Translations under genes and position numbers: made by a program | Shown: positions 1 to 64,000 of the stretch, piece by piece | Numbering within the stretch: position 1 is the stretch's first letter | How the letters are laid out: every line of letters begins with the position of its first letter | From: Clostridia bacterium | Lineage (GTDB): Bacteria > Bacillota > Clostridia > Christensenellales > CAG-138 | Direction of reading: 5' to 3' | Length of the DNA: 64,000 bases | Assembly (NCBI GenBank): GCA_017429985.1 | Contig: JAFRNW010000010.1 | Span: 193,700-257,699, forward strand | Notes under the pieces: generated by a model | What the model was told of the DNA's origin: nothing | Seen by the model: the letters and a program-made list of their open reading frames with translations, nothing else | Databases searched by the model: none

Positions 1-107
1 ATGCCGCCGTTTGCATATCCGACAGACGTTTTGATCACGCCTTTGAACTGGTCAAAGAATTTCTGGGTTCCCCAGAAGCATCCTCCCGCAAGGTAGATCG
101 TCTTCAT
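1..107 (-). CDS. msrA: Peptide methionine sulfoxide reductase MsrA, N-terminal part (cut by window start)
   Basis: Reverse-strand translation from the ATG at 107 begins [18 protein letters not shown] and continues through VGYANGG. The GCFWG motif carries the catalytic cysteine of MsrA, which reduces methionine-S-sulfoxide in proteins or free methionine. Only the first 35 or so residues lie in the window. The start codon overlaps the stop of the upstream GTPase gene (ATGA, 104-107), so the two are probably translated from one transcript. The family call rests on this short but diagnostic N-terminus. Confidence 0.85.
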
Positions 108-1312
108 GCCTGCCGGTCCTTTCCGGATCCTCCGTCGGAATCCTGCTGCCTTCCGATCAGCACGCGGACGAGATCCAGCACCGCCTGCTGGAGTTCTTTC
201 TTGTCGGACGAGCTGCTGAGATTCTGCAGGATCGGCTTTGCTTTTTCGGTTACCGTTTCCGCTATTCTGGATTCGATGATCTTCTTGATCCAGTCGGTAT
301 CCTCCACGGATTTCTTTCCGAGGAAAACCTGTTCGAACGCGTAGATGGAGGTTTCGCCGATCACGGCGACGATCACGCCCGCAATGATCGCGTTGAGAGC
401 GCTTGCGGCGATATTGATGCCCGGGATCCCTTTCAGTATCGTGATGATCGATTTGGCCGCCAGACCGACGGTGCCCGCTTCGATGATGGAGTTCAGGAAA
501 CGCTTGCTTCCGTCCTTGCCGTCGATCCCGTAGATCTTTGCGAGGCTGTTGACCTCCATGGCTTCCGTCGGGGTCAGGATCACACCGTCCGGAATGGGAA
601 GCGGGACGGCTCCGACGACGACGGCGCCTGCGGTCGCTGCGCCGACGACGGACTGCGCGAGCACTCTTTTTCTTTTCAGAACGAATTCAGCAAGATCGTG
701 CGACGCCGCTCTTCGGCCTTCCGGCATGAGGGCGTTGGTCGCGTCGATCAGCTGCGCGATGCCGTCCGGCGGCGCGTAGGCGGTATCGTTGATCGTATAG
801 ATCTGCGCTACGACCGGGATGATGTCCTTCAGGTTATCCCGGAACTGCTTCTGCCCCGCGAACGCCTTCCGCACCATTTCCACGTTTTTTTCGCGGTCCG
901 GAACGGAATAGGATTTGGTGATCACCGCGATGACCGGGACCGATTTCCACATGGAGACGGCGCGCGTCATCCTCCGGATGTCTTCCGCGAACAGCTTGGA
1001 CCTGGTGCCGTCCACACAGAACCAGATCACATCGATTCGGTTGTTCTCGCCGCCTTCCCTTGCGCAGTCCCTGGACCACTTTTTGACGGCGTTGATCGCC
1101 CGGCGCTCCTTGAAGTAGTTGGGTTCGAATCCAATCGTGTCGATGACGCGGAAGGGGACCTGGCCGCCTGCCGATTCGTAGATCTCGAGCCGGGTCGTGG
1201 TTCCGTGCGTTCCCCAGTCGGTTCTGGCGGCTTCCTCGCCCAGGACCGAGTTGATCAGGGTGGATTTTCCCACTCCCGAATTGCCGATAACGAGTACGTT
1301 TCCTTTTTCCAT
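104..1312 (-). CDS. DUF697-type membrane-associated GTPase
   Basis: 402 residues. The N-terminal G domain shows a P-loop GNSGVGKS (about residues 10-17), a switch-I threonine run (HGTTTR) and the G3 motif DTIGFE. The expected G4 motif (N/T-K-x-D) reads TKSYS and lacks the guanine-specifying Asp. The C-terminal half (about 215-345) is rich in Gly/Ala/Ile with hydrophobic stretches, resembling the DUF697 region of YcjF-like GTPases, and probably binds the membrane. It is preceded by a GAGGAGG ribosome site and overlaps msrA. The cellular role is unknown; a stress or envelope role is only suggested by the msrA linkage. Confidence 0.75.
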
Positions 1313-1411
1313 CGTAAAGCCTCCTCATGTTTTTGCCCTGCAGGACGCAGGGCTTCGGAACAGGAGATGTAGTTTCTGCGGCCTCAGCGGCCGAACCGCT
1401 CCCGGGTGGAT

Positions 1412-1933
1412 TCAGACGATGAACCGGAGCATGGTTCCGGCGAACCCTTCCGGGGAGGCTGCGGACGAACTCTTCGAATCGGAATAGATCAGCAGCACAA
1501 CGCCCCAGAGGACCAGCGTCAGGATCCATTTCCAGACGGTCGGGATCTTTTTGCTTTTCCATATGGCGATCGTGGCCATAACGGGAAGGAAGTAGATCCA
1601 GAGCAGGACGAGTCCGAACGTCGCCCAGCCGCTCCGTTTCTTTTTCGGCGCCGGCACTTCGGCGGGAACGGTCTCGACGCGGACAACGGATTCCACCGGC
1701 CGGTGCCGGGTGAATCCGCAGTTCGGACACGCGTTCGTATAATATGCCGTTCCGCATTTCGGACAGACCTGCTTGACGGATCCGAACTTGACGCCGCACC
1801 TTGAGCAGTAGTTCCCGTTCACGATCTCGCTTCCGCAGTTGTCGCAGATGTAGGTGAATTCATTGGCGGTGCATCCGCTGCAGCGGAAAGCGGCATTCTC
1901 GTTCAGAGTTCCGCAGTAATTGCATTTCTTCAT
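1412..1933 (-). CDS. Zinc-ribbon membrane protein
   Basis: 173 residues. The first 75 or so contain four CxxC-type knuckle pairs (KCNYCG, RCSGC, ICDNCG, YCSRCG, then VCPKCG and ACPNCG), consistent with two or three zinc ribbons. A short proline/lysine linker follows, then two hydrophobic helices (about 108-130 and 137-152) and a Ser-rich tail. This is a recurring Clostridia architecture with no established function. The start is supported by a GGAGG at 1942-1946. A possible minus-strand -10 box TATGAT lies at 2000-1995. It is upstream of, and codirectional with, the GTPase gene. Confidence 0.7.
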   Translation of the reverse strand: MKKCNYCGTLNENAAFRCSGCTANEFTYICDNCGSEIVNGNYCSRCGVKFGSVKQVCPKCGTAYYTNACPNCGFTRHRPVESVVRVETVPAEVPAPKKKRSGWATFGLVLLWIYFLPVMATIAIWKSKKIPTVWKWILTLVLWGVVLLIYSDSKSSSAASPEGFAGTMLRFIV

Positions 1934-2256
1934 ATTCTGTCCCTCCTTTCACCGGCCGTTCCTTGCAGGGGTCCTGCAGCCCCCCTTTTTCTTTATCATA
2001 ATATATTTTCCGGCGTTTTGCATAACGATCGCACCGTTCCGCGCCCGGCAGCGGGAAAGAGGGAAGATATCGGGACAGAAAGCGCGGGACAGCGCCGGGA
2101 CGGAAGGAGGTTTTCCGTTGTGAAGGCGGGGAAGCGATGATAAAATGGTTGCAAAGCCCGCGCGGGAGACGTGCCCGGCGGCAAAGCATAACGGACGGCA
2201 GGCGGCGGATCGCGGCAGAAAGCAAGGCGAACCGCCTGATCCGGGAAGGGAACGAC
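1934..2256. promoter_or_regulatory. Divergent control region between zinc-ribbon gene and pepC
   Basis: This 323-bp gap has no gene I can support. On the plus strand TTGTGA (2118-2123) and TAAAAT (2141-2146) are separated by 17 bp, a plausible sigma-A promoter for pepC-pepT with a leader of about 100 nt. On the minus strand TATGAT (2000-1995) could serve the zinc-ribbon gene. An open frame running upstream of pepC from 2137 would start inside this promoter and is not considered coding. Confidence 0.5.
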
Positions 2257-3570
2257 ATGAAAGGCATCACATCAGAGCAGCTGGAACGGTTCAGAAACCG
2301 TGAAAGCGGAAGGAAGGAGATCCGCACGCTGCAGGCGGCGCTCGCGAAAACGGAGATCAAGGATCTTGCTTTCGTACCGTCTGAAGCGGCAAAACTGAAC
2401 GGGGATTATTCCGTCGAGCTGAAGACGCGCGGGATCACATGGCAGCAGAAAAGCGGAAGGTGCTGGCTTTACGCCGTGATGAACATCCTCCGCGAACGCG
2501 TGGCGGAAACGTGCGGACTGGAACAGTTCGAACTGTCGGGGAACTATCTCTCCTTTTACGACAAGCTGGAAAAAGCGAACAACGTTCTGGAGATGGTGAT
2601 CGATCATCTGGACAGGCCTCTGAACGACCGCATGATGGAATACATCCTGGACGGGGTAACGGACGGCGGCTACTGGACCATGGCGTCCGATCTCGTCAGG
2701 AAATACGGCGTTGTTCCGGCGGATATCATGCCGGAAACCTGGCAGTCCACGCACACGGAAACGTTTCTGAAGCTCTATAACAGCCTACTGCGCAAGGATG
2801 CCGCGAAACTTCGCACGCTGGCCGCCGAGGGTGCCGATCTTCAGGCCGCAAAGGAGGAAATGCTGGAGGAGGTCTACCGGATGGAATGCATCGCGTTCGG
2901 GGAACCGCCCGCCGTCTTCTCGTTTGAATACAGGGACAAGGACAACGTGTTCCATTCGGAGCACGGGCTGACGGGCAGATCCTTCTATGAGAAATATGCG
3001 GGAACCGTTCTGGACGATTACGTCACGGTGACCAACCATCCGACACGCGGGCTTCCGATGAATCTGCACTACATGTTCCATTTTATAGGGAGCATGGCAG
3101 ACAGCGACGTCGTCTGCCTCAACCTGACCATGGACGAGATGGAAACGCTGGTCATCCGGCAGCTGGAGGACGGGGAACCGGTCTGGTTCGGATGCGACGC
3201 GGGCGCATACGGGGACAGGGACAAGGGGATCTGGGATCCGGACAGCCTCGACTTCGAAGGGCTGATGGGCGGGATCGACTTCTCCATGCCGAAGGGCGAC
3301 CGTCTGGAGTACCGCGACAGCTTCGCCACGCACGCCATGATCTTCGTCGGCGTCAATTTCGATGAAAAAGGCGTGCCGAACCGCTGGAAGATCGAAAACA
3401 GCTGGGGCGAGTCGGTCGGAAAGAAGGGCTACTTCGTCTGCAGCGAAACGTATTTCCGCGAATATGTTTACGAGGCGATCATCAACCGCAAACACCTGAG
3501 CGAAGCACAGAAAGCGCTTCTGGAAAAGGAGCCCGTCCGGATCAATCCGTGGGAGAGTGACAGCCTGTGA
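2257..3570 (+). CDS. pepC: Aminopeptidase C (bleomycin-hydrolase family, C1B cysteine peptidase)
   Basis: 437 residues from the ATG at 2257, the size usual for PepC. The papain-like catalytic set is visible: Cys69 in SGRCWLYA, His359 in THAMIFVG and Asn381 in KIENSWGE, at the spacing seen in lactobacillal PepC. It is a cytoplasmic, usually hexameric aminopeptidase that trims peptides. I chose 2257 because homology begins at ITSEQLERFRNR and the in-frame extension to 2137 runs through the promoter. Its stop overlaps the GTG start of pepT, so the two peptidases form an operon. Confidence 0.93.
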   Translation: MKGITSEQLERFRNRESGRKEIRTLQAALAKTEIKDLAFVPSEAAKLNGDYSVELKTRGITWQQKSGRCWLYAVMNILRERVAETCGLEQFELSGNYLSFYDKLEKANNVLEMVIDHLDRPLNDRMMEYILDGVTDGGYWTMASDLVRKYGVVPADIMPETWQSTHTETFLKLYNSLLRKDAAKLRTLAAEGADLQAAKEEMLEEVYRMECIAFGEPPAVFSFEYRDKDNVFHSEHGLTGRSFYEKYAGTVLDDYVTVTNHPTRGLPMNLHYMFHFIGSMADSDVVCLNLTMDEMETLVIRQLEDGEPVWFGCDAGAYGDRDKGIWDPDSLDFEGLMGGIDFSMPKGDRLEYRDSFATHAMIFVGVNFDEKGVPNRWKIENSWGESVGKKGYFVCSETYFREYVYEAIINRKHLSEAQKALLEKEPVRINPWESDSL

Positions 3571-4820
3571 AAACCGGTTGCTATGAAAAGGTAAAGGAGC
3601 GCCTGATGCGCTATGCCCGCGTGGACACGCAGTCCATGCCGTTCTGCGGATCGTGGCCCACGATGGAAAAGCAGGCGGATCTGGCGCGCATGCTGAAGGA
3701 GGAACTGACCGCGATCGGCGTTCCGGACGTATTCCTTGATGAAAAGGCGTGCGTGGTGTACGCTCGCCTGCCATCCAATCTTCCGGACGGAGCGGGCATG
3801 GCGGTGGGCTTCATCGCCCATATGGACACGGCGCCGGACGCGAGCGGAACGGACGTCAAGCCCTGGGTCCTGGAAGGATACGACGGAGGGGATATCGTAC
3901 TGAACGCGGAGCGGAACATCGTGATGCGCGCGTCGGACTATTCCAATTTGAAACAGTACGTCGGTGAGGACCTGATCCTGACGGACGGCACGACCCTTCT
4001 CGGCGGAGACGACAAGGCTTCGATCGCTTCCATCATGACCATGGCGGAGCATCTCTGCACGCATCCAGAGATCCCGCACGCGGATGTCTGCATCGCGTTC
4101 ACCCCGGACGAGGAAGTGGGCGGGCTGGCGAGAGACCTTGATCTGGAACGGTTCGGCGCAAAAGCGGCGTTCACGCTGGACGGAGACCATCTCGGATGGT
4201 ATGAGGACGAGACCTTCTATGCGTCAGAGGCCATTTTTACGTTCACGGGACGTTCCGTGCATACCGGCACGGCGAAAGGGATCATGATCAACGCCGTCGA
4301 TCTTGCCGCGCAGCTGATGGCAAAGCTTCCCCCGCGCGAGAAGCCGCAGTATACCGACGGAACGGAAGGCTTCTTCCACGTGATTTCCTGCAGCGGGGAC
4401 TGCGAACACGCGCAGGTCCGCATGATCGTCCGCGATTTTGACTTTCAGCGTTTTCTTAAACGCGAGGCGTTTCTCCGCCGCAGCGCGGAAGAGCTCCGGG
4501 ACACGTATGGAGAGGACCGGACGGAACTCACGATCGAACATCAGTACAGCAATATGAAGGAAATCCTTCAGACCGTTCCGTGGCTGACGGACATCCTGAG
4601 GAAGGCGATCGCGGAAAGCGGTCTCACGCCGGTGCGCGAACCGTTCCGCGGAGGCACGGACGGAGCGGCGCTCTCGTTGCGGGGACTGCCCTGCCCGAAT
4701 CTTTCCGCCGGATACGAGAACGCGCACGGCAGGTTTGAGTACGTGCCGGTCCAGTCCATGGTGAAAAACGTCGAGATCCTGCTCAGGATCTGCGCAGCTT
4801 TTGCCGGGCTGTCAGCCTGA
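3567..4820 (+). CDS. pepT: Peptidase T (tripeptide aminopeptidase, M20B)
   Basis: 417 residues starting at GTG 3567, overlapping the pepC stop (GTGA). Metal-site motifs of M20 peptidases are present: His85 and Asp87 in AHMDTAPD, then GGDDKAS, the catalytic TPDEEVG and LDGD, with the lid/dimerisation domain between. PepT removes the N-terminal residue of tripeptides in the cytoplasm using two zinc ions. Coupling to PepC points to coordinated peptide catabolism. The length fits the family. Confidence 0.93.
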   Translation: MKTGCYEKVKERLMRYARVDTQSMPFCGSWPTMEKQADLARMLKEELTAIGVPDVFLDEKACVVYARLPSNLPDGAGMAVGFIAHMDTAPDASGTDVKPWVLEGYDGGDIVLNAERNIVMRASDYSNLKQYVGEDLILTDGTTLLGGDDKASIASIMTMAEHLCTHPEIPHADVCIAFTPDEEVGGLARDLDLERFGAKAAFTLDGDHLGWYEDETFYASEAIFTFTGRSVHTGTAKGIMINAVDLAAQLMAKLPPREKPQYTDGTEGFFHVISCSGDCEHAQVRMIVRDFDFQRFLKREAFLRRSAEELRDTYGEDRTELTIEHQYSNMKEILQTVPWLTDILRKAIAESGLTPVREPFRGGTDGAALSLRGLPCPNLSAGYENAHGRFEYVPVQSMVKNVEILLRICAAFAGLSA

Positions 4821-4864
4821 GAGGCGGACCGGGAAGGGATTCCGCATAAGGGAAGGGAAAACAG

Positions 4865-5341
4865 ATGTTTAGAAAGATGAGACGGTTCAGACAGCAGCTT
4901 TCCGCGGAGGAATGCGTCTCCATCCTGAAGATGGAGCCGAGAGGCGTTCTGTCCGTGATCGGAGAAGACGGGTATCCCTACGGAATGCCCGTGAACCAGT
5001 ATTACGACGACGGGACCGGGAAGCTCTATTTTCACGGCGCGGGGGAAGGTCATAAGATCGATGCCATCCGGAAATGCGACAGGGTGTCTTTCTGCACGTA
5101 CGACAGGGGATTCCGGAAAGAAGGAGAATGGGCGCTGAACATCAGGAGCGTGATCGTATTCGGAAGGATCCGGATCGTGGAGGACAGGGAGCAGACCGTC
5201 ACGATCCTGAGAAAGCTCGGCCTGAAGCACTATCCGGACGCGGAAAGCGTGGAACGGGAGATCGAAAAGGACGCCTGCAGGGCGGTATGTCTTGAAATGA
5301 CGGTCGACCATATGACAGGGAAGCTCGTGAACGAGTCCTGA
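4865..5341 (+). CDS. Pyridoxamine-5'-phosphate-oxidase-fold flavoprotein (NimA-like)
   Basis: 158 residues of the FMN-binding split-barrel family that includes 5-nitroimidazole reductases. Seen are an N-terminal helix with LSAEECVSILKM, the segment GVLSVIGEDGYPYGMPVNQ, a FHGAGEGHKIDAI phosphate/FMN-contacting stretch and a central SVIVFGRI strand. This pattern is typical of NimA-like proteins of anaerobes. A redox role is likely, but the natural substrate is unknown, and nitroimidazole resistance cannot be inferred from sequence alone. It lies 44 bp after pepT. Confidence 0.75.
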   Translation: MFRKMRRFRQQLSAEECVSILKMEPRGVLSVIGEDGYPYGMPVNQYYDDGTGKLYFHGAGEGHKIDAIRKCDRVSFCTYDRGFRKEGEWALNIRSVIVFGRIRIVEDREQTVTILRKLGLKHYPDAESVEREIEKDACRAVCLEMTVDHMTGKLVNES

Positions 5342-5352
5342 GAAGAACCCTG

Positions 5353-6123
5353 TCAGAACAGCCCCGAAAGAAGGTCATATGCTTCGCGGAGGAAGAAAAC
5401 GACGAGCACGCCGATCATAACGGGCTTGACGGCCTTCACGCCTCTGCCGATAAACAGCGATGTTCCGATCCAGTTCCCCAGAATGCTGAAGCATCCCGCA
5501 GCAAGTCCGAGCGGTACGACGACCGCTCCGCTGAACAGATAGACGGCAAGGGATGCCGCGTTGCTTGAAAGGTTGATCACTTTCGCGACGCCGTTGGCCT
5601 CCTGCAGACGAAGGCGCACGACGGCTGTCAGCAGGATCAGCAGGAAGGTCCCCGTTCCGGGGCCGTAGAATCCGTCGTACATCCCGATGCTGAACGAGAT
5701 CGCGGCGCCGAGCAGATATGCCGCTTTTTTGGATCTGGGCTCGCGTTCCTCGTCCAGGATCCGTCCCTTCAGGACAAGCACGGCCGTCAGCGGAAGCAGA
5801 AACAGCATGACGGTCTTCAGGACGTTTTCGCGGATGAGCAGGGACAGCCTTGCGCCGAGCGAGGATCCCGCCAGGGCGAACGCCGCGCAGAACAGCGCGT
5901 ACGCCCAGCGGACGTACCCCTTTCTGGTATATCGGTAAACGGCGACGGACGTTCCCATGGTGGAAGCGAGTTTGTTCGTCGCGATCGCCGCGTGGGCGGG
6001 AAGGCCCGCGATCATGTAGGCGGGCAGCGTGATCAGTCCGCCTCCTCCGGCGATGCCGTCGACGATACCCGCCAGGAGAACGAGAGGGCAGACGATCAGA
6101 TATGCCATGATCCCGGGATTCAT
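5353..6123 (-). CDS. TSUP (TauE/SafE) family membrane transporter
   Basis: 256 residues, almost entirely hydrophobic, with about seven or eight transmembrane segments and the two internal family repeats: an N-terminal GIVDGIAGGGGLITLPAYM segment and a related GMYDGFYGPGTGTFLLILL segment in the second half. TSUP proteins export or import sulfite, sulfoacetate or related organic anions; the substrate here cannot be assigned. Its ATG overlaps the stop of the upstream minus-strand gene (6120-6123), and it converges on the NimA-like gene with an 11-bp gap. Confidence 0.85.
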   Translation of the reverse strand: MNPGIMAYLIVCPLVLLAGIVDGIAGGGGLITLPAYMIAGLPAHAAIATNKLASTMGTSVAVYRYTRKGYVRWAYALFCAAFALAGSSLGARLSLLIRENVLKTVMLFLLPLTAVLVLKGRILDEEREPRSKKAAYLLGAAISFSIGMYDGFYGPGTGTFLLILLTAVVRLRLQEANGVAKVINLSSNAASLAVYLFSGAVVVPLGLAAGCFSILGNWIGTSLFIGRGVKAVKPVMIGVLVVFFLREAYDLLSGLF

Positions 6124-6563
6124 CCGCGTTTCCTCCCGAAGAGCTGTTTCAGGTCAAACTCCAGCGGACGTTTCCGGAATCCGGCGGCGATCTCCTCTTC
6201 CGGCAGGATCCGGAAGGCGCGCTTCGGATATCTGCGGTTCCATTCGTCGCGGAAGGCTTCCGCGAAGGCTTCGCATTCCGGACGTCCGGAGCGCAGCAGC
6301 ATCGGGATCAGGAACATCACGGTGCGGACGCGGTCGTTTTCCATCTCCGCCGCCCGGCTGAAAACGGACACGCCTTTCCATCTGGCCTCGAGCGCGTCCA
6401 TGACTTCGCGCGCGGCCGATCCGCAGTCCGAGGCAAGGAGCTGTTCCCCGCACGGTTCCGCGTGATCCAGGACATAACGGTCCAGGACGCCGGGATAGTC
6501 GCGCCTGGTCTGCGCACTTGCCCAGTCGACCGGATCCGTTACGGCTTCCAGCAAAGCGTTCAT
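6120..6563 (-). CDS. Hypothetical protein translationally coupled to TSUP transporter
   Basis: 147 residues, soluble, with no motif that I recognise. It is rich in Arg, Glu and aromatic residues and predicted helical, with a C-terminal basic tail. Its stop overlaps the start of the TSUP transporter gene (ATGA), so it is very likely produced together with it. A minus-strand TATACT (6625-6620) could be its -10 box. The function is not inferred. Confidence 0.6.
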   Translation of the reverse strand: MNALLEAVTDPVDWASAQTRRDYPGVLDRYVLDHAEPCGEQLLASDCGSAAREVMDALEARWKGVSVFSRAAEMENDRVRTVMFLIPMLLRSGRPECEAFAEAFRDEWNRRYPKRAFRILPEEEIAAGFRKRPLEFDLKQLFGRKRG

Positions 6564-6772
6564 GAAATGTTCCTCCCGCCGGAAGGGAGATGCGGTTCCC
6601 CCTGCGGCTTTTCTGTATCAGTATAGCGCATCCGGACGGCTTCTGTCGCGCTCCGTTGCCGGAGAACGGACCGGAAGAGCAAAAAGCGGGCGTTCATGAC
6701 TTGAAACCGGCCCGGATCTGCCGCAAAATGTATAGATATAAAAGCGGTGAAACCGCCCGGAGGTTTATATAC
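6564..6772. promoter_or_regulatory. Divergent promoter region
   Basis: This region separates the minus-strand TSUP operon from the plus-strand thioesterase gene. TATACT on the minus strand (6625-6620) is a candidate -10 box. On the plus strand TTGAAA (6701-6706) lies 17 bp before CAAAAT (6724-6729), a weak candidate promoter. The GGAGG at 6759-6763 decides the GTG start of the thioesterase. Confidence 0.4.
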
Positions 6773-7495
6773 GTGTATCCTTCCTCGTATGAAAGGGAAA
6801 TGAAGATCCTTCCGTCCGTCTGCGACTGGGCGGGAAGACTGTCCGTTTGGGATACGTTCGCGCTGTTCATGGATATGGCGACGGAGCATGCGGACGCGCT
6901 CGGGATCGGCCTGAAGGATCTGGCGAAGCGGGATCTGTTCTGGCTGACCGTCAAAACGAAGGTGCATTTCTTGAAACGTCCGAAAATGGGGGAGCTGGTC
7001 ACCGTCTCGACCTGGCCGGAACCGCCGCAGCTTCTCAGGTGCAACAGGGATTATTCCGTTTCCCGGAACGGGGAGACGATCCTGACCGGAAAAACCGAAT
7101 GGGCGGTCATGAACATGAAGACGGGCAAGCTGCAGAAGGCGGAGGAGATCTATCCGCCGGAACTGGTGCTGCTGGACCGCCGGGTGATGCCGGAACCCTT
7201 TGCGAGGCTCCGCTGTGCCGGGGAGGAAGAGACGTTCGGCACCTATACGGTCCGGTCGACGGATATCGACATCGGCGGGCACATGAACAACGCTGCCTAT
7301 GTCCGTGCCTTTGCGGGGCTTCTGGACACCGCGCAGTGGAAGAGCATGCTGTTTTCCGATCTGGAAGTGCATTTCCGCACGCAGTGCTTTGAGGGGGATA
7401 CGCTGACGTTCCGCAGGAGCGCGTCGGAAAACGGATGTCTGGTCCAGGCATATCTGCCGGACGGCAGGACAGCCGTGCAGATACAGATCTCCTGA
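6773..7495 (+). CDS. Acyl-ACP thioesterase
   Basis: 240 residues from the GTG at 6773, chosen because a GGAGG sits 9 bp upstream and the protein then starts YPSSYEREMKI as usual for this family. It has two hot-dog folds in tandem: the first around LSVWDTFALFMDMATEHA through TEWAVMN, the second around STDIDIGGHMNNAAYVRAF, where the HMNN segment carries the catalytic Asn of acyl-ACP thioesterases. It releases free fatty acids from acyl-ACP. It is followed 16 bp later by the GNAT-CinA fusion. Confidence 0.85.
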   Translation: MYPSSYEREMKILPSVCDWAGRLSVWDTFALFMDMATEHADALGIGLKDLAKRDLFWLTVKTKVHFLKRPKMGELVTVSTWPEPPQLLRCNRDYSVSRNGETILTGKTEWAVMNMKTGKLQKAEEIYPPELVLLDRRVMPEPFARLRCAGEEETFGTYTVRSTDIDIGGHMNNAAYVRAFAGLLDTAQWKSMLFSDLEVHFRTQCFEGDTLTFRRSASENGCLVQAYLPDGRTAVQIQIS

Positions 7496-7511
7496 CAGAC
7501 GGAGGGAATCC

Positions 7512-8600
7512 ATGGATATCGAGACGATTGAAATCAGAGCTTACCGGAGGGAAGACCTTCCGTCCATGATCCGCATATGGAATCAGGTCGTGGAGGAGGG
7601 GATCGCTTTTCCGCAGGAGGAATGTCTGGACGATGAGACCGGGGAGGCTTTTTTCGCTTCCCAGACGTTCTGCGGGGTCGCGGCGGACGCCGGCGGAACG
7701 GTTCTCGGACTGTATATCCTGCATCCGAACAACGTCGGGAGATGCGGGCATATCTGCAACGCGAGCTATGCCGTGGAACGGGGCGTGCAGGGACTGCATA
7801 TCGGGGAAAAACTGGTCATGCACTGTCTGGAGGAGGCAGGGAGGCAGGGCTTCGGGGTCCTGCAGTTCAATGCCGTCGTCGCATCCAATGTCCACGCGAG
7901 GCATCTGTATGAAAGACTGGGATTCGTTCCGCTCGGAACGATCCCGGACGGATTCCGCCGGAAGGACGGAAAGTTTGAGGATATCTGCCCGTATTACATC
8001 AGTTTGCGGGGCTGCTCCGGACTGGAACGGGGAACGGAGAAGCAATCCGTTCAAAGAGATGAACTTCTGAAGAACGTGCGGGAGCGGTACGCCGCGCTCA
8101 CATCCGCTCTGATCGCGCGCGGGATCACGGTGACGGCGATGGAAAGCTGCACTTCCGGGCTGGTCGCGTCCCTGCTCACGGATACCGATCACGCGTCCGA
8201 AGTGTTCCGCGGGAGCTTCGTCACATACGGCAACGAAGAAAAGATCCGGCGCGGCGTTCCCGAGGAAACGATCCGCCGTTACGGGGTATACTCGGAGGAG
8301 ACCGCCGCGGCCATGGCCGGAGCCTGCAGGAAGGCGTTCGGAACGGACATCGGGATCGGCGTGACCGGTTCGCTCGGCATTCGGGATCCGGAAAACGCGG
8401 ACAGCGAGCCCGGAAGGGTTTATTACGCAATAGACTGCTTCGGAACGGTCGTTTCGCGCGTTGCGGAACTTCCGGATCTGGGATCCAAGTTCCTCGGGAA
8501 AGTCTATACGGCGGGGCTAGTCGCCGATGAGATCGGCCGGCTGCTGCGGGAAGACGGGATCCCGGATCTCAGACCGGCGGAAGAAACGCAGACATTCTGA
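7512..8600 (+). CDS. GNAT acetyltransferase fused to CinA C-terminal (PncC-like) domain
   Basis: 362 residues in one frame. Residues 1-165 are a GNAT N-acetyltransferase (IEIRAYRREDLPSMIRIWNQ, acyl-CoA segment ERGVQGLHIGEKLVMHCLEEA, and ASNVHARHLYERLGF). Residues about 190-345 match the CinA C-terminal domain, a nicotinamide-nucleotide amidohydrolase: MESCTSGLVASLL, VTYGNEEKIRRGV and GVTGSLGIRDPEN, with SEPGRVYYAI. The domain normally deamidates NMN in pyridine nucleotide salvage. No stop or frameshift separates the halves. Whether the acetyltransferase acts in the same pathway is unknown. Confidence 0.85.
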   Translation: MDIETIEIRAYRREDLPSMIRIWNQVVEEGIAFPQEECLDDETGEAFFASQTFCGVAADAGGTVLGLYILHPNNVGRCGHICNASYAVERGVQGLHIGEKLVMHCLEEAGRQGFGVLQFNAVVASNVHARHLYERLGFVPLGTIPDGFRRKDGKFEDICPYYISLRGCSGLERGTEKQSVQRDELLKNVRERYAALTSALIARGITVTAMESCTSGLVASLLTDTDHASEVFRGSFVTYGNEEKIRRGVPEETIRRYGVYSEETAAAMAGACRKAFGTDIGIGVTGSLGIRDPENADSEPGRVYYAIDCFGTVVSRVAELPDLGSKFLGKVYTAGLVADEIGRLLREDGIPDLRPAEETQTF

Positions 8601-8650
8601 CGGAACCGACACGGGTCACAGGGAGCACAGGAGATCGAAAGGTAGAAACA

Positions 8651-9766
8651 ATGGCGACGATTAAGGATTATCTGACGTGGCGCGGGGATCTGTCGTTCGG
8701 GACGGATCCGCTGAACGAGGTGGATAATTACATACTGGCGAAGGTCGGATGCCCGGACTATTCCGGCATCATTCCCGAAAGCGGCGGTACCGTTCCGCTC
8801 CGGGACGCGGTCCGCGCTTTTTTTGAGAGCCAGAAGAAAGACGACGTTTCCTTCGGGGCGCTTGCCTCCGGACAGATCGCTTCGGTTCTCAGAAGGCTGC
8901 CCGGGACGAAGCGGTTCGGAGAAGTCGGGCTGACGGGATTCATCAAGAAGCTCGAGCCCTCCTCAACGGAGCAGTTCTCGGCGCTGACGCTTCTCCTTCC
9001 CGACCGGACGGCTTATGTCAGCTTCCGGGGAACGGATGACACGCTGATCGGATGGAAGGAAAACATGATGATGTCCGTGACGGACGCCATTCCGGCGCAG
9101 AAGGACGCGCTCGCGTATCTGAACATGGCGGCCAGAAGGTTTTCCGGCCCCCTGATCGTCGGGGGGCATTCCAAAGGAGGGAATCTGGCGGTCTACGCGG
9201 CCGCCATGGCGGACCCCGCGATCCAGAGACGGATCCGTGCCGTATACAACAACGACGGACCCGGTTTCACGGACGCGTTTCTGCAGCAGGAGGGATACCT
9301 GAGGATCCGCCCGAAGCTTCACACCCTGCTTCCGCAGTTCACGCTGGTCGGCATGATGCTCAAGCGGGAAAAGAACGTGTCCATCGTATTGAGCCCCCGT
9401 CCGGGACCGTCCGCGCATGACGGATTCCAGTGGGAGGTGTCCGGGCCGAGGTTTGTCCGCTGCGAACAGTTCAGCAGGAGCTCCCTCTCGTTCGAGGAAT
9501 CGCTTCACAACGTACTGGAAGGCATGGATACCGAGGCGCGGATAACGTTTATCAGCCAGCTGTTCAATACGCTTGAGGAAGCCGGGGCGTCGACCGTGAC
9601 GGACCTTTCGGAGATGCAGGCAAGAAAAGGGCTGGAGCTGTTCCGGAAAGTGCGGAATCAGCCCGAGGTCGGGAAATTCCTGTCCTCCCTGATCGAGCAG
9701 ATGCTGAAGGATTATGCTTCCGGCACCCGCGCGGGCCGCGTGATCGACCGGCTCATGGACAGATGA
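8651..9766 (+). CDS. Mbeg1-like (DUF2974) alpha/beta hydrolase
   Basis: 371 residues. The core resembles class-3 lipases: strand and oxyanion segment YVSFRGTDDTLIGWKEN (about 118-134), then the nucleophile elbow GGHSKGGNLAVYAA with Ser174, followed by YNNDGPGF. This matches DUF2974 proteins annotated as Mbeg1-like. The N-terminal MATIKDYLTWRGDLSF motif is also typical. No signal peptide is seen, so it is probably cytoplasmic. The lipid or ester substrate is unknown. It ends just before a strong terminator. Confidence 0.82.
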   Translation: MATIKDYLTWRGDLSFGTDPLNEVDNYILAKVGCPDYSGIIPESGGTVPLRDAVRAFFESQKKDDVSFGALASGQIASVLRRLPGTKRFGEVGLTGFIKKLEPSSTEQFSALTLLLPDRTAYVSFRGTDDTLIGWKENMMMSVTDAIPAQKDALAYLNMAARRFSGPLIVGGHSKGGNLAVYAAAMADPAIQRRIRAVYNNDGPGFTDAFLQQEGYLRIRPKLHTLLPQFTLVGMMLKREKNVSIVLSPRPGPSAHDGFQWEVSGPRFVRCEQFSRSSLSFEESLHNVLEGMDTEARITFISQLFNTLEEAGASTVTDLSEMQARKGLELFRKVRNQPEVGKFLSSLIEQMLKDYASGTRAGRVIDRLMDR

Positions 9767-9797
9767 TCCGTCCGCTCCCGTACATATAAAAATCTTC

Positions 9798-9823
9798 ATG
9801 TCCGCAGATGCGGACATTTTTCT
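9798..9823 (+). terminator. Rho-independent terminator after Mbeg1-like hydrolase gene
   Basis: A perfect 9-bp stem, ATGTCCGCA / TGCGGACAT, with a 2-nt loop as drawn (in practice a 4-6 nt loop) is followed by TTTTTC. It lies 31 bp after the hydrolase stop. Confidence 0.85.
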
Positions 9824-9851
9824 TGCTTTCCGCGGCGGTTTCGGTTATATT
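9823..9851 (+). promoter_or_regulatory. Candidate promoter for acyl-CoA ligase gene
   Basis: TTGCTT (9823-9828) and TATATT (9846-9851) are 17 bp apart, directly after the terminator and about 105 bp before the ligase start. Confidence 0.5.
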
Positions 9852-9956
9852 GCTTTTTGTCTGTACGCTGCGCCATGCGTGTACATAAACATCCGATCCG
9901 GGGCAAGGCGGGAAGCCGCCGGTTCCCGAATCACGGAACGGGAAACAGGAGGCACA

Positions 9957-11729
9957 ATGGAAAACATCACTGCAAAAAGACCCTGGGTGAACTATGTGGG
10001 CGATGTACCGCTGAACCTGGACTATTTTGAGGGTTCCATGTTTGACAAGGTCGCGGATATCGCCGAAAAATATCCGAACAATATCGCGTTCACCTTCATG
10101 GGAAAATCCACGACCTACCGGCAGCTGATCCAGGAGATCGAGAACTGCGCCAAGGCGCTGAAGACCATCGGTCTGCGGGAAGGCGACAAGGTCACGATCG
10201 CCATGCCGAACTGTCCGCAGGCGATCTACATGTTCTACGCGGTCAATCTGGTAGGCGCGATCGCCAACATGATCCACCCGCTTTCGGCGGAGAAGGAGAT
10301 CGAGTTCTATCTGAACGAGAGCGAGTCCGTCACGGCGATCACGCTGGATCAGTTTTACGGCAAATTCGAGCGCGTCAGGGAAAACACCAAGGTCGTCAAC
10401 ATCATTATCGCGTCCGTCCAGGACGCGCTGTCCAAGCCGATCCGCGCGGGTTACATGCTGACAGAGGGACGCAAGATCAAAAGGATCCCGAAGGACGCGC
10501 CCGTGATCCGCTGGAAGGAATTCATGCGGCTCTCGAAAGCCTGCTTCTACCGGTATAAGGTGGAGCGCAAAGGGGACGACCCGGCGGTCATCCTTTATTC
10601 CGGCGGAACGACCGGCACGACGAAGGGCATCGTGCTCACCAATAAGAATTTCAACGCGCTTTCGCAGCAGATCGTGGCGACGAACCCGATGTTCCGGATC
10701 GGCGATTCCATGCTTGCCGCCATGCCGCTGTTCCACGGCTTCGGACTCGGCGTATGCATCCATTCGATGCTGGCGTCGGGCGGCCGCTGCATCCTGATCC
10801 CGCGCTTCACGGCGAAGAGCTACGCCAAGCAGATCGTCAAATACCGCTGCAATTTCATCGCGGGCGTTCCGACCCTGTACGAGGCGCTGCTCCGCCTTCC
10901 GGATATGGACGGCGCGGATCTAGGCAGTCTTAAGGGCGTGTTCTCCGGCGGAGACAGCCTCAGCGTCGAACTGAAGAGAAAGCTCGACCGGTTCCTTTAT
11001 GCGCATAATGCCGTCGTCCAGGTCCGTGAGGGCTACGGCACGACGGAGACGGTCACGGCATGCTGCCTGACGCCCCCGCACATGTTCAAGGAAGGTTCGA
11101 TCGGCGTTCCGTTCCCGGACACGTATATCAAGATCGTGGAGCCCGGGACAGACCGCGAGCTGCCTTACGGAGAGGAAGGAGAGATCCTCCTGGCGGGTCC
11201 CACCGTCATGAAGGAGTACATGAAGCATCCGGAAGAGACCGCCCAGACGCTGCGGCATCATGAGGACGGACTGACCTGGGTCTATACGGGCGACCTCGGT
11301 ACGATGGACGATCAGGGATTCATCTACTTCAAGGGCAGAGCGAAGCGCATGATCGTCACGTCCGGATACAATGTCTATCCCGGACAGATCGAAAACATTC
11401 TGGACGCGCACGAAAAAGTCCAGATGAGCTGCGTGATCGGCGTTCCGGATCCCTACAAGATGCAGAAGGTCAAAGCCTTTGTGAAACTTTCCGCGGACGT
11501 GCCCGCAACGGAGGAGACCAAGCAGGAACTGATGGAGTACTGCCGCAGGAACATCGCAAAGTACGCCATGCCCTACGACATTGAATTCAAGGAGGACATG
11601 CCGAAGACGCTGGTCGGCAAGGTCGCCTACCGTGTGCTGGAAGAGGAGGAGCTTGCAAAGATCAAGGCGGCGGAAGAAGCCGCTCCTGCACAGGAAGAGA
11701 GTGCGGAAACGCCCTCCGCGGACGCATAA
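9957..11729 (+). CDS. AMP-forming acyl-CoA ligase
   Basis: 590 residues from the ATG at 9957, preceded by CAGGAGG. It has the ANL-superfamily core: phosphate loop YSGGTTGTTKGIVLTNKNF (about residue 212), GYGTTETVTACC, the hinge YTGDLGTMDDQGF with FKGRAKRMIVTSGYNVYP, and the C-terminal catalytic Lys near MPKTLVGKVAYR. It activates a carboxylic acid, probably a long- or medium-chain fatty acid, to acyl-CoA; the substrate is not determinable here. A low-complexity acidic Ala/Glu tail follows the catalytic domain. It is monocistronic, between two terminators. Confidence 0.87.
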   Translation: MENITAKRPWVNYVGDVPLNLDYFEGSMFDKVADIAEKYPNNIAFTFMGKSTTYRQLIQEIENCAKALKTIGLREGDKVTIAMPNCPQAIYMFYAVNLVGAIANMIHPLSAEKEIEFYLNESESVTAITLDQFYGKFERVRENTKVVNIIIASVQDALSKPIRAGYMLTEGRKIKRIPKDAPVIRWKEFMRLSKACFYRYKVERKGDDPAVILYSGGTTGTTKGIVLTNKNFNALSQQIVATNPMFRIGDSMLAAMPLFHGFGLGVCIHSMLASGGRCILIPRFTAKSYAKQIVKYRCNFIAGVPTLYEALLRLPDMDGADLGSLKGVFSGGDSLSVELKRKLDRFLYAHNAVVQVREGYGTTETVTACCLTPPHMFKEGSIGVPFPDTYIKIVEPGTDRELPYGEEGEILLAGPTVMKEYMKHPEETAQTLRHHEDGLTWVYTGDLGTMDDQGFIYFKGRAKRMIVTSGYNVYPGQIENILDAHEKVQMSCVIGVPDPYKMQKVKAFVKLSADVPATEETKQELMEYCRRNIAKYAMPYDIEFKEDMPKTLVGKVAYRVLEEEELAKIKAAEEAAPAQEESAETPSADA

Positions 11730-11752
11730 GGTTCCCGGTTCAACAGCATGTG

Positions 11753-11795
11753 TGCCCCCCGACGGCCGGTCCGGCCTGTCCCGGGGCATTTTTTC
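11753..11795 (+). terminator. Terminator after acyl-CoA ligase gene
   Basis: An outer stem TGCCCC/GGGGCA and an inner GGCCGG/CCGGCC stem are followed by a run of six T. Confidence 0.8.
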
Positions 11796-11863
11796 ATCCC
11801 CAAAACGTCCGGGGGAGCCCGGCGTTTCCCCGGCCGGTATCTATATGCCTTAGGCGATTGATT

Positions 11864-11872
11864 TGATATACT
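11864..11872 (+). promoter_or_regulatory. Extended -10 promoter for helicase gene
   Basis: TGATATACT fits the extended -10 pattern TGnTATAMT. No good -35 hexamer is seen, which is acceptable for extended -10 promoters. The helicase start is about 85 bp downstream. Confidence 0.5.
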
Positions 11873-11963
11873 GTAAATGGTGGGATTTGTGCGTTTTGAC
11901 CGCGCAGTCCGGACACAAACAGACAGACGCCATTCTGCACGGTCTGCTGCAAAGGAGATTGAA

Positions 11964-14114
11964 ATGGATTTACTGGAAGGTCTGAACAGCAGCCAGAGGC
12001 TTGCCGTTACCTCCACGGAAGGGTATGTCCGCGTAATCGCGGGCGCAGGAACCGGAAAGACGCGCGCCCTGACGAGGCGGTTCGCGTTCCTCGTGAACGA
12101 ACTCGGCATCCTCCCGGGGAACATCCTCTGCGTCACGTTCACGAACAAAGCCGCCAACGAGATGCGGCAAAGGATCCATAACCTGACGGGGGACAACGAC
12201 ACGGGATACATCAACACGTTCCACGGGTTCTGCGTTTCCGTTCTGCAGGAGGACAGCTTCGTGGTGCAGTATCCCAAGAGCTTTCTGGTGCTGGACAATT
12301 CGGACATCGACGCGATGCTTCAGACCATCTATGAGGAACGGGGACTGACATTGCGGGACATGACGTTCTCCAAGGCGAGGGAGATGATCGAGATCCAGAA
12401 GCTGTTCCGCAAGCCGGAGTACTATCTGGACATGATCACGATGGACCTTGACACGCTCAGGGAAAAGTATCAGTCGGCGCGGTCGACCGACGACATCATC
12501 TTCTACGGATATCTGTATCAGGAGAAAAAATGCTTCGGGCTGGATTACAATGACCTGATCAAGTTCACCCTTTACGTGTTCAGCCGGAACGCGGAAGTGA
12601 AGCGCAAATGGCAGGAACGTCTGGAATATATCATGATCGACGAATTCCAGGACATCGACGCGCTGCAGTACGAGCTCATGGAAGTTCTCTGCGCCTATCA
12701 CGGGAACCTGTTCGTTGTCGGGGATCCGGACCAGACGATCTATACGTGGCGCGGCGCGAACGTCAAGTACCTGATGGAGTTTGACAGGCAGTTCCCCGGC
12801 ACAAAGACGATCCTGATGATGGAAAACTACCGATCCACGCCGCAGATCCTGGCGGTCGCCAACTCGATGATCTCGAAAAACCGGTACCGGATCAAAAAGG
12901 ATCTGATCCCGCGTCTTCCGTCGGGTCCGTCCGTGCTGTGCCATCATGCCGCCAACGCGGAGCAGGAAGCGGAATGGATGGCGTTCCAGATCATGGAACT
13001 GCACGACGCCGGCGTTCCCTTCAAGGATATGACGGTGCTTTACCGCGCGCACTATGTGACCCGGTCCATCGAGGAGGTCTTCCTGCGCAGAAAGGTCCCC
13101 TACGCCATCTACAGCGGCGTGCAGTTCTTCGGGCGGATGGAGATCAAGGACGCGCTGAGCTATCTCAGGATGATCGCCTACAAGGACGACCTGAGCTTCC
13201 GCCGGATCGTGAACACGCCGAAACGCAATATGGGAAGACGCCGCATGAGCTTTCTCGAGGAGACCTCGGCAAAGCTGCAGTGTTCGCTTTACGACACGCT
13301 GCTCCGGACGCTGGATCACGACGTGTTCAAGGGGACGAAAGCTTCCGCCTTTGTGAAGCTGATCGAGTCCTTTTCGTCGAACTACGCGGAGCGGACGGTA
13401 TCTGAGCTGCTGTCCGACATCCTCAATGAAAGCGGGTATGAGGAGGCGCTGCGCACGGAGGGAAGCCAGGAGAGGCTGGACAACCTGGCGGAGCTCAAGC
13501 AGTCGGTTTATGAATTTGAGACCAGCTGCGGCGAAGAGGCGACGATGGAACACTATCTCAGCCACGTCGCGCTGTTTACGAACGCGGACGGCCAGGAGCC
13601 CGGAGACAAGGTCAAGCTCATGACCGTGCACGCGGCGAAGGGACTGGAGTTCCCGTACGTTTTTCTCTGCGAGATGAACGAGGGGATCTTCCCGTCCAGG
13701 AAAACCCGCACGCTTCCGGGGATGGAGGAGGAGCGCAGGCTTGCGTTCGTGGCAGTGACAAGGGCGGAGAAACGGCTCTACCTCAGCGAGGCGGAAGGAA
13801 GGAATCTGGACGGTTCCCCGCGCTATCCTTCCCGGTTTATCCTCGACGTGGACCCCGCTCTGCTCGAATATACGGCGCCGCCCCGCGACCGGCTGATCGC
13901 GGACGCGAGGGAATACATCGGCGTGATGGAAAAATACCTGCCGGAGGAGGATGAAGCCGCTGCCTTCGCGCCGGGGGATCGTGTCGTGCACAAGCATTTC
14001 GGCGCGGGAACCGTCCAGGATGTGGATTCCGGGAAGAGCGCGTATTCGGTTCTGTTCGACTCCATGGAAACCCCCAGATCGATCTCGTTCCGTACGCCGC
14101 TGACAAGGGGATGA
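11964..14114 (+). CDS. pcrA: UvrD/PcrA-type superfamily 1 DNA helicase
   Basis: 716 residues from ATG 11964, preceded by AAAGGAG. The helicase motifs are in order: Q motif LNSSQRLAV, Walker A GAGTGKT, motif Ia TFTNKAANEM, motif II DEFQDID, motif III GDPDQTIYTWRGAN, motif IV YRSTPQIL, motif V TVHAAKGLEF and motif VI VAVTRAEKRLYL. A C-terminal Tudor-like module (GDRVVHKHFGAGTV) matches PcrA. It unwinds DNA 3' to 5' in repair and clears RecA filaments. It is somewhat short for PcrA, but all motifs are intact. Confidence 0.9.
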   Translation: MDLLEGLNSSQRLAVTSTEGYVRVIAGAGTGKTRALTRRFAFLVNELGILPGNILCVTFTNKAANEMRQRIHNLTGDNDTGYINTFHGFCVSVLQEDSFVVQYPKSFLVLDNSDIDAMLQTIYEERGLTLRDMTFSKAREMIEIQKLFRKPEYYLDMITMDLDTLREKYQSARSTDDIIFYGYLYQEKKCFGLDYNDLIKFTLYVFSRNAEVKRKWQERLEYIMIDEFQDIDALQYELMEVLCAYHGNLFVVGDPDQTIYTWRGANVKYLMEFDRQFPGTKTILMMENYRSTPQILAVANSMISKNRYRIKKDLIPRLPSGPSVLCHHAANAEQEAEWMAFQIMELHDAGVPFKDMTVLYRAHYVTRSIEEVFLRRKVPYAIYSGVQFFGRMEIKDALSYLRMIAYKDDLSFRRIVNTPKRNMGRRRMSFLEETSAKLQCSLYDTLLRTLDHDVFKGTKASAFVKLIESFSSNYAERTVSELLSDILNESGYEEALRTEGSQERLDNLAELKQSVYEFETSCGEEATMEHYLSHVALFTNADGQEPGDKVKLMTVHAAKGLEFPYVFLCEMNEGIFPSRKTRTLPGMEEERRLAFVAVTRAEKRLYLSEAEGRNLDGSPRYPSRFILDVDPALLEYTAPPRDRLIADAREYIGVMEKYLPEEDEAAAFAPGDRVVHKHFGAGTVQDVDSGKSAYSVLFDSMETPRSISFRTPLTRG

Positions 14115-14222
14115 CACGGAGAGTCCGACCTTGTGATGCGGTGCGATCACCGCAGGGATACTTTTGAACGGAAGCGCATGGAACGAAGGAGCATTTTGTA
14201 CATCTGCTGAACGGGGTGAATG

Positions 14223-14957
14223 ATGGAACTGTCACAATACGACCATAAATACGTCCGCATTACGGATAAATTCGGAGAAACATTTTCCGGGTTTGCGCGC
14301 CACGAGGACCGAGAGTTTATTATGTGCGAATATGGCGGAGATGAAGATGGCATATTCATTGAGGATGTTCTGATCTACAATTCTCTGATCGCTTCCATTG
14401 AAGAGATCGTGCCGCACGGCACAGCCGAATTGTGGACGGAGCAGCTGGTCCTGCGCAGATACCGCCCGGACGATGCGGAACCGCTGTATCAACGGCTGGG
14501 AACAGATCCCGAAATAATTCAGTATTCGGGCTGGAATCCGTATGCGACCCTGGAAATGGCGCAGGAAACCGTACGCAGTTTCATAGACAGTTACGAAAAC
14601 GAGGGTTCCTATTCGTGGGTCATGGACTGGGAAGACGTTCAGATCGGAACGATCGGAGCCTATGACTATCGGAATGATCAGATCGAGGTGGGATTCAGCG
14701 TCGTCCGCGGGTGGCGCGGCCGCGGCTTTGCGACGGAAGCACTGGAGAAAGTGCTGGACTATCTGACGGAAAACGAGGGCATCTCCTGCGTGACCGCGTG
14801 GTGTGCTTCGGAGAACGCCGGATCGAAACGGGTCCTCGAAAAAGCGGGCATGAAACTTGTCCGCACGGAGAAGGACGGACTGTCAGTCGGCGGGAACACC
14901 TATGACAGACTGATCTACGAATACCGGAGGAAACCGCGGGAACGGCAGTCACAGTGA
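14223..14957 (+). CDS. LSM-like domain fused to RimJ/RimL-type GNAT acetyltransferase
   Basis: 244 residues from ATG 14223 (an adjacent ATG at 14220 is also possible). Residues 1-62 (HKYVRITDKFGETFSGFARH and DVLIYNSLIASIEEI) resemble the small beta-barrel LSM-like proteins found alone in Clostridia. Residues about 66-240 are a GNAT domain of the RimJ/RimL type (TEQLVLRRYRPDDAEPLYQR, GFSVVRGWRGRGFATEAL, NAGSKRVLEKAGM). The acetyltransferase call is solid; the LSM assignment is from pattern only. It lies 105 bp after the helicase gene, possibly cotranscribed. Confidence 0.75.
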   Translation: MELSQYDHKYVRITDKFGETFSGFARHEDREFIMCEYGGDEDGIFIEDVLIYNSLIASIEEIVPHGTAELWTEQLVLRRYRPDDAEPLYQRLGTDPEIIQYSGWNPYATLEMAQETVRSFIDSYENEGSYSWVMDWEDVQIGTIGAYDYRNDQIEVGFSVVRGWRGRGFATEALEKVLDYLTENEGISCVTAWCASENAGSKRVLEKAGMKLVRTEKDGLSVGGNTYDRLIYEYRRKPRERQSQ

Positions 14958-15132
14958 CCTGCGTTCCGGAAGAGACGTTCTCTCCGCTCGACCGCGGAAC
15001 GGTCAGTGCGCGGAACCACCTGAATCCATACAGACAATACGGCATAGGAAAACGATTTCCGGAGAGGAAGAGGAAAGACAGCGCCGATGCCGGGACAGAC
15101 GGCAAAACTGTCGGAAGAAAAAGGAGCAATCA

Positions 15133-17160
15133 ATGAGACAACTGCAGTTGGATGATTTTCTGAAGTACAGGTTCCTTTCGGAACTGAATTTTTCACCCGA
15201 CGGACGTCTGGCGGCCACCGTGGTCGCGGAATGCGACGCGGAAAAAAACGAGTACAAGACCGCCATCTGGATCCGGAAGGACTCCGCCTGGACGAAGCTG
15301 ACCGGGCTCGGAAAGGAACGCGGATATGTATGGGAGGACAGCACGCATATCCTGTTCCCCGCCGCAAGAACGGAGGATGAAAAGAAGAGAGCGGAATCCG
15401 GGGAGCGTTTCACAACCTATTACCGCATCAGCACGGAGGGCGGCGAAGCCGAAAAGGCGTTCACACTTCCTTTCGCAGGCGCTCTGAAAGAGCGTGCCGG
15501 GGAGGATTGCTGGATCGTATCCGGCGCCTTCGACGCGGAATGCCCGGATTACTGCGCCCTGTCCGGAGAAGAGCGGGAAAAAGCCGATATAGCCAGAAAG
15601 GAGAACGAGGATTACAGGATCCTGACAGAGATCCCGTTCTGGTGGAACGGGGAAGGCTTTTCGGGCGGGCAGAGAGGCGGACTGTTCCTGTTCCGCGCCG
15701 GAACGGGCGCAGCGGAGCGCATCACCGGGGCGAATCTCAGCGTTTCGGATTACACGCTTCTGAACGGAAAGATCTGCTATTCGGCGTCGGAAGCTGGACC
15801 GGTCCGGTTTACCAAACCGGACAGGATCTTCTCTTATGATCTTGCCACCGGAAAGACGGAGACCGTTTCCGAGAACCGCGAAAGGCTTCAGATCGCCGCG
15901 CTGGAACAGCTGGACGGCAGGCTTGTCGTTCTGGCGGAGGAGGAATCCGTCTATCATGTCAGCAGGGAAATGGCGTTCTACCTGGTTGACCCGGAAACGG
16001 GAAAGATCGGCACGCTCCGCGCGGAAGACGAATCGCTGATGAATTCCGTCTGCGGGGACTGCAGCTACGGAGCGACGCATGAGCTCCGGTCCCGCGGGGA
16101 CGGACTCTACTACCTCAAGACGGTCCGGAACGATGTCCGGCTGTGCAGGCTGAACCCGGACGGAAGCATGACGGAACTTATAGGAGAGCCCGGATCGATC
16201 GACGATTTTGACGTGTCTTCAGACGGAAGGATCCTTGTGATCGCGGCCTACGGCGGCCGTCTGCAGGAAGTGTATGAAGCGGAAGCGGAGATCCGGAAGA
16301 TCAGCGCGTTCAACGACGAGATCCTGAAGGACACTTATGTTGCGGAACCGAGAAAACTTCCGTTCCGCTCGCGGGACACGGATCTGGACGGATGGGTGCT
16401 CCTTCCGAAAGACTTTGACGAGTCGAAGCGATACCCCGGGATTCTGGATATCCATGGGGGCCCCAGAGCGGTTTACGGGGAGATCTTTTTCCATGAGATG
16501 CAGGTGTGGGCGAACAGGGGCTACTTCGTCTTCTTCTGCAATCCGGTCGGAGGGGCCGGCCGGGGATGGGCGTTTGCGGATATCACGGACGCGTACGGGG
16601 ACGCGGAGTACGAGAACATCATGGATTTCACGGACGCCGTTCTTGCGCGTTATCCGCAGATCGATCCAGGCAGGATCGGCTGTACGGGCGGTTCCTACGG
16701 AGGATTTATGTGCAACTGGATCCTCGGACACACGGACCGGTTTGCGGCGGTCGCCACCCAGCGTTCCATTTCCAACTGGATTTCCTTTTACGGGATCTCG
16801 GACATCGGCTACTTCTTCGTCAAGAATCAGCTGGGGCACGGACCGCAGACGGAGGAAGGACTGAAGAGGATGTGGGAGATGTCCCCGATCCGGTATGTGG
16901 ACAAGATGGTGACGCCGACGCTTTTCATCCATTCGGACGAGGACTATCGCTGTCCGATCGAACAGGGGCTTCAGCTGTTCACCGCGATGAAGGAAAAGGG
17001 CGTTCCGACCCGTTTCGTATGGTTCAAAGGGGAGAACCACGAACTGTCCAGAAGCGGAAAGCCGCTGCACAGGAAGAAGCGGCTCGAAGAGATCACCGCC
17101 TGGATGGATACCTATCTGAAACCGGAGGAGACGGCGGATTTGGAGCGCGGGGAAGCATGA
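15133..17160 (+). CDS. S9-family prolyl-oligopeptidase-like peptidase
   Basis: 675 residues: an N-terminal beta-propeller-like half (SPDGRLAATVV blade repeats) and a C-terminal alpha/beta hydrolase. The catalytic triad is visible as Ser521 in GGSYGGFM, Asp604 in HSDEDYRCP and His636 in GENHELSRSG. The family includes acylaminoacyl-peptidases and dipeptidyl aminopeptidases that act on short peptides. No signal peptide is seen, so it is cytoplasmic. The start has AAAGGAG upstream. The stop overlaps the ATG of the beta-lyase gene (ATGA). Confidence 0.88.
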   Translation: MRQLQLDDFLKYRFLSELNFSPDGRLAATVVAECDAEKNEYKTAIWIRKDSAWTKLTGLGKERGYVWEDSTHILFPAARTEDEKKRAESGERFTTYYRISTEGGEAEKAFTLPFAGALKERAGEDCWIVSGAFDAECPDYCALSGEEREKADIARKENEDYRILTEIPFWWNGEGFSGGQRGGLFLFRAGTGAAERITGANLSVSDYTLLNGKICYSASEAGPVRFTKPDRIFSYDLATGKTETVSENRERLQIAALEQLDGRLVVLAEEESVYHVSREMAFYLVDPETGKIGTLRAEDESLMNSVCGDCSYGATHELRSRGDGLYYLKTVRNDVRLCRLNPDGSMTELIGEPGSIDDFDVSSDGRILVIAAYGGRLQEVYEAEAEIRKISAFNDEILKDTYVAEPRKLPFRSRDTDLDGWVLLPKDFDESKRYPGILDIHGGPRAVYGEIFFHEMQVWANRGYFVFFCNPVGGAGRGWAFADITDAYGDAEYENIMDFTDAVLARYPQIDPGRIGCTGGSYGGFMCNWILGHTDRFAAVATQRSISNWISFYGISDIGYFFVKNQLGHGPQTEEGLKRMWEMSPIRYVDKMVTPTLFIHSDEDYRCPIEQGLQLFTAMKEKGVPTRFVWFKGENHELSRSGKPLHRKKRLEEITAWMDTYLKPEETADLERGEA

Positions 17161-18365
17161 AGGAAGAATTTGATTTTACAAGCGTGATAGAACGCAGGGG
17201 CAAGGACGCGATCGCGCTGGACGCGCTGTACGGCTCCGATTACGCGCCGAGGATTCCGGACACCGTTACGGATCCGATCCCGATGTGGGTCGCGGACATG
17301 AATTTTGCCGTCCCGCCCTGCATCACAAACGCGGTCAGGGAAAGACTTGACCACCCGCTTTTCGGTTATTTCGAGCCGCGCAGGGAATACTATGATTCCA
17401 TCGTCCGCTGGCAGAAGGACCGCCACGGCATGACGGACCTTGAGCCGGATCAGATTGGATATGAGAACGGGGTTCTGGGAGGACTGGTATCCGCGCTGCG
17501 CGTGCTCTGCGAGCCGGGCGAGGAAGTGCTTGTTCATTCCCCGACCTATGTGGGCTTCACCGGAAGCATGACGCATGCGGGATACCGGCTGCTGCTCAGT
17601 GAACTGAAGAAAGACGGGAACGGGATCTACCGCATGGACTTTGAAGACATGGATCGGAAGATTGCGTCGCATCATATCCGCTGTGCTGTATTCTGCTCTC
17701 CACACAACCCTGCGGGACGTGTCTGGGAAAGATGGGAGATCGAACAGGCGATGGATCTGTTCCGAAGATACGGGGTCTATGTCATTTCGGATGAAATCTG
17801 GGCGGATCTCGTTCTCCCCGGGCATACGCATATCCCGACCTGCTCTGTCAGCGAGGACGCAAAGGAGCGTACCGTATCCCTGTATGCGCCGACCAAAACG
17901 TTCAACCTCGCAGGACTGATCGGGAGTTATCATGTGATTCAGAACCCCGACCTGCGGAAGCGGATCGAAAAAGCCGGACGCGCCACGCATTACAATTCCA
18001 TGAACGTTCTGTCCATGTACGCCCTGATCGGGGCATATTCCGAAGAAGGGGGCAGATGGCTGGACCGGCTTGTCCGGCTGCTGGACAGAAATCTTGCGGA
18101 AGGGATCCGCTTTCTGGAACGGGAGTTTCCCGGAACGGTATGCACCAGACCGGAAGGCACGTACATGCTGTTTGTGGATTTTACGGATTACTGCGCAAGG
18201 ACGGGCATCACGCTGGACGAGCTTCTCGGACGCGTATGGAATACTGGCGTTGCGATTCAGGACGGGAGGCCGTTCCACGGCCCCTGTCATTCCAGAATGA
18301 ATTTCGCGCTGCCGTACGAAAGAGTGCTGGAAGCATTGGACCGCATGCGGAAAGCGCTTCCGTAG
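17157..18365 (+). CDS. MalY/PatB-type PLP-dependent cystathionine beta-lyase/aminotransferase
   Basis: 402 residues from the ATG at 17157, which overlaps the S9 peptidase stop. It is a fold-type I PLP enzyme of the MalY/PatB subgroup: PIPMWVADMNFAVPP near the N-terminus, FCSPHNPAGRVW, VISDEIWADLVLPG, and Lys247 in PTKTFNLAGLIGS as the expected Schiff-base residue. MalY-type enzymes cleave C-S bonds of cystathionine or cysteine conjugates. The next gene, MTA/SAH nucleosidase, supports a link to sulfur amino acid recycling. Confidence 0.85.
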   Translation: MKEEFDFTSVIERRGKDAIALDALYGSDYAPRIPDTVTDPIPMWVADMNFAVPPCITNAVRERLDHPLFGYFEPRREYYDSIVRWQKDRHGMTDLEPDQIGYENGVLGGLVSALRVLCEPGEEVLVHSPTYVGFTGSMTHAGYRLLLSELKKDGNGIYRMDFEDMDRKIASHHIRCAVFCSPHNPAGRVWERWEIEQAMDLFRRYGVYVISDEIWADLVLPGHTHIPTCSVSEDAKERTVSLYAPTKTFNLAGLIGSYHVIQNPDLRKRIEKAGRATHYNSMNVLSMYALIGAYSEEGGRWLDRLVRLLDRNLAEGIRFLEREFPGTVCTRPEGTYMLFVDFTDYCARTGITLDELLGRVWNTGVAIQDGRPFHGPCHSRMNFALPYERVLEALDRMRKALP

Positions 18366-18406
18366 CGGCCGGTACGGATCAGATGACAGACGGGAGGAAA
18401 TAGAAT

Positions 18407-19105
18407 ATGGACCGGTTTTCTACAGTAGGCATCGTTGCTGCAATGGAGGTAGAGCTGGAGCTCCTGCGGAGCAGTCTGGAAGAAGTGAGGACGATTTCGC
18501 TCGCCTCGGGGACCTGCTATATGGGGCGGATCGGAAATCATACCGTCGCTGCGGTTCTGTGCGGGATCGGGAAGGTCAGCGCTGCGCTTGCGGTACAGGA
18601 ACTGATTGACCGTTTCCAGCCGGACTGCGTGATCAACACGGGATGCGCCGGAGGCATCGCGGAGGGTATAAAGATCGGCGACATCGTGATATCGGACCAG
18701 GTGTCGGAATGGGATCTGGATTCCACTGCGCTCGGGCTTCCGAGAGGATACGTCTGCTCGCTTAACACGGCGGATATTCCGGCGGACAAGGCGCTTTCGG
18801 ATCGTATCGCGGCCGCTGTTCCGGAAGGCATGACCGTACGGACCGGACGTATCGTATCGGGAGATCAGTTTGTCAGCAGACAGGAGCAGAGGGACATCAT
18901 CCTCGGCACGTTCCCGGACGCGCTGTGCGCCGAGATGGAGGGAGCGGCGGTCGGGCATGTCTGCGCCCAGAACCGTGTCCCGTTCAGCATCATCCGTTGC
19001 ATGTCGGATACGGCTGACCATCAGAGCAATGTGGATTTTTACGATTTCGCGGCAGGCGCGGGAAGGACCTGCAACAGGATCCTCATGAAGCTGCTGTCGG
19101 ACTGA
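18407..19105 (+). CDS. mtnN: 5'-methylthioadenosine/S-adenosylhomocysteine nucleosidase
   Basis: 232 residues with the MTAN pattern: GIVAAMEVELELL at the N-terminus (catalytic Glu12-like acid), CGIGKVSAALAVQ, NTGCAGGIAEGIKIGDIVIS and CAEMEGAAVGHVC, with SDTAD near the end carrying the catalytic Asp. It cleaves MTA and SAH to adenine plus thioribose products, feeding methionine salvage and the activated methyl cycle. A GGGAGG ribosome site precedes it. It is followed by a strong bidirectional hairpin. Confidence 0.93.
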   Translation: MDRFSTVGIVAAMEVELELLRSSLEEVRTISLASGTCYMGRIGNHTVAAVLCGIGKVSAALAVQELIDRFQPDCVINTGCAGGIAEGIKIGDIVISDQVSEWDLDSTALGLPRGYVCSLNTADIPADKALSDRIAAAVPEGMTVRTGRIVSGDQFVSRQEQRDIILGTFPDALCAEMEGAAVGHVCAQNRVPFSIIRCMSDTADHQSNVDFYDFAAGAGRTCNRILMKLLSD

Positions 19106-19151
19106 CCGCATCGATTGCAGAACGCCTGCAGCTTCCATCGGAACGAAAGAA

Positions 19152-19199
19152 AAAGGCTGTTTCAAAAGCGGAAACGCTTTGAAACAGCCTTGCTTTTTA
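19152..19199. terminator. Bidirectional terminator between mtnN and the minus-strand membrane operon
   Basis: A long stem AAGGCTGTTTCAAA-AGCG / CGCT-TTGAAACAGCCTT with a GAAA tetraloop and one bulged A is flanked by A-rich sequence on the left and GCTTTTTAT on the right. It can stop both converging transcripts. Confidence 0.88.
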
Positions 19200-19205
19200 T
19201 CATCT

Positions 19206-20081
19206 TTATAATCTGACCGGGGGAGGGCTGTCCTCCTTACGGTCGGGCGTATGCGGTTCGAGGCGCGGACGGTCGTCTTTATGATGTCTGGGCGCTGCCC
19301 ATGCTTCCAGATAGGGGAGGGAAAACAGGTTGTCCGCGTTGGTAAGCACCTTGACCAGCCATATCAGGAACAGAACCACAAGAATGGGGATCACACAGGA
19401 AGTGACGATCATGATCGCCAGGGACTGCACGAAATTGTTCAGGGTCTTGACTGCCTTGTTGGAAAGACTTGCGACGCTTTCGGAAAGCTTGTCCAGAATG
19501 GTGGAGAGAACGCTTTCGTCCTGCGACTGAGAGAGCGCGGAGGTGTTGCCAGTCAGCTCTTCCGCTTCGGAGATGGTCGTTTCAATCGTGGTGTCATAGA
19601 CGCGGTAGATCTGGTCGGAGATATTCAGGCTGAACGGGATCGCAAAGTAGAGCGCAAGCCCGAAGATGGCGAGCTTCGTTCCGACGCGCTTCCATCCGCC
19701 GCCTCTTGTCCAGACACCGATGATGCCGAGCCCGCACGCAAAGGGGATCAGCCACTTGAATACGCCTGCGCCGATCAGGGTGAGAAGGTATTTCTCCGCA
19801 TACAGGACGCAGAGGATGACAAGGAAATATCCGGTGAAGTCCGCGAGCTTTTCCGCGATCGGGGTCGCCGCGTCACCCGGAAGCGCCGTGATGCCGGCGG
19901 AGACAAGCGCGGAAGTGCCGGACAGTTTCAGAACCGTTTCCGCCTTCTCGTCCAGGGAAGCGATGTTGGCGCTGTGCGTTTCAAGGGAGGAAGCCGTGCT
20001 TGAGATCAGCATGAGGGAAATGACCGCGACAAGCACGAGAATCAAAGTAAAAACGGTTTTTTTCATCGTTTCGGGTGCCAT
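19206..20081 (-). CDS. Multi-pass membrane protein of unknown function
   Basis: 291 residues from the ATG at 20081, chosen because AAGGAGG lies 8 bp upstream. There is one N-terminal transmembrane helix (TVFTLILVLVAVISLMLI), an extracytoplasmic-looking segment, three further helices (about 90-160) and a final helix near 245-265. The C-terminal tail is charged and proline-rich. A central stretch (YDTTIETTISEAEEL to NKAVKTLNNF) looks like a coiled coil. It follows the DUF4230 gene by 14 bp in one operon. I do not recognise a family. Confidence 0.6.
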   Translation of the reverse strand: MAPETMKKTVFTLILVLVAVISLMLISSTASSLETHSANIASLDEKAETVLKLSGTSALVSAGITALPGDAATPIAEKLADFTGYFLVILCVLYAEKYLLTLIGAGVFKWLIPFACGLGIIGVWTRGGGWKRVGTKLAIFGLALYFAIPFSLNISDQIYRVYDTTIETTISEAEELTGNTSALSQSQDESVLSTILDKLSESVASLSNKAVKTLNNFVQSLAIMIVTSCVIPILVVLFLIWLVKVLTNADNLFSLPYLEAWAAPRHHKDDRPRLEPHTPDRKEDSPPPVRL

Positions 20082-20095
20082 GGTTGATACCTCCT

Positions 20096-20788
20096 TCACT
20101 CTGTGACGACTTTGACGCGGTAAACGGACAGATCGATCAGATTTCCGATGAAATTGGTCACGATGTTGACCGCATTCTCGTCCGCCCGCTCCAGAATGCC
20201 CTTCCCGAGCGCTTTCTGCCTCGCGGTGTTTTCCAGTTCGACCAGTGAGCTGTTGAAGTCTTCCGCGGAAAGAGGATTCGAGAATCCCTGTTTTTCGGAA
20301 AACAGTTTAAAGCTGTCCGGATCGATGTCCACGTTCCGGATCTGGGATTTCGGAAGGATGACGGTCACCGTTTTGGTTGCCTCGTCCTTTTCCACCCTTG
20401 CGGCGGCGAAATCCGGGCCGGCTGTAACGACACCGTCATATCCCGCGAGATAGTTGGATTCGGTGAAGGGCAGCTTGATATCCGTTTTAAAGAATTTCTT
20501 GACGCTTGAAAAACTGACGACTTCAGTAAAATAGTATTCGTCCGTGATCAGGATGCCCATGTCGCGGATGCCGTCCTCAACGGTGTTCACGGAGATCTCC
20601 TTTTCGATTTCAATCAGTTTCGGCGCAGCAGGGACAAAGGAGCCTGTGGAGGGCTTCGGAACGGGTACCTGTTCGGCTACCTGCTGACTGCCGCCGCGGA
20701 TCAGCCAGGAAACTACAATCACGAGGATCGCTGCCGCAATCACGACGATCAGGGCGGCATAGAATTTCTGCTTTCCGGTTCTCTTCAT
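20096..20788 (-). CDS. DUF4230 membrane-anchored protein
   Basis: 230 residues from ATG 20788 with AGGAG upstream. A single N-terminal transmembrane anchor (FYAALIVVIAAAILVIVVSWLI) precedes a proline-rich linker and a DUF4230-like extracytoplasmic domain: EISVNTVEDGIRDMGILITDEYYF, a basic central strand region, then VTVILPKSQIRNVDIDPDSF and a helical NTARQKALGKGILERADENA near the end. The function is unknown. It is the first gene of a two-gene operon with the multi-pass protein, suggesting a partnership at the membrane. Confidence 0.8.
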   Translation of the reverse strand: MKRTGKQKFYAALIVVIAAAILVIVVSWLIRGGSQQVAEQVPVPKPSTGSFVPAAPKLIEIEKEISVNTVEDGIRDMGILITDEYYFTEVVSFSSVKKFFKTDIKLPFTESNYLAGYDGVVTAGPDFAAARVEKDEATKTVTVILPKSQIRNVDIDPDSFKLFSEKQGFSNPLSAEDFNSSLVELENTARQKALGKGILERADENAVNIVTNFIGNLIDLSVYRVKVVTE

Positions 20789-20835
20789 GCTCGTATCTCC
20801 TTTCAGAAGGCGATCGGTCTTTTTTACCAGAAAAC

Positions 20836-20865
20836 ATCGTAACATCGCAGGGAAAAAGGGGTCAA
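20836..20865 (-). promoter_or_regulatory. Promoter for DUF4230 operon
   Basis: Reading the minus strand, TTGACC (20865-20860) and TACGAT (20841-20836) are 18 bp apart, about 48 bp before the start codon. Confidence 0.6.
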
Positions 20866-21006
20866 TCGATGAAGGAAGACTCTTCGAAAAATTTGCATTT
20901 TCGTAACGGTTTCGCCCATGTGTGGGTGTGGTCCGGGCAGGCCGCCCCGCTTCGATTAAAAAAATTCATTTTTATTGAAAAAAGGTATTCCCATTTCAAA
21001 AAATGA

Positions 21007-21015
21007 TGTTATAAT
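21007..21015 (+). promoter_or_regulatory. Extended -10 promoter for hppA
   Basis: TGTTATAAT is a perfect extended -10 element in an AT-rich stretch, giving a leader of about 55 nt before hppA. No canonical -35 is at the usual distance. Confidence 0.65.
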
Positions 21016-21076
21016 ATGTCTTTATCAAAGCAGAGTTTTCTTCTGCAATTCTAATTTTTATGAGGAGAGTACTGAA

Positions 21077-23194
21077 ATGCTAGAGTATCTGTTGACCCAT
21101 CTGTACTGGATCAGCATGATCGCTTCTATTGCTGCGTTGGTCTTTGCCTACTGCCAGGCCAGAATCGTTCTGCGCTCGGACGAAGGTAATGACAGAATGA
21201 AGCAGCTTTCCAGAGCGATCCGCACCGGTGCAAAGGCGTTCCTGAAACGTCAGTATCGTACTGTGGCCGTTTTTTTTGCGGCCATGTTCGTAATCGTTTG
21301 CGTTATGGCCGCGCTTGGCAAACTGACATGGTATGTCCCGTTTGCTTTCCTGACCGGCGGTTTCTTTTCCGGTCTGTCCGGCTATATCGGAATGACGATT
21401 GCCACACAGGCGAATGACCGTACGGCCTGCGCCGCGCAGAAGAGTCTGAACGACGGCCTCAGGGTCGCGTTTTCCGCCGGATCCGTCATGGGATTCACGG
21501 TCGTTGGCCTCGGACTCCTAGACACGTCCATCTGGTACGCTCTGCTGGATCTGGTATTCCATGAAAGTCTTTCCAATATTACTGCCGCAATGGTCACGTT
21601 CGGAATGGGCGCTTCCTCCATGGCGCTCTTCGCGCGTGTCGGCGGCGGCATCTTTACAAAAGCCGCGGACGTCGGCGCCGATCTCGTGGGCAAGGTAGAA
21701 AAGGGCATCCCGGAGGATGACCCCCGCAACCCGGCCACGATCTCCGACAATGTCGGCGACAACGTCGGCGACGTCGCGGGCATGGGCGCGGACCTGTATG
21801 AGAGCTATGTCGGCTCCATCGTCAGCACCTGCGCTCTGGGCGTCATCGCATTCGGTTCGACGCAGTTCAGTTTTCAGGCTGTCGCTCTTCCGCTGCTGAT
21901 GGCTTCCGTCGGCGTGCTGTTCTCCGTTCTCGGCACCTTCTTTGTACGTACTGAAGAAGGCGCAAGCCAGAAAAACCTTCTTGCTGCGCTTCGCCGCGGT
22001 ACCAACCTCGCTGCGATCGTGACCGCTGTCGTTTCGTTCGGCCTCGTCGTGTGGCTGTTCGGAATCCAGTACTACGGTCTGTACCTCGCGATCCTTGCCG
22101 GCCTTGCCGCCGGTGTTCTGATCGGCATCTGCACCGAGTATTTCACATCGGATACCTATCGGCCGACACAGAAGATCGCGGAATCTTCTGAAACCGGAAC
22201 GGCAACGCTGATCATCAGCGGACTCGGCACCGGCATGATGTCCACGATCTATCCGATCATCATTGTCGGCGTTGCGATCCTGATCGCCTATTTCTGCTCC
22301 GGACTCTGCCCGGTGGATGTTCCGAAGTCGGATCTCGGACTGTACGGAATCTCTCTTGCCGCTGTCGGCATGCTTTCTACACTCGGTATCACGCTTGCGA
22401 CGGACGCTTACGGCCCTGTCGCGGATAACGCCGGCGGTATCGCCGAAATGGCAGGCCTTGATCCGGAAGTCCGTAACCGCACCGATGCGCTGGATTCCCT
22501 CGGAAATACGACCGCCGCAACCGGAAAAGGCTTTGCGATCGGTTCTGCCGGTATGACGGCACTCGCGCTGATCGCCAACTTCAAGGCAAAGCTGCTCACG
22601 AACATGCCAGGCGTGACGGATCTCAGACTGGACCTTCTCGATCCGAAGATTCTGGTCGGTCTGTTTATCGGCGCTTGCCTGCCGTTCCTCTTCTCCGCGC
22701 TGACGATGGGTGCTGTTTCCAGAGCTGCGCAGAGCGTGGTCATCGAAGTGCGCCGTCAGTTCCGTGAGATCAAAGGAATCCTGGAAGGCGAGGCAGAGCC
22801 CGACTACGCAAGGTGCGTGGATCTGTGCTCCAAGTCCTCTCTCCATGAGATGGTTCTTCCCGCTCTGGTCGCGATCATCGCGCCGCTCGTAACGGGATTC
22901 GTTCTCGGCGGAACAGGCGTCATCGGCATGCTGTGCGGATGCACGGTGTCCGGATTCATTATGGCGATCTTCATGGCCAACTCGGGCGGTGCCTGGGATA
23001 ACGCCAAGAAGTATATCGAAGCCGGCCATTTCAACGGAAAAGGCAGCGACAACCATAAATCCGCTGTTGTCGGCGATACGATCGGCGATCCGTTCAAGGA
23101 TACAGCCGGCCCGTCCATCAATATCCTGATCAAACTGGTCAGCATGGTTTCCATCGTGTTTGCCGGCCTGATCGCTTCGTTCAGCATACTCTGA
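21077..23194 (+). CDS. hppA: Membrane-bound ion-translocating pyrophosphatase, K+-dependent type
   Basis: 705 residues from ATG 21077, with GAGGAG upstream. About 16 hydrophobic segments and the family signature GGGIFTKAADVGADLVGK, then DDPRNPATISDNVGDNVGDVAG and the C-terminal GDTIGDPFKDTAGPS, are intact. It couples PPi hydrolysis to export of H+ or Na+. The segment GNTTAATGKG has Ala where K+-independent enzymes have Lys, which in this family marks K+-dependent pumps. Whether it pumps H+ or Na+ cannot be read reliably by eye. It is monocistronic, with its own promoter and terminator. Confidence 0.95.
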   Translation: MLEYLLTHLYWISMIASIAALVFAYCQARIVLRSDEGNDRMKQLSRAIRTGAKAFLKRQYRTVAVFFAAMFVIVCVMAALGKLTWYVPFAFLTGGFFSGLSGYIGMTIATQANDRTACAAQKSLNDGLRVAFSAGSVMGFTVVGLGLLDTSIWYALLDLVFHESLSNITAAMVTFGMGASSMALFARVGGGIFTKAADVGADLVGKVEKGIPEDDPRNPATISDNVGDNVGDVAGMGADLYESYVGSIVSTCALGVIAFGSTQFSFQAVALPLLMASVGVLFSVLGTFFVRTEEGASQKNLLAALRRGTNLAAIVTAVVSFGLVVWLFGIQYYGLYLAILAGLAAGVLIGICTEYFTSDTYRPTQKIAESSETGTATLIISGLGTGMMSTIYPIIIVGVAILIAYFCSGLCPVDVPKSDLGLYGISLAAVGMLSTLGITLATDAYGPVADNAGGIAEMAGLDPEVRNRTDALDSLGNTTAATGKGFAIGSAGMTALALIANFKAKLLTNMPGVTDLRLDLLDPKILVGLFIGACLPFLFSALTMGAVSRAAQSVVIEVRRQFREIKGILEGEAEPDYARCVDLCSKSSLHEMVLPALVAIIAPLVTGFVLGGTGVIGMLCGCTVSGFIMAIFMANSGGAWDNAKKYIEAGHFNGKGSDNHKSAVVGDTIGDPFKDTAGPSINILIKLVSMVSIVFAGLIASFSIL

Positions 23195-23216
23195 TCCAAA
23201 AATAAGGTCTTTCACA

Positions 23217-23250
23217 GGGCTCCGGTTTTTTTAGATTTCCGGAGCCTTTT
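23217..23250 (+). terminator. Terminator after hppA
   Basis: An 8-bp stem GGCTCCGG / CCGGAGCC with a T-rich loop is followed by TTTT. Confidence 0.82.
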
Positions 23251-23301
23251 CCGTTACGGGCGTAAGGGCGGCGGAGCATGGCCAGGAGACGGAAAAAAGA
23301 C

Positions 23302-23331
23302 TTGACTGAAAGAAAATGGATGTGTTAGTAT
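23302..23331 (+). promoter_or_regulatory. Promoter of T-box leader 1
   Basis: TTGACT (23302-23307) and TAGTAT (23326-23331) are 18 bp apart, with TG one base before the -10 (extended -10). Confidence 0.7.
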
Positions 23332-23337
23332 TTCCCC

Positions 23338-23612
23338 ATCTCATTTGAAAAAGCGATGATGGAACTATGCTTCCGATCCGAAAGGTTCCAGAGAGCCGGC
23401 GGCCGCTGCGAGCCGGTACCGAAGGTGTGAAGCAGTCTCATTCCGGAGCCGTTTCCGTGAATTCATTCCGACAGTAACGGGAACCGCATGGCAGCGTTAC
23501 AGGCTAAGGGACTTGATGGAGTCCTGATTTGAGTGATCCGTTCATACGGATAAGCAGGGTGGTACCGCGAAGAGATTCGTCCCTGAGGCCATATTGGCTT
23601 CAGGGATTTTTT
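23338..23612 (+). promoter_or_regulatory. T-box leader 1 (tRNA-sensing riboswitch)
   Basis: This fills the gap between hppA and the LeuA-like gene. Seen in order are a GATGATGG specifier-loop strand, AGAGAGCC (23390-23397), a distal hairpin with GCTGCGAGCCGG, then AGTAAC after the specifier, a GTAACG/CGTTAC hairpin, the T-box proper AGGGTGGTACCGCG (23556-23569), and a terminator stem TCCCTGAGGCC/GGCTTCAGGGA with a T run. The triplet just before AGTA is GAC (23470-23472), nominally Asp. The antiterminator TGGT pairs with tRNAs ending A73-CCA, which argues against Asp, so the cognate tRNA is unresolved. Confidence 0.88.
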
Positions 23613-23629
23613 ATTCAGACGGAGGAGAA

Positions 23630-25051
23630 ATGAAAATGGACCGAGTATCGATTGCAGACATGACGATGAAACAGAGCCGGAGGGGCGTGGAATTCACGCT
23701 GAGTTTCCGCGAAAAGATCGAAATGGCGAAGCTGCTGGACAAGCTGGGGGTTTCCGTAATCGAGGTGACGCCCATCCTGCGTCCCAAGATCGACAGCCTG
23801 CTGATCAAATCGATCGGTTCGGCGGTCCGTGAGAGCACAGTCGCCGTCCCGGTCGGCATTGATCCGTCGCTTCCGGAGATCGCCTGGAAAGCGCTTGCGG
23901 AGGCAAGACATCCCCGTCTCCAGGTGGATGCGCCTGTCAGCGCCGTTCAGATGGAGTATATCGCCGGAAGGAAACCGGACGCCCTGATCGAAGAGATCGA
24001 CCGGCAGGTGCGCGCCTGCAGGGCATTGTGCCCGGATGTTGAGTTTATCGCCGGGGACGCGACGCGCGCAGAGCCCGCGTTTGTTCAGAAAGCCATCCGG
24101 ACCGCCATTGCCGCCGGTGCAAACGTGGTCACGGTGTGCGATGCGGAAGGGACCATGCTTCCGGATGAAATGAAAGCGTTTCTGAGCGGTCTGTATGACG
24201 CAATCGGAGAACTGAAAGACGTCTGCCTCGGCGTTTCCTGCAGCAGCGATTATGCGCTCGCGGATGCCTGCGCGGTCGCGGCAATCCAGGCGGGCGCAAG
24301 GGAGCTGAAGACGGCTGCCTATAATTTCACGGGGATCAGCCTGGAGCATACGGCGGATATCATTTTTGCGCGCGGCGAGCAGCTGGGTGTGGAGACAGGA
24401 ATCCGCATGACGCAGAAAAGGCGTCTGCTCGAGCAGATCGCGTGGATGTGCAGCACGGGCCGGAGCAAGAATTCCCCGTTTGATTCCGGCGTGCAGGAAG
24501 ACAGCGGCATGTATCTGACGGCGCACGACGAGATGTCGGCGGTCATGAAAGCGGTCAGCGGCCTTGGATACGATCTTTCGGAAGAGGACAGCATGCGCGT
24601 GTTTGAAGCGTTTTCCAGGATCGCCGCCAAAAAGGAAAAGGTGGGGGCGAAGGAACTGGACGCAATCGTTGCGTCCGCCGCCATGCAGGTGCCGGCCACT
24701 TATAAGATTAAAAGTTATGTGATCAACAACGGCAATATCATCAGCGCGACCGCCCACCTTCAGCTGGAAAAGGACGGAAGGGTCCTGGAGGGGATCGGAC
24801 TGGGCGACGGCCCGATCGACGCGTCCTTCCTCGCGATCGAGCAGATCGTCGGGCATCACTATGAGCTGGACGATTTTCAGATTCAGGCCATTACGGAAGG
24901 CCATGAGGCGATGGGCGAATCGGTCGTCAAACTCCGGAGCGGGGGGAGACTGTTCTCTGGAAGAGGCATTTCCACCGACATCATCGGCGCAAGCATCCGC
25001 GCGTACATCAACGCACTGAACAAGATCGTCTATGAAGGCGGAACCTACTGA
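23630..25051 (+). CDS. LeuA-like (HMGL/isopropylmalate-synthase family) protein lacking catalytic motifs
   Basis: 473 residues. Residues about 1-270 follow the HMGL TIM-barrel pattern and 350-470 match the LeuA allosteric dimerisation domain (NNGNIISATAHLQLEKDGR and GISTDIIGASIRAYINALNKI). The family N-terminal motif D-TLRDG-Q is replaced by ADMTMKQSRRG, and the metal-binding HxHND motif by SCSSD (203-207), so the usual Claisen-condensation chemistry looks lost. It may sense an amino acid or 2-oxoacid through its regulatory domain. It is controlled by T-box 1. The start could be 23630 or 23636, both after GGAGG. Confidence 0.78.
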   Translation: MKMDRVSIADMTMKQSRRGVEFTLSFREKIEMAKLLDKLGVSVIEVTPILRPKIDSLLIKSIGSAVRESTVAVPVGIDPSLPEIAWKALAEARHPRLQVDAPVSAVQMEYIAGRKPDALIEEIDRQVRACRALCPDVEFIAGDATRAEPAFVQKAIRTAIAAGANVVTVCDAEGTMLPDEMKAFLSGLYDAIGELKDVCLGVSCSSDYALADACAVAAIQAGARELKTAAYNFTGISLEHTADIIFARGEQLGVETGIRMTQKRRLLEQIAWMCSTGRSKNSPFDSGVQEDSGMYLTAHDEMSAVMKAVSGLGYDLSEEDSMRVFEAFSRIAAKKEKVGAKELDAIVASAAMQVPATYKIKSYVINNGNIISATAHLQLEKDGRVLEGIGLGDGPIDASFLAIEQIVGHHYELDDFQIQAITEGHEAMGESVVKLRSGGRLFSGRGISTDIIGASIRAYINALNKIVYEGGTY

Positions 25052-25071
25052 GAAAGAAGAGGGAATGATCC

Positions 25072-27588
25072 ATGAATCTGTCTTTTTCCAAAAGGGGATG
25101 GAACGGCACGACATGGGAGGAAGATGTCCTTGCCGCAGAGACCATGCAGTTCGGGGGTATCGAGCTTTACAACCCGCAGGACAGCGAGGAGATGACCGGA
25201 AGGAGCGGTCCGTTTCATAAGTATACGATCGCGTCCACAATCCGCGATCTTCACGCGAGAAAGCTTTCGATTCCCTGCATCGATACCGACTGCGATCTGA
25301 CGGGGGAGGATGCGTCCGGAAGGATCCTCCGGACACTGGAACTGGCGCATGACGCGCAGATCCCGTTTGTCGGCGTATGGGCTTCCTGCGAGTCCGAACC
25401 GAACGTCCGCGGATGTCTCGACTGCATCCTGCCGAAAGCAGCGGATTTGCGGGTGACCGTCCTGATCCGGACGACGGGGATCTATGCGGACACGGCGCGG
25501 CTCAGGAAGCTGATGGACGATTACGCCTGCGATGAACTCGGCGCGCTGTGGGTCATGCACGATCCCTACCGGGCGTGCGGCGAAAGCGCGGATACAACGA
25601 TCCGCAACCTCGGCGGCTATGTGAAGCATGTGCATCTGCAGGACTCGGACGACGACGGGGCATTTGACCTGATCGGGGAAGGCACGCTGCCGATCGCGGA
25701 CATGATGCGCGCGCTCGGTTCCATCGACTACGACGGGTTTATCTCTCTGGAATGGGAACCGGCCTGGATGCCGGAACTGGACGACCGGGAGATCATCTAT
25801 CCGCACTTTGTCAATTACATGCACCGGTTCGAGAACCCGCGCGGGAAGAAGAAGCGTCTGTATGAGAATCACGACAGAACGGGACAGTATGTCTGGAAGA
25901 AGGATACGCTGATTTCCGAGACGTTCCCGGAAGTGCTGGACCGTATGGTGGAGGAGTTTCCGGACCAGTATGCTTTCAAATATACGACCCTGGACTATAC
26001 GAGGACCTACGCGGAGTTCCGCGAGGATGTCGACAACTTTGCCCGTGCCCTGATATCCCTCGGCGTACGGCGCGGAAGCAAGGTGGCCATCTGGGCGACC
26101 AACGTTCCCGCGTGGTTCATCACGTTCTGGGCCGCGACCAAGATCGGAGCCATTCTCGTGACGGTCAACACGGGATACAAGCGTCATGAGGCGGATTATC
26201 TGCTCCGTCAGTCCGATACGCATACCCTTGTGATGATCGATTCCTGCCTGGATTCCGACTACAGGGCGATCATGCAGGAACTCTGCCCCGAACTTGCGCA
26301 CACGAAGCCCGGAGAGCCGCTGCACAGCCGCAGGCTCCCGTTCCTCCGCAACGTGATCACGGTGGGATTCCGGATGCCCGGATGCCTGACCTTTGAAGAA
26401 GCGATGGACCGCGCGCCGCTCGTCCCGAAGGAGGAAGTCGGGCGGATGGCGTCCAAAGTCCGGCCGGACGACGTCTGCAACATGCAGTACACCTCTGGCA
26501 CGACCGGATTCCCGAAGGGCGTCATGCTGACCCACTACAACGTCGTGAACGACGGGAAATGTATCGGAGACAGGATGGATCTTTCCACCGCGGACCGCAT
26601 GATGATTCAGGTTCCCATGTTCCACTGTTTCGGCATGGTGCTTTCCATGACGTCGAGCATGACACACGGCGCAACGCTCTGTCCGCTGCCGTATTTTTCT
26701 GCGAAAGTATCCCTCGCATGCATCAATCAGGAGCGGATCACCTGCTTCAACGGCGTGCCTACGATGTTCATTGCCATGTTCAACCATCCGGACTACCGGA
26801 AGACGGACTTCTCGCACATGCGGACGGGAATCATGGCGGGAAGCGGCTGCCCGCCCGAACTGATGCGGCGCGCCGCGCAGCCGGATGAGATGCACATGAC
26901 CGGCATCGTCAGCGTATACGGTCAGACCGAATCCGCGCCCGGAAGCACGATGAGCGCATGGGACGATCCGATCGAAGTCCGGTGCGACACGGTCGGCTAT
27001 GCGTTCCCGCATGTCGCCTGCAAGGTGATTGATCCGGAAACGGGCGAAGAGCTTCCCGCGGGGGTGAACGGGGAATTCTGTTCCCGCGGCTACAACACGA
27101 TGAAGGGATATTACAAGATGCCGGACGCCACGGCGTCCGCGGTCGATTCGGAAGGCTGGCTGCATTCGGGCGATCTCGCGTGCAGGGACGAGAACGGCAA
27201 TTACCGGATCACCGGCAGGCTGAAGGACATGATCATCCGCGGCGGGGAAAACATCTATCCCAAGGAGATCGAGGAATTCATCTATACGCATCCCGCCGTT
27301 CAGGACGTTCAGGTGATCGGCGTCCCGGACAGCAAATACGGGGAGGAGGCCATGGCCTGCATCATCCTGAAGGAGGGACAGCAGGTGACGAAGGAGGAGA
27401 TGCTCTCCTTTATCAGCGCGTCGCTGGCGCGGCATAAGGTCCCCAAGTACATCGATTTCACGGACGCGTTCCCGATGAACGCCGCAGGGAAGATTCTGAA
27501 GTACAAAATGCGGGAGGAAGCGGCAAAGCGTCTGGGCCTCGTAGGCGCCGGCGGCATCGATACCGCGAAGTCCAAAGAGGAGATCTGA
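25072..27588 (+). CDS. TIM-barrel (sugar-phosphate isomerase-like) / acyl-CoA ligase fusion
   Basis: 838 residues. Residues 1-265 resemble xylose-isomerase-like TIM barrels, with likely metal ligands in GGIELYNPQD, WVMHDPYRA, VKHVHLQDSDDDG and ISLEWEP. After a basic linker (NPRGKKKRLYENHDR) comes a full ANL ligase: phosphate loop YTSGTTGFPKGVMLTH (about 472), VYGQTESAPG, LHSGDLACRDENGNYRITGR, IIRGGENIYPKEIEEF and the catalytic Lys in NAAGKILKYKMRE. Resemblance is to FadD-type ligases. It follows the LeuA-like gene by 20 bp, so it shares T-box 1. The substrates of both halves are unknown. Confidence 0.82.
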   Translation: MNLSFSKRGWNGTTWEEDVLAAETMQFGGIELYNPQDSEEMTGRSGPFHKYTIASTIRDLHARKLSIPCIDTDCDLTGEDASGRILRTLELAHDAQIPFVGVWASCESEPNVRGCLDCILPKAADLRVTVLIRTTGIYADTARLRKLMDDYACDELGALWVMHDPYRACGESADTTIRNLGGYVKHVHLQDSDDDGAFDLIGEGTLPIADMMRALGSIDYDGFISLEWEPAWMPELDDREIIYPHFVNYMHRFENPRGKKKRLYENHDRTGQYVWKKDTLISETFPEVLDRMVEEFPDQYAFKYTTLDYTRTYAEFREDVDNFARALISLGVRRGSKVAIWATNVPAWFITFWAATKIGAILVTVNTGYKRHEADYLLRQSDTHTLVMIDSCLDSDYRAIMQELCPELAHTKPGEPLHSRRLPFLRNVITVGFRMPGCLTFEEAMDRAPLVPKEEVGRMASKVRPDDVCNMQYTSGTTGFPKGVMLTHYNVVNDGKCIGDRMDLSTADRMMIQVPMFHCFGMVLSMTSSMTHGATLCPLPYFSAKVSLACINQERITCFNGVPTMFIAMFNHPDYRKTDFSHMRTGIMAGSGCPPELMRRAAQPDEMHMTGIVSVYGQTESAPGSTMSAWDDPIEVRCDTVGYAFPHVACKVIDPETGEELPAGVNGEFCSRGYNTMKGYYKMPDATASAVDSEGWLHSGDLACRDENGNYRITGRLKDMIIRGGENIYPKEIEEFIYTHPAVQDVQVIGVPDSKYGEEAMACIILKEGQQVTKEEMLSFISASLARHKVPKYIDFTDAFPMNAAGKILKYKMREEAAKRLGLVGAGGIDTAKSKEEI

Positions 27589-27607
27589 CGCGTCATAAAA
27601 GTTTTAT

Positions 27608-27636
27608 TTGACAATCCGACGGATATGTTTTAACAT
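27608..27636 (+). promoter_or_regulatory. Promoter of T-box leader 2
   Basis: A consensus TTGACA (27608-27613) and TAACAT (27631-27636) are separated by exactly 17 bp, 20 bp after the stop codon of the preceding gene. Confidence 0.85.
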
Positions 27637-27642
27637 TCAATT

Positions 27643-27916
27643 TAATTGATTCTGAAAGGCTATGACGAAGACAGCGGAAGGAATTGCTCTTCAGAGAGCC
27701 GGCGGATGGTGCGAGCCGGCAGCATGCACTTCATGACTCATCACTTCCGAGCCGGAGGTCCGAACAGCAATATCAGTAGGCGCCTCCCGTACGCCCGCGT
27801 TAAGGGATAGGATTTGTCAGAATCCGAAGCGGCGGCAGACGATCTGCCGCAAGTTGAGTGGTACCACGGGAATACAATCTCGCCTCAGTCTTTATTTGAC
27901 TGAGGCGTATTTTTTT
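27643..27916 (+). promoter_or_regulatory. T-box leader 2, probable isoleucine specifier
   Basis: This is a complete T-box: AGAGAGCC (27693-27700), distal loop GGATGGTGCGAGCC, CCGAGC, then a helix ATTGCT/AGCAAT that abuts ATC (27772-27774) and AGTAGG. The T-box sequence is GAGTGGTACCACGGG, and the terminator stem CGCCTCAGTC/GACTGAGGCG is followed by seven T. ATC specifies tRNA-Ile, and TGGT fits the A73 discriminator of tRNA-Ile. Transcription should therefore read through when uncharged tRNA-Ile accumulates. Confidence 0.9.
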
Positions 27917-27929
27917 GGAGGAAAAACAG

Positions 27930-30200
27930 ATGGATCAGACAGCCAGCGGCCAGCTGTATGAAGTTGCACAGCGTATTCACGAAATGCGCGATATTTTCGG
28001 ATACAGCACTGCGAAAATGGCGGAGCTGACGGAGATTCCGGAAGCGCTCTATCTATCGTATGAAGCGGGGAAGGAGGATCTTCCGTTCACATTCATGCAT
28101 AAGTGCGCGCTCGCGTTCGGCGTGGAGATCACGGACCTGCTGGAAGGCCACAGCGCAAAGCTGTCCAACTATACGGTCACGCGGCGCGGGACGGGACTTG
28201 TGACGGCAAGCGAGGACGGGATCATGATTCAGAACATGGCGCCGATGTTCCGTCAGAAACTCGCGACGCCGTACTGGGTCACCTACGCGTATTCGGAGGA
28301 ACTGCAGCACAAGCCGATCCATACGACGACGCACAGCGGTCAGGAATTCGATCTGGTCGTGTCCGGAACGCTCCGGGTCCAGGTCGGAGCGCATACGGAA
28401 GTTCTGGAGGAAGGCGATTCGATCTTCTACAAGAGCTCCACGCCTCACGGCATGATTGCCATCGACGGGAAGGACTGCACCTTCCTTGCCATGATCATGG
28501 CGGGCTCGGAGGAGGAGCAGAAATTCGACGAGGTCGTTCCCGTCGTTACCGGGGAACCGAAGCAGCCGCTTCTCTGCGAATCGTTCGTCAATGCGCAGGA
28601 AGACGCTGCGGGAAGGCTTCAGGGGATCGAATTCCGGAATGCGGACAGCTTCAATTTCGCGTTCGACATTGTGGACGGGATCGCCCGGAAGGACCCGTAC
28701 AAGCTGGCCATGGTCCATGTTTCCAAGGACATGCAGGAGCGCAGGTTTACCTTCAAGGACATCAAGGACGCGTCCTCCCAGGCCGCGAACTATTTCACCT
28801 CGCTCGGAATCAAAAAAGGCGACCGTGTCATGCTGGTGCTGAAGAGGCATTATCAGTTCTGGTTTGCGATCCTTGCGCTGCATAAGATCGGCGCGATCGC
28901 GATCCCCGCAACGAACCAGCTGCAGGAGCATGATTTTGAATACCGGTTCACTTCCGCAGGCGTCAGCGCCATCATCTGCACGGCGGACGGCGACACCGCC
29001 CACCAGGCGGAACTCGGCCAGGAAGCCGCGGACGTCGCGCTGACCAGGATCATGGTCGGAGGAAGCCGGGAGGGATGGCATGACTTTGACGCGGAATATG
29101 TCCTGTTCAGCAGGAGATACAGCCGCACGGAAGATTCACCGTGCGGGGACGACCCCATGCTGATGTTCTTCACGTCTGGCACGACGGGCTATCCGAAGAT
29201 TGCGACGCACAGTTACAAATACGCGCTCGGACATTTTGTGACCGCAAAATACTGGCACCGGGTCGAACGGGAAGGACTCCATTTCACGATCTCCGAAACC
29301 GGATGGGGCAAGGCGCTCTGGGGCAAGCTCTACGGCCAGTGGATGTGCGAGGGAGCCGTATTCACCTATGACTTTGACGTGTTTGACGCGGAAAAGATCC
29401 TTCCGCTGTTCAAACGGTACAATATCACAACCTTCTGCGCACCGCCGACGATGTACAGGATGCTGATCAAGAAGGACCTGTCCCGGTATGATCTGAGCTC
29501 CATCCGTCACGCGACGACGGCGGGTGAGGCGCTGAACCCCGAAGTGTTCTATCAGTTCGAGAAGGCGACCGGTCTGCAGGTCGCGGAAGGATTCGGCCAG
29601 ACGGAGATGACGCTCGGCATCGCGAACCTCAGGGGAATGAAGATCAAGCCCGGATCCATGGGCAAGCCGGTCCCGGGTTACGGCATTGATCTGGTCGACC
29701 GGAACGGGGAGCCTGTCGAAGACGGCGTAACCGGGGAGATCGTGATCCGCTGCGGCAGGGACGACCACAGATGCGGCGTGTTCCTTGGTTATTACCGGGA
29801 CGAGGAGAAAACGGACGAAGCCTGGCGCTTCGGCATGTACCATTCCGGAGACCTCGCGTGGAGGGATGAGGACGGATACTACTGGTACGTCGGACGCGCG
29901 GACGATCTGATCAAGTCCTCCGGATACCGGATCGGACCCTTTGAGATCGAGAATACGATCATGGAGCTTCCGTACGTGCTGGAGTGCGGCGTATCCGCGG
30001 CCCCGGACGAAGTCCGCGGCCAGGTCGTCAAGGCGAGCATCGTGCTCGTGCCCGGAACGGAAGGCACCGAGGCGCTCAAAAAGGAGATCCAGGATTACGT
30101 CAAGGCGCACACCGCGCCGTACAAGTATCCGAGGATCGTCGTTTTCCGCAGGGAACTGCCCAAAACGATCAGCGGAAAGATTATCCGGAACCTGCTTTAA
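27930..30200 (+). CDS. HTH-cupin-acyl-CoA ligase fusion, copy A
   Basis: 756 residues from ATG 27930, after GGAGG. Residues about 5-65 are an XRE-type helix-turn-helix (RIHEMRDIFGYSTAKMAELT, YEAGKEDLPFTFMHKCALAF). Residues about 110-190 are a cupin (PIHTTTHSGQEFDLVVSG, LEEGDSIFYKSSTPHGMIAI). From about 255 it is a MACS-like AMP-forming ligase: FFTSGTTGYPKIATHSY (about 414), GFGQTEMTLGI, YHSGDLAWRDEDGYYWYVGR, IKSSGYRIGPFEIEN and the terminal TISGKIIRN lysine. It probably makes acyl-CoA from a short or branched acid. DNA binding or cupin ligand sensing is inferred. It is under T-box 2. Confidence 0.87.
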   Translation: MDQTASGQLYEVAQRIHEMRDIFGYSTAKMAELTEIPEALYLSYEAGKEDLPFTFMHKCALAFGVEITDLLEGHSAKLSNYTVTRRGTGLVTASEDGIMIQNMAPMFRQKLATPYWVTYAYSEELQHKPIHTTTHSGQEFDLVVSGTLRVQVGAHTEVLEEGDSIFYKSSTPHGMIAIDGKDCTFLAMIMAGSEEEQKFDEVVPVVTGEPKQPLLCESFVNAQEDAAGRLQGIEFRNADSFNFAFDIVDGIARKDPYKLAMVHVSKDMQERRFTFKDIKDASSQAANYFTSLGIKKGDRVMLVLKRHYQFWFAILALHKIGAIAIPATNQLQEHDFEYRFTSAGVSAIICTADGDTAHQAELGQEAADVALTRIMVGGSREGWHDFDAEYVLFSRRYSRTEDSPCGDDPMLMFFTSGTTGYPKIATHSYKYALGHFVTAKYWHRVEREGLHFTISETGWGKALWGKLYGQWMCEGAVFTYDFDVFDAEKILPLFKRYNITTFCAPPTMYRMLIKKDLSRYDLSSIRHATTAGEALNPEVFYQFEKATGLQVAEGFGQTEMTLGIANLRGMKIKPGSMGKPVPGYGIDLVDRNGEPVEDGVTGEIVIRCGRDDHRCGVFLGYYRDEEKTDEAWRFGMYHSGDLAWRDEDGYYWYVGRADDLIKSSGYRIGPFEIENTIMELPYVLECGVSAAPDEVRGQVVKASIVLVPGTEGTEALKKEIQDYVKAHTAPYKYPRIVVFRRELPKTISGKIIRNLL

Positions 30201-30207
30201 CGTTTTC

Positions 30208-30236
30208 TTGACATTCAATATTATTCGTGATAGGAT
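30208..30236 (+). promoter_or_regulatory. Promoter of T-box leader 3
   Basis: TTGACA (30208-30213) and TAGGAT (30231-30236) are separated by 17 bp, starting 8 bp after the previous stop codon. The arrangement mirrors the promoter of T-box 2. Confidence 0.85.
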
Positions 30237-30242
30237 TCCTTC

Positions 30243-30525
30243 TATTAAAGGCGTCGAAGGAGAGGGTCCGACCCGGGATCCGCGTAAAGAGAGCCGGTGG
30301 ATGGTGCAAACCGGATGCGGATGGGACGGATTTGTAGCTCCGGAGCCGGGGAGAAGAAAGCGGTTTCCGCAAGTAGAACTCCTCCGCGTCAGCTGCGTCA
30401 GTGCTTAGGGTTTTTCAAAGAACCCGACGAGGGGCATGGATCGTGAGATCCCTGCAATTTGAGTGGTACCGCGGGTGATACATTCGCTCGTCTCAAGGAA
30501 TTCAATCTTTGGGACGGGCTTTTTT
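30243..30525 (+). promoter_or_regulatory. T-box leader 3
   Basis: AGAGAGCC (30288-30295), the distal loop GGATGGTGCAAACCGG, GGAGCCGG, the AAGTAG element (30371-30376), the T-box GAGTGGTACCGCGGG (30461-30475) and a terminator stem GCTCGTCTCAAG/CTTTGGGACGGGC plus six T are all present. The triplet before AGTAG is GCA (Ala); shifting by one gives CGC (Arg). I cannot choose from sequence alone. TGGT again requires a tRNA with A73. The leader differs in sequence from leader 2 outside the conserved elements. Confidence 0.88.
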
Positions 30526-30552
30526 GTTTATCCCGGCAAAACGGAGGAAAAG

Positions 30553-32844
30553 ATGGGTCAGCAGATTACAGGACTGGATTACAAGATCCGCGAGATGGCG
30601 GGCCGTATCCACGAGCTTCGCGAGATTTCCGGCTTTACGCCCGCGCAGATGGCGCAGAATACGGGCGTCTCGGAGGAGGAGTACCTTCTCTGCGAACAGG
30701 GGGGAAGCGATCTGAACTTCGCATTCCTTTACCGGTGCGCACTTTCGTTCGGCGTAGACGTAACGGATCTGATCGAAGGCAGCAGCCCGAAACTGCGTTC
30801 CTATACGCTGACGCGCGCCGGAAACGGTCAGAAGATCGAGCAGGCGCATGAGATGATCTATTACAACATGGCCTCCGGATTCAAGAACAGGATCGCGGAT
30901 CCGCTGTATGTTGAGAACAAGTACTCCGACCGGGCGTTCCATTCGGACATCGAACTGACGACGCACGACGGCCAGGAGTGCGATCTCGTCATCAAGGGCA
31001 CGCTCAAGGTCCAGATCGGCGAGCACACGGAGACGCTGCACGAGGGCGACTGCATCTATTTCGACAGCTCGATCCCGCACGGCATGGTCGCGGCGGACGG
31101 GGCGGACTGCCTGTTCTACGCGATCGTTCTGAAGCATCAGGACGAGATCCCGCAGATCCCCGAGATGGTGGTCGCGGAAGGGGTCCGGCCGGCCGTAACG
31201 GAAAAGCCGGGCGAACGGATCGCGGACCGCTTCATCAGCACGCAGGAGAACGAGAAGGGACTGGTCACGTCGATCTCCTTCAAGGAGGAGAACACGTTCA
31301 ACTTCGCCTTTGACGTTCTGGATGCCCTGGGAAGGGAAAAGCCGGACCGGACGGCGCTCGTATACGCGTCCGAAAACGGGGACAGCAGGAAATTCTCCTT
31401 CAAGGACATGAAGGACGCCTCCTCCCAGACGGCGAACTATTTCACCTCGCTCGGGATCAAGCGCGGGGACCGCGTGATGCTCGTGCTGGGACATCATTAC
31501 CAGTTCTGGTTCTCCCTCCTTGCGCTGAACAAGATCGGCGCGATCGCGATCCCGGCGACGAACCAGCTGCTGCAGCATGACTTTTCCTACCGGTTTACTA
31601 CCGCGGGCGTCAGCGCGATCGTCTGCACCGCCAACGGAGACGCCGCGCATCAGGCGGAACTAGCCGAACAGGAGACGGGTCTTTCGCTGAAGAAGATCCT
31701 GGTCGGAGGACAGCGGGACGGCTGGCACGATTTCGACAGCGAGTACGGCCTGTTCAGCCGCAGGTATCTCAGGAGCGACGACGCCCCGTGCGGGACGGAC
31801 CCGATGCTGATGTTCTTCACGTCGGGAACGTCGGATTATCCGAAGGCGTGCCTGCACGATTACCGCTATCCGCTCGGACACTACATCACGGCGCGCTACT
31901 GGCACCGCGTGGACTCGGACGGGCTGCATCTGACGCTTTCCGACACCGGCTGGGCGAAGGCCCTCTGGGGAAAGCTCTACGGGCAGTGGCTCTGCGAAGC
32001 GGGCGTGTTCGTATACGACTATCAGCGGTTTGACGCGGAAAAGGTGCTGTCTTTGTTCCGAGAATACGGCATTACAAGTTTCTGCGCGCCGCCTACCATG
32101 TACCGGATGATGATCAAGCAGGATCTCTCAAGATTCGACCTCAGTTCCGTCCGGCACGCGAGCATCGCGGGCGAAGCGCTGAATCCGGAAGTGTTCCGGC
32201 AGTTTGAGAACGCCACGGGCCTCAAGATCATGGAGGGATTCGGACAGTCCGAATCCACGCTGATCATCGGGAACCTCGCGGGCGACATGCATAAGATCGG
32301 CTCCATGGGCCGTCCCGTCCCGCTGTACGACGTGCATCTGATCACGCCGGACGGATCGGAGGCGGTCACCGGCGAAACGGGCGAGATCTGCATCAACATC
32401 CAAAACGGCCTGCCGTGCGGACTGGCCAGGGAATACTACGGCAGTCCCGAGGTCACGGCCGCGACGTGGAAGGACGGCTATTATCATACGGGCGATCTGG
32501 CGTGGAAGGACGAGGACGGTTTCTTCTGGTACGTCGGACGCGCGGATGACGTGATCAAGTCCTCCGGATACCGCATCGGGCCGTTCGAGATCGAGAACGT
32601 GATCATGGAACTCCCGTACGTACTGGAATGCGGCGTATCCCCCGCACCGGACGAGGTGCGCGGGCAGATCGTGAAGGCGAGCATCGTGCTCGTGCCCGGA
32701 ACGGAAGGCACCGAAGCGCTCAAGAAGGAGATCCAGAATTACGTCAAGGCGAACACGGCGCCGTACAAGTATCCGAGGATCGTGGAATTCCGGAAAGAGC
32801 TTCCCAAGACGACGAGCGGGAAGATCATCCGGAGCAGACTGTAA
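30553..32844 (+). CDS. HTH-cupin-acyl-CoA ligase fusion, copy B
   Basis: 763 residues from ATG 30553, after GGAGG. The same three-part layout and strong similarity to copy A along its whole length mark it as a tandem duplicate. The HTH (RIHELREISGFTPAQMAQNT), the cupin (DIELTTHDGQECDLVIKG, LHEGDCIYFDSSIPHGMVAA) and the ligase (GFGQSESTLIIG, YHTGDLAWKDEDGFFWYVGR, TTSGKIIRS) are intact. One difference stands out: the phosphate loop reads FFTSGTSDYPKACLH (about 420), with Asp where the family has Gly. It is under T-box 3 and 12 bp before the P-loop ATPase gene, so T-box 3 may drive the oxidoreductase genes as well. Confidence 0.87.
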   Translation: MGQQITGLDYKIREMAGRIHELREISGFTPAQMAQNTGVSEEEYLLCEQGGSDLNFAFLYRCALSFGVDVTDLIEGSSPKLRSYTLTRAGNGQKIEQAHEMIYYNMASGFKNRIADPLYVENKYSDRAFHSDIELTTHDGQECDLVIKGTLKVQIGEHTETLHEGDCIYFDSSIPHGMVAADGADCLFYAIVLKHQDEIPQIPEMVVAEGVRPAVTEKPGERIADRFISTQENEKGLVTSISFKEENTFNFAFDVLDALGREKPDRTALVYASENGDSRKFSFKDMKDASSQTANYFTSLGIKRGDRVMLVLGHHYQFWFSLLALNKIGAIAIPATNQLLQHDFSYRFTTAGVSAIVCTANGDAAHQAELAEQETGLSLKKILVGGQRDGWHDFDSEYGLFSRRYLRSDDAPCGTDPMLMFFTSGTSDYPKACLHDYRYPLGHYITARYWHRVDSDGLHLTLSDTGWAKALWGKLYGQWLCEAGVFVYDYQRFDAEKVLSLFREYGITSFCAPPTMYRMMIKQDLSRFDLSSVRHASIAGEALNPEVFRQFENATGLKIMEGFGQSESTLIIGNLAGDMHKIGSMGRPVPLYDVHLITPDGSEAVTGETGEICINIQNGLPCGLAREYYGSPEVTAATWKDGYYHTGDLAWKDEDGFFWYVGRADDVIKSSGYRIGPFEIENVIMELPYVLECGVSPAPDEVRGQIVKASIVLVPGTEGTEALKKEIQNYVKANTAPYKYPRIVEFRKELPKTTSGKIIRSRL

Positions 32845-32856
32845 GCAGGGATCGGC

Positions 32857-33558
32857 ATGGAGACCAGAAGGCTCACGCTTTTCGCGGGACACTACGGAAG
32901 CGGGAAAACGAATATCGCGATCAATTACGCGCTGTATCTGAAGCGGGCGGGCTATCCCGTTGCGATCGCGGATCTGGATATCGTCAATCCGTACTACCGC
33001 ACGAAAGACAGCGAGCAGATGCTTTCGGAAAACGGGATCGAACTGATCGTTTCCCCGTACGCGAACTCCAACGTGGATCTTCCCTCGATGCCGAAGGAGA
33101 TCTACGGACTGGTCTGCGACCCGTCCCGGTACGGCGTTCTGGATATCGGCGGGGACGACCGCGGCGCGCTCGCGCTCGGACGCTACGCGGCGGACATCGT
33201 CTGGGAAAACAACTATGAAATGCTTCTGGTCATCAACAGGGCGAGACCTCTGACCAGAACGCCGGAGGATACGGTGGAAGTCCTGCGGGAAATGGAGCAG
33301 GCGGGCGGGATCCCGTTCACCGGCATCGTCAACAATACGAATCTCGGCCTCGATACCCGCGCGGAGGACGTCCTTTCAAGCCTTGCGTACGCGGACGCGG
33401 TGTCCGCTCTGACGGGGCTTCCGGTGAAGATGACCTGCGCGATGCGCTCGATCGTTCCGGAACTGAATGATAAGATCGGGAATCTGTTCCCGCTGGAGAT
33501 ACAGAAACTGTATTATATGCTCGATTCGGAGGTAAGGAATGGCAAAACTGACATTTAA
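32857..33558 (+). CDS. CooC/ParA-like P-loop ATPase linked to 2-oxoacid oxidoreductase
   Basis: 233 residues. A Walker A loop GHYGSGKTNIAINYA sits at the N-terminus, followed by VAIADLDIVNPYYRTKD and the Walker B-like YGVLDIGGDD, a pattern of SIMIBI-class (MinD/ParA/CooC-like) ATPases. Members of this class load metals or act on partner complexes; here it could help mature or activate the oxidoreductase, which is inference from position. Its last 20 bp overlap the ferredoxin gene in another frame, indicating tight translational coupling. Confidence 0.72.
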   Translation: METRRLTLFAGHYGSGKTNIAINYALYLKRAGYPVAIADLDIVNPYYRTKDSEQMLSENGIELIVSPYANSNVDLPSMPKEIYGLVCDPSRYGVLDIGGDDRGALALGRYAADIVWENNYEMLLVINRARPLTRTPEDTVEVLREMEQAGGIPFTGIVNNTNLGLDTRAEDVLSSLAYADAVSALTGLPVKMTCAMRSIVPELNDKIGNLFPLEIQKLYYMLDSEVRNGKTDI

Positions 33559-33745
33559 AGAGGAACTGTGCAAGGGCTGCGGTCTTTGCGTGAATGCCTG
33601 CCCGAAGGGCATTCTGGCGCTGGCGAAGAACCGCCTGAACGGAAAGGGACATGCGCCCGTGGAGCTGACGGATCCGGATGCGTGCATCGGATGCGCGAGC
33701 TGTGCGATCATGTGCCCGGACTGTGTGATCAAGGTCGAGCGCTGA
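33539..33745 (+). CDS. 2-oxoacid:ferredoxin oxidoreductase, ferredoxin (delta) subunit
   Basis: 68 residues with two [4Fe-4S] binding motifs, CKGCGLCVNACPKG and CIGCASCAIMCPDC. In four-subunit KOR/VOR enzymes this small subunit relays electrons between the thiamine centre and external ferredoxin. A GGAGGTAAGGA site precedes it within the end of the ATPase gene. The alpha subunit gene follows after 13 bp. Confidence 0.92.
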   Translation: MAKLTFKEELCKGCGLCVNACPKGILALAKNRLNGKGHAPVELTDPDACIGCASCAIMCPDCVIKVER

Positions 33746-33758
33746 AGGAGGAGGAATC

Positions 33759-34826
33759 ATGCAGGAAAAAGTTTTGATGAAAGGGAACGAGGCGATCGCA
33801 GAGGCCGCGATCCTGGCGGGATGCCGGCACTATTTCGGCTACCCGATCACGCCCCAGACGGAAGTCGCCGCCTATATGGCGAAAAAGATGCCGAAGATCG
33901 GCGGCACGTTCCTTCAGGCGGAAAGCGAGATCGCCGCGATCAATATGGTTTACGGCGCCGCGTCCACGGGAAAGCGGGCGATGACGTCGTCCTCCAGCCC
34001 GGGCATTGCGCTGAAATGCGAGGGCATCTCCTATCTCGCGGGATCGGACCTTCCGGCGCTGATCGTCAACGTCCAGCGCGGCGGTCCCGGCCTCGGCGGC
34101 ATCCAGCCGTCCCAGTCAGATTACTATCTGGCGACGAGAGGACCCGGACACGGTGATTTTCACGTGATCGTCCTGGCTCCCTCCAGCGTCCAGGAGATGG
34201 CGGACCTCACGGGCAAGGCGTTTGAACTGGCGGAAAAATACCGCATGCCGGCCATGCTGCTGGCGGACGGCACGATGGGCCAGATGATGGAACCGGTCGT
34301 GCTGCCGGACCCGGTCGAAACCGTCCCGGAAAAGACGTGGGCGGTCACGGGCACAGGATGCGCCAGAGAGCACAGGATCATCAACTCCCTGGATCTTTCC
34401 CCCGTCAATCTGGAGCGCCTGAACCTCGAACGCTTCAAGCGGTATGAAAAGGTCGAGGCGGAGGAGGCCATGTGGGAGTCCTTCCTGATGGAGGACGCGG
34501 AGATCTGTATCGTATCCTGCGGCATCACGGCGCGCGTTTCGAGAAACGCGATCGTCGCGGCAAGGGAAAAGGGGATCCGGGTCGGCATGATCCGTCCGAT
34601 CACGCTCTGGCCGTTCCCGAAGAAAGCGCTCCTGAACGCCGCGGACCAGGTACATGATTTCATCTGCGTCGAGCTGAACATGGGCCAGATGGCGGAGGAC
34701 GTGGAACTTGCCATCCGCTGCAGAAAGCCGGTCGCGCGCTGCAACCGGGTCGGCGGCATGATCCCGTCCCCGGACGAGGTGCTGGAAGCCATTTACAAAG
34801 CTGCCGGAAAGGAGGCGGGAAAATGA
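33759..34826 (+). CDS. 2-oxoacid:ferredoxin oxidoreductase alpha subunit
   Basis: 355 residues. The N-terminal [26 protein letters not shown] motif and [36 protein letters not shown] and [11 protein letters not shown] are hallmarks of the pyrimidine-binding domain of KorA/VorB subunits. Together with beta, gamma and delta it interconverts a 2-oxoacid plus CoA with acyl-CoA, CO2 and reduced ferredoxin. The family covers 2-oxoglutarate, 2-oxoisovalerate and indolepyruvate enzymes; the neighbouring branched-chain aminotransferase favours 2-oxoisovalerate-type substrates. It overlaps beta by 4 bp. Confidence 0.9.
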
Positions 34827-35572
34827 TCGTATTCGACAAGCCGAAATCTCTGACGGACGCGGTATTCCATTACTGCCCCGGATGCACCCACGGCATCGTA
34901 CACCGCCTCGTCGCGGAAAGCATCGACGAGCTGGGGATCGAGGGAAGGACGATCGGGATCGCGCCGGTCGGCTGTTCCGTTCTTGCATATAACTATTTTG
35001 CCTGCGATATGATCGAGGCGGCCCACGGGCGCGCCCCGGCGGTCGCGACGGGCGTCAAGCGCGCGCTGCCCGACCGTATCGTCTTCTCCTATCAGGGCGA
35101 CGGCGATCTTGCCTCCATCGGCATGTGCGAGACGGTAAGCACCGCCGCGCGCGGGGAAAACATCACGATCATCTTCATCAACAACGCCATCTACGGCATG
35201 ACCGGGGGGCAGATGGCGCCGACCTCCCTGATCGGGCAGGTCACCCAGACCTCCCCCTACGGAAGAGATCCCAAAACGCAGGGATATCCGATCCGGATCT
35301 GCGAGCTTCTCGCGACACTGGACGGGCCGGAGTATCTTGCCCGCGTCACGGTCAACAGCGTGCCGCATGTCCGACAGGCGAAGAAGGCGATCAAGAAGGC
35401 GTTTCAGAACCAGATCGAGGGAAAGGGCTTTTCCCTCGTGGAGGTCGTCAGCTCCTGCCCGACCAACTGGGGCGTCACGCCGCTTGAAGCCATGAAGTGG
35501 ATCGACGAGAAAATGATCCCGCAGTATCCGCTCGGCGTTTACCGGGACCGGAGCGAGGAGGCGAGCAGATGA
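34823..35572 (+). CDS. 2-oxoacid:ferredoxin oxidoreductase beta (thiamine-binding) subunit
   Basis: 249 residues. The thiamine diphosphate/Mg binding motif [12 protein letters not shown] ... [16 protein letters not shown] is present, as is an N-terminal [14 protein letters not shown] segment and [11 protein letters not shown], typical of KorB/VorA. It carries the catalytic cofactor. Start and stop overlap alpha and gamma respectively, so the subunits are translated together. Confidence 0.92.
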
Positions 35573-36108
35573 AGAACAACGAGATTATCATTGCCGGTTT
35601 CGGCGGACAGGGACTGCTCTTTTCCGGGAAAGTCCTCGCCTACGCGGGACTCCTTGAGGGAAGGGAACTCAGCTGGCTGCCTTCCTACGGACCGGAGATG
35701 CGCGGCGGCACGGCCAACTGCAACGTGATCCTGAGCGACAGGCCGGTCGGTTCGCCCATCGTGCAGCATCCGACCATCCTGATGGTCATGAACACCCCTT
35801 CCCTGGACAAATACGAGAGCACGGTCGTGCCTGGCGGCATGATCTTTGTGGATTCCTCCCTGATCGCGAGGAAGGTGCAGCGGCAGGACGTGACCGCCGT
35901 CTACGTGCCCGCCACCCAGATGGCCGCGGACATGAACATGACCGGGCTTGCGAACATGATCCTGCTCGGCGCGGTCATCGCGAAGACCGGATGCGTGAAC
36001 GAGGCGGGGCTTGCGGACGCGCTGCACAAGGTGATCCCCGCGAGGAAGGCGGACCTGTTCGATTCCAACATGGCCGCGATCCGCGCCGGGAAGGAGTACG
36101 TGTCATGA
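35569..36108 (+). CDS. 2-oxoacid:ferredoxin oxidoreductase gamma subunit
   Basis: 179 residues from ATG 35569, overlapping the beta stop. The motif [19 protein letters not shown] and [18 protein letters not shown] are diagnostic of the gamma subunit (POR_N-like Rossmann module) of KOR/VOR complexes. It completes the delta-alpha-beta-gamma set. Its stop overlaps the start of the carbon-nitrogen hydrolase gene. Confidence 0.92.
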
Positions 36109-36896
36109 GGATCAGCTGTATTCAGATGGATATGCAGCTGGGACAGCCTGATTTAAACTTCGCGCACGTCCGGGAGCTGATCCTGCAGGCTGTTGCCGAT
36201 GAACATCCCGACACGGTCGTTCTGCCGGAGACGTGGAACACGGGCTTTTTCCCGAAGGAGGATCTCGCGTCGCTCTGCGACCGGGACGGCGAACGGGTCA
36301 GGAAAGAAATCGGCGCGCTGGCGGCGGACTGTTCCGTCAACATCGTGGCGGGAAGCGTCGCCAACGAACGCGGCGGCAAAATCTACAACACCTGCCTTGT
36401 CTTCGACCGCTCCGGGGACTGCGTCGCGTCCTACGACAAGACGCATCTGTTCACGCCGATGGGGGAAGACCGGAACTTTGCCAAGGGAGACCATCTCTGC
36501 AGATTCCGTCTGGACGGCATTCCGTGCGGCGTGATCATCTGCTACGACGTGCGCTTTCCGGAACTGATCCGGAGCATGTCCGTCCCGGGCATGGACCTGA
36601 TGTTCATGGTTTCCCAGTGGCCGGACGTCAGGACGGCGCATCTCAGAACGCTGACCGCCGCGAGGGCCATCGAGAACCAGATGTTCGTCGCGTGCTGCAA
36701 TTCCTGCGGAACGGCGGGAGAGACCCGCTACGGCGGGAACTCGTCCATCCTGGATCCCTGGGGCGCCTGCCTCGCTTCGGCCGGCGCACAGGAGGAGATC
36801 CTGACAGCCGACTGCGATTTTTCCGTCGTGGACGGGATCCGAAATTCGATCAACGTGTTTGCGGACCGCAGACCGGAACTATATAATTGTAATTGA
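36105..36896 (+). CDS. Carbon-nitrogen hydrolase, omega-amidase-like
   Basis: 263 residues of the nitrilase superfamily. The catalytic Glu (VLPETWNTGFF), Lys (YDKTHLFTPMGED) and Cys (GVIICYDVRFPEL) are all visible. The closest pattern is omega-amidase, which hydrolyses 2-oxoglutaramate or 2-oxosuccinamate to the dicarboxylic 2-oxoacid and ammonia. That would pull a glutamine-linked transamination forward, fitting its place between the oxidoreductase and the aminotransferase. Coupling to the gamma subunit is by a 4-bp overlap. Confidence 0.82.
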   Translation: MRISCIQMDMQLGQPDLNFAHVRELILQAVADEHPDTVVLPETWNTGFFPKEDLASLCDRDGERVRKEIGALAADCSVNIVAGSVANERGGKIYNTCLVFDRSGDCVASYDKTHLFTPMGEDRNFAKGDHLCRFRLDGIPCGVIICYDVRFPELIRSMSVPGMDLMFMVSQWPDVRTAHLRTLTAARAIENQMFVACCNSCGTAGETRYGGNSSILDPWGACLASAGAQEEILTADCDFSVVDGIRNSINVFADRRPELYNCN

Positions 36897-36918
36897 TATG
36901 AAAGAAGGAGAATTCATT

Positions 36919-38001
36919 ATGGAGTACACATTTCCCGTAACCAGAACGACGCATCCGCGTCCGCGTCCGGAAGATGAAACGAAGCTCGGCTTCGCGCGCT
37001 ATTTCACAGACCACATGTTCATGATGGAATGGGACGAGGGACAGGGGTGGCATGACGGCCGCATCGTGCCGCACGAGCCCTTCCTGATCGAGCCCGCGTC
37101 CTGCGTTCTCCACTACGCCCAGATGATGTTCGAAGGCATGAAGGCGTACCGGACGCCGGACGGCGGCATCCAGCTGTTCCGGCCGGACATGAACATCAAG
37201 CGCATGGCGAGGACCAACGAGCGCATGTGCATTCCGGAGCTGCCCGGGGATCTCTTCCTCGCTGCGGTCAAGGCGCTGATCCATGAGGACATCGACTGGG
37301 TGCCTTCCGCTCCCGGTACCGCACTGTACATCCGCCCGTTCATTTTCGGCGACGAGGTCTCGTTCTCCGTCCTTCCGGCGAAGCATTACCGCTTCATGAT
37401 CATTCTGAGCCCGACCGGCTCGTACTACGCGGCCAACGACGGCGGTCTCTCCACCACGAGGATCTACGTGCAGGACCAGTACATCCGCGCAGCCCGCGGC
37501 GGCACGGGATACGCCAAGGTCGGCGGCAACTACGGCGGCGGCATGCGCGCGTCCATGGACGCCCTGAAGTACGACTGCAAGGACGTTCTGTGGCTCGACG
37601 CCCAGGAGCATAAATACGTGGAGGAGATCGGAACGTCCAACGCGTTCTTCAAGATCGGGGACGAAGTGATTACGGCGCCCCTTGACTCCGGCACGATCCT
37701 TCCGGGCATCACCCGCGATTCCGTCATCAATCTTCTGAAGAAGTGGGGCATGAAGATCTCCGAGCGCAAGCTTTCCATCGATGAGATCGTCGAAGCCTCG
37801 AAGAACGGCACGCTGGAGGAGATCTTCGCGAGCGGCACCGCAGCGGTCATCTCCCCGATCGGCTGGCTGAACTACAACGGCGAGGACGTTCAGGTGGCGG
37901 ACGGCAAGGTCGGCCTGGTCGCGCAGAAACTGTACGACACGCTCTACGGCATGCAGACCGGCACGGTGGAAGACTTCATGGGATGGACCTACCGCATCTG
38001 A
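36919..38001 (+). CDS. ilvE: Branched-chain amino acid aminotransferase
   Basis: 360 residues from ATG 36919, preceded by AAGAAGGAG. It is a fold-type IV PLP enzyme of the longer (type II) BCAT group: YAQMMFEGMKAYRTPDG, YIRPFIFG, Lys200 in YAKVGGNYGGGM as Schiff-base residue, EEIGTSNAFF and SGTAAVISPIG. It interconverts Val, Leu and Ile with their 2-oxoacids using glutamate. As last gene of the block it would turn 2-oxoacids formed by the ferredoxin enzyme into amino acids, or the reverse. Confidence 0.93.
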   Translation: MEYTFPVTRTTHPRPRPEDETKLGFARYFTDHMFMMEWDEGQGWHDGRIVPHEPFLIEPASCVLHYAQMMFEGMKAYRTPDGGIQLFRPDMNIKRMARTNERMCIPELPGDLFLAAVKALIHEDIDWVPSAPGTALYIRPFIFGDEVSFSVLPAKHYRFMIILSPTGSYYAANDGGLSTTRIYVQDQYIRAARGGTGYAKVGGNYGGGMRASMDALKYDCKDVLWLDAQEHKYVEEIGTSNAFFKIGDEVITAPLDSGTILPGITRDSVINLLKKWGMKISERKLSIDEIVEASKNGTLEEIFASGTAAVISPIGWLNYNGEDVQVADGKVGLVAQKLYDTLYGMQTGTVEDFMGWTYRI

Positions 38002-38050
38002 AACAGGAAACAAACGTCTGCCGGAACGGCAGAACGCATATGAGAATCCA

Positions 38051-38087
38051 CAGCGCTCCGGAAGAGAACTTCCGGGGCGCTGCTCTT
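38051..38087 (+). terminator. Hairpin terminator after ilvE
   Basis: A 14-bp stem CAGCGCTCCGGAAG / CTTCCGGGGCGCTG with an AGAA loop is followed by a short pyrimidine tract (CTCTTTCC). The U tract is weak, so termination may be partial. Confidence 0.6.
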
Positions 38088-38175
38088 TCCGCCGGCAGAG
38101 AACCTGCTGCGGCGCGCGTTGAAAAAGCACCCCCGAACTGATAGAATGTGAAAAAAGATGCCGGAGGCGCCCAGT

Positions 38176-38415
38176 ATGCAGGATCCGAGACAGATGATGG
38201 ACGATCTGTTTGCGATGGATATGATCTCAGGGGATCTGGACAGGAAAAAGGACGATGAAAACGCCGCCGATCAGAAGAGCGGCTCCTCATCCGGCGGACA
38301 GTACCCGTCGGGCGGAAACAGCGGCGGGAAACCGTCGGGGGGCGGATGTCTTTCCGCGCTGATCCTGCTGCCCGTCATGCCGCTGATCAGCCTGTTCCGG
38401 GATCTGTTCTCCTGA
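38176..38415 (+). CDS. Small hypothetical protein with Gly/Ser linker and hydrophobic C-terminus
   Basis: 79 residues from ATG 38176, chosen because GGAGG lies 8 bp upstream. It has an acidic N-terminus (MQDPRQMMDDLFAMDM), a Gly/Ser/Pro-rich middle and a hydrophobic end (LSALILLPVMPLISLF) that could sit in the membrane. I recognise no family. The good ribosome site and a following terminator support it being a real gene. Confidence 0.5.
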   Translation: MQDPRQMMDDLFAMDMISGDLDRKKDDENAADQKSGSSSGGQYPSGGNSGGKPSGGGCLSALILLPVMPLISLFRDLFS

Positions 38416-38421
38416 GGAACA

Positions 38422-38444
38422 CCGGGGTCATGCCCCGGGCTTTT
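38422..38444 (+). terminator. Terminator overlapping the 3' end of the GtrA-like gene
   Basis: The stem CCGGGG/CCCCGG is followed by GCTTTTCC. The stop codon of the converging GtrA-like gene (38428-38430) lies in the loop. Confidence 0.6.
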
Positions 38445-38997
38445 CCGCCTCCTTCAGCAGGACGAACTTCTCCAGCGGGAAGAGGATCACCGCCTGGAGC
38501 GATCCCGCGCAGAACATGGCGATCGTCGGGGCAAGCGCGGACCAGAAGGCGGATCTGCTCTGCATGACGGCGTTTGCGACCACGCCCTGGAGCCATGTCG
38601 AGAACAGGATCAGGCAGATCATGACGAAGATATAGACGGCGACGTTAATGGCAGGCGCATCGGAGTGGAACGTGGTCCTGCGGTTCTGGAAATACCCGTA
38701 GATATTCGCGATCAGGTTGGACAGGAAAAAGGGGAGGACATAGCCCCAGTTGCTGTTTCCCGCACCGACGGACCGTTCCGAGAAGACGGCGGACAGGAAG
38801 TCCGGAAGCGGCGCTTTCCAGCCGCGCATCGTGAAAAACAGAACGTTGACGAGAACGATCTGCAGAAGCGCGACAAGCCCGCTGACCAGAAGGAACTTGA
38901 CGATCTGCCAGAGCGTTTTGACGGCCGGGCCCTTTGATTCGGCGCGGCGGTCCGTTTTTTCAATGAAGCCGGCGAGTCCGGCTGACGGTTTATCCAT
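38428..38997 (-). CDS. GtrA-like membrane protein
   Basis: 189 residues from ATG 38997. Four transmembrane helices (IVKFLLVSGLVALLQIVLVNVLFF; WGYVLPFFLSNLIANIYGYF; VAVYIFVMICLILFSTWL; ALAPTIAMFCAGSLQAVILF) and the NRRTTF motif after helix 2 match the GtrA family, whose members flip lipid-linked sugars for cell-surface glycosylation. It stands alone on the minus strand, converging on the small hypothetical gene. The start is chosen at MDKPSAG; an upstream alternative exists. Confidence 0.75.
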   Translation of the reverse strand: MDKPSAGLAGFIEKTDRRAESKGPAVKTLWQIVKFLLVSGLVALLQIVLVNVLFFTMRGWKAPLPDFLSAVFSERSVGAGNSNWGYVLPFFLSNLIANIYGYFQNRRTTFHSDAPAINVAVYIFVMICLILFSTWLQGVVANAVMQSRSAFWSALAPTIAMFCAGSLQAVILFPLEKFVLLKEAEKPGA

Positions 38998-39080
38998 AAC
39001 CGGATTATACCCCCTTAAGCCGCGCAAGGCAAATGAGCGGAAACTTGCGGAAACGGTTTTTCAGGCGTAATGTAAGGAAT

Positions 39081-41135
39081 ATGAGCAGGAACGGAAAGCA
39101 GGGAACAATCGAGGTCCTGGCGCCCGTCGGCGGGAGCGAACAGCTGAAGGCAGCGGTCTACTGCGGCGCGGACGCCGTATATTTCGGGCTGAAGCAGTTC
39201 AACGCGAGACGGAACGCGGACAACTTCTTCGACGAGGATCTTTCCGGAACGGTCCGTTTCTGCCACGCGCACGGCGTGGCGGTCCACATCACGCTCAACA
39301 CGCTGATCCTGGACCGGGAGCTTGCGGAGATGCGCGACGCGGCGGATACCGCTTGCGGTTCCGGCGCGGATGCGGTGATCACGCAGGATCTTGCCGTCGC
39401 GGAATACATCCGGACCTTCTGGCCTTCCGTACAGGTGCACGCGTCCACGCAGATGGCGGTGCACAACGCGGAGGGAGCGCACGTTCTTTCGGACGCGGGG
39501 TATCACCGGATCGTCCTGGCGAGGGAACTGACGCTTCCGGAGATCGCTTCCGTCGCGGAAAAGACCGAAGCGGACTGCGAGGTATTCATTCACGGTGCGC
39601 ACTGCATGAGCGTATCCGGAAACTGCTACATGTCCGCCATGATCGGCGGAAGGAGCGGCAACCGCGGCCTGTGCGCGCAGCCCTGCAGGCTCACCTGGGA
39701 AAAGGACGGAAGGGAATACGTCCTGTCGCTGAAGGATATGTCCTACATCGGCAGGATCCGCGACCTTGAAAAGACCGGGGTTCGCAGTGTCAAGATCGAA
39801 GGCAGGATGAAACGCGCGGAATACGTCGCGGCGGCCGTAACGGCATGCCGCGAAGCGATCGAGGGGAGAGCCCCCGACATGGACAGCCTGCGCGCCGTCT
39901 TTTCGCGGAGCGGGTTCACCGACGGATTCCTGACGGGAAAGCGGACGCTGGACATGTTCGGAATCCGGACAAAGGAAGACGTGACCGCCGCGAAGGACGT
40001 CCTGGCAGGACTCGCGCAGCTCTACCGAAAGGATCCCCAGCGGATCGCCGTGGACATGCATTTCACGGCGGAGGCGGGGAAACGCTCCGTCCTGACCGTG
40101 ACGGACGGAACGAACACGTCCGTTTCGGAGGGAGACGTGCCGGAGGAAGCCAGGACACAGCCCCTGACAGCGGAGAGTGCGTCGAGGAACCTGTTCAAGA
40201 CCGGCGGAACGCCCTATACGGTCCGGGGATTCGAAGCGGAGATCGGGCCGGACATCTCCATCCCGCCCGGGCAGATGAACGCGATGCGGCGGGACGCGCT
40301 GGAAAAGCTCACGGACCTGCGCTGCGGAACGCTTCCGCAGAAGCAGCCGTACGCACCCGCGGAGCACGCGCCGTACGTGCCGGGTAAAAAAGTGTTCCGG
40401 CTCCGGTTTGAACGCGCCGGACAGGTCTTCGATGGGGGAGAGGACACGCAAACGGTCCTGCCCCTGCGTCTGCTGGAGGAGCATCCGGAATTTCTCGGCC
40501 GGTTCGGGGAGAGGCTCATCGCGGAACTTCCTGCTCTGATCTGGGAAGGGGACGGTCCGGGGATCCGGGAGCGGCTCCTGAAACTGCGCGAGAACGGACT
40601 CAGGCATGTTCTTTCAGGCAACATCTGCGCGCCGGAACTCGTCCGCGACACGGGTCTGATCCTGCACGGGGGAGCGGAACTGAACGTTCTGAACACGGAA
40701 GCGCTCGAACGGTACGCGCGCTACGGATTCTCCGATCTGACGCTCTCGTTTGAACTGCCGCACCGGGACATGGGTGCGATCCACTCGGATGTCCGGCGCG
40801 GATTCATCGGATACGGGCATCTGCCCCTGATGAAGTTCCGCAACTGCCCCGGGAAAGGCAGGAACGGATGCGGCGACTGCACCGGGAACACCGTTCTCAC
40901 AGACCGGATGCGGGAGAAGTATCCGCTGCTGTGCAGGGAAAGGAAATTCTCCGAGCTTCTGAACTGCGTGCCGGTCTATACCGCAGACCGCCGCATGCCG
41001 GACACGGATTTTGAAACGCTGTATTTTACGGTGGAACCGGAAGAGCAGTGCCGCCATGTCTATGCGCTGTACCGGAACGGCGCGGCGCCCGACTTCAGAC
41101 GGACGGGCGGCCTGTATTTCAGGGAACTGCTGTAA
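39081..41135 (+). CDS. U32-family peptidase-like protein
   Basis: 684 residues if started at ATG 39081 (39033 also possible; neither has a good ribosome site). It has the U32 core: IEVLAPVGGSEQLKAAVYCGADAVYFG, QVHASTQMAVHNAEGA, VLARELTLPEI, EVFIHGAHCMSVSGNCYMSA and SVKIEGRMKRAEYVA, followed by the conserved CNCPGKGRNGC-like cysteines near the C-terminus (NCPGKGRNGCGDC). U32 proteins such as RlhA and TrhP act in RNA hydroxylation, and others are peptidases; which applies is not decided here. The long C-terminal DUF3656-like extension is present. Confidence 0.85.
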   Translation: MSRNGKQGTIEVLAPVGGSEQLKAAVYCGADAVYFGLKQFNARRNADNFFDEDLSGTVRFCHAHGVAVHITLNTLILDRELAEMRDAADTACGSGADAVITQDLAVAEYIRTFWPSVQVHASTQMAVHNAEGAHVLSDAGYHRIVLARELTLPEIASVAEKTEADCEVFIHGAHCMSVSGNCYMSAMIGGRSGNRGLCAQPCRLTWEKDGREYVLSLKDMSYIGRIRDLEKTGVRSVKIEGRMKRAEYVAAAVTACREAIEGRAPDMDSLRAVFSRSGFTDGFLTGKRTLDMFGIRTKEDVTAAKDVLAGLAQLYRKDPQRIAVDMHFTAEAGKRSVLTVTDGTNTSVSEGDVPEEARTQPLTAESASRNLFKTGGTPYTVRGFEAEIGPDISIPPGQMNAMRRDALEKLTDLRCGTLPQKQPYAPAEHAPYVPGKKVFRLRFERAGQVFDGGEDTQTVLPLRLLEEHPEFLGRFGERLIAELPALIWEGDGPGIRERLLKLRENGLRHVLSGNICAPELVRDTGLILHGGAELNVLNTEALERYARYGFSDLTLSFELPHRDMGAIHSDVRRGFIGYGHLPLMKFRNCPGKGRNGCGDCTGNTVLTDRMREKYPLLCRERKFSELLNCVPVYTADRRMPDTDFETLYFTVEPEEQCRHVYALYRNGAAPDFRRTGGLYFRELL

Positions 41136-41202
41136 ACGGGCACGCGCATCAGGCGCGGTGCCGGACACTATAAAGGACTGAATTTGAAAAGGAGGCACAA
41201 CA

Positions 41203-41589
41203 ATGAATTATACGGTTGAAGCACTGGACAGAGTCATGGAAGAAACCAAGGCGTCCTATCAGGAAGTCAAGGAAGCGCTTGAGGCGGCCAACGGCGACGC
41301 GAATGCGGCGATCGAGGCGCTCAAGGAAAGAAAGGCAGAAAACAAGAAGCTCAACGAGCTGAAGGAAAAACTCACGGCCATCATCAAAAAGGGAGACGCG
41401 AAAAAGGTCGTGCTCAGACGGAAGGGCGAGGAACTGATCTCCGTTCCGCTGAACCTCGGCATCCTCGGCGGGATCGTCAGCGTGGCGGCCGCTCCGGTAG
41501 CGGTGATCGTCGCCGCGATCGCGGCCTACGGGTTCGACTGCAAGATCGAAGTCGAGAACAGGGACGGAACGAAGGAGGAAGTGGACTGA
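41203..41589 (+). CDS. UBA-like/DUF4342 protein
   Basis: 128 residues. The N-terminal 45 residues (ALDRVMEETKASYQEVKEALEAANGDANAAIEAL, seen as two helices) resemble a UBA/TS-N three-helix fold. The rest is the DUF4342 pattern KKVVLRRKGEELISVPLNLG followed by one hydrophobic helix (GILGGIVSVAAAPVAVIVAAIAAYG). The function is unknown. AGGAGG precedes the start, and the gene has its own terminator. Confidence 0.78.
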   Translation: MNYTVEALDRVMEETKASYQEVKEALEAANGDANAAIEALKERKAENKKLNELKEKLTAIIKKGDAKKVVLRRKGEELISVPLNLGILGGIVSVAAAPVAVIVAAIAAYGFDCKIEVENRDGTKEEVD

Positions 41590-41617
41590 GTTTCCCTTCC
41601 ATCCGGACGGATATGAA

Positions 41618-41664
41618 AACCGCGGGAGGACAGGCTGCGTGGCGCTGTTTCCCGCGGTTGTTTT
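41618..41664 (+). terminator. Terminator after DUF4342 gene
   Basis: A perfect 10-bp stem AACCGCGGGA / TCCCGCGGTT with a 22-nt loop is followed by GTTTTATG. Confidence 0.75.
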
Positions 41665-41688
41665 ATGTCTGTATCCCCGTTTCCGGGA

Positions 41689-42834
41689 TCAGAGGGCGGC
41701 GAGGAAGGAATCGAGACGGTCCATGGCCTCCTTCAGAAGCGGGAGGGGTTTTGTACACGCGATGCGGATGTGCCCGGGGAGACCGAAAGCGGATCCGGGA
41801 ACGACCGCGATATTCTGATCCTCCAGCAGCTTTTCCGTAAACGAAAGGTCGTCCGTCCCGTCCGGCAGCCGGACGAACACGTACAGCCCGCCCTCCGGAT
41901 CGGGGCATGTGAGCACGCCTGTCTTCCGAATGCGGCCGGCGACATATCCACACCGCCTGCGGCATTCTTCCCGGATGCGTCCGGGTGCTTCCGGGTACGT
42001 TTCCAGACCTTTCAGCAGGGCAGCCTGCGCGATGGCGGACGGACAGCCCGCGCAGTTGGTGAAGATGCGGGACAGCGCGGTGATGACACACGGTTCTGCC
42101 ACGCACCATCCGATCCTCCAGCCGCTCATGGCGAAGGTTTTGGACGCGCTTGAGACGTAAACCGTGACGGCGCGTTCCGCCGCGTTGAGAAGGGACAGCG
42201 GGTTTTCCGTTTCCCCGGAATAGGTCAGTCCGTCATAGCTGCCGTCCACGATCAGAAAGATCCCGCGCTCCGAGCAGAACGAGGCAATCTCACGGATCCT
42301 GCTTCCGGGGCAGACGGTCCCGGCAGGATTGCAGGGTGTATTCAGGACCACGGCCTTCGTACGGTCCGTACATGCCTGCCTAACCATATCCGCCGTGGGC
42401 AGATAGCTCGTTTCCGCACCGCAGGGAAGGACGGTTTCCTTCGCGCCGGCGATGCGGATCATTTCCCTGTAGCAGGACCAGTACGGGGCAGGGAGGATCA
42501 CTTCGTCTCCCGGATCCGTCAGGACGGTCAAAAGAGAGCCGAGGATGGTTTTTGCGCCGTTGGAAACAGCGACGCACTCCGGTCCGACACCATACCGTTC
42601 CCCGAGCTTTTTCCGAAGCTCCGGGGTTCCGCAGGTAGCGGTGTATCCCGTTTCGTTGAGAAGGATGGAGCGGATCCCCGCGGAGCGGACTTCGTCCGGA
42701 ACGGGAAGCCCGGTCTCGCCGACGGTCAGGTCGATGACCGGCCGGCCTTCGGCGGACAGCTTCCGCGCCCGGTCCATCAGCGCGGAGATCGGGGAGGGAA
42801 TGATGGATTGGATTCTCTTGGACAGTTCAGGCAT
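41689..42834 (-). CDS. Class I/II PLP-dependent aminotransferase
   Basis: 381 residues. It is a fold-type I aspartate-aminotransferase-like enzyme: GETGLPVPDEV, SNGAKTILGSLL, LPAPYWSCYREM, LNTPCNPAGTVC, IVDGSYDGLTYSG, the Schiff-base motif SSASKTFAMSGWRIGW and the C-terminal HIRIACTKPL, where the substrate-carboxylate Arg is expected. The exact amino donor is not determinable. It is transcribed on the minus strand downstream of sufB, separated by a palindromic region. Confidence 0.87.
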   Translation of the reverse strand: MPELSKRIQSIIPSPISALMDRARKLSAEGRPVIDLTVGETGLPVPDEVRSAGIRSILLNETGYTATCGTPELRKKLGERYGVGPECVAVSNGAKTILGSLLTVLTDPGDEVILPAPYWSCYREMIRIAGAKETVLPCGAETSYLPTADMVRQACTDRTKAVVLNTPCNPAGTVCPGSRIREIASFCSERGIFLIVDGSYDGLTYSGETENPLSLLNAAERAVTVYVSSASKTFAMSGWRIGWCVAEPCVITALSRIFTNCAGCPSAIAQAALLKGLETYPEAPGRIREECRRRCGYVAGRIRKTGVLTCPDPEGGLYVFVRLPDGTDDLSFTEKLLEDQNIAVVPGSAFGLPGHIRIACTKPLPLLKEAMDRLDSFLAAL

Positions 42835-42876
42835 AGTCCGTATGCTCCGTTTCCCGGTCAGCGCCGGAAGAGATAG

Positions 42877-42921
42877 CGAAAGCCGGCTGCACAGACACAG
42901 AGTATGGTAGACCGGCTTTCG
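42877..42921. repeat. Perfect 10-bp inverted repeat between sufB and aminotransferase genes
   Basis: CGAAAGCCGG (42877-42886) and CCGGCTTTCG (42912-42921) are exact inverted copies separated by 25 nt. No T run follows in either direction, so it is not a standard terminator. It could be an operator, an RNA stability hairpin, or a weak terminator for sufB. The spacer contains a minus-strand CATACT that could be a -10 box for the aminotransferase. Confidence 0.7.
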
Positions 42922-42942
42922 AAGTGTATGCTGTAACGATTG

Positions 42943-43863
42943 TCAGCGGAGGAACCCGTTGATGATCTGTTCTTCGGCTTCCTGTTCGGTGAGGCCGAGC
43001 GTCATAAGCTTGATGAGCTGTTCGCCCGCGATCTTGCCGATCGCCGCCTCGTGGATGAGAGCGGCGTCCACGCAGTTCGCGTCCAGCTTCGGGACAGAGA
43101 TCACGCGCGCCTTGTCCATGATGATCGCGTCGCATTCCGCGTGTCCGTTACAGATGGTGTTTCCGATGATGTCGGCATAGAACACCTGCTCGGAGCTGTC
43201 CCTCGCGACAGACCTGGAAACGACGTCCGCGCTGGAGTGCGGTCCGTTCAGCACGGCTTCATACTTGCTCGTGGCGTGCTGCGAGCCGTGCGTCATCAGA
43301 CGTTCGCGGACGATCAGGGACGCGCCGTCCTTCAGGTCGGCGTGCGTGGTGCGTACGGTGGAATCGACGCCCTTGATCTGGACCATTTCCATTTCCACAT
43401 GGCTGCCCTCTTCCTGGTGTACGATCGTCTGGGGGTTCATGATGCGCTTTCCGTTTCCGTCCCCTTCGCCGACGTGTTTTTCCACGTACTTGATCTTTGC
43501 GTTCTTTCCGACGAAGAAGCGGTGGACGCCGTCATGCTGCGAATCCTGATTGCCGCAGTTGTTGATGCCGCAGCCCGCGATGATGGTCACGTCCGAATCC
43601 TCTCCGATATAGAAATCGTTGTAGACCGTTTCCTTGAGTCCGCTTTCGCTCAGGATGACGGGGATATGGACGCTTTCGTTCTTCGTTCCGGGCTTGATGA
43701 AGATGTCGATGCCCGGATTGTCCTTTTTGGACTGGATGTCGATATTGGCGGTCGTGCAGCGGGCGGCGGAAACGCCGTTGGCGCGGATGTTGTATGCGCC
43801 TTCCGGCATGTTGTGCAGGTCGGCGATCTCTTCCAGCATTCTTCTCTGAATTGCGTCCAGCAT
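42943..43863 (-). CDS. sufB: SufB-like iron-sulfur scaffold subunit (minimal SUF/SMS type)
   Basis: 306 residues, much shorter than the approximately 465-residue SufB of full SUF systems and typical of the two-gene minimal system. The beta-helical SufBD core is visible: IIAGCGINNCGNQDSQHDGVH, VHQEEGSHVEMEMVQI, YEAVLNGPHSSADVVSRSVA, GHAECDAIIMD and ALIHEAAIGKI. The conserved C-terminal Glu/His (IHEAAIGK) for cluster assembly is kept. It assembles Fe-S clusters with SufC, which many neighbours here need (Rnf, oxidoreductase). It follows sufC by 12 bp. Confidence 0.88.
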   Translation of the reverse strand: MLDAIQRRMLEEIADLHNMPEGAYNIRANGVSAARCTTANIDIQSKKDNPGIDIFIKPGTKNESVHIPVILSESGLKETVYNDFYIGEDSDVTIIAGCGINNCGNQDSQHDGVHRFFVGKNAKIKYVEKHVGEGDGNGKRIMNPQTIVHQEEGSHVEMEMVQIKGVDSTVRTTHADLKDGASLIVRERLMTHGSQHATSKYEAVLNGPHSSADVVSRSVARDSSEQVFYADIIGNTICNGHAECDAIIMDKARVISVPKLDANCVDAALIHEAAIGKIAGEQLIKLMTLGLTEQEAEEQIINGFLR

Positions 43864-43875
43864 GGTCGTCCCTCC

Positions 43876-44604
43876 TTAAGCCAGTTTCGAGCAGGAGCTT
43901 CCGACGGCGGATGCGGTGCCGAGCAGTTCCGGAAGGATATCGTCTTTCCTGCCGAATCGCTTGATGCGTCCCGCTTCTATGACAAGGATGTCATCGGCAA
44001 TGTTCAGGATCCTCTCCTGATGGGAGATGATGATGATCGTGCCGTGGATCTCCCGGCGCAGCTTTTCAAAGACCTGGATCAGGCTCTGGAAGCTCCAGAT
44101 GTCGATCCCGGCTTCCGGCTCGTCGAAGATGGCGTATTTTGTCCCGCGGGCGATCACGGTGGCGATCTCGATCCGCTTCAGTTCTCCGCCGGAAAGGGAG
44201 GCGTCCACTTCCCGGTTGATATAGTCCTTGGCGCAGAGACCGACCTGGGACAGGTATTCGCACGCGTCCAGCACGGAAAGACGTCTTCCGACGGAAAGCC
44301 GGAGGAGGTCGATCACCCGGATGCCCTTAAAATGAACGGGTGCCTGAAACGCGAAGCTGATGCCGCAGTTTGCCCGTTCCGTAATGCTGAGGTTCGTGAT
44401 ATCCTTTCCGTCCAGCAGAATCTGTCCGCCGGAAGCGGGATATACGCCCATGATCAGTTTTGCCAGTGTTGATTTACCGCTGCCGTTCGGCCCGGTGATG
44501 ACGACGAACCGGTTGTCCCCGATCGTCACGCTGAGGTCCTCGATGATCTGTTTTTCCTGATCCTCGGGGCAGACCTTGTAAGAGATGGATTTCAGTTCAA
44601 GCAT
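43876..44604 (-). CDS. sufC: SufC-like Fe-S assembly ATPase
   Basis: 242 residues from the ATG at 44604, with GGAG upstream. It is an ABC-type ATPase: Walker A GPNGSGKSTLAKLIMG, Q-loop SFAFQAP, signature LSGGELKRIEIATV, Walker B YAIFDEPEAGID and switch His in IISHQERIL, with the Glu of EPEAGID typical of SufC. It energises the SufB scaffold. Absence of sufD, sufS and sufU next to it marks the minimal two-gene arrangement. Its promoter region is shared with the divergent LysM leader-peptide gene. Confidence 0.9.
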   Translation of the reverse strand: MLELKSISYKVCPEDQEKQIIEDLSVTIGDNRFVVITGPNGSGKSTLAKLIMGVYPASGGQILLDGKDITNLSITERANCGISFAFQAPVHFKGIRVIDLLRLSVGRRLSVLDACEYLSQVGLCAKDYINREVDASLSGGELKRIEIATVIARGTKYAIFDEPEAGIDIWSFQSLIQVFEKLRREIHGTIIIISHQERILNIADDILVIEAGRIKRFGRKDDILPELLGTASAVGSSCSKLA

Positions 44605-44661
44605 TCGCGACTCCGTACTGGTGCATAATGTAACAGACATGCGGTTCACATGCCATGGACT

Positions 44662-44670
44662 ATTCTATCA
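44662..44670 (-). promoter_or_regulatory. Extended -10 promoter for sufC-sufB
   Basis: On the minus strand TGATAGAAT (44670-44662) fits an extended -10, about 58 bp before the sufC start. Its -35 region coincides with the first CACCAAAT copy of the divergent regulatory repeat. Confidence 0.45.
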
Positions 44671-44687
44671 TTCTTTTCCGGATACTG

Positions 44688-44751
44688 CACCAAATAAAAG
44701 CGGTTTTTCACCAAATCGGCTGTATGCAGAAGATGAGGAAGCGTTTACAAT
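44688..44751 (+). promoter_or_regulatory. CACCAAAT direct-repeat promoter 1 (probable LytTR site)
   Basis: Two exact copies of CACCAAAT begin at 44688 and 44709, a 21-bp period, with a 13-nt spacer. A -10-like TACAAT lies at 44746-44751, 37 bp after the start of the second copy; no clear -35 is present, as expected for an activator-dependent promoter. Direct repeats of about 9 bp on a 21-22 bp period are the usual binding pattern of LytTR regulators, and such a regulator is encoded 0.4 kb downstream. Confidence 0.72.
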
Positions 44752-44814
44752 GGTAACAGAGGGATCATGTTCCTTTATTTGTGTATGCGGTCGGAAGAAA
44801 GGGGGCGTTTGGAA

Positions 44815-45039
44815 ATGCTGGAAGATCTGCAGGAAGCCACAATGGAAGACCTCGCAAACGTAACGGGTGGCGCAGGCACCAGGTTCTACATCTACACGGT
44901 AAAAAAGGGAGACACGCTGTCGGGAATCGCAAAACGGTACCATACCACGGTCAGTGAGCTGATGTTTCTGAACAGCGAAAAGATCAAGGATCCCGATTTG
45001 ATCATAACGGGCTGGAAACTGCTCATTCCCATCGGATGA
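44815..45039 (+). CDS. Double-glycine leader peptide with LysM domain
   Basis: 74 residues from ATG 44815, chosen because AAGGGGG lies 9 bp upstream; an in-frame ATG at 44767 is too close to the promoter. Residues 1-20 ([18 protein letters not shown]) form a double-glycine leader of the kind removed by C39-peptidase ABC exporters. The remaining approximately 54 residues are one LysM domain: [19 protein letters not shown] ... [13 protein letters not shown], which binds peptidoglycan sugars. The predicted product is a small secreted wall-binding protein. No exporter is found in the window. Confidence 0.8.
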
Positions 45040-45058
45040 CACGGAGACTGCGCGCATT

Positions 45059-45086
45059 TTGTGAACGCGCGGTTCTGTGATATGAT
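45059..45086 (+). promoter_or_regulatory. Promoter of the LytTR regulator gene
   Basis: TTGTGA (45059-45064) and TATGAT (45081-45086) are 16 bp apart with TGA directly before the -10 (extended -10). There is no CACCAAAT repeat here. Confidence 0.6.
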
Positions 45087-45124
45087 GATGGATAACGACC
45101 GGTGTTCGGAAGGATGGACGGTAC

Positions 45125-45850
45125 ATGCTCAGGATAGCTGTTTGCGGCGGGAAAGACGCCGCGGACAATGGAATGGAAAACATGCTGCAGGATTACAGGG
45201 ACTCCTCGAAGCGGGAGATCCTGTGGGACTGCTATGCGTCGGGAGAGGAACTGCTCCGCGCGGTCGATGAATCCGGCGAGTACGATGTCTATTTCCTGGA
45301 TATCGATGCGGAGACGGGAGCCGGGCTTGAAACGGCGAGAACGCTCCGTTCCAGAGGCTTCAACGGAAAGATCATTTTCGTTTCCGAATCGCCGGATTAC
45401 GTGTTCCGTTCGTTTGAGGTGCAGCCCTACCGCTATTTCCTGAAACCCGTCCCGCAGGAGGATCTGAAAAAGGCGCTGGACGAGATCTGCAGTTCCATTA
45501 CGCGCCGCACCGTCGTGCTGGTCAAGTCCAGGAACGGGGACTGCATCGTGCCGGTCAGGGATATCCTGTACATTGAGAAGGTGGACCGGACCGCGTGTTT
45601 CCACCTGATCGACGGGACGACCGTCACCAGCATGTCGTTCCGCGGGGGGTTCCATACGATGATCGACAACATTGAGGGGCTGGGGCATTCCTTCTTTCCG
45701 TACATGTCCGGCGCGGTCGTCAATCTGATGAACGTCCGCTTCTTCAAGAGCAGTTCCTACGAGATCTATCTGAGAACAGGGGAGATCCTGTTCTGCTCGA
45801 GAACGAAAGCCGCGGAATTCCGGAAGGCGTTCGTCCAGTATCAGCTGTAG
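45125..45850 (+). CDS. LytTR-family response regulator with atypical receiver
   Basis: 241 residues. Residues 1-122 follow the receiver fold (YDVYFLDIDAETGAGLETAR, with the expected phospho-Asp near 56-57, and YRYFLKPVPQEDL). The acidic pair normally found at the end of strand 1 is replaced by CGGKD. Residues about 135-240 are a LytTR DNA-binding domain (LVKSRNGDCIVPVRDILYIEK, FHLIDGTTVTSMSFRGGF, FFPYMSGAVVNLMNV). No histidine kinase is adjacent. Its likely targets are the CACCAAAT direct repeats upstream of the LysM and SH3b leader-peptide genes. Confidence 0.87.
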   Translation: MLRIAVCGGKDAADNGMENMLQDYRDSSKREILWDCYASGEELLRAVDESGEYDVYFLDIDAETGAGLETARTLRSRGFNGKIIFVSESPDYVFRSFEVQPYRYFLKPVPQEDLKKALDEICSSITRRTVVLVKSRNGDCIVPVRDILYIEKVDRTACFHLIDGTTVTSMSFRGGFHTMIDNIEGLGHSFFPYMSGAVVNLMNVRFFKSSSYEIYLRTGEILFCSRTKAAEFRKAFVQYQL

Positions 45851-45871
45851 TGCCCAGTCAAGCAGAAAGCA

Positions 45872-45908
45872 TCCGTCCCGTCACGCATGTGTGGCGGGGC
45901 TTTTTTTA
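45872..45908 (+). terminator. Terminator after LytTR gene
   Basis: The stem CCCGTCACGC/GTGTGGCGGG (with G-T pairs) is followed by GCTTTTTTT. Confidence 0.82.
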
Positions 45909-45940
45909 CAGGCGGGGCAGGACTTTTCTCGCCCGGATAT

Positions 45941-45970
45941 TTGGCTCAAATGGCGGTATTTTGATATAAT
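45941..45970 (+). promoter_or_regulatory. Promoter of MATE exporter gene
   Basis: TTGGCT (45941-45946) and a perfect TATAAT (45965-45970) are 18 bp apart, with TGA directly before the -10. Confidence 0.7.
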
Positions 45971-45985
45971 CAACTCCATAAAGGG

Positions 45986-47386
45986 GTGGCGCGTACGGAA
46001 AGAAAGAACACCGGCATGATACGGGACCTGACGGAGGGGAGCATTCCCAAGCTCCTGCTTTCGTTTACCCTGCCGCTGCTTCTGTCCAACGCGCTGCAGG
46101 CCGTTTACAACATCGTGGACATGATCGTAGTGGGGCAGGTGCTCGGCGGAACGGGAATGAGCGCCGTCTCCATCGGCGGTGAGGTGCTGCATTTCCTGAC
46201 GTTTCTTTCTATCGGATTCTCCAACGCCGGGCAGATCCTGATCGCCCGCCTGGTCGGGGAAAAGCGGGAGGACGACATCCGGAAGATGATCGGCACCATC
46301 TTTACGTTCCTGTTCGTGGTCGCCGCCGCCGTTTCCGTTCTGTGCATCGTGTTCCGCCACGGGATCCTGACCGTCCTGAACACGCCTAAGGAATCCTACC
46401 CTGACGCGCTGGATTATGTGACGACCTGCGCGGCGGGGCTCGTGTTCATCTACGGATACAACATCGTGAGCGCGATCCTGAGAGGGATGGGGGATTCCAG
46501 AAGGCCGTTTCTTTTCATTTCCATCGCGGCTGTTCTGAATATCGTGCTGGACGTGCTTTTCGTCGCATATCTCGGGATGGGCGTTTTCGGCGCAGCCCTT
46601 GCGACGGTCCTCGGACAGGGGACCAGCTTTCTGTTTTCCATCGTCTTCCTGTACCGGCGCAGGGATGCGTTCCATTTCGATTTCCGGCCGGAAAGCTTCC
46701 GGATGGATCCTGCGAGCAGGACCGCTCTGCTGAGGCTCGGGATCCCCATGGCGATCCAGTCCGCGTCGGTCAACTTTTCCAAAATGCTCGTGACGTCCTG
46801 GATCAACAGCTACGGCGTGATCAATTCCGCGGTCGCGGGGATATTCAACAAGCTTTCGACCGTGATCAACGTGGTCGGCGCGGCGTTCAACGCGACGGGC
46901 GGCGCCATGATGAGCCAGAATCTCGGCGCGCGGCGGTATGACCGGGTGAAGGGGATTCTCGGATGGGTCCTGCTGTTCGGCGCTTCGATCTCGTCCGTGT
47001 TCTCCCTGATCCTCGTGCTGTTTCCGACACAGGTGTTCGAACTGTTTACGCGGGACAGCGCGGTCCTTCTGGCGGCGCCCGTCATTATTCTGCCATGCGT
47101 CGTCAACTTCTTCGGGACCGCCGTCCGGACCATGGGCTTTGCCATGGTCAACGGCTCCGGCAATTCGCGGCTGAATTTACTGGTTGCCCTGACCGACGGG
47201 ATCGTCGCGCGGATCGGGATCTCCGCCCTGCTGGGCTTTGCGGCCGGACTCGGGTGCCTCGGGTTCTGGCTGGGCGACGCGCTGGCGGGCTATCTTCCCT
47301 TTTTGATCGGAACGGGCTACTATCTGTCCAGGAGATGGATGAAGCAGGAACCTGTCATAGACGGCAAGGAGGAAAAAGATGGATAA
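45986..47386 (+). CDS. MATE-family efflux transporter
   Basis: 466 residues if translation starts at GTG 45986; ATG 46016 (MIRDLTEGSIPKLL) is an alternative that leaves a more usual leader. Twelve transmembrane segments in two bundles with the MATE motifs LLLSNALQAVYNIVDMIVVGQVLGG and, in the second half, LGIPMAIQSASVNFSKMLVTSWINSYG. These proteins expel cationic drugs or metabolites using Na+ or H+. It lies between the two leader-peptide loci but has its own promoter. Its end overlaps the next gene by 8 bp. Confidence 0.87.
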   Translation: MARTERKNTGMIRDLTEGSIPKLLLSFTLPLLLSNALQAVYNIVDMIVVGQVLGGTGMSAVSIGGEVLHFLTFLSIGFSNAGQILIARLVGEKREDDIRKMIGTIFTFLFVVAAAVSVLCIVFRHGILTVLNTPKESYPDALDYVTTCAAGLVFIYGYNIVSAILRGMGDSRRPFLFISIAAVLNIVLDVLFVAYLGMGVFGAALATVLGQGTSFLFSIVFLYRRRDAFHFDFRPESFRMDPASRTALLRLGIPMAIQSASVNFSKMLVTSWINSYGVINSAVAGIFNKLSTVINVVGAAFNATGGAMMSQNLGARRYDRVKGILGWVLLFGASISSVFSLILVLFPTQVFELFTRDSAVLLAAPVIILPCVVNFFGTAVRTMGFAMVNGSGNSRLNLLVALTDGIVARIGISALLGFAAGLGCLGFWLGDALAGYLPFLIGTGYYLSRRWMKQEPVIDGKEEKDG

Positions 47387-47771
47387 CGTATTGTTCGCCG
47401 TGAACGGAACACTGATGCGCGGACTGGAACTGGAGGACAATCTGATCAGGGCGGGCGCCCGGTTTGTCCGCGAGGACAGGACCGCTGGATGCTACCGCCT
47501 CTACAGCATCGACGACGCCTACCCGGCGATGATCCGCACCCGCCCGGACGATCCGGACGCCGGGAAGATCGCGCTTGAGGTCTGGAGCCTTCCTCCGCAG
47601 GGACTTGCGGAGGTCTTTTCCGGGGAGCCGGCGGGCCTATGCATCGGGCGTGTTTTCCTTGAGAACGGGGAAACGGTATGCGGCATGCTCGGGGAGCCGG
47701 AGCTGGTCAGGGGGAAAAAGGAGATCACGGCGTACGGCGGCTGGCGCGCCTATACCGCGCGCAACGCCTGA
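47379..47771 (+). CDS. Allophanate-hydrolase C-terminal-like / gamma-glutamylcyclotransferase-fold protein
   Basis: 130 residues. The sequence FAVNGTLMRGLELEDNLIRAGARFV, YRLYSIDDAYPAMIR, IALEVWSLPPQGLAEVF and GLCIGRVFLENGETVCGMLGE matches the small C-terminal domain of AtzF-type allophanate hydrolases, which has a cyclotransferase-like fold. Stand-alone copies exist, but their reaction is uncertain. GGAGG lies 6 bp before the ATG, inside the end of the MATE gene, so both are made together. Confidence 0.72.
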   Translation: MDNVLFAVNGTLMRGLELEDNLIRAGARFVREDRTAGCYRLYSIDDAYPAMIRTRPDDPDAGKIALEVWSLPPQGLAEVFSGEPAGLCIGRVFLENGETVCGMLGEPELVRGKKEITAYGGWRAYTARNA

Positions 47772-47796
47772 GATGGCTGCGGAATTCCGGATCCTT

Positions 47797-47861
47797 CACC
47801 AAATCAGCCCGGAATTTCACCAAATAGACGGTATCTTTTCGATCGGTTCCCGTGCTACACT
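47797..47861 (+). promoter_or_regulatory. CACCAAAT direct-repeat promoter 2 (probable LytTR site)
   Basis: Exact CACCAAAT copies start at 47797 and 47818, again a 21-bp period and a 13-nt spacer. An extended -10 TGCTACACT ends at 47861; the -10 hexamer starts 38 bp after the second copy, against 37 bp at promoter 1. The two sites also share CGGnnTTT before the second copy. The matching geometry strongly suggests one regulator. Confidence 0.75.
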
Positions 47862-47928
47862 GTAACTGTAAAGAAGAGGAAGACTCTTTCAAAACATCTG
47901 AATGAATATAAAACAGGAGGAAGTACCA

Positions 47929-48192
47929 ATGCCAATGCCAAAGATTGACCTGAAGGATCTGGAGAGCGTGACCGGCGGCGTCAACGCAAGAAAGGGTTTT
48001 GTCCTGATCATCAACTGCGAGCATGCCTGCAACGTGAGGGCGCTGCCGGATGCAAACAGCGATAAGATCGGATTCGCGTATGCGAACGAGAAACTCCCGT
48101 ACTACGGAAAATCCGGGAACTGGTACAAAGTGAAGATCAACGACAGCAAATTCGGGTACGTTTACAAGGATTTCATCGCCGTCATAGGCTGA
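47929..48192 (+). CDS. Double-glycine leader peptide with SH3b domain, copy 1
   Basis: 87 residues from ATG 47929, chosen because AGGAGG sits 8 bp upstream. The leader MPMPKIDLKDLESVTGG fits the double-glycine pattern. The mature part of about 70 residues is a bacterial SH3 domain (VLIINCEHACNVRALPDANSDK, KLPYYGKSGNWYKVKIN, FGYVYKDFIAVIG). A CEHAC cysteine pair could form a disulfide outside the cell. Bacterial SH3 domains bind wall peptides. It lies downstream of CACCAAAT promoter 2. Confidence 0.82.
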   Translation: MPMPKIDLKDLESVTGGVNARKGFVLIINCEHACNVRALPDANSDKIGFAYANEKLPYYGKSGNWYKVKINDSKFGYVYKDFIAVIG

Positions 48193-48243
48193 CAGGCGGA
48201 TCACCATCACGAACAATCAAAATGATTCAAGGAGGATATGAAC

Positions 48244-48501
48244 ATGAGCGAAGAACTGAAACTTGAAGAACTCGAAGGTATTTCCGGCGGCTCGAGCGCA
48301 CAGCGGGGACGCGTGGAGATCGTCAACTGCGAGCATGCCTGCAATTTCAGAAGCGGCCCCGGCAAACAGTATGCGATCATCGGCCACGCCTACGCAGGAA
48401 ACGTCTATGCCTACTATGCCAAGGAGAGCGGCTGGTATCTGCTGAAAGTCAGCGGGAAACTCGGGTGGGTCTACAAGGACTTCATCGCGGTCATCGGCTG
48501 A
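48244..48501 (+). CDS. Double-glycine leader peptide with SH3b domain, copy 2
   Basis: 85 residues from ATG 48244 (8 bp after GGAGG; ATG 48238 is too close). The leader MSEELKLEELEGISGG ends in Gly-Gly. The mature SH3b domain is closely related to copy 1, with the same NCEHACN segment and an identical KDFIAVIG end, while the leader and linker differ. It lies 51 bp after copy 1 with no promoter between, so the pair is one operon ending at the terminator at 48522. Confidence 0.82.
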   Translation: MSEELKLEELEGISGGSSAQRGRVEIVNCEHACNFRSGPGKQYAIIGHAYAGNVYAYYAKESGWYLLKVSGKLGWVYKDFIAVIG

Positions 48502-48521
48502 GATCTGTTTTTTGAAACGGG

Positions 48522-48551
48522 CACGGCTCCATACGGGGCCGTGTTTTTTTT
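48522..48551 (+). terminator. Terminator after SH3b leader-peptide operon
   Basis: The stem CACGGCTCC / GGGGCCGTG with an ATAC loop is followed by eight T. Confidence 0.9.
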
Positions 48552-48668
48552 GCGCCCTGATCCGGCAGTCGAGCCGTCCGGTGAAGCGCCGTGAAACGGC
48601 AGATTCCGGAGCGGATCATACAAAAAACACAGAAAGACAGAATTGTGAATTTTTTTTGAAAATACCTA

Positions 48669-48734
48669 TTGCACTTTTTGAAAAAATACGATATGTTTAA
48701 TTTACGAAAACGATTAAGTAAATCGATTAAGTAA
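48669..48734 (+). promoter_or_regulatory. Promoter and repeat operator upstream of the LacI-type regulator
   Basis: TTGCAC (48669-48674) and TATGTT (48692-48697) are 17 bp apart. Just downstream CGATTAAGTAA occurs twice (48711-48721 and 48724-48734), 13 bp apart, with a near-palindrome TAAATCGATTAA across the junction. LacI-family proteins bind such AT-flanked CG-centred palindromes, so this may be an autoregulatory operator. Confidence 0.5.
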
Positions 48735-48745
48735 GGAGCGATAGC

Positions 48746-49756
48746 GTGGTTTCCCTGAAAGACATCGCAAACCGGTGCAACGTATCCACGGCCACGGTGA
48801 GCAAAGCGCTCAACGGGCATATGGATATCGGGGAAGCTACCAAAGAGAGAATCCGCGCCGTTGCCAAGGAGCTCGGATATACCGCCAACTCCGCCGCGCG
48901 GGCCCTCAAGACGAACCGCACTTACAACATCGGGATCCTGTTCATGGATCTTTCCAACAGCGGGTTTACCCACGAGTATTTCGCGTCCACCCTGACGAGC
49001 TTCCGGCTGGAAGCGGAACGCTGCGGATATGACATCACGTTCATCAGCAGCAATATGGGTAAAAGCAGCACCAGTTATCTTCAGCATGCGCTTTACCGGG
49101 GCGTGGACGGCGTTGCGATCATCTGCGCCGAATTCCTTGATCCCATGGTCCAGGAACTGGTATACTCCCAGCTTCCGGTGGTCAGTCTGGATCACGCGTT
49201 CCCCGACGGAACCGCGGTCCTGTCCGACAATCAGCACGGTATGGAATCCCTGGTCCGTTTCGTGTACGGAAAGGGCCACAGGCGCATCGCGTACATACAC
49301 GGGAACAGCACGGCGGTAACGGAGAACCGCCTGGCAGGCTTCTTCCGGGCCTGCGGAGCGCTGGGGCTCACGGTGCCGGAAGAATACATCACCGAGTGCG
49401 AATACCACGAGCCCATCAGCTGCTACTATGCCACAAAACGGCTTCTGGCGCTGCCGGAGCGGCCAACCTGCATCTTCTTCTCGGACGATTACTCCTATAT
49501 CGGAGGGATCAACGCCATTCAGGAAGCGGGACTGCGGGTACCCGAGGACATATCGGTGGTCGGCTACGACGGCACGCATATGTCCAAGATGGTCAGTCCG
49601 ACGCTTACCACCTGGCAGCAGAACACAGAGAAGCTGGGAAAGATCGCTGCGGCCTGGCTCATCGAAATGATCGAGCATCCGGACGAACTGCCTCCCAAAC
49701 ATATTGTGGTAGAGGGGAAACTGCAGGAAGGCGCAACGGTAAACCAGCTTGCCTGA
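48746..49756 (+). CDS. LacI-family transcriptional regulator of the xyloside operon
   Basis: 336 residues from GTG 48746, with AAGGAG 7 bp upstream. The N-terminal HTH and hinge (SLKDIANRCNVSTATVSKALNG, ELGYTANSAARALKT) and the periplasmic-binding-protein-like sensor (NIGILFMDLSNSGFTHEYFA, RRIAYIHGNS, CIFFSDDYSYIGGINAI, VVGYDGT) are intact. It probably represses or activates the downstream GH3-ABC-xylB-xylA genes in response to xylose or a xyloside; the ligand is inferred from the operon. Confidence 0.88.
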   Translation: MVSLKDIANRCNVSTATVSKALNGHMDIGEATKERIRAVAKELGYTANSAARALKTNRTYNIGILFMDLSNSGFTHEYFASTLTSFRLEAERCGYDITFISSNMGKSSTSYLQHALYRGVDGVAIICAEFLDPMVQELVYSQLPVVSLDHAFPDGTAVLSDNQHGMESLVRFVYGKGHRRIAYIHGNSTAVTENRLAGFFRACGALGLTVPEEYITECEYHEPISCYYATKRLLALPERPTCIFFSDDYSYIGGINAIQEAGLRVPEDISVVGYDGTHMSKMVSPTLTTWQQNTEKLGKIAAAWLIEMIEHPDELPPKHIVVEGKLQEGATVNQLA

Positions 49757-49771
49757 CGAGGGACTTATTCC

Positions 49772-51865
49772 ATGACGCGAGAGAGAGCAAAACAACTTGC
49801 ACAGGCGCTGGTAGCGCGTATGACCCCGGCGGAAAAAGCCAGTCAGCTGCGCTTTGACGCTCCTGCGATTCCGCGTCTCGGCGTGCCCGCGTACAACTGG
49901 TGGAACGAGGTGATCCACGGCCTCGCGCGCGGGGGTACCGCAACTAGCTTTCCCCAGGCCATCGGCATGGCCGCCATGTTTGACGATGAACTCCTCTCCC
50001 AAATCGCCGATGCGATCGGCGACGAGGCCAGGGCAAAATACAACGCCCTCTCCAAGGAGGGAGACAGAGATATCTACCACGGACTGACCATGTGGTCTCC
50101 CAACGTGAACATTTTCCGCGATCCCCGCTGGGGCCGCGGACAGGAGACCTACGGGGAGGATCCGTACCTGACCGCCCGGCTGGGAACCGCGTTCGTGCGT
50201 GCCCTTCAGGGGAACGGCGAGACGCTGAAAGTGTCCGCCTGCGCCAAGCACTATGCCGTGCACAGCGGCCCGGAGGCCCTCAGGCACAGTTTCAACGCCA
50301 GGGCGACCGAGAAGGACCTGGCGGAGACCTACCTGCCCGCGTTCCGCGCTTTGGTGCAGGACGCCGGGGTGGAGGCGGTCATGGGGGCCTACAACCGCTT
50401 CGAAGACGAGCCCTGCTGCGCCAGCAGGAAGCTCATGGGGATCCTCCGGGACGACTGGGGATTCAAGGGACATTTCGTCTCGGACTGCTGGGCGATCCGG
50501 GACTTTCATGAAAACCACAAGGTGACGTCCGCGCCGGTTGAGTCGGTGCGGCTCGCGCTGAAATCCGGATGCGACCTGAACTGCGGATGCACGTACGAGC
50601 ACATCCTGCACGCCCTGGAGCTGGGGCTGATCTCCGAGGAGGACATCACCCGTTCCGCCGTCCGGGTGTTCACCACCCGGTTCCTGCTTGGAATACTGGG
50701 CGACGAGGGCAGCGAGTATGACGATATCCCGTACACCGTGGTGGAGTGCGAAGAGCATCTTGCGCTTGCCCACAAGGCGGCGCTCGAAAGCTGCGTCCTG
50801 CTGAAGAACGACGGCATCCTCCCGCTGGACGCGGAAAAATGCGGCACGGTCGGTGTGATCGGGCCCAACGCCAACAGCCGGCAGGCGCTGATCGGAAACT
50901 ATCACGGCACCGCCTCGCGGTATGTCACGGTACTGGAGGGGATCCAGGACGTTACGGCGGGCAAATGCCGGGTCCTCTACTCCGAGGGCTGCGCCCTCAG
51001 CAGAGACAGGGTAGAGCCTCTGGCTCAGCCCGGCGACCGGCTTGCGGAAGCGGTGGCGGTGGCGAAGGCCAGCGACACGGTGATCCTGGTCCTGGGCCTC
51101 GACGAGACGCTGGAAGGCGAGGAGGGCGACACGGGCAACAGCTACAGCTCCGGCGACAAGCTGGATCTGCTGCTCCCCGAAGTGCAGCGGTCGCTTATGG
51201 AACGGGTGCTTGCCGTCGGGAAACCCACGGTGATCGTGCTGATGGCGGGAAGCGCCATAGACGTCGCCTCCGCTGGGAAGAACGCCGGCGCCATTCTCCT
51301 GAGCTGGTATCCGGGCGCAGGCGGCGGAAGAGCGGTGGCGGAACTGCTGTTCGGTGCGGAGTCCCCTTCCGGAAAACTGCCGGTGACCTTCTACCGCAAC
51401 GAGGCGCTTACGGAGCTGCCGGCATTCACCGACTATTCTATGACCGGACGCACGTACCGCTATTATCAGGGCGAGCCCGCCTATCCTTTCGGCTACGGCC
51501 TGACCTACGGCGACTGCCTTGTCACGGAAGTGTCCGCGGACAGGGAGCAGGCGCACGTCACCGTCCGGAACGACGGGACGCGGGAGACCGGGGACGTCAT
51601 TGAGATCTATCTCCGGGATGAGGAGAGCCCGTTTGCTCCCCCGAATCCCATTCTCTGCGGCTTTCAGCGGATCCGCCTTGCCGCAGGGGAGGAAAAAAGT
51701 TTTACGGTTCCCATCGATCCCGCCGCGTTCACCGTGGTGAACGAAGAAGGAAAGAGGATACCGGGCAGCGGAAACTGGACGCTGTACGCGGGCTTCGGCG
51801 GACCGGACAAACGTACCGAGGCGCTGACGTGCCGGAAGGCATGCGCCGCCAAAATCTCCGGATGA
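49772..51865 (+). CDS. Glycoside hydrolase family 3, probable beta-xylosidase
   Basis: 697 residues with the three-part GH3 layout. The TIM barrel carries YNWWNEVIHGLARG, SPNVNIFRDPRWGRGQETYGEDP, CAKHYAVHSGPE and the nucleophile Asp238 in FVSDCWAIRDF. The alpha/beta sandwich begins near LLKNDGILPL, and a fibronectin-III-like end contains AYPFGYGLTY. No signal peptide is visible, so it should act on imported oligosaccharides in the cytoplasm. The WNE and KHYAVHSGPE patterns and the xylA/xylB neighbours favour xylosidase activity over glucosidase. Confidence 0.88.
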   Translation: MTRERAKQLAQALVARMTPAEKASQLRFDAPAIPRLGVPAYNWWNEVIHGLARGGTATSFPQAIGMAAMFDDELLSQIADAIGDEARAKYNALSKEGDRDIYHGLTMWSPNVNIFRDPRWGRGQETYGEDPYLTARLGTAFVRALQGNGETLKVSACAKHYAVHSGPEALRHSFNARATEKDLAETYLPAFRALVQDAGVEAVMGAYNRFEDEPCCASRKLMGILRDDWGFKGHFVSDCWAIRDFHENHKVTSAPVESVRLALKSGCDLNCGCTYEHILHALELGLISEEDITRSAVRVFTTRFLLGILGDEGSEYDDIPYTVVECEEHLALAHKAALESCVLLKNDGILPLDAEKCGTVGVIGPNANSRQALIGNYHGTASRYVTVLEGIQDVTAGKCRVLYSEGCALSRDRVEPLAQPGDRLAEAVAVAKASDTVILVLGLDETLEGEEGDTGNSYSSGDKLDLLLPEVQRSLMERVLAVGKPTVIVLMAGSAIDVASAGKNAGAILLSWYPGAGGGRAVAELLFGAESPSGKLPVTFYRNEALTELPAFTDYSMTGRTYRYYQGEPAYPFGYGLTYGDCLVTEVSADREQAHVTVRNDGTRETGDVIEIYLRDEESPFAPPNPILCGFQRIRLAAGEEKSFTVPIDPAAFTVVNEEGKRIPGSGNWTLYAGFGGPDKRTEALTCRKACAAKISG

Positions 51866-51996
51866 CGGAGAGATGACATCGGAAGATATCAGACAGGCCC
51901 CGACCGCCCGTCCCGGGCAGAGGACGGAAAGGACCATGACCTGAATCTTTATAGAGGAAGAAAACAAAGAACTATAATTCAAAAAGGAGGATTCCC

Positions 51997-53337
51997 ATGA
52001 AAAAGATTCTTGCAATTGCCCTCGCACTTTGTATGGTATTCGGCATTGTAGCATGCGCCGCAAAGACCGAAGCACCCGCTGCTGCTCCCGCAGCTGAGCC
52101 TGCTGCTCCCGCAGCCGCTCCCGCAGCTGAGCCTGCTGCTCCCGCAGCCGAGCCCGCAGCAGAGCAGACCGTCCTGAAACTCTGGTGCATCGCCACAGAG
52201 TCCGACGCAAACCGTCCTGCCTACCTGCAGGCGATCGCCGACTATGAGGCCGCGCATCCGGAAGTCAAGATCGAGATGGAAGCTTTCGAGAACGAGTCCT
52301 ACAAGACCAAGATCAAGGCCGCGATGATGGGCGGCGACACCGAAGATCTGCCCGACATCTTCTTCTCCTGGTCCGGCGGCTTCCTGGGCGAGTTCGTCAA
52401 CGCCGGCAGAGTCGTCTGTCTCGACGAGTACTTCAAGCCCTATGCGGACAAGCTCCCCGAGTCCATGCTGTCCACCACCACCTATGAAGGCAAGCACTAT
52501 GGCGTGCCCACAACTTTCAACATCGTTGCCATGTATGCCAACATGGACCTGCTGGCCGAAGTTGGCTGGGATCATGTCCCGACGACCTATGAAGACCTGA
52601 CCGCCTGCTGCGACGCTCTGCTCGCAAAGAACATCATCCCCTTCGGCTGCGCCGGCAAAGAGACCTGGTGCGTGACCGAGTATCTGGAGCCCATCATCAT
52701 CAAGACCATCGGCTATGAAGCGCTCAACAAGATTTTCGCCGGTGAGGCCACCTGGAACGATCCCGACATCGCCACCGCGGTCAGCACATTCCAGGAGATG
52801 ATCAACAAGGGTTACTTCGATCCCGCCGGCGCCGCTCTCGGCAACGACGAGACCAAGGCCAACTTCCTGGCCGGCAAGACCGCCTTCTATCAGAATGGTT
52901 CCTGGAACACCGGCGAAGTCGCCAAGGCCAACTTCAAGTCTTCCGTCGGCCTGTTCCCGGTCATGAACGCTGAGCGTTCTTCCTACAACCAGACCATCGG
53001 CGGTCCCTCCGACGTGCTGGCTGCCTGCAGCGCTTCCAAGAACGCGGAACTGGCTGCCCAGGTTGCTGTGGAGCTCGGCAAGGAGATCTGCCACTACAAC
53101 TTCCTCAACGCCGTAGGCTGCCCCGCTTGGGCTCCTGACTACGACACCAGCTCCCTGACTCCTCTGATGGTCGAGATCGGCCAGGTTGTCAACTCCTGCG
53201 AAGGTCTGGTGCTCTTCGGTGACACCGCCATGGCGGCAGATCCTGCCCAGATCTATCTGAGCTACGTTGCCCAGGTATACGGCGGAGACATCGACGGTGC
53301 CGGATTCATTGCCAGCCTGACCAAGGATATCGGCTGA
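51997..53337 (+). CDS. ABC sugar-binding lipoprotein (CUT1 type)
   Basis: 446 residues. A lipoprotein signal peptide ends in GIVAC with lipid-anchored Cys20. A 30-residue Ala/Pro/Glu repeat linker follows, then a family-1-type solute-binding protein (VLKLWCIATESDANRP, YEAAHPEVKIEME, YGVPTTFNIVAMYANMDLLAEVGW, FLAGKTAFYQNGSWN). It captures oligosaccharides, probably xylosides, outside the cell for the two permeases downstream. The start has AAGGAGG. Confidence 0.9.
   Translation: MKKILAIALALCMVFGIVACAAKTEAPAAAPAAEPAAPAAAPAAEPAAPAAEPAAEQTVLKLWCIATESDANRPAYLQAIADYEAAHPEVKIEMEAFENESYKTKIKAAMMGGDTEDLPDIFFSWSGGFLGEFVNAGRVVCLDEYFKPYADKLPESMLSTTTYEGKHYGVPTTFNIVAMYANMDLLAEVGWDHVPTTYEDLTACCDALLAKNIIPFGCAGKETWCVTEYLEPIIIKTIGYEALNKIFAGEATWNDPDIATAVSTFQEMINKGYFDPAGAALGNDETKANFLAGKTAFYQNGSWNTGEVAKANFKSSVGLFPVMNAERSSYNQTIGGPSDVLAACSASKNAELAAQVAVELGKEICHYNFLNAVGCPAWAPDYDTSSLTPLMVEIGQVVNSCEGLVLFGDTAMAADPAQIYLSYVAQVYGGDIDGAGFIASLTKDIG
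52084..52149 (+). repeat. Two perfect 33-bp tandem repeats coding the lipoprotein linker
   Basis: The 33-bp unit at 52084-52116 is repeated without a mismatch at 52117-52149. Each unit codes for 11 Ala/Pro/Glu residues (APAAEPAAPAA). Identical DNA suggests recent slippage or unequal exchange, so linker length may vary between strains. Confidence 0.85.
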
Positions 53338-53380
53338 TCCGTCACGGAACGATCACAAGCTAACATGAGTTAAATTCAGA

Positions 53381-53421
53381 GGCGGCACCTCTCAGACTGT
53401 CCAAGGGATGGGGGTGCCGCC
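53381..53421 (+). other. Intercistronic hairpin between binding protein and permease genes
   Basis: GGCGGCACC (53381-53389) pairs perfectly with GGTGCCGCC (53413-53421), and no T run follows. Such hairpins commonly stabilise the upstream binding-protein mRNA or partly stop transcription, giving more binding protein than permease. Confidence 0.7.
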
Positions 53422-53450
53422 ACCCCCCTGTAAATAGGAGGATTCCATCC

Positions 53451-54332
53451 ATGAAAAGAATGTACAGCAACAAACTGCATATTCTGCTCTTCCTGCTTCC
53501 GGCGCTGATCCTGTTCTGCGGCGTGCTGATCGCTCCGATCGGAGCATCCGCCTATTTCAGCCTGTTCAACTGGAACGGATTCGGGCCGAAGGTCTTTATC
53601 GGACTGAACAATTACAAGGAGCTTTTCACCAGCAATTCCATCGGTTTCATGAAGGCGCTGCGAAACTCCCTGCTGCTGGCCGGCCTATCGGTCTTTCTCC
53701 AGCTTCCGCTGGCGCTGGGCCTCGCCCTCGTCCTGGGCAAAAAGGTCAGGGGCGAACGGCTTTTCCTTTCCGTCTATTTCATGCCGGTTTTGATCTCCAC
53801 CGTGGTCATCGGCCAGCTCTGGTTGAAGATCTACAATCCGGATTACGGTATTTTGAATGTTTTTCTCCGCAAGGTGGGTCTCGACAGCTGGGCCAAGATA
53901 TGGCTCGGGACGAAAAAGACCGCTCTGGGTGCGGTGTTCGTGCCCACCCTGTGGCAGTATGTGGGCTATCACATGCTGCTCCTCTATGCGGGCGTCAAAA
54001 GCGTGCCGCCGGAGCTCAGGGAAGCCGCCATGCTGGACGGCGCGTCCGATGGGCAGGTCAATCGGTACATCGTGCTGCCGTACATCAAGCCCATCATCCG
54101 CATCAGCGTGATCTTCGCGGTGACCGGTTCCCTCAAGTCCTTCGACCTTATCTATGTTTTGACCAACGGCGGTCCGATGCACGCTACGGAGGTGCCGAGC
54201 ACCCTGATGATCAACATGCTCTTCCTCCGGAACCGCTACGGCATGGGCAGTACCATCGCCGTGATGCTGATCGTTCTCTGCTTCGGCTTTGCTCTTCTGA
54301 TCAGCGCGATCTTCAGAGAGGAGAAAGAATAA
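53451..54332 (+). CDS. ABC sugar permease, MalF/UgpA type
   Basis: 293 residues with six transmembrane helices. The cytoplasmic EAA loop reads PPELREAAMLDGASDGQVNRYIVLPYIKP, the coupling motif of sugar permeases. It is preceded by AGGAGG. It forms the channel with the next gene product. No ATPase gene is present in the operon, so a shared MsiK-like ATPase elsewhere is expected. Confidence 0.9.
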   Translation: MKRMYSNKLHILLFLLPALILFCGVLIAPIGASAYFSLFNWNGFGPKVFIGLNNYKELFTSNSIGFMKALRNSLLLAGLSVFLQLPLALGLALVLGKKVRGERLFLSVYFMPVLISTVVIGQLWLKIYNPDYGILNVFLRKVGLDSWAKIWLGTKKTALGAVFVPTLWQYVGYHMLLLYAGVKSVPPELREAAMLDGASDGQVNRYIVLPYIKPIIRISVIFAVTGSLKSFDLIYVLTNGGPMHATEVPSTLMINMLFLRNRYGMGSTIAVMLIVLCFGFALLISAIFREEKE

Positions 54333-54333
54333 T

Positions 54334-55167
54334 ATGCATAATAACTCTAAAATCGCGCGCATCGTTATCTATATCGGGTTGATCCTGTGGCTGCTGGTCA
54401 ACCTGTTCCCGGTCTATTGGATGTTCACCTTCTCACTAAAGAGCAATCCGGAGATCTTCGGCGAGAACGTCATCGGTCTTCCCAAGGAATGGCTTTGGTC
54501 CAATTATGCCAGCGCTCTGAAGACGGGGAACATGCCCAAGTACTTCCTGAACAGCGCCATCGTGGCCATCGCCACCATCCTCATCACCCTGGCTGTGGCG
54601 CTGATGGCCACCTTTGCCCTGACCCGGCTGATCTGGAAGCGCCGCAGGACCCTCAATAAGTTCTTCATGCTGGGCCTCACCATACCGATACACGCCTCCA
54701 TCGTGCCGGTATACGTGACGCTGTCCCGGCTGCATCTGCTCAATACCTACTGGGCACTCATCATCCCCTATTCCGCGTTTTCCCTGGCCATGGCCATTCT
54801 GGTGTGCACGGGATTCATGAACGAGATCCCGCGGGATCTGGACGAGTCCGCCTGCATCGACGGCTGCAACGTATGGGGGATCTTCTTTAGGATCATCGTT
54901 CCGCTGATGAAGCCTGCCGTGGCAACTGTAGGCATCTACACCTTCCTGCAGTGCTGGAACGAGCTTATGTTCGCCAACATCTTCATCAGCAAGTCCGCTC
55001 TTCGAACGCTCCCGGTGGGCGTGCAGGCCCTGTCGGGGCAGTATACCACCGAGTGGGGTCCCATCGGCGCCGCCCTGGTGTTGGCCACCTTCCCCACATT
55101 GTTCATGTATATCTTCCTGAGCAAGAAGATCCAGGAGAGCTTCATCGCCGGCGCGATCAAGGGCTGA
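54334..55167 (+). CDS. ABC sugar permease, MalG/UgpE type
   Basis: 277 residues, six transmembrane helices. The EAA loop is IPRDLDESACIDGCNVWGIFFRIIVPLMKPA. It begins 2 bp after the stop of the partner permease gene. The pair with the lipoprotein forms a CUT1 importer for a pentose-containing oligosaccharide; the substrate is inferred from the flanking GH3, xylB and xylA. Confidence 0.9.
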   Translation: MHNNSKIARIVIYIGLILWLLVNLFPVYWMFTFSLKSNPEIFGENVIGLPKEWLWSNYASALKTGNMPKYFLNSAIVAIATILITLAVALMATFALTRLIWKRRRTLNKFFMLGLTIPIHASIVPVYVTLSRLHLLNTYWALIIPYSAFSLAMAILVCTGFMNEIPRDLDESACIDGCNVWGIFFRIIVPLMKPAVATVGIYTFLQCWNELMFANIFISKSALRTLPVGVQALSGQYTTEWGPIGAALVLATFPTLFMYIFLSKKIQESFIAGAIKG

Positions 55168-55203
55168 GTTTTTCGTTCAATCGACAGGAAAGGATGTGTT
55201 CGC

Positions 55204-56691
55204 TTGAATTATATCGGTATTGACCTTGGGACCTCGGCGGTCAAGCTGCTGCTCGTGGACGGGGAGGGGAAGATCCTCCGCTCCGTTTCCCGCGGCTACC
55301 CGCTGTCATTTCCCCAGCCGGGCTGGTCCGAACAGGATCCTGCCGACTGGTGGAACGCGTGCCTGGACGGGATGAAAGAGCTCCTGGCAGGGACGGACGC
55401 CTCGCTTGCGGCCGGGATCGGCGTCGGCGGACAGATGCACGGCCTCGTCGCGCTGGATGAGAACGATGCGGTCATCCGCCCTGCGATCCTGTGGAACGAC
55501 GGGCGCACGGCGGAGGAGACCGAATGGCTCAACACCGCCGTGGGGAAGAGAAAGCTTTCCGACCTTACCGCCAACATCGCATTCGCGGGCTTTACCGCGC
55601 CAAAACTTCTGTGGATGAAGAAGCATGAGCCGGAGAACTTCCGGCGGATCGCAAAGATCATGCTTCCCAAGGACTATATCAACTACCGGCTTACGGGCGT
55701 ACACAGCTGTGACTACTCCGACGCCAGCGGCATGCTGCTGCTGGACGTGAAAAACCGCCGCTGGTCGGCGGAGATGATGGAGATCTGCGGCGTGACAAAC
55801 GACCAGATGCCGCGTCTTTTTGAAAGCTATGAAGTCATCGGCTGCGTGAAACCGGAGATTGCCTCCGCGCTCGGACTTTCCGGATCCGTCCGGGTCGTGG
55901 CCGGGGCGGGGGACAACGCAGCGGCAGCCGTCGGAACCGGCACCGTGGGCGACGGGGCGTGCAACATCAGTCTGGGAACTTCCGGAACCGTTTTTATCTC
56001 CTCCGCACGGTTCGGCGTGGATCCCAGCAACGGGCTGCATGCCTTTGCGCACGCGGACGGCGCGTATCACCTGATGGGCTGCATGCTCTCCGCGGCCAGC
56101 TGCAACAAGTGGCTCTGCGAGGAGATCCTGAAAACGAAGGACTACGCGGCGGAACAGGCCGGCATCACCGACGACAGACTCGGCGCAAACAACGTGTTCT
56201 TCCTGCCCTATCTCATGGGCGAGCGCAGTCCCATCAACGACACGAACGCACGGGGAACGTTCATCGGCACGACCATGGCGACCTCCCGCACCGCTCTGGT
56301 GCAGGCAGTACTGGAGGGCGTTGCCTTCGCCATCCGGGACAGCTTCGAAGTGGCGAAGAGCCTTGGGATCCGGATCGAGCGGTCCAAGATCTGCGGCGGC
56401 GGGGCGAAGAGCCCGCTGTGGCGCAGGATCATGGCGAACGTGCTGAATCTCCCGCTGGACCTCCCGCAGACGGAGGAGGGACCCGGCTACGGCGGCGCGA
56501 TGCTCGCCATGGTGGGCTGCGGCGCGTTCGACAGCGTGCAGCAGGCTGCCGGCGAACTGGTGCACGTCACCAGGACCGTCTATCCCGAACCGGAACTGGC
56601 GGAGCGGTATGAGGCCGCCTACCGTCATTTCCAGAAGATTTACCCGGCGGTAAAGGACCTGTTCCGGGAATTACAGCAGACAAGAGGCTGA
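55204..56691 (+). CDS. xylB: Xylulokinase
   Basis: 495 residues starting at TTG 55204 with AAAGGA upstream. It belongs to the FGGY sugar kinases: IGIDLGTSAVKLLLVDGEGK, GVGGQMHGLVALDE, AILWNDGRT, DYINYRLTGVHSCDYSDASG, VVAGAGDNAAAAVGTG and ICGGGAKSPLWRRI. The GQMHG motif and the next gene support D-xylulose as substrate. It phosphorylates xylulose for the pentose phosphate pathway. Confidence 0.93.
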   Translation: MNYIGIDLGTSAVKLLLVDGEGKILRSVSRGYPLSFPQPGWSEQDPADWWNACLDGMKELLAGTDASLAAGIGVGGQMHGLVALDENDAVIRPAILWNDGRTAEETEWLNTAVGKRKLSDLTANIAFAGFTAPKLLWMKKHEPENFRRIAKIMLPKDYINYRLTGVHSCDYSDASGMLLLDVKNRRWSAEMMEICGVTNDQMPRLFESYEVIGCVKPEIASALGLSGSVRVVAGAGDNAAAAVGTGTVGDGACNISLGTSGTVFISSARFGVDPSNGLHAFAHADGAYHLMGCMLSAASCNKWLCEEILKTKDYAAEQAGITDDRLGANNVFFLPYLMGERSPINDTNARGTFIGTTMATSRTALVQAVLEGVAFAIRDSFEVAKSLGIRIERSKICGGGAKSPLWRRIMANVLNLPLDLPQTEEGPGYGGAMLAMVGCGAFDSVQQAAGELVHVTRTVYPEPELAERYEAAYRHFQKIYPAVKDLFRELQQTRG

Positions 56692-56694
56692 TCC

Positions 56695-58011
56695 ATGAGC
56701 GAGTATTTTGAGAACATCCCTGTCATCCCCTTCGGGGGCGCGGACAGCAAGGATCCCCTTGCATTCAAGTTCTATGATCCGGACCGTATCGTGATGGGCA
56801 AACCCATGCGCGAGCATCTGCCCTTTGCCATGGCCTGGTGGCACAACCTCGGCGCCGCCGGAACGGATATGTTCGGCCGGGACACCGCGGACAAGTCGTT
56901 CGGCGCGGAAAAGGGCACCATGGAGCACGCGAAGGCGAAAGTGGACGCGGGCTTCGAGTTCATGAAGAAGCTCGGGATCCGGTATTTCTGCTTCCATGAT
57001 GTCGACCTGGTTCCCGAGGCGGACGACATCAAGGAGACCAACCGCAGGCTGGATGAGATCAGCGATTACATCTTGGAGAAGATGAAGGGCACGGACATCC
57101 GCTGCCTGTGGGGCACCGCCAATATGTTCAGCAACCCCCGCTTCATGAACGGCGCGGGCAGCACCAACTCCGCGGACGTGTTCTGCTTCGCGGCGGCCCA
57201 GGTGAAAAAGGCGCTGGATCTCACCATCAAGCTGGGCGGCCGGGGCTATGTGTTCTGGGGCGGCCGGGAAGGCTATGAGACCCTTCTGAACACCGACGTG
57301 AAGTTCGAGCAGGAGAACATTGCCCGCCTGATGCATCTTGCCGTGGATTACGGCAGGAGCATCGGCTTCACCGGCGATTTCTACATCGAGCCAAAGCCCA
57401 AGGAGCCCATGAAGCACCAGTATGATTTCGACGCGGCCACCGCGATCGGCTTCCTTCGCCAGTACGGGCTGGACAAGGACTTCAAGATGAACATCGAAGC
57501 CAACCACGCCACGCTGGCGGGGCATACCTTCCAGCATGACCTCCGCATCTCCGCCATCAACGGAATGCTCGGCAGCATCGACGCCAATCAGGGCGACATG
57601 CTTCTGGGCTGGGATACCGACGAATTCCCGTTCAACGTGTACGACGCCACCATGTGCATGTATGAGGTACTCAAGAACGGCGGCCTCACCGGCGGATTCA
57701 ACTTCGACTCCAAGAACCGCCGCCCGAGCTATACGCAGGAGGATATGTTCTACGCGTACATCCTCGGCATGGACACGTTCGCGCTCGGACTTCTGAAGGC
57801 AGCGGCGCTCATCGAGGACGGAAGACTGGACAAGTTCGTGGAGGAGCGCTACGCAAGCTATCGGAGCGGCATCGGCGCAAAGATCCGAAGCGGGGAGACC
57901 ACGCTCGCGGAACTGGCCGCCTACGCGGACGAGCTCGGCGCTCCGGCGCTTCCCGGCAGCGGCCGGCAGGAGTACCTGGAGAGCATCGTCAACAGCATTT
58001 TCTTCGGATGA
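56695..58011 (+). CDS. xylA: Xylose isomerase
   Basis: 438 residues, the long (class II) form. The signatures FHDVDLVPE (catalytic His and Asp), [54 protein letters not shown] and [17 protein letters not shown] carry the two metal sites. It converts xylose to xylulose. It starts 3 bp after the xylB stop and closes the operon before a terminator. Confidence 0.96.
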
Positions 58012-58048
58012 TTCCAGGAACGGAGAACGTTTCGGACAACAATTGAAA

Positions 58049-58085
58049 ACCCCCGCTGATCCATACGGACGGCGGGGACTTTTTC
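58049..58085 (+). terminator. Terminator after xylA
   Basis: The stem CCCCGC/GCGGGG, with a short inner CC/GG pair, is followed by ACTTTTT. Confidence 0.8.
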
Positions 58086-58210
58086 ATTTTCGGGGGACTT
58101 TACGGACGGATCGCGGTCTGCGCCTTTCCGTGTGCTTACTGTTATGAAAAAAGGGAATGGACTTTTTGTCCAAATCTGACAAGTTGGTATTTTTCGGGTC
58201 AGCATCGGTA

Positions 58211-58219
58211 TGCTATACT
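58211..58219 (+). promoter_or_regulatory. Extended -10 promoter of the rnf operon
   Basis: TGCTATACT is an extended -10 element about 65 bp before rnfC. Upstream, a short inverted repeat TTGTC/GACAA lies at 58166-58182. Confidence 0.6.
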
Positions 58220-58285
58220 TTATTTGTATCGGCATGCCCATCGGCTGCCGAAAGACCTCAGAGGGAAAAGGAGGAGTGGTGGTAA

Positions 58286-59638
58286 GTGAAAAATACGTTC
58301 CGCGGCGGCGTACACCCGAAAGAGCATAAAGAACTCAGCAGGGATATACCGCTGCGCTGGTTTGATCCAAAGGGGGATCTTGTCTATCCCCTGTCCCAGC
58401 ACATAGGCAAGCCGGCGAAGGCGGTCGTTAAGAAAAACGACCCGGTACTGGTCGGACAGTGCATCGCGGAGGCGGACGGATTCGTTTCCGCCCCGATCTG
58501 CTGCGGATGCTCCGGAAAGGTCAAGGCGATCGAAAAGCGCCGGATCATCTCTGGCGCGCTGGCGGAGTGCATCGTCATCGAAAACGACGGCCAGTATACT
58601 CCGGTGGAGGGGATGGGCGTCGAACGCGATCTGGCGGATCTCACGAACAAGGAGATCCTGGAATGCGTGCAGAAGGCCGGCATCGTCGGACTCGGCGGCG
58701 CGGGCTTCCCGACCCACGTCAAGCTGTCGCCGAAGAATCCGGACGCGATCAAGTACGTCATCGCCAACGGCGCGGAATGCGAGCCCTATCTGACCTGCAA
58801 CGATCAGCTGATGCGGGAGTTTGCCGACGACATCGTGGCGGGTCTCGAACTGATCCTGCGCCTGTTCCCCAACGCGGAAGGCGTGATCGGCATCGAGCAG
58901 AACAAGCCTGAGGCGATCGCCGCGATGCAGAAGGCGTGCGCCGGGAAGGCACGCGTGCGGGTGCTGCCCCTGCAGACGAAGTATCCGCAGGGAGGCGAGC
59001 ACAACCTGATCAAAGTGATCGCCGGTGCGGACTATCCCGTGGCGAAGCTTCCCGCGGATATGGGGTGCATCGTGGACAACGTCGGAACGATCTACGCGAT
59101 CTGGCGCGCGGTCCGGTTCAACGAGCCACTGTTCTCCCACTGCTTTACGCTGACCGGCGACGCCGTGAAAAACCCGGGCAACTACATCATCCGCGACGGC
59201 ACGAGCCTCGCTGAGGTGATCGAGGCGTCCGGCGGTCTGAAGGACGGCGTCACGCTCAAGAAAGCGCTTGCCGGCGGTCCCATGATGGGCTTTGCGATCT
59301 CTGATCTCAGCGCGCCTGCGCAGAAGACGACGAACGGTCTGACCCTTCTCAGCGAGGACGGGGCGGAGATCGCCCTGCTGAAACAGACGGCATGTCTGCG
59401 CTGCGGCCGCTGCACGACGGTCTGCCCGACCGGGCTCCTGCCGGAGCTGATGGCGGCAGCCGCCCAGAAGGGGGACTATGAGCGCTACGAAAAAACGCTC
59501 TACGGACTGGAGTGCGTCGCGTGCGGCTCCTGCTCCTACATCTGCCCGGCCAAGCGGCCCCTGACCGAGACGTTCAAGGCGGTCAAGGCCGAGATCATGG
59601 CACGGAAGCGCGCTGCGCAGGCAGGAGGTGGAAAATGA
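58286..59638 (+). CDS. rnfC: Rnf complex subunit RnfC (NADH- and Fe-S-binding)
   Basis: 450 residues from GTG 58286, with GGAGG upstream. The N-terminal barrel (GGVHPKEHKELS), the NADH/FMN-binding region with GLGGAGFPTHVKL and NGAECEPYLTCND, and a C-terminal pair of [4Fe-4S] motifs (CLRCGRCTTVCPTG, CVACGSCSYICPAK) match RnfC. It passes electrons between NAD and the rest of the membrane complex. Overlap with the next gene is ATGA. Confidence 0.94.
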   Translation: MKNTFRGGVHPKEHKELSRDIPLRWFDPKGDLVYPLSQHIGKPAKAVVKKNDPVLVGQCIAEADGFVSAPICCGCSGKVKAIEKRRIISGALAECIVIENDGQYTPVEGMGVERDLADLTNKEILECVQKAGIVGLGGAGFPTHVKLSPKNPDAIKYVIANGAECEPYLTCNDQLMREFADDIVAGLELILRLFPNAEGVIGIEQNKPEAIAAMQKACAGKARVRVLPLQTKYPQGGEHNLIKVIAGADYPVAKLPADMGCIVDNVGTIYAIWRAVRFNEPLFSHCFTLTGDAVKNPGNYIIRDGTSLAEVIEASGGLKDGVTLKKALAGGPMMGFAISDLSAPAQKTTNGLTLLSEDGAEIALLKQTACLRCGRCTTVCPTGLLPELMAAAAQKGDYERYEKTLYGLECVACGSCSYICPAKRPLTETFKAVKAEIMARKRAAQAGGGK

Positions 59639-61194
59639 ACACTGCTCTGAATCTTTCTTCCGGCCCGCATGTCCGCGACAGATGGACCACCCGGTTCATC
59701 ATGCACGTGGTGGTGCTTACGCTGCTCCCCGCGGCGGCTGTCGGCGTTTATGTCTACGGACTCAAGGCACTCTGGATCATCCTCGCGTCGGTGATCACGG
59801 CGGTGGGAACCGAGTTCTTCTTTGACAAGCTGACGGGAAGACCGGACACATGGATGGACGGATCCGCGATGGTCACCGGCCTGATGCTGGCGCTGACGCT
59901 GTCGGCGGACACCCCGCTGTACGTGCCGGTCATCGGCTCCATCTTCGCCATTCTGGTCGTGAAATGCGCGTTCGGGGGCTTGGGCAAGAACTTTGTCAAC
60001 CCTGCGCTTGCTGCGCGGTGCTTCCTGCTGATTTCCTTCCCCAGCACCATGACGATGTATTCGGTGGACGCCGTTTCAAGCGCGACACCTGTTGCGGAGC
60101 TTTCGGCCGGCAACGTGGTCAACATCACGAAGATGTTCCTCGGTTCGGCGGGCGGCGTCATCGGAAGCTCCATCATCGCCCTTCTGATCGGCGGTATGAT
60201 CCTGTGGGCGCTGGATATCATCCACGGCCAGATCTGCTTCTCCGTGCTGGCCGGTTTTGTTGTGTTCCTCGGTCTGTTCGGCGGCAAGGGATTTGATCCT
60301 TACTTCCTGCTTGCACATCTGTGCGGCGGAGGCGTGATCCTCGGTGCCTTCTTTATGGCGACCGACTACGTCACATCCCCGGTCAGCAGACTGGGACAGA
60401 CGGTTTACGGCGTCATGATCGGCGTGATCGGGGCCATGTTCCGGGTATTCGGAACCGCTGCGGATTCCTTCAGTTATTCGATCATCATCGCGAACCTGTT
60501 CGTTCCGCTGATCGATACCTACATCGTCTCCAAACCCTATGCGTTCCGCAAGAAAGCGATCGCGATCCAGAACGGCGAGGAGAAAAAACCTCTCCTGCAG
60601 CGCATCCCCAAGCCGGTGATCGCGCTGACAGTCATCGCCCTGGTGGCAGGTCTTGCGCTCAGCGGCGCCTATTCCGTCACCAAGGATACCATCGAAGAGC
60701 AGAGACTGGCCGCGAACAAGGCCGCCTATCAGGCGGTCGTTCCGGACGCGAACAGCTTTGAGGCGCTTGACGAGCAGGTTTCCGCGCTAGGCGGAGAGGT
60801 ATACGGTTCGGGCTTCGGCCGTGTATACATCAATGAGGCAGTCAGGGGAACGGACGCCGGCGGCAACCTCGCGGGGTATGCGATCTCCGTGACTTCAAAC
60901 GAGGGTTACGACGGAACCATCACATTGTATGTGGGCGTTTCGGCGGACGGCACGGTCAATTCGATCTCCTTTACCGAACTGCACGAGACTCCGGGAAAAG
61001 GCATGATCTGCGGCGAGCCTGCCTTTAAGGATCAGTTCAGCGGCGCGAAGGTCTCTTCCTTCACCCTGAACTCCGGCAGCGGAGACGCCAAGATCGACGG
61101 CGTCACCGGCGCGACGGTCACATCCAGAGCCGTGGTCAACGCAGTCAACGCTGCCCTGGACTTCTATCAGAATTCGCTGAAAGGAGGGGCATGA
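59635..61194 (+). CDS. RnfD-RnfG fusion protein
   Basis: 519 residues in one frame from ATG 59635. Residues about 1-320 are RnfD: eight or more transmembrane helices, GKNFVNPALAARCFLL, and the flavin-attachment stretch VDAVSSATPVAEL. After a loop (NGEEKKPLLQRIPK) a further helix leads into RnfG (about 335-519), with the covalent-FMN motif DGVTGATVTSRAV and the fold segment VSADGTVNSISFTELHETPGKG. Both parts carry covalent FMN in known complexes. In most genomes these are two genes; no stop, frameshift or ribosome site separates them here. Confidence 0.9.
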   Translation: MNTALNLSSGPHVRDRWTTRFIMHVVVLTLLPAAAVGVYVYGLKALWIILASVITAVGTEFFFDKLTGRPDTWMDGSAMVTGLMLALTLSADTPLYVPVIGSIFAILVVKCAFGGLGKNFVNPALAARCFLLISFPSTMTMYSVDAVSSATPVAELSAGNVVNITKMFLGSAGGVIGSSIIALLIGGMILWALDIIHGQICFSVLAGFVVFLGLFGGKGFDPYFLLAHLCGGGVILGAFFMATDYVTSPVSRLGQTVYGVMIGVIGAMFRVFGTAADSFSYSIIIANLFVPLIDTYIVSKPYAFRKKAIAIQNGEEKKPLLQRIPKPVIALTVIALVAGLALSGAYSVTKDTIEEQRLAANKAAYQAVVPDANSFEALDEQVSALGGEVYGSGFGRVYINEAVRGTDAGGNLAGYAISVTSNEGYDGTITLYVGVSADGTVNSISFTELHETPGKGMICGEPAFKDQFSGAKVSSFTLNSGSGDAKIDGVTGATVTSRAVVNAVNAALDFYQNSLKGGA

Positions 61195-61195
61195 G

Positions 61196-61876
61196 ATGAA
61201 CAAGTATATAGAACGGCTCTATAACGGCATCATCAAGGAGAACCCCACGCTGATCCTGATGCTCGGCATGTGCCCGACGCTTGCGGTATCCACGCAGGCG
61301 ATCAACGGCATCGGCATGGGTCTTTCCACCACGGCGGTGCTGGTCCTTTCAAACCTTGTGATATCGCTGCTCAGGAAGATCATCCCGGATCAGGTCCGGC
61401 TTCCCGCGTATATCGTGATCGTGGCGTCTCTCGTCACGGTGACGGAGCTTCTGATCGAGGCCTACCTGCCCGATATCTATTCCGCGCTCGGCATCTTCAT
61501 TCCGCTGATCGTCGTGAACTGCATCATCCTGGGACGCGCGGAGGCATACGCCAACAAGCATACCCCGGGCCTTGCGGTGATGGACGGCATCGGCATGGGC
61601 GTCGGTTTCACGATCGCCCTCACGCTCGCCGGATGCATCCGCGAGATCCTCGGATCCGGCACATGCTTCGGCGCGCAGGTCCTGCCGGAGTCGGTGGAGC
61701 CCATCGGCATCTTCGTGCAGCCTCCGGGAGCGTTCCTGGTCATCGCGCTGTTTATCATCATCATGAATGCCATCGGCATCAAGACCCGGCAGCGTGAACT
61801 CGTCGAGAACGATTGCGACGGCTGCTGCGCTACCTGCGCCATGACGTGTGATCACAGGAAGGAGGAAGACAAATGA
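61196..61876 (+). CDS. rnfE: Rnf complex subunit RnfE
   Basis: 226 residues, six transmembrane helices. ENPTLILMLGMCPTLAVSTQA, YLPDIYSALGIFIPLIVVNCIILGRAEAYA and GFTIALTLAGCIREILGSGT are typical of RnfE; the two conserved cysteines near membrane centres help bind an intramembrane Fe-S cluster with RnfA. The tail is Cys-rich (DCDGCCATCAMTC), which is unusual for the family. It overlaps rnfA by 4 bp. Confidence 0.93.
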   Translation: MNKYIERLYNGIIKENPTLILMLGMCPTLAVSTQAINGIGMGLSTTAVLVLSNLVISLLRKIIPDQVRLPAYIVIVASLVTVTELLIEAYLPDIYSALGIFIPLIVVNCIILGRAEAYANKHTPGLAVMDGIGMGVGFTIALTLAGCIREILGSGTCFGAQVLPESVEPIGIFVQPPGAFLVIALFIIIMNAIGIKTRQRELVENDCDGCCATCAMTCDHRKEEDK

Positions 61877-62451
61877 AAAGCCTGATCCTGATCATTGTGA
61901 CCACAGCGCTTATCAACAACGTGGTCCTCAACCAGTTCCTCGGCATCTGCTCCTTCCTCGGAGTGTCCAAGCAGATGAAGGCATCCGCTTCCCTGGGCGT
62001 GGCGGTCATCTTTGTTATGACCATCGCCGCAGCGGTTGCGAACCTTCTGTACACCTATGTGCTTGCCCCGTTCGGCATGGATTACATGAAGACCATCATC
62101 TTCATCCTGGTCATCGCCGCCCTGGTCCAGATCGTCGAAATGTTCCTTAAGAAAACGTCTCCCGCGATCTATACGGCACTCGGTATCTATCTGCCCCTGA
62201 TCACCACGAACTGCGCGGTGCTCGGTGTCGCGCTGACGAATGTCCAGAACGGCTACAGCTTTATCGAGAGCGTATTCGCAGCGTTCGGCACGGCGGTAGG
62301 CTACACGATCGCGATCGTCCTGCTGGCCGGCATCCGCTCCCGGTTCGACGAGGAATCCATGCCCGCGCCCCTGCGCGGAGCGCCGGTCGTTATGATCGCG
62401 GCAGCCCTGATGTCCATTGCGTTCATGGGCTTCTCGGATCTGGCGTTCTGA
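61873..62451 (+). CDS. rnfA: Rnf complex subunit RnfA
   Basis: 192 residues, six transmembrane helices related to RnfE but in opposite orientation. NNVVLNQFLGICSFLGVSKQMKAS and YTALGIYLPLITTNCAVLGVAL contain the two family cysteines. It forms the ion-path core with RnfE and RnfD. A GGAGG lies within the end of rnfE. Confidence 0.95.
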   Translation: MKSLILIIVTTALINNVVLNQFLGICSFLGVSKQMKASASLGVAVIFVMTIAAAVANLLYTYVLAPFGMDYMKTIIFILVIAALVQIVEMFLKKTSPAIYTALGIYLPLITTNCAVLGVALTNVQNGYSFIESVFAAFGTAVGYTIAIVLLAGIRSRFDEESMPAPLRGAPVVMIAAALMSIAFMGFSDLAF

Positions 62452-62464
62452 GAGGAGGGAAAAG

Positions 62465-63286
62465 ATGGGTATTGTTCTGATTACAACACTTGTCATCACG
62501 GTGATCGGCATCATCGTGGGCTTCGGACTCGTGACCGCCGGAAAGAAATTCCATGTCGAAGTGGACGAGCGGGAAAGCGCGGTCCGCGAGGTGCTTCCGG
62601 GCAACAACTGCGGCGCATGCGGCTATGCGGGCTGTGACGCCATGGCGGCCGCCATCGCAAAGGGCGAGGCGCCCGTGAACGGCTGCCCCGTGGGCGGCGC
62701 CGCCGTCGCGGAGAGCATCGGCCGCATCATGGGAACGGACGCGGAGGCGCTGGAGCGCAAAGTCGCGTTCGTCCGCTGCAAGGGATCCTGCAAGGTGACC
62801 AAGAACCAGGGCAACTACGTCGGCGTCCAGGACTGCAGGACTGCGGCGCTGAACGGCATCCGCACGGCAGACTGCGATTACGGCTGTCTCGGACTTGCGT
62901 CCTGCGTGCGCGTCTGTCCGGAAAACGCCATCCGGATCGTGGACGGCGTTGCCGTCGTGAATCCCAGAAAGTGCGTTGCCTGCGGTCTGTGCGCGAAGGC
63001 GTGCCCCAAGGGACTGATCGAACTGATCCCCGAAAGCAAACACGTCATCGTTCAGTGCATGAACCGGGACAAGGGTCCGGGCGTCCGGAAGGTCTGCTCC
63101 GCGGGATGCATCGGCTGCATGATCTGCGTGAAACAGTGCGAGTCCGACGCGATCCACGTAAACGACAACCTGGCGAAAGTCGATTATGAAAAATGCATCC
63201 AGTGCGGTAAATGCGTGGAGAAATGTCCTGCGAAGGTCATCACCCCTCCGACTATGAAGGCACCGGAAACAAAAGAAGGAGAGTGA
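62465..63286 (+). CDS. rnfB: Rnf complex subunit RnfB (ferredoxin-type)
   Basis: 273 residues from ATG 62465, with GAGGAGG upstream. One N-terminal membrane anchor, the NCGACGYAGC cluster motif, then several [4Fe-4S] motifs (CVACGLCAKACPKG, CIGCMICVKQCESD, CIQCGKCVEKCPAK) plus CLGLASCVRVCPENA. RnfB accepts electrons from reduced ferredoxin. It completes the set C-DG-E-A-B. The nrfA-like gene follows after 8 bp. Confidence 0.94.
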   Translation: MGIVLITTLVITVIGIIVGFGLVTAGKKFHVEVDERESAVREVLPGNNCGACGYAGCDAMAAAIAKGEAPVNGCPVGGAAVAESIGRIMGTDAEALERKVAFVRCKGSCKVTKNQGNYVGVQDCRTAALNGIRTADCDYGCLGLASCVRVCPENAIRIVDGVAVVNPRKCVACGLCAKACPKGLIELIPESKHVIVQCMNRDKGPGVRKVCSAGCIGCMICVKQCESDAIHVNDNLAKVDYEKCIQCGKCVEKCPAKVITPPTMKAPETKEGE

Positions 63287-63294
63287 GGAGGAAA

Positions 63295-64000
63295 ATGGAC
63301 AAGAAAAAGATGGTTTATAAACTGATCTGCGGCGCTGTCGTCGTTGCGCTGGTCATCGCGCTTCTCACAGGTCTGCTGAACGGAAGGGAACTGAACTATC
63401 ATAAGGACGCGCTCACCGGCGAGGACGTCACGCTTGTCAAAGTTGACGCTCCGACGGCCGTCGCCTATGACGGGACCATCAACGCCGACGCGTGGAACGA
63501 GATCTTCCCCTACATCACGGCCTCGATGAAGGACAACGCCAAAAACGACGGGATCGTGGACTATCTGGAGCAGGATCCGTATCTTGTCAACATCTACGAG
63601 GGATTCGGATTTGCGAAGGAGTACGGTTCCGCGAGAGGCCATTCCTACACGCTTGACGACGTCAACCACACCGCGCGCCCGCATCCCCTGGCAAACTGCC
63701 TGACCTGCAAGACTCCGAACTTCGCGAAGCTCGTTCAGGATCAGGGCGTTTCCGCCTACAAGATGGATTTCCAGGAAGTGTTTGACAAGATCAAGGCCAA
63801 CGGCGAGGCAATCAGCTGCTACACCTGCCACGGCAACAGCGCAGGCAATGAGGGCGAGCTCCGCGTGACCCACATGTATGTCAACGAGGCGCTCGGCGCC
63901 AACGCCGCTTCCATCGATCCCGCAACGCTGTCCTGCGGCCAGTGCCACATCGAGTACTATTTCACGCCCGCGGACAAGGAGACCATGATGCCCTACGGCA
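63295..64000 (+). CDS. nrfA: Cytochrome c nitrite reductase NrfA, N-terminal part (cut by window end)
   Basis: The open frame from ATG 63295 (after GAGGAGG) runs to the window end, 235 codons. It starts with a membrane anchor or uncleaved signal (YKLICGAVVVALVIALLTGLL). Heme sites seen are CLTCK (135-139), CYTCH (175-179) and CGQCHIEYYF (214-218). The CxxCK heme is the catalytic site peculiar to NrfA, which reduces nitrite to ammonium with six electrons outside the membrane. Sitting in the rnf operon suggests electrons may come from ferredoxin or NADH through Rnf. Confidence 0.88.
   Translation, partial: MDKKKMVYKLICGAVVVALVIALLTGLLNGRELNYHKDALTGEDVTLVKVDAPTAVAYDGTINADAWNEIFPYITASMKDNAKNDGIVDYLEQDPYLVNIYEGFGFAKEYGSARGHSYTLDDVNHTARPHPLANCLTCKTPNFAKLVQDQGVSAYKMDFQEVFDKIKANGEAISCYTCHGNSAGNEGELRVTHMYVNEALGANAASIDPATLSCGQCHIEYYFTPADKETMMPYG

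Follow-up and report, generated by a model that had tools for sequence, protein, structure and literature searches.

A catalytically dead LeuA-fold protein as the proposed leucine-sensing subunit of an acyl-CoA synthetase in a Clostridia bacterium

The product of positions 23630-25051 of the window (the whole stretch of 64,000 nucleotides analysed here), for which the name LeuX is used, is a LeuA-fold protein that, according to profiles, alignment and structural model, combines a dead catalytic domain with a conserved LeuA_dimer regulatory domain. It is read here, with a probability of roughly 0.6, as a pseudoenzyme that senses leucine and, as a subunit, thereby regulates the neighbouring synthetase TIM-ACS1, leucine shutting off the synthesis of isovaleryl-CoA. 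In the proposed mechanism, scarcity of leucine leads to uncharged tRNA-Leu, which would open a T-box and allow LeuX and TIM-ACS1 to be made; TIM-ACS1 would then convert isovalerate into isovaleryl-CoA, the Vor complex would carboxylate this product reductively to 4-methyl-2-oxopentanoate, and IlvE would aminate the latter to leucine. When leucine is plentiful, its binding to the regulatory domain of LeuX, presumably in complex with the synthetase, would turn the enzyme off, an effect predicted to be inhibition rather than activation. In this way, the feedback module of LeuA would have been relocated to a new committed step, in a route that does without isopropylmalate. All features of the window given below lie on the forward (+) strand.

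LeuX, its regulatory domain and its partner

The LeuX reading frame is intact, encodes 473 amino acids and is preceded by a GGAGG ribosome-binding site closely 5' of the start. The domain order is that of LeuA, a barrel (Pfam HMGL-like, 1.3e-25) followed by LeuA_dimer (1.6e-31), and the protein scores well under all curated cut-offs for LeuA, CimA and homocitrate synthase, the top score being 279 bits against a cut-off of 532. In an AlphaFold2 model built from 73 homologues (mean pLDDT 90.7), the barrel superimposes on that of Listeria LeuA (3ewb; Z 40, 1.4 A over 267 residues), and the model also aligns along the full-length LeuA of M. tuberculosis, with a different placement of the domains. 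A pseudogene or an assembly error was ruled out by the intact frame, the 97 homologues and a dN/dS of about 0.1.

Relatives were gathered first from 150 related genomes, and 80 more came from about 85,000 species genomes; the 569 relatives of the wide search may include true LeuA and are not a measure of family size. Most carriers are Oscillospiraceae or belong to other Bacillota. The remainder are metagenome bins under the labels Actinomycetota, Bacteroidota, Synergistota and Abditibacteriota, although such labels can be wrong. In each of the 4656 LeuX pairs, conservation is higher in the regulatory domain than in the barrel, the reverse of what is found in 91% of LeuA pairs, and in close pairs dN/dS amounts to about 0.12 for the N-domain barrel and about 0.04 for the regulatory domain, i.e., both are under purifying selection. 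Thus, constraint on the catalytic part has been relaxed, while the sensing part is held by selection. Conserved positions cluster in the ligand-loop motifs GDGPIDA, TEGxEAxG and STDI. Moreover, substitutions specific to the family occur in the regulatory loop (D to E in 90 of 97 members, E to G in 85), so that the effector may differ from leucine.

LeuX is preceded by a T-box leader (23347-23587; RF00230, 113.3 bits) with the leucine specifier CUC (23437-23439) and an intrinsic terminator in which a T run follows the hairpin (23579-23607). A T-box motif was found directly upstream of LeuX at 62 loci, and the 61 readable specifiers are all leucine codons that show synonymous drift among CUC, CUG, CUA and CUU. 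For 34 of 96 LeuX genes, many of them inside longer operons, the motif is absent within 500 bases upstream, which counts against the main reading. Two statements of the first-pass annotation, that LeuX is under T-box control and that its C-terminal LeuA regulatory domain is well preserved, were accordingly borne out, the T-box being real (113 bits, with CUC specifier and terminator) and the domain being more conserved than the barrel.

Directly 3' of LeuX lies TIM-ACS1 (25072-27588), a single polypeptide in which a xylose-isomerase-like TIM barrel (AP_endonuc_2) is fused to an acyl-CoA synthetase (ACS1), and which is proposed to act as isovaleryl-CoA synthetase. Such a fusion follows LeuX directly in 94 of the 94 loci with enough sequence to be tested, usually with an overlap of a few bases. 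Conservation is highest in its synthetase domain, where the YTSGTTGFPKG, GRLKDMIIRGGENIYP and C-terminal lysine motifs are all retained. Among the loci examined, no LeuX was found lacking the fusion, and five related genomes have a fusion that is not accompanied by LeuX, a distribution that fits LeuX as an added regulator; other genomes encode unfused neighbouring ACS and TIM proteins. Fusions occurring alone do without LeuX, which counts against the main reading. A metal-site Glu of the TIM barrel is retained in only 17 of 83 LeuX-partnered fusions, with Lys in 61, and is kept in the fusions without LeuX. The activity of the TIM domain as an isomerase in LeuX loci is therefore doubtful. The likely order of events is an ACS/TIM pair, its fusion, and then the arrival of LeuX, accompanied by erosion of the TIM metal site. 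At L141, L144, L146, L147, L148 and L149, an acyl-CoA synthetase and a TIM barrel whose metal site is intact lie side by side as stand-alone proteins. The neighbours of these pairs gave no functional clue; in L147, the pair sits between the clpX and lon genes.

The obligate pairing could also mean that LeuX structurally supports or activates TIM-ACS1 as a subunit, in the manner of a scaffold or chaperone, and that its regulatory domain serves mainly for dimerisation and senses no leucine. LeuA_dimer is indeed also a dimerisation domain, and the decay of the TIM metal site beside LeuX, but not in its absence, suggests that both barrels turned structural together. Nevertheless, conservation falls on the ligand-loop motifs and the T-box reads leucine codons, two features that suit amino acid sensing, and a scaffold is considered unlikely.

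Loss of the catalytic and metal-binding residues

In an alignment of 97 LeuX family members with 10 true LeuA, residues 9-19 (ADMTMKQSRRG) and 203-207 (SCSSD) of LeuX sit exactly in the columns of the LeuA motifs, which are thus occupied by altered residues. Displacement of the motifs is ruled out, and HxHND was found nowhere else in the window protein (P0001). Both histidines of HxHND are replaced across the 97 aligned members, and in DTTLRDG the Arg is changed to Lys in 67 and the Asp to Gln in 62. The first Asp of DTTLRDG, retained in 96 of 97, is the sole LeuA metal ligand left, since both His and the Asn are lost. In NGIGERAGN, not only the Asn has disappeared but also the E-R-A residues, which correspond to a gap in 97 of 97 members; the histidines of the AHESGIHQHG subdomain motif are likewise absent in all 97, and GKHSG is mostly lost. 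LeuX unites lost catalytic residues, a kept effector domain and an obligate enzyme partner, which is the make-up of an allosteric pseudoenzyme subunit, similar in function to HisZ.

The first-pass annotation had read both LeuX motifs correctly and had concluded that the catalytic and metal-binding residues of LeuA were gone; this holds, with the exception of the one remaining Asp, and the loss of the NGIGERAGN Asn, E-R-A, the subdomain histidines and most of GKHSG goes further than described there. Whether the motifs were missing or displaced, a point it had left to an alignment, is settled in favour of the former, and its suggestion that they might mark a clade agrees with a tree in which the LeuX family and true LeuA fall on opposite sides of one branch (SH-aLRT 100). 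As far as sequence can tell, LeuX is also inactive as an isopropylmalate synthase, as had been proposed.

The barrel has acquired new conserved residues at its mouth, namely Q107, E109, K115 and K227, which may constitute an interface or a ligand site; that they form a new active site seems less likely. If LeuX instead catalysed a new reaction of this pathway in a remodelled barrel pocket, it would draw on these residues, the first three being (near-)invariant after strand beta-4 and K227 lying on beta-8, together with K/R at position 14 and the retained D10, D143, R146 and D171. However, the HxH strand varies strongly, the mouth at beta-8 shows no conservation, constraint on the N-domain is weaker than on the regulatory domain, and the pathway shows no obvious gap that such an enzyme could fill, all of which renders this reading rather improbable. 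A more distant variant is that the rebuilt barrel binds or transforms an acyl intermediate. Hence, of the two roles envisaged in the first-pass annotation, a sensor or a new chemistry, the sensor remains the best reading and the new chemistry has so far found no support, no alternative set of catalytic residues being apparent in LeuX.

Specificity code and predicted reductive carboxylation

TIM-ACS1 is followed by two HTH-cupin-MbcS acyl-CoA synthetases with XRE-type HTH domains, each behind a T-box leader of its own. The first leader (27653-27890; RF00230, 95.7 bits) carries the isoleucine specifier AUC, ATC in homologues, and precedes a proposed 2-methylbutyrate enzyme (27930-30200) whose closest solved structure is MacsMa (3etc, 608 bits). 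The second leader (30245-30498; RF00230, 84 bits, E 7.4e-19) carries the valine specifier GUA, with GTC or GTA in homologues, and precedes a proposed isobutyrate enzyme (30553-32844); it scores under the Rfam gathering score and is, hence, hidden by the Rfam threshold. The GTG start assigned to an open reading frame listed from 30463 is false and overlaps the antiterminator of this leader. Both synthetases remain below the MbcS cut-off (NF047394; 428 and 417 bits against 850) and are relatives rather than equivalogs. Their cupin domains may be the isoleucine and valine sensors that correspond to LeuX.

Further downstream are a ParA-like P-loop ATPase (32857-33558), conserved between MbcS and Vor in most loci, and a complete set of 2-oxoisovalerate:ferredoxin oxidoreductase subunits, consisting of a VorD-like ferredoxin subunit with two CxxCxxC...CP motifs (33539-33745), VorB (33759-34826; NF005507, 527 bits against a cut-off of 399), the beta subunit VorA (34823-35572; TIGR02177, 1.2e-33) and the gamma subunit VorG (35569-36108; NF006323, 4.4e-33). 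These are followed by the branched-chain aminotransferase IlvE (36919-38001; NF009897, 442 bits against a cut-off of 307). A nitrilase-family amidase (36105-36896) lies between VorG and IlvE, and one also occurs near the locus in several relatives.

The classical route is missing from the window genome (98% complete), in which no second LeuA, IlvC, IlvD or LeuC/aconitase-family protein was detected. Another LeuA was ruled out by a PF00682 search, which matched, apart from LeuX, just a protein resembling oxaloacetate decarboxylase and an intact DRE-TIM enzyme lacking LeuA_dimer (C13:111214-112032; L002 1111-2487, G000 C13), which we take to be probably a Re-citrate synthase. Among related genomes, IlvC occurs in 1 of 19 with LeuX against 24 of 36 with LeuA only, figures that are uncorrected for relatedness, and Vor is present in 24 of 24 genomes tested; one related genome (G051) has LeuX plus true LeuA, IlvC and IlvD, a case that counts against the main reading. 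The absence of aconitase-family proteins holds for the window genome and was rejected as a general rule, because an aconitase-sized member is present in many genomes with LeuX.

With synthetases, Vor and aminotransferase present and the classical genes absent, the locus has the gene content expected where isovalerate, 2-methylbutyrate and isobutyrate are reductively carboxylated to make branched-chain amino acids. Rumen bacteria are established to build isovalerate into leucine (Allison 1962, 1966, as cited in PMC7356843). Characterised MbcS uses 2-methylbutyrate and isobutyrate and isovalerate only poorly (PMC10026030), and MacsMa prefers 2-methylbutyrate (PMC10455477). Given these preferences, a third synthetase is to be expected for the leucine precursor, and the leucine-controlled TIM-ACS1 is best read as the isovalerate enzyme. 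Since T-boxes respond to starvation, the route would run toward the amino acids, from acid to acyl-CoA, reductive carboxylation and transamination. The partner of LeuX, the leucine identity of its T-box, the isoleucine and valine T-boxes on two synthetases and this pathway all lie beyond the first-pass annotation.

A catabolic locus, in which LeuX would sense leucine to switch the fermentation of branched-chain amino acids, would be compatible with Vor and IlvE, both reversible in principle, but it is very improbable: T-boxes switch genes on when amino acids are scarce, ATP is consumed by AMP-forming synthetases, the three specificities match three biosynthetic T-boxes, and the genome has no classical biosynthesis genes. 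That LeuX works as a normal 2-isopropylmalate synthase whose motifs are merely unusual is scarcely credible, despite the LeuA fold and the leucine T-box, in view of the loss of two His and one Asn metal ligands, the mostly replaced Arg-Asp of DTTLRDG, the deleted subdomain motif, and a genome devoid of LeuC, IlvC and IlvD.

Significance and comparison with known systems

The formation of leucine from isovalerate by rumen and gut anaerobes has been known since the 1960s, and the locus adds candidate genes, a specificity code formed by leucine, isoleucine and valine T-boxes on three synthetases, and a proposed feedback mechanism. If the sensor reading is true, LeuX would represent a clear case of an enzyme that lost catalysis and survived as the sensor of its replacement. 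Moreover, labelling proteins like LeuX as isopropylmalate synthase on similarity would mislead reconstructions of amino acid auxotrophy and isoacid requirements in gut and rumen bacteria. We give even odds to a broader view, namely a system widespread among gut bacteria that assigns to every branched-chain acid a T-box-controlled synthetase with its own sensor, the dead LeuA serving isovaleryl-CoA synthetase as a detachable sensor of leucine. No description of the LeuX family or its locus was found in open-access papers, which is limited evidence.

LeuX resembles the LeuA proteins of M. tuberculosis (3fig/1sr9) and L. monocytogenes (3ewb) in its barrel, linker and LeuA_dimer domain and in the kept motifs of the regulatory loop. 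Unlike these, it has lost the metal site and catalytic residues, its linker is shortened, it has an obligate acyl-CoA-synthetase partner, and it is found in genomes mostly without IlvC. HisZ, the regulatory subunit of ATP phosphoribosyltransferase, is a catalytically dead paralogue of the HisRS family that serves feedback. It may be regarded, by analogy, as a functional precedent for the role proposed for LeuX, although family and pathway are unrelated. The two neighbouring synthetases are relatives of MbcS and MacsMa, and their isoleucine and valine T-boxes match the known substrates, whereas the leucine branch employs another ligase family (PRK12583-like), a TIM fusion, and LeuX in place of the HTH-cupin domain. 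The isovalerate carboxylation of Allison, as cited in PMC7356843, follows the same chemistry as predicted here (acid, acyl-CoA, reductive carboxylation and transamination); compared with that pathway, the present system comprises a genetic locus, T-boxes for each amino acid and a dedicated, predicted feedback subunit. Its parts are of known kinds, while their combination is new, together with the reuse of a dead LeuA as a presumed detachable sensor.

Follow-up and report, generated by a model that had tools for sequence, protein, structure and literature searches.

How two very small SH3b proteins, encoded side by side in a Clostridia bacterium, might leave the cell and what they may do outside it is the question raised by a tandem operon in the window, the 64,000-nucleotide stretch of DNA analysed here. 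Our answer, which we consider probable, is that the window ORFs encode small wall-binding proteins that leave through a bacteriocin-type exporter and are co-regulated. The operon consists of the following features.

47929–48192, plus strand: GG-SH3b_1, a 17-aa double-glycine leader (47929–47979) followed by a 70-aa SH3_3 domain with CEHAC.
48244–48501, plus strand: GG-SH3b_2, a 16-aa double-glycine leader (48244–48291) followed by a 69-aa SH3_3 domain with CEHAC.
48519–48546, plus strand: an intrinsic-terminator-like hairpin of 12 pairs with a T run, downstream of the SH3b operon.

Both genes belong to the same operon and each is preceded by a good Shine-Dalgarno sequence. Against the Pfam SH3_3 model, with a gathering cut-off of 27 bits, GG-SH3b_1 scores 46.7 bits and GG-SH3b_2 39.7 bits; a third copy in the genome, SH3b_3, reaches 24.3 bits and stays under the cut-off. 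The leaders end in LESVTGG and LEGISGG. Since they end in GG and have no strongly hydrophobic stretch, they look like double-glycine leaders and not Sec signal peptides. AlphaFold2 modelling of GG-SH3b_2 with six relatives predicts a helical leader followed by a domain rich in beta strands (pTM 0.62, mean pLDDT 79). The best solved match of SH3b_2, by fold (TM 0.66/0.75) as well as by sequence (E 4.8e-8), is 2krs, an SH3 domain from Clostridium perfringens. Directly upstream of the operon, at 47379–47771, lies a gene for a stand-alone protein resembling the allophanate-hydrolase C-terminal domain and GGACT. A second GGACT/AIG2-like protein is encoded near the NHLM ABC2 gene (L010:16221–16994), and the two may be neighbours of these systems by coincidence.

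The initial annotation rested on the resemblance between the two copies. NCEHACN is indeed common to both, and the C-termini are identical over the last ten residues, VYKDFIAVIG. It was also right that leader and linker differ, with identity at 6/16 and 4/11 residues, respectively. Over the whole length 42 of 85 aligned residues are identical, mostly within two patches, one around CEHAC (8/9) and one at the C-terminal end (8/8). Conservation of the mature domain over the leader, as had been proposed, holds for these patches but not elsewhere, the remaining domain being identical at 16/41 residues against 6/16 in the leader. The DNA of the first patch, around NCEHACN, matches at 26/27 nt. A recent tandem duplication had been suggested as well; because fourfold-degenerate sites agree at only 7/17, near the random expectation of 0.33, we conclude that the duplication is not recent.

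The two cysteines had been taken to suggest an extracellular disulfide. In the AlphaFold2 model of SH3b_2, strand 1 finishes on C29 and strand 2 begins with C33, a three-residue turn separating the two, so a bond would be geometrically possible, but the pair is not conserved. In the third paralogue of the genome the second Cys position is Val. Among seven GG-SH3b proteins found elsewhere none has the pair (0/7), and six have no Cys at the first position; the remaining one, from locus L175 of the isolate Sarcina sp. DSM 11001, has Cys at the first and Leu at the second. Alignment across species, the check that the annotation had put forward for an invariant pair, thus yields homologues without both cysteines, the outcome that the annotation itself had named as refuting the disulfide. 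The disulfide as a class-defining feature was rejected, the pair being absent from the third copy and from the relatives. In long SH3b proteins of the family and of this genome we aligned 110 domains, 99 of which span both Cys positions. Cys occurs at the first in 83/99, a share biased upwards because the proteins had been selected for resembling the window copies, and at the second in 5/99; 69 of the 83 first-Cys domains have no other Cys within the aligned stretch. These alignments mark the first Cys as a trait that the SH3b domains of this lineage have in common, usually without a partner. The long proteins come from loci L012 and L018–L046, and in this biased set a lone Cys commonly ends the first SH3b strand.

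The pair belongs to a set of ten such proteins. With copy 1 as query, the assembly from which the window comes (46 contigs, 2.13 Mb, completeness 98.1%) yielded the third GG-SH3b, on another contig. A second ORF of the window served as starting point for LysM and led to six further GG-LysM genes.

44815–45039, plus strand: GG-LysM_1, a 19-aa double-glycine leader followed by a 55-aa LysM domain, with the direct repeat described below upstream.

The set thus comprises three GG-SH3b and seven GG-LysM proteins of 73–90 aa, those of the LysM type measuring 73–85 aa each. Their leaders are all acidic, with GG in 10/10 and Leu at position -7 in 10/10, and the best 12-residue hydrophobicity mean of the ten N-termini is at most 1.3, with no strongly hydrophobic stretch. 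The mature parts are 55–74 aa long and cationic (pI 9.0–10.1). All three GG-SH3b proteins, the window pair and the third copy, combine a hydrophobic residue at -4, Leu at -7, and a hydrophobic residue at -12; exceptions occur in the LysM leaders, with Ala at -12 in four and Thr at -4 in one. In the peptidase-containing transporter PCAT1, according to the part of the source available, L(-7), L(-12), and position -4 of the leader contact the peptidase (PMC6959990).

A leader-only model of 12 rows, nine of them from this genome, had nine hits here with E up to 10; all are LysM or SH3b genes and all are its own training rows, and at that threshold it found no other leader-bearing cargo in this genome. 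LysM_7 stood outside the training and was missed, which shows that the model is not exhaustive. The SH3b pair and GG-LysM_1 of the window gave no match to the TIGR03793 and TIGR03798 leaders at E up to 1. Bacteriocin_IIc (PF10439, cut-off 27.1 bits) matched SH3b_2 at 12.6 bits, under the cut-off, and SH3b_1 not at all at E up to 1. A contig scan with the alignment of the three copies confirmed no close GG-SH3b relative elsewhere among 98 pattern matches. Among the matches listed from 103 genomes of the family, those starting at position 1 are this genome's three GG-SH3b only; in the other listed SH3b matches the alignment begins no earlier than position 11 and the frame has at least 275 codons. 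Paralogues aside, the closest SH3b domains that we found in genome and family sit in long multi-SH3b proteins of the same lineage.

The genome has one C39 peptidase match only, and it is NHLM ABC1, which scores 906.7 bits against TIGR03796, above the cut-off of 853.3. The adjacent ABC2 is above its cut-off as well (TIGR03797, 715 against 709.4 bits). ABC1 is followed by ABC2 and preceded by a HlyD-like protein of 163 aa, which scores 37.9 bits against TIGR03794, under the cut-off of 156.2, and matches only positions 1–55 of its 421. Comparably short HlyD-like relatives precede ABC1 in two other genomes, G067 and G045. The exporter sits on a different contig from the window. A small domain destined for export, as the initial annotation had it, accords with the GG leader and with the sole C39 match being the NHLM exporter, insofar as sequence can indicate this.

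In a comparison across genomes we counted a GG-LysM protein where the match starts at model position 6 or before, that is, in the leader, and the frame is short (76–137 codons); short frames with a match that does not reach the leader were dropped (G091, G092, and G098 in the family sample, G151 in the order sample). Small GG-LysM proteins occur in 3/103 genomes of the family sample (this genome, G000, with G065 and G067; E up to 1e-12) and in 4/396 of the order sample (G000, G178, G339, and G374; E up to 1e-15). Every one of these genomes, in both samples, carries NHLM ABC1 above cut-off; in all, 10/103 family and 22/396 order genomes have it above cut-off, and 14/103 and 30/396 at E up to 1e-150. 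Leaving out G000 and ignoring kinship, P = 0.015 for the family (two genomes against 13/102 with ABC1 at 1e-150) and, again ignoring kinship, P = 1.3e-4 for the order (three genomes against 21/395 above cut-off). G178, G339, and G374 belong to one family, and the two samples partly overlap. GG-LysM genes are linked to ABC1 in G065, where one is about 0.7 kb away, and in G374, where two are 3.5–3.9 kb away. Most genomes with ABC1 at 1e-150 are GG-LysM-negative at the thresholds used (11/14 in the family, 26/30 in the order), which implies that the exporter also serves other cargo.

A profile search with nine aligned ABC1 proteins, ours and eight related ones that are 62–70% identical to it, gave 552 NHLM loci, the best 80 of which, almost all from gut and rumen Clostridia assemblies, were searched on frames of at least 40 codons with local LysM, SH3b, and CW_7 profiles, partly built from proteins of these loci. 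In these best 80 of 552 loci, 19/19 LysM frames are GG-led (16 by script; those in L162, L170, and L174 by eye), as are 7/8 SH3b frames, the eighth being a frame of 435 codons, and 9/11 CW_7 frames. One of the two non-GG CW_7 frames looks like an out-of-frame overlap and the other is cut by a contig start. GG-led LysM, SH3b, or CW_7 proteins are present in 17 of the best 80 of 552 loci (16 by script, one by eye), with LysM and CW_7 together in six of them, and 63 of the 80 have no such cargo within the DNA examined. Re-testing locus proteins against Pfam confirmed 6/6 for LysM and 4/4 for CW_7; of six SH3b proteins, three are above the cut-off, two below, and one is unmatched. The closest parallel to the window operon among the best 80 of 552 loci is L191, where a tandem GG-SH3b pair without the Cys pair lies upstream of ABC1; one of its copies reaches 19.2 bits against Bacteriocin_IIc (cut-off 27.1). 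A weak Nif11 match is confined to the CW_7 protein of L155 (17.7 against 32.3).

Upstream of both window units we found the same direct repeat, and a candidate regulator lies beside one of them.

47797–47825, plus strand: direct repeat CACCAAAT-N13-CACCAAAT, ahead of the SH3b operon; five such sites were found in the genome.
47856–47861, plus strand: -10-like TACACT, 30 nt after the repeat of the SH3b operon; TGTAAC at 35 nt scores equally.
44688–44716, plus strand: direct repeat CACCAAAT-N13-CACCAAAT, upstream of GG-LysM_1.
44746–44751, plus strand: -10-like TACAAT, 29 nt after the repeat of GG-LysM_1.
45125–45850, plus strand: gene for a LytTR-type response regulator, located after GG-LysM_1; the regulator is a candidate to act as activator at the repeats.

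The ten cargo genes form nine transcription units. CACYRRAT-N13-CACYRRAT occurs in the upstream regions of five (the SH3b_1-2 operon, SH3b_3, LysM_1, LysM_2, and LysM_3), covering 6/10 genes, and is absent upstream of LysM_4 to LysM_7. A scan of the whole 2.13-Mb assembly allowing one mismatch found five sites, all exact and all ahead of these genes; as the pattern was derived from them, the real test is its absence elsewhere in the genome. The reversed control pattern has no site. From the second repeat to the -10-like box the distance is 29 bp in four units (TACAAT in three, TATAAT in one) and 30 bp in the SH3b operon, an alternative hexamer scoring equal to the chosen box in LysM_3 and in the SH3b operon. 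A general sigma-70 scan of the window region called no promoter at the two -10-like boxes, which would fit activator-dependent promoters. When the initial 42 nt of each predicted leader RNA (47866–47907 in the window, for example) are folded to minimum energy, 4/5 units give a small hairpin close to the 5' end; the stem sequences differ, and LysM_3 folds otherwise.

In the 20 kb around the exporter, the repeat gave five matches with three mismatches, against 3.65 by chance, so that the exporter operon does not share it above the chance level. Of 241 loci, 28 have the exact repeat, and every one of the 28 is this genome's own. A free search for 9-mer direct repeats before the GG genes of 16 relatives returned an A/G-rich repeat in L201 (equalled in 0/200 shuffles) and weaker ones in L173 (15/200 shuffles) and L170 (18/200 shuffles). 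This search is a weak one: in our own five units it placed the known repeat top in three, and that of LysM_3 was equalled by 79/200 shuffles.

A period of 21 bp, as in this repeat, is commonly used by LytTR regulators. The genome has two LytTR matches, one behind LysM_1 and the other on another contig, and by eye we noticed no histidine kinase beside either. Receivers of response regulators usually have an N-terminal acidic pair; at that site the receiver of the window regulator reads GGKD by eye. With no kinase noticed nearby, this suggests that the regulator may not depend on phosphorylation. What marks a LytTR regulon in sequence, a LytTR gene together with common direct repeats at the putative target promoters, is present here. 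Regulators similar to the one in the window also lie within 10 kb of some NHLM exporters (L134, L137, L145, L168, L126, L112, and others).

The sequences show the leaders, folds, exporter, repeats, and co-occurrence; cleavage, export, binding of the activator, wall binding, and role are what we infer from them in the following mechanism. The acidic leader of 16–17 aa has residues at -12, -7, -4, and GG that, from sequence, appear to fit a C39 peptidase domain. The sole C39 transporter, consisting of NHLM ABC1, ABC2, and the shortened HlyD-like protein, would cut after GG and export the mature domain of 55–74 aa, both steps being what we infer for the NHLM system because of the co-occurrence and the linkage. 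The five transcription units with the repeat, which hold six of the ten cargo genes, would form a regulon whose repeats of 21-bp period are probably bound by the LytTR regulator encoded next to LysM_1. Outside the cell, the folds suggest, the cationic SH3b and LysM domains would bind peptidoglycan and not cut it. As for their role, we tentatively rank first a coating of the producer's own wall, which would set the access of hydrolases and other wall-binding proteins to it, at a likelihood somewhat short of even. Three observations make us favor the producer's own wall: inspection by eye showed nothing resembling an immunity gene next to the ORFs; we recognised no pore-forming, killing, or catalytic segment, and the mature parts tested match SH3_3, LysM, or CW_7; and the closest SH3b domains that we found come from long multi-SH3b proteins that the lineage itself encodes.

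The main rival turns the same proteins outwards. As bacteriocin-like antagonists, the mature domains would hit the walls of competitors, either unaided or together with a lytic partner; the regulon would then be a class II bacteriocin regulon with an unusual payload. An NHLM exporter, cationic mature domains with pI 9.0–10.1, direct repeats in common among the cargo genes, and several diverged paralogues, one tandem pair among them, are all what such a system would have. However, each of the three observations just given for the producer's own wall counts against antagonism, and we hold it to be possible but clearly less likely, in the region of one chance in a few. SH3b, LysM, and CW_7 modules are also used by phage endolysins and bacteriolysins. 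A particular form of the coat would accordingly be a regulated decoy that occupies the docking sites of lysins and shields the producer from lysis; we regard this as unlikely, less so than the readings that follow. Were it true, some gut Clostridia would have turned a bacteriocin exporter into a device for releasing free wall-binding modules.

Signalling is a further alternative, with at least one GG protein acting as a pheromone sensed by a two-component system that ends in the LytTR regulator. GG-LysM_1 adjoins the LytTR gene and has the repeat upstream, a layout similar to that of autoregulated peptide-pheromone operons. However, the lack of any kinase noticed by eye beside the regulator, the receiver without the usual acidic pair, and a cargo of wall-binding domains, ten in this genome, make signalling improbable. 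We give slightly less credit still to RiPP precursors, in which SH3b and LysM would be scaffolds for chemical modification: NHLM loci classically serve RiPP precursors and were defined beside TOMM and lanthionine enzymes, as the consulted part of the founding description has it (PMC2887384), and Nif11-like and Cys-rich cargo exists in relatives, but the mature parts here match ordinary Pfam domains, SH3b_2 also matches a solved SH3 structure, and Cys is absent from 5/7 LysM mature parts. A chance resemblance to PCAT leaders, on ordinary small proteins that stay in the cytoplasm or are exported by another route, is hardly credible, for although GG motifs are short and export is deduced indirectly, one leader type stands on two unrelated folds in 10/10 proteins, GG-LysM is confined to NHLM genomes in both samples, and NHLM-linked GG-LysM, GG-SH3b, and GG-CW_7 proteins exist elsewhere.

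A coat of exported wall-binding domains, the reading we prefer, is made of parts that are each already known: the exporter, the leader type, and the domains. With NHLP/NHLM systems (TIGR03794, TIGR03796, and TIGR03797; PMC2887384) it shares ABC1 with C39 and ABC2, both above cut-offs, and a HlyD-like neighbour. The founding cargo, in the portion of that paper at hand, had nitrile-hydratase-like or Nif11-like leaders beside TOMM or lanthionine enzymes (PMC2887384), whereas here the leaders are short, the cargo consists of SH3b and LysM domains, and the HlyD-like subunit has only 163 aa; LysM and SH3 have no occurrence in the main text of that paper (Haft 2010, PMC2887384). PCAT1 offers a comparable size class, its cargo CtA being, in the excerpt available, a chain of 66 residues after a 24-residue GG leader with comparable positions -12, -7, and -4 (PMC6959990). 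In that same excerpt, CtA is not described as wall-binding, and PCAT1 is a homodimer, unlike the two ABC proteins of NHLM (PMC6959990).

Class II bacteriocins (Bacteriocin_IIc, PF10439) are alike in leader type, size, and a cationic mature part, but the mature part here consists of an entire wall-binding domain, and we noticed no immunity gene. In fold the domains resemble the wall-binding modules of lysins and Sec-secreted proteins (SH3_3, PF08239; LysM, PF01476; CW_7, PF08230), with which they presumably share the class of ligand; in contrast to those, each module stands alone behind a GG leader, without enzyme or Sec signal. LytTR bacteriocin and competence regulons of the AgrA/ComE type have dispersed direct repeats two helical turns apart before the -10 box. 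The layout of repeats ahead of a -10 box and the LytTR gene beside one unit are alike here, but no sensor kinase was noticed beside the regulator and the targets are wall-binding domains.

What appears to be new is the combination, an NHLM system with stand-alone wall-binding domains as its recognisable cargo, most of it behind one promoter element. In the part of the open-licence PMC literature covered, we found neither GG-leader SH3b or LysM cargo nor comparable NHLM cargo described. Annotations assign NHLM exporters to bacteriocin or RiPP systems; the cargo here and in 17 of the best 80 of 552 loci includes whole wall-binding domains, of three unrelated folds. If our reading is true, a good share of the "bacteriocin" systems in gut and rumen Clostridia would release wall-binding microproteins. 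Five promoters, one candidate regulator, ten cargo genes, and one exporter also make a test set for the benefit that a non-enzymatic wall binder brings to its producer.

Other GG-leader proteins lie in the related NHLM loci. Upstream of ABC1 in L145 (uncultured Marvinbryantia sp., 5582–9466) there is a tandem array of twelve GG-leader paralogues whose mature parts are rich in Cys and contain GGGG; the one tested has no Pfam or NCBIfam match. The GG-leader proteins of 141–150 aa at L155:1175, L162:8088, and L170:14438 have mature parts that look alike and match nothing in Pfam. Beside ABC1 in G013, G012, G030, and G045 (loci L094, L095, L096, and L097), several GG-leader mini-proteins per locus carry, by eye, zinc-ribbon-like Cys motifs of the form CPxCG...CxxC and look like another folded-domain cargo of NHLM exporters.
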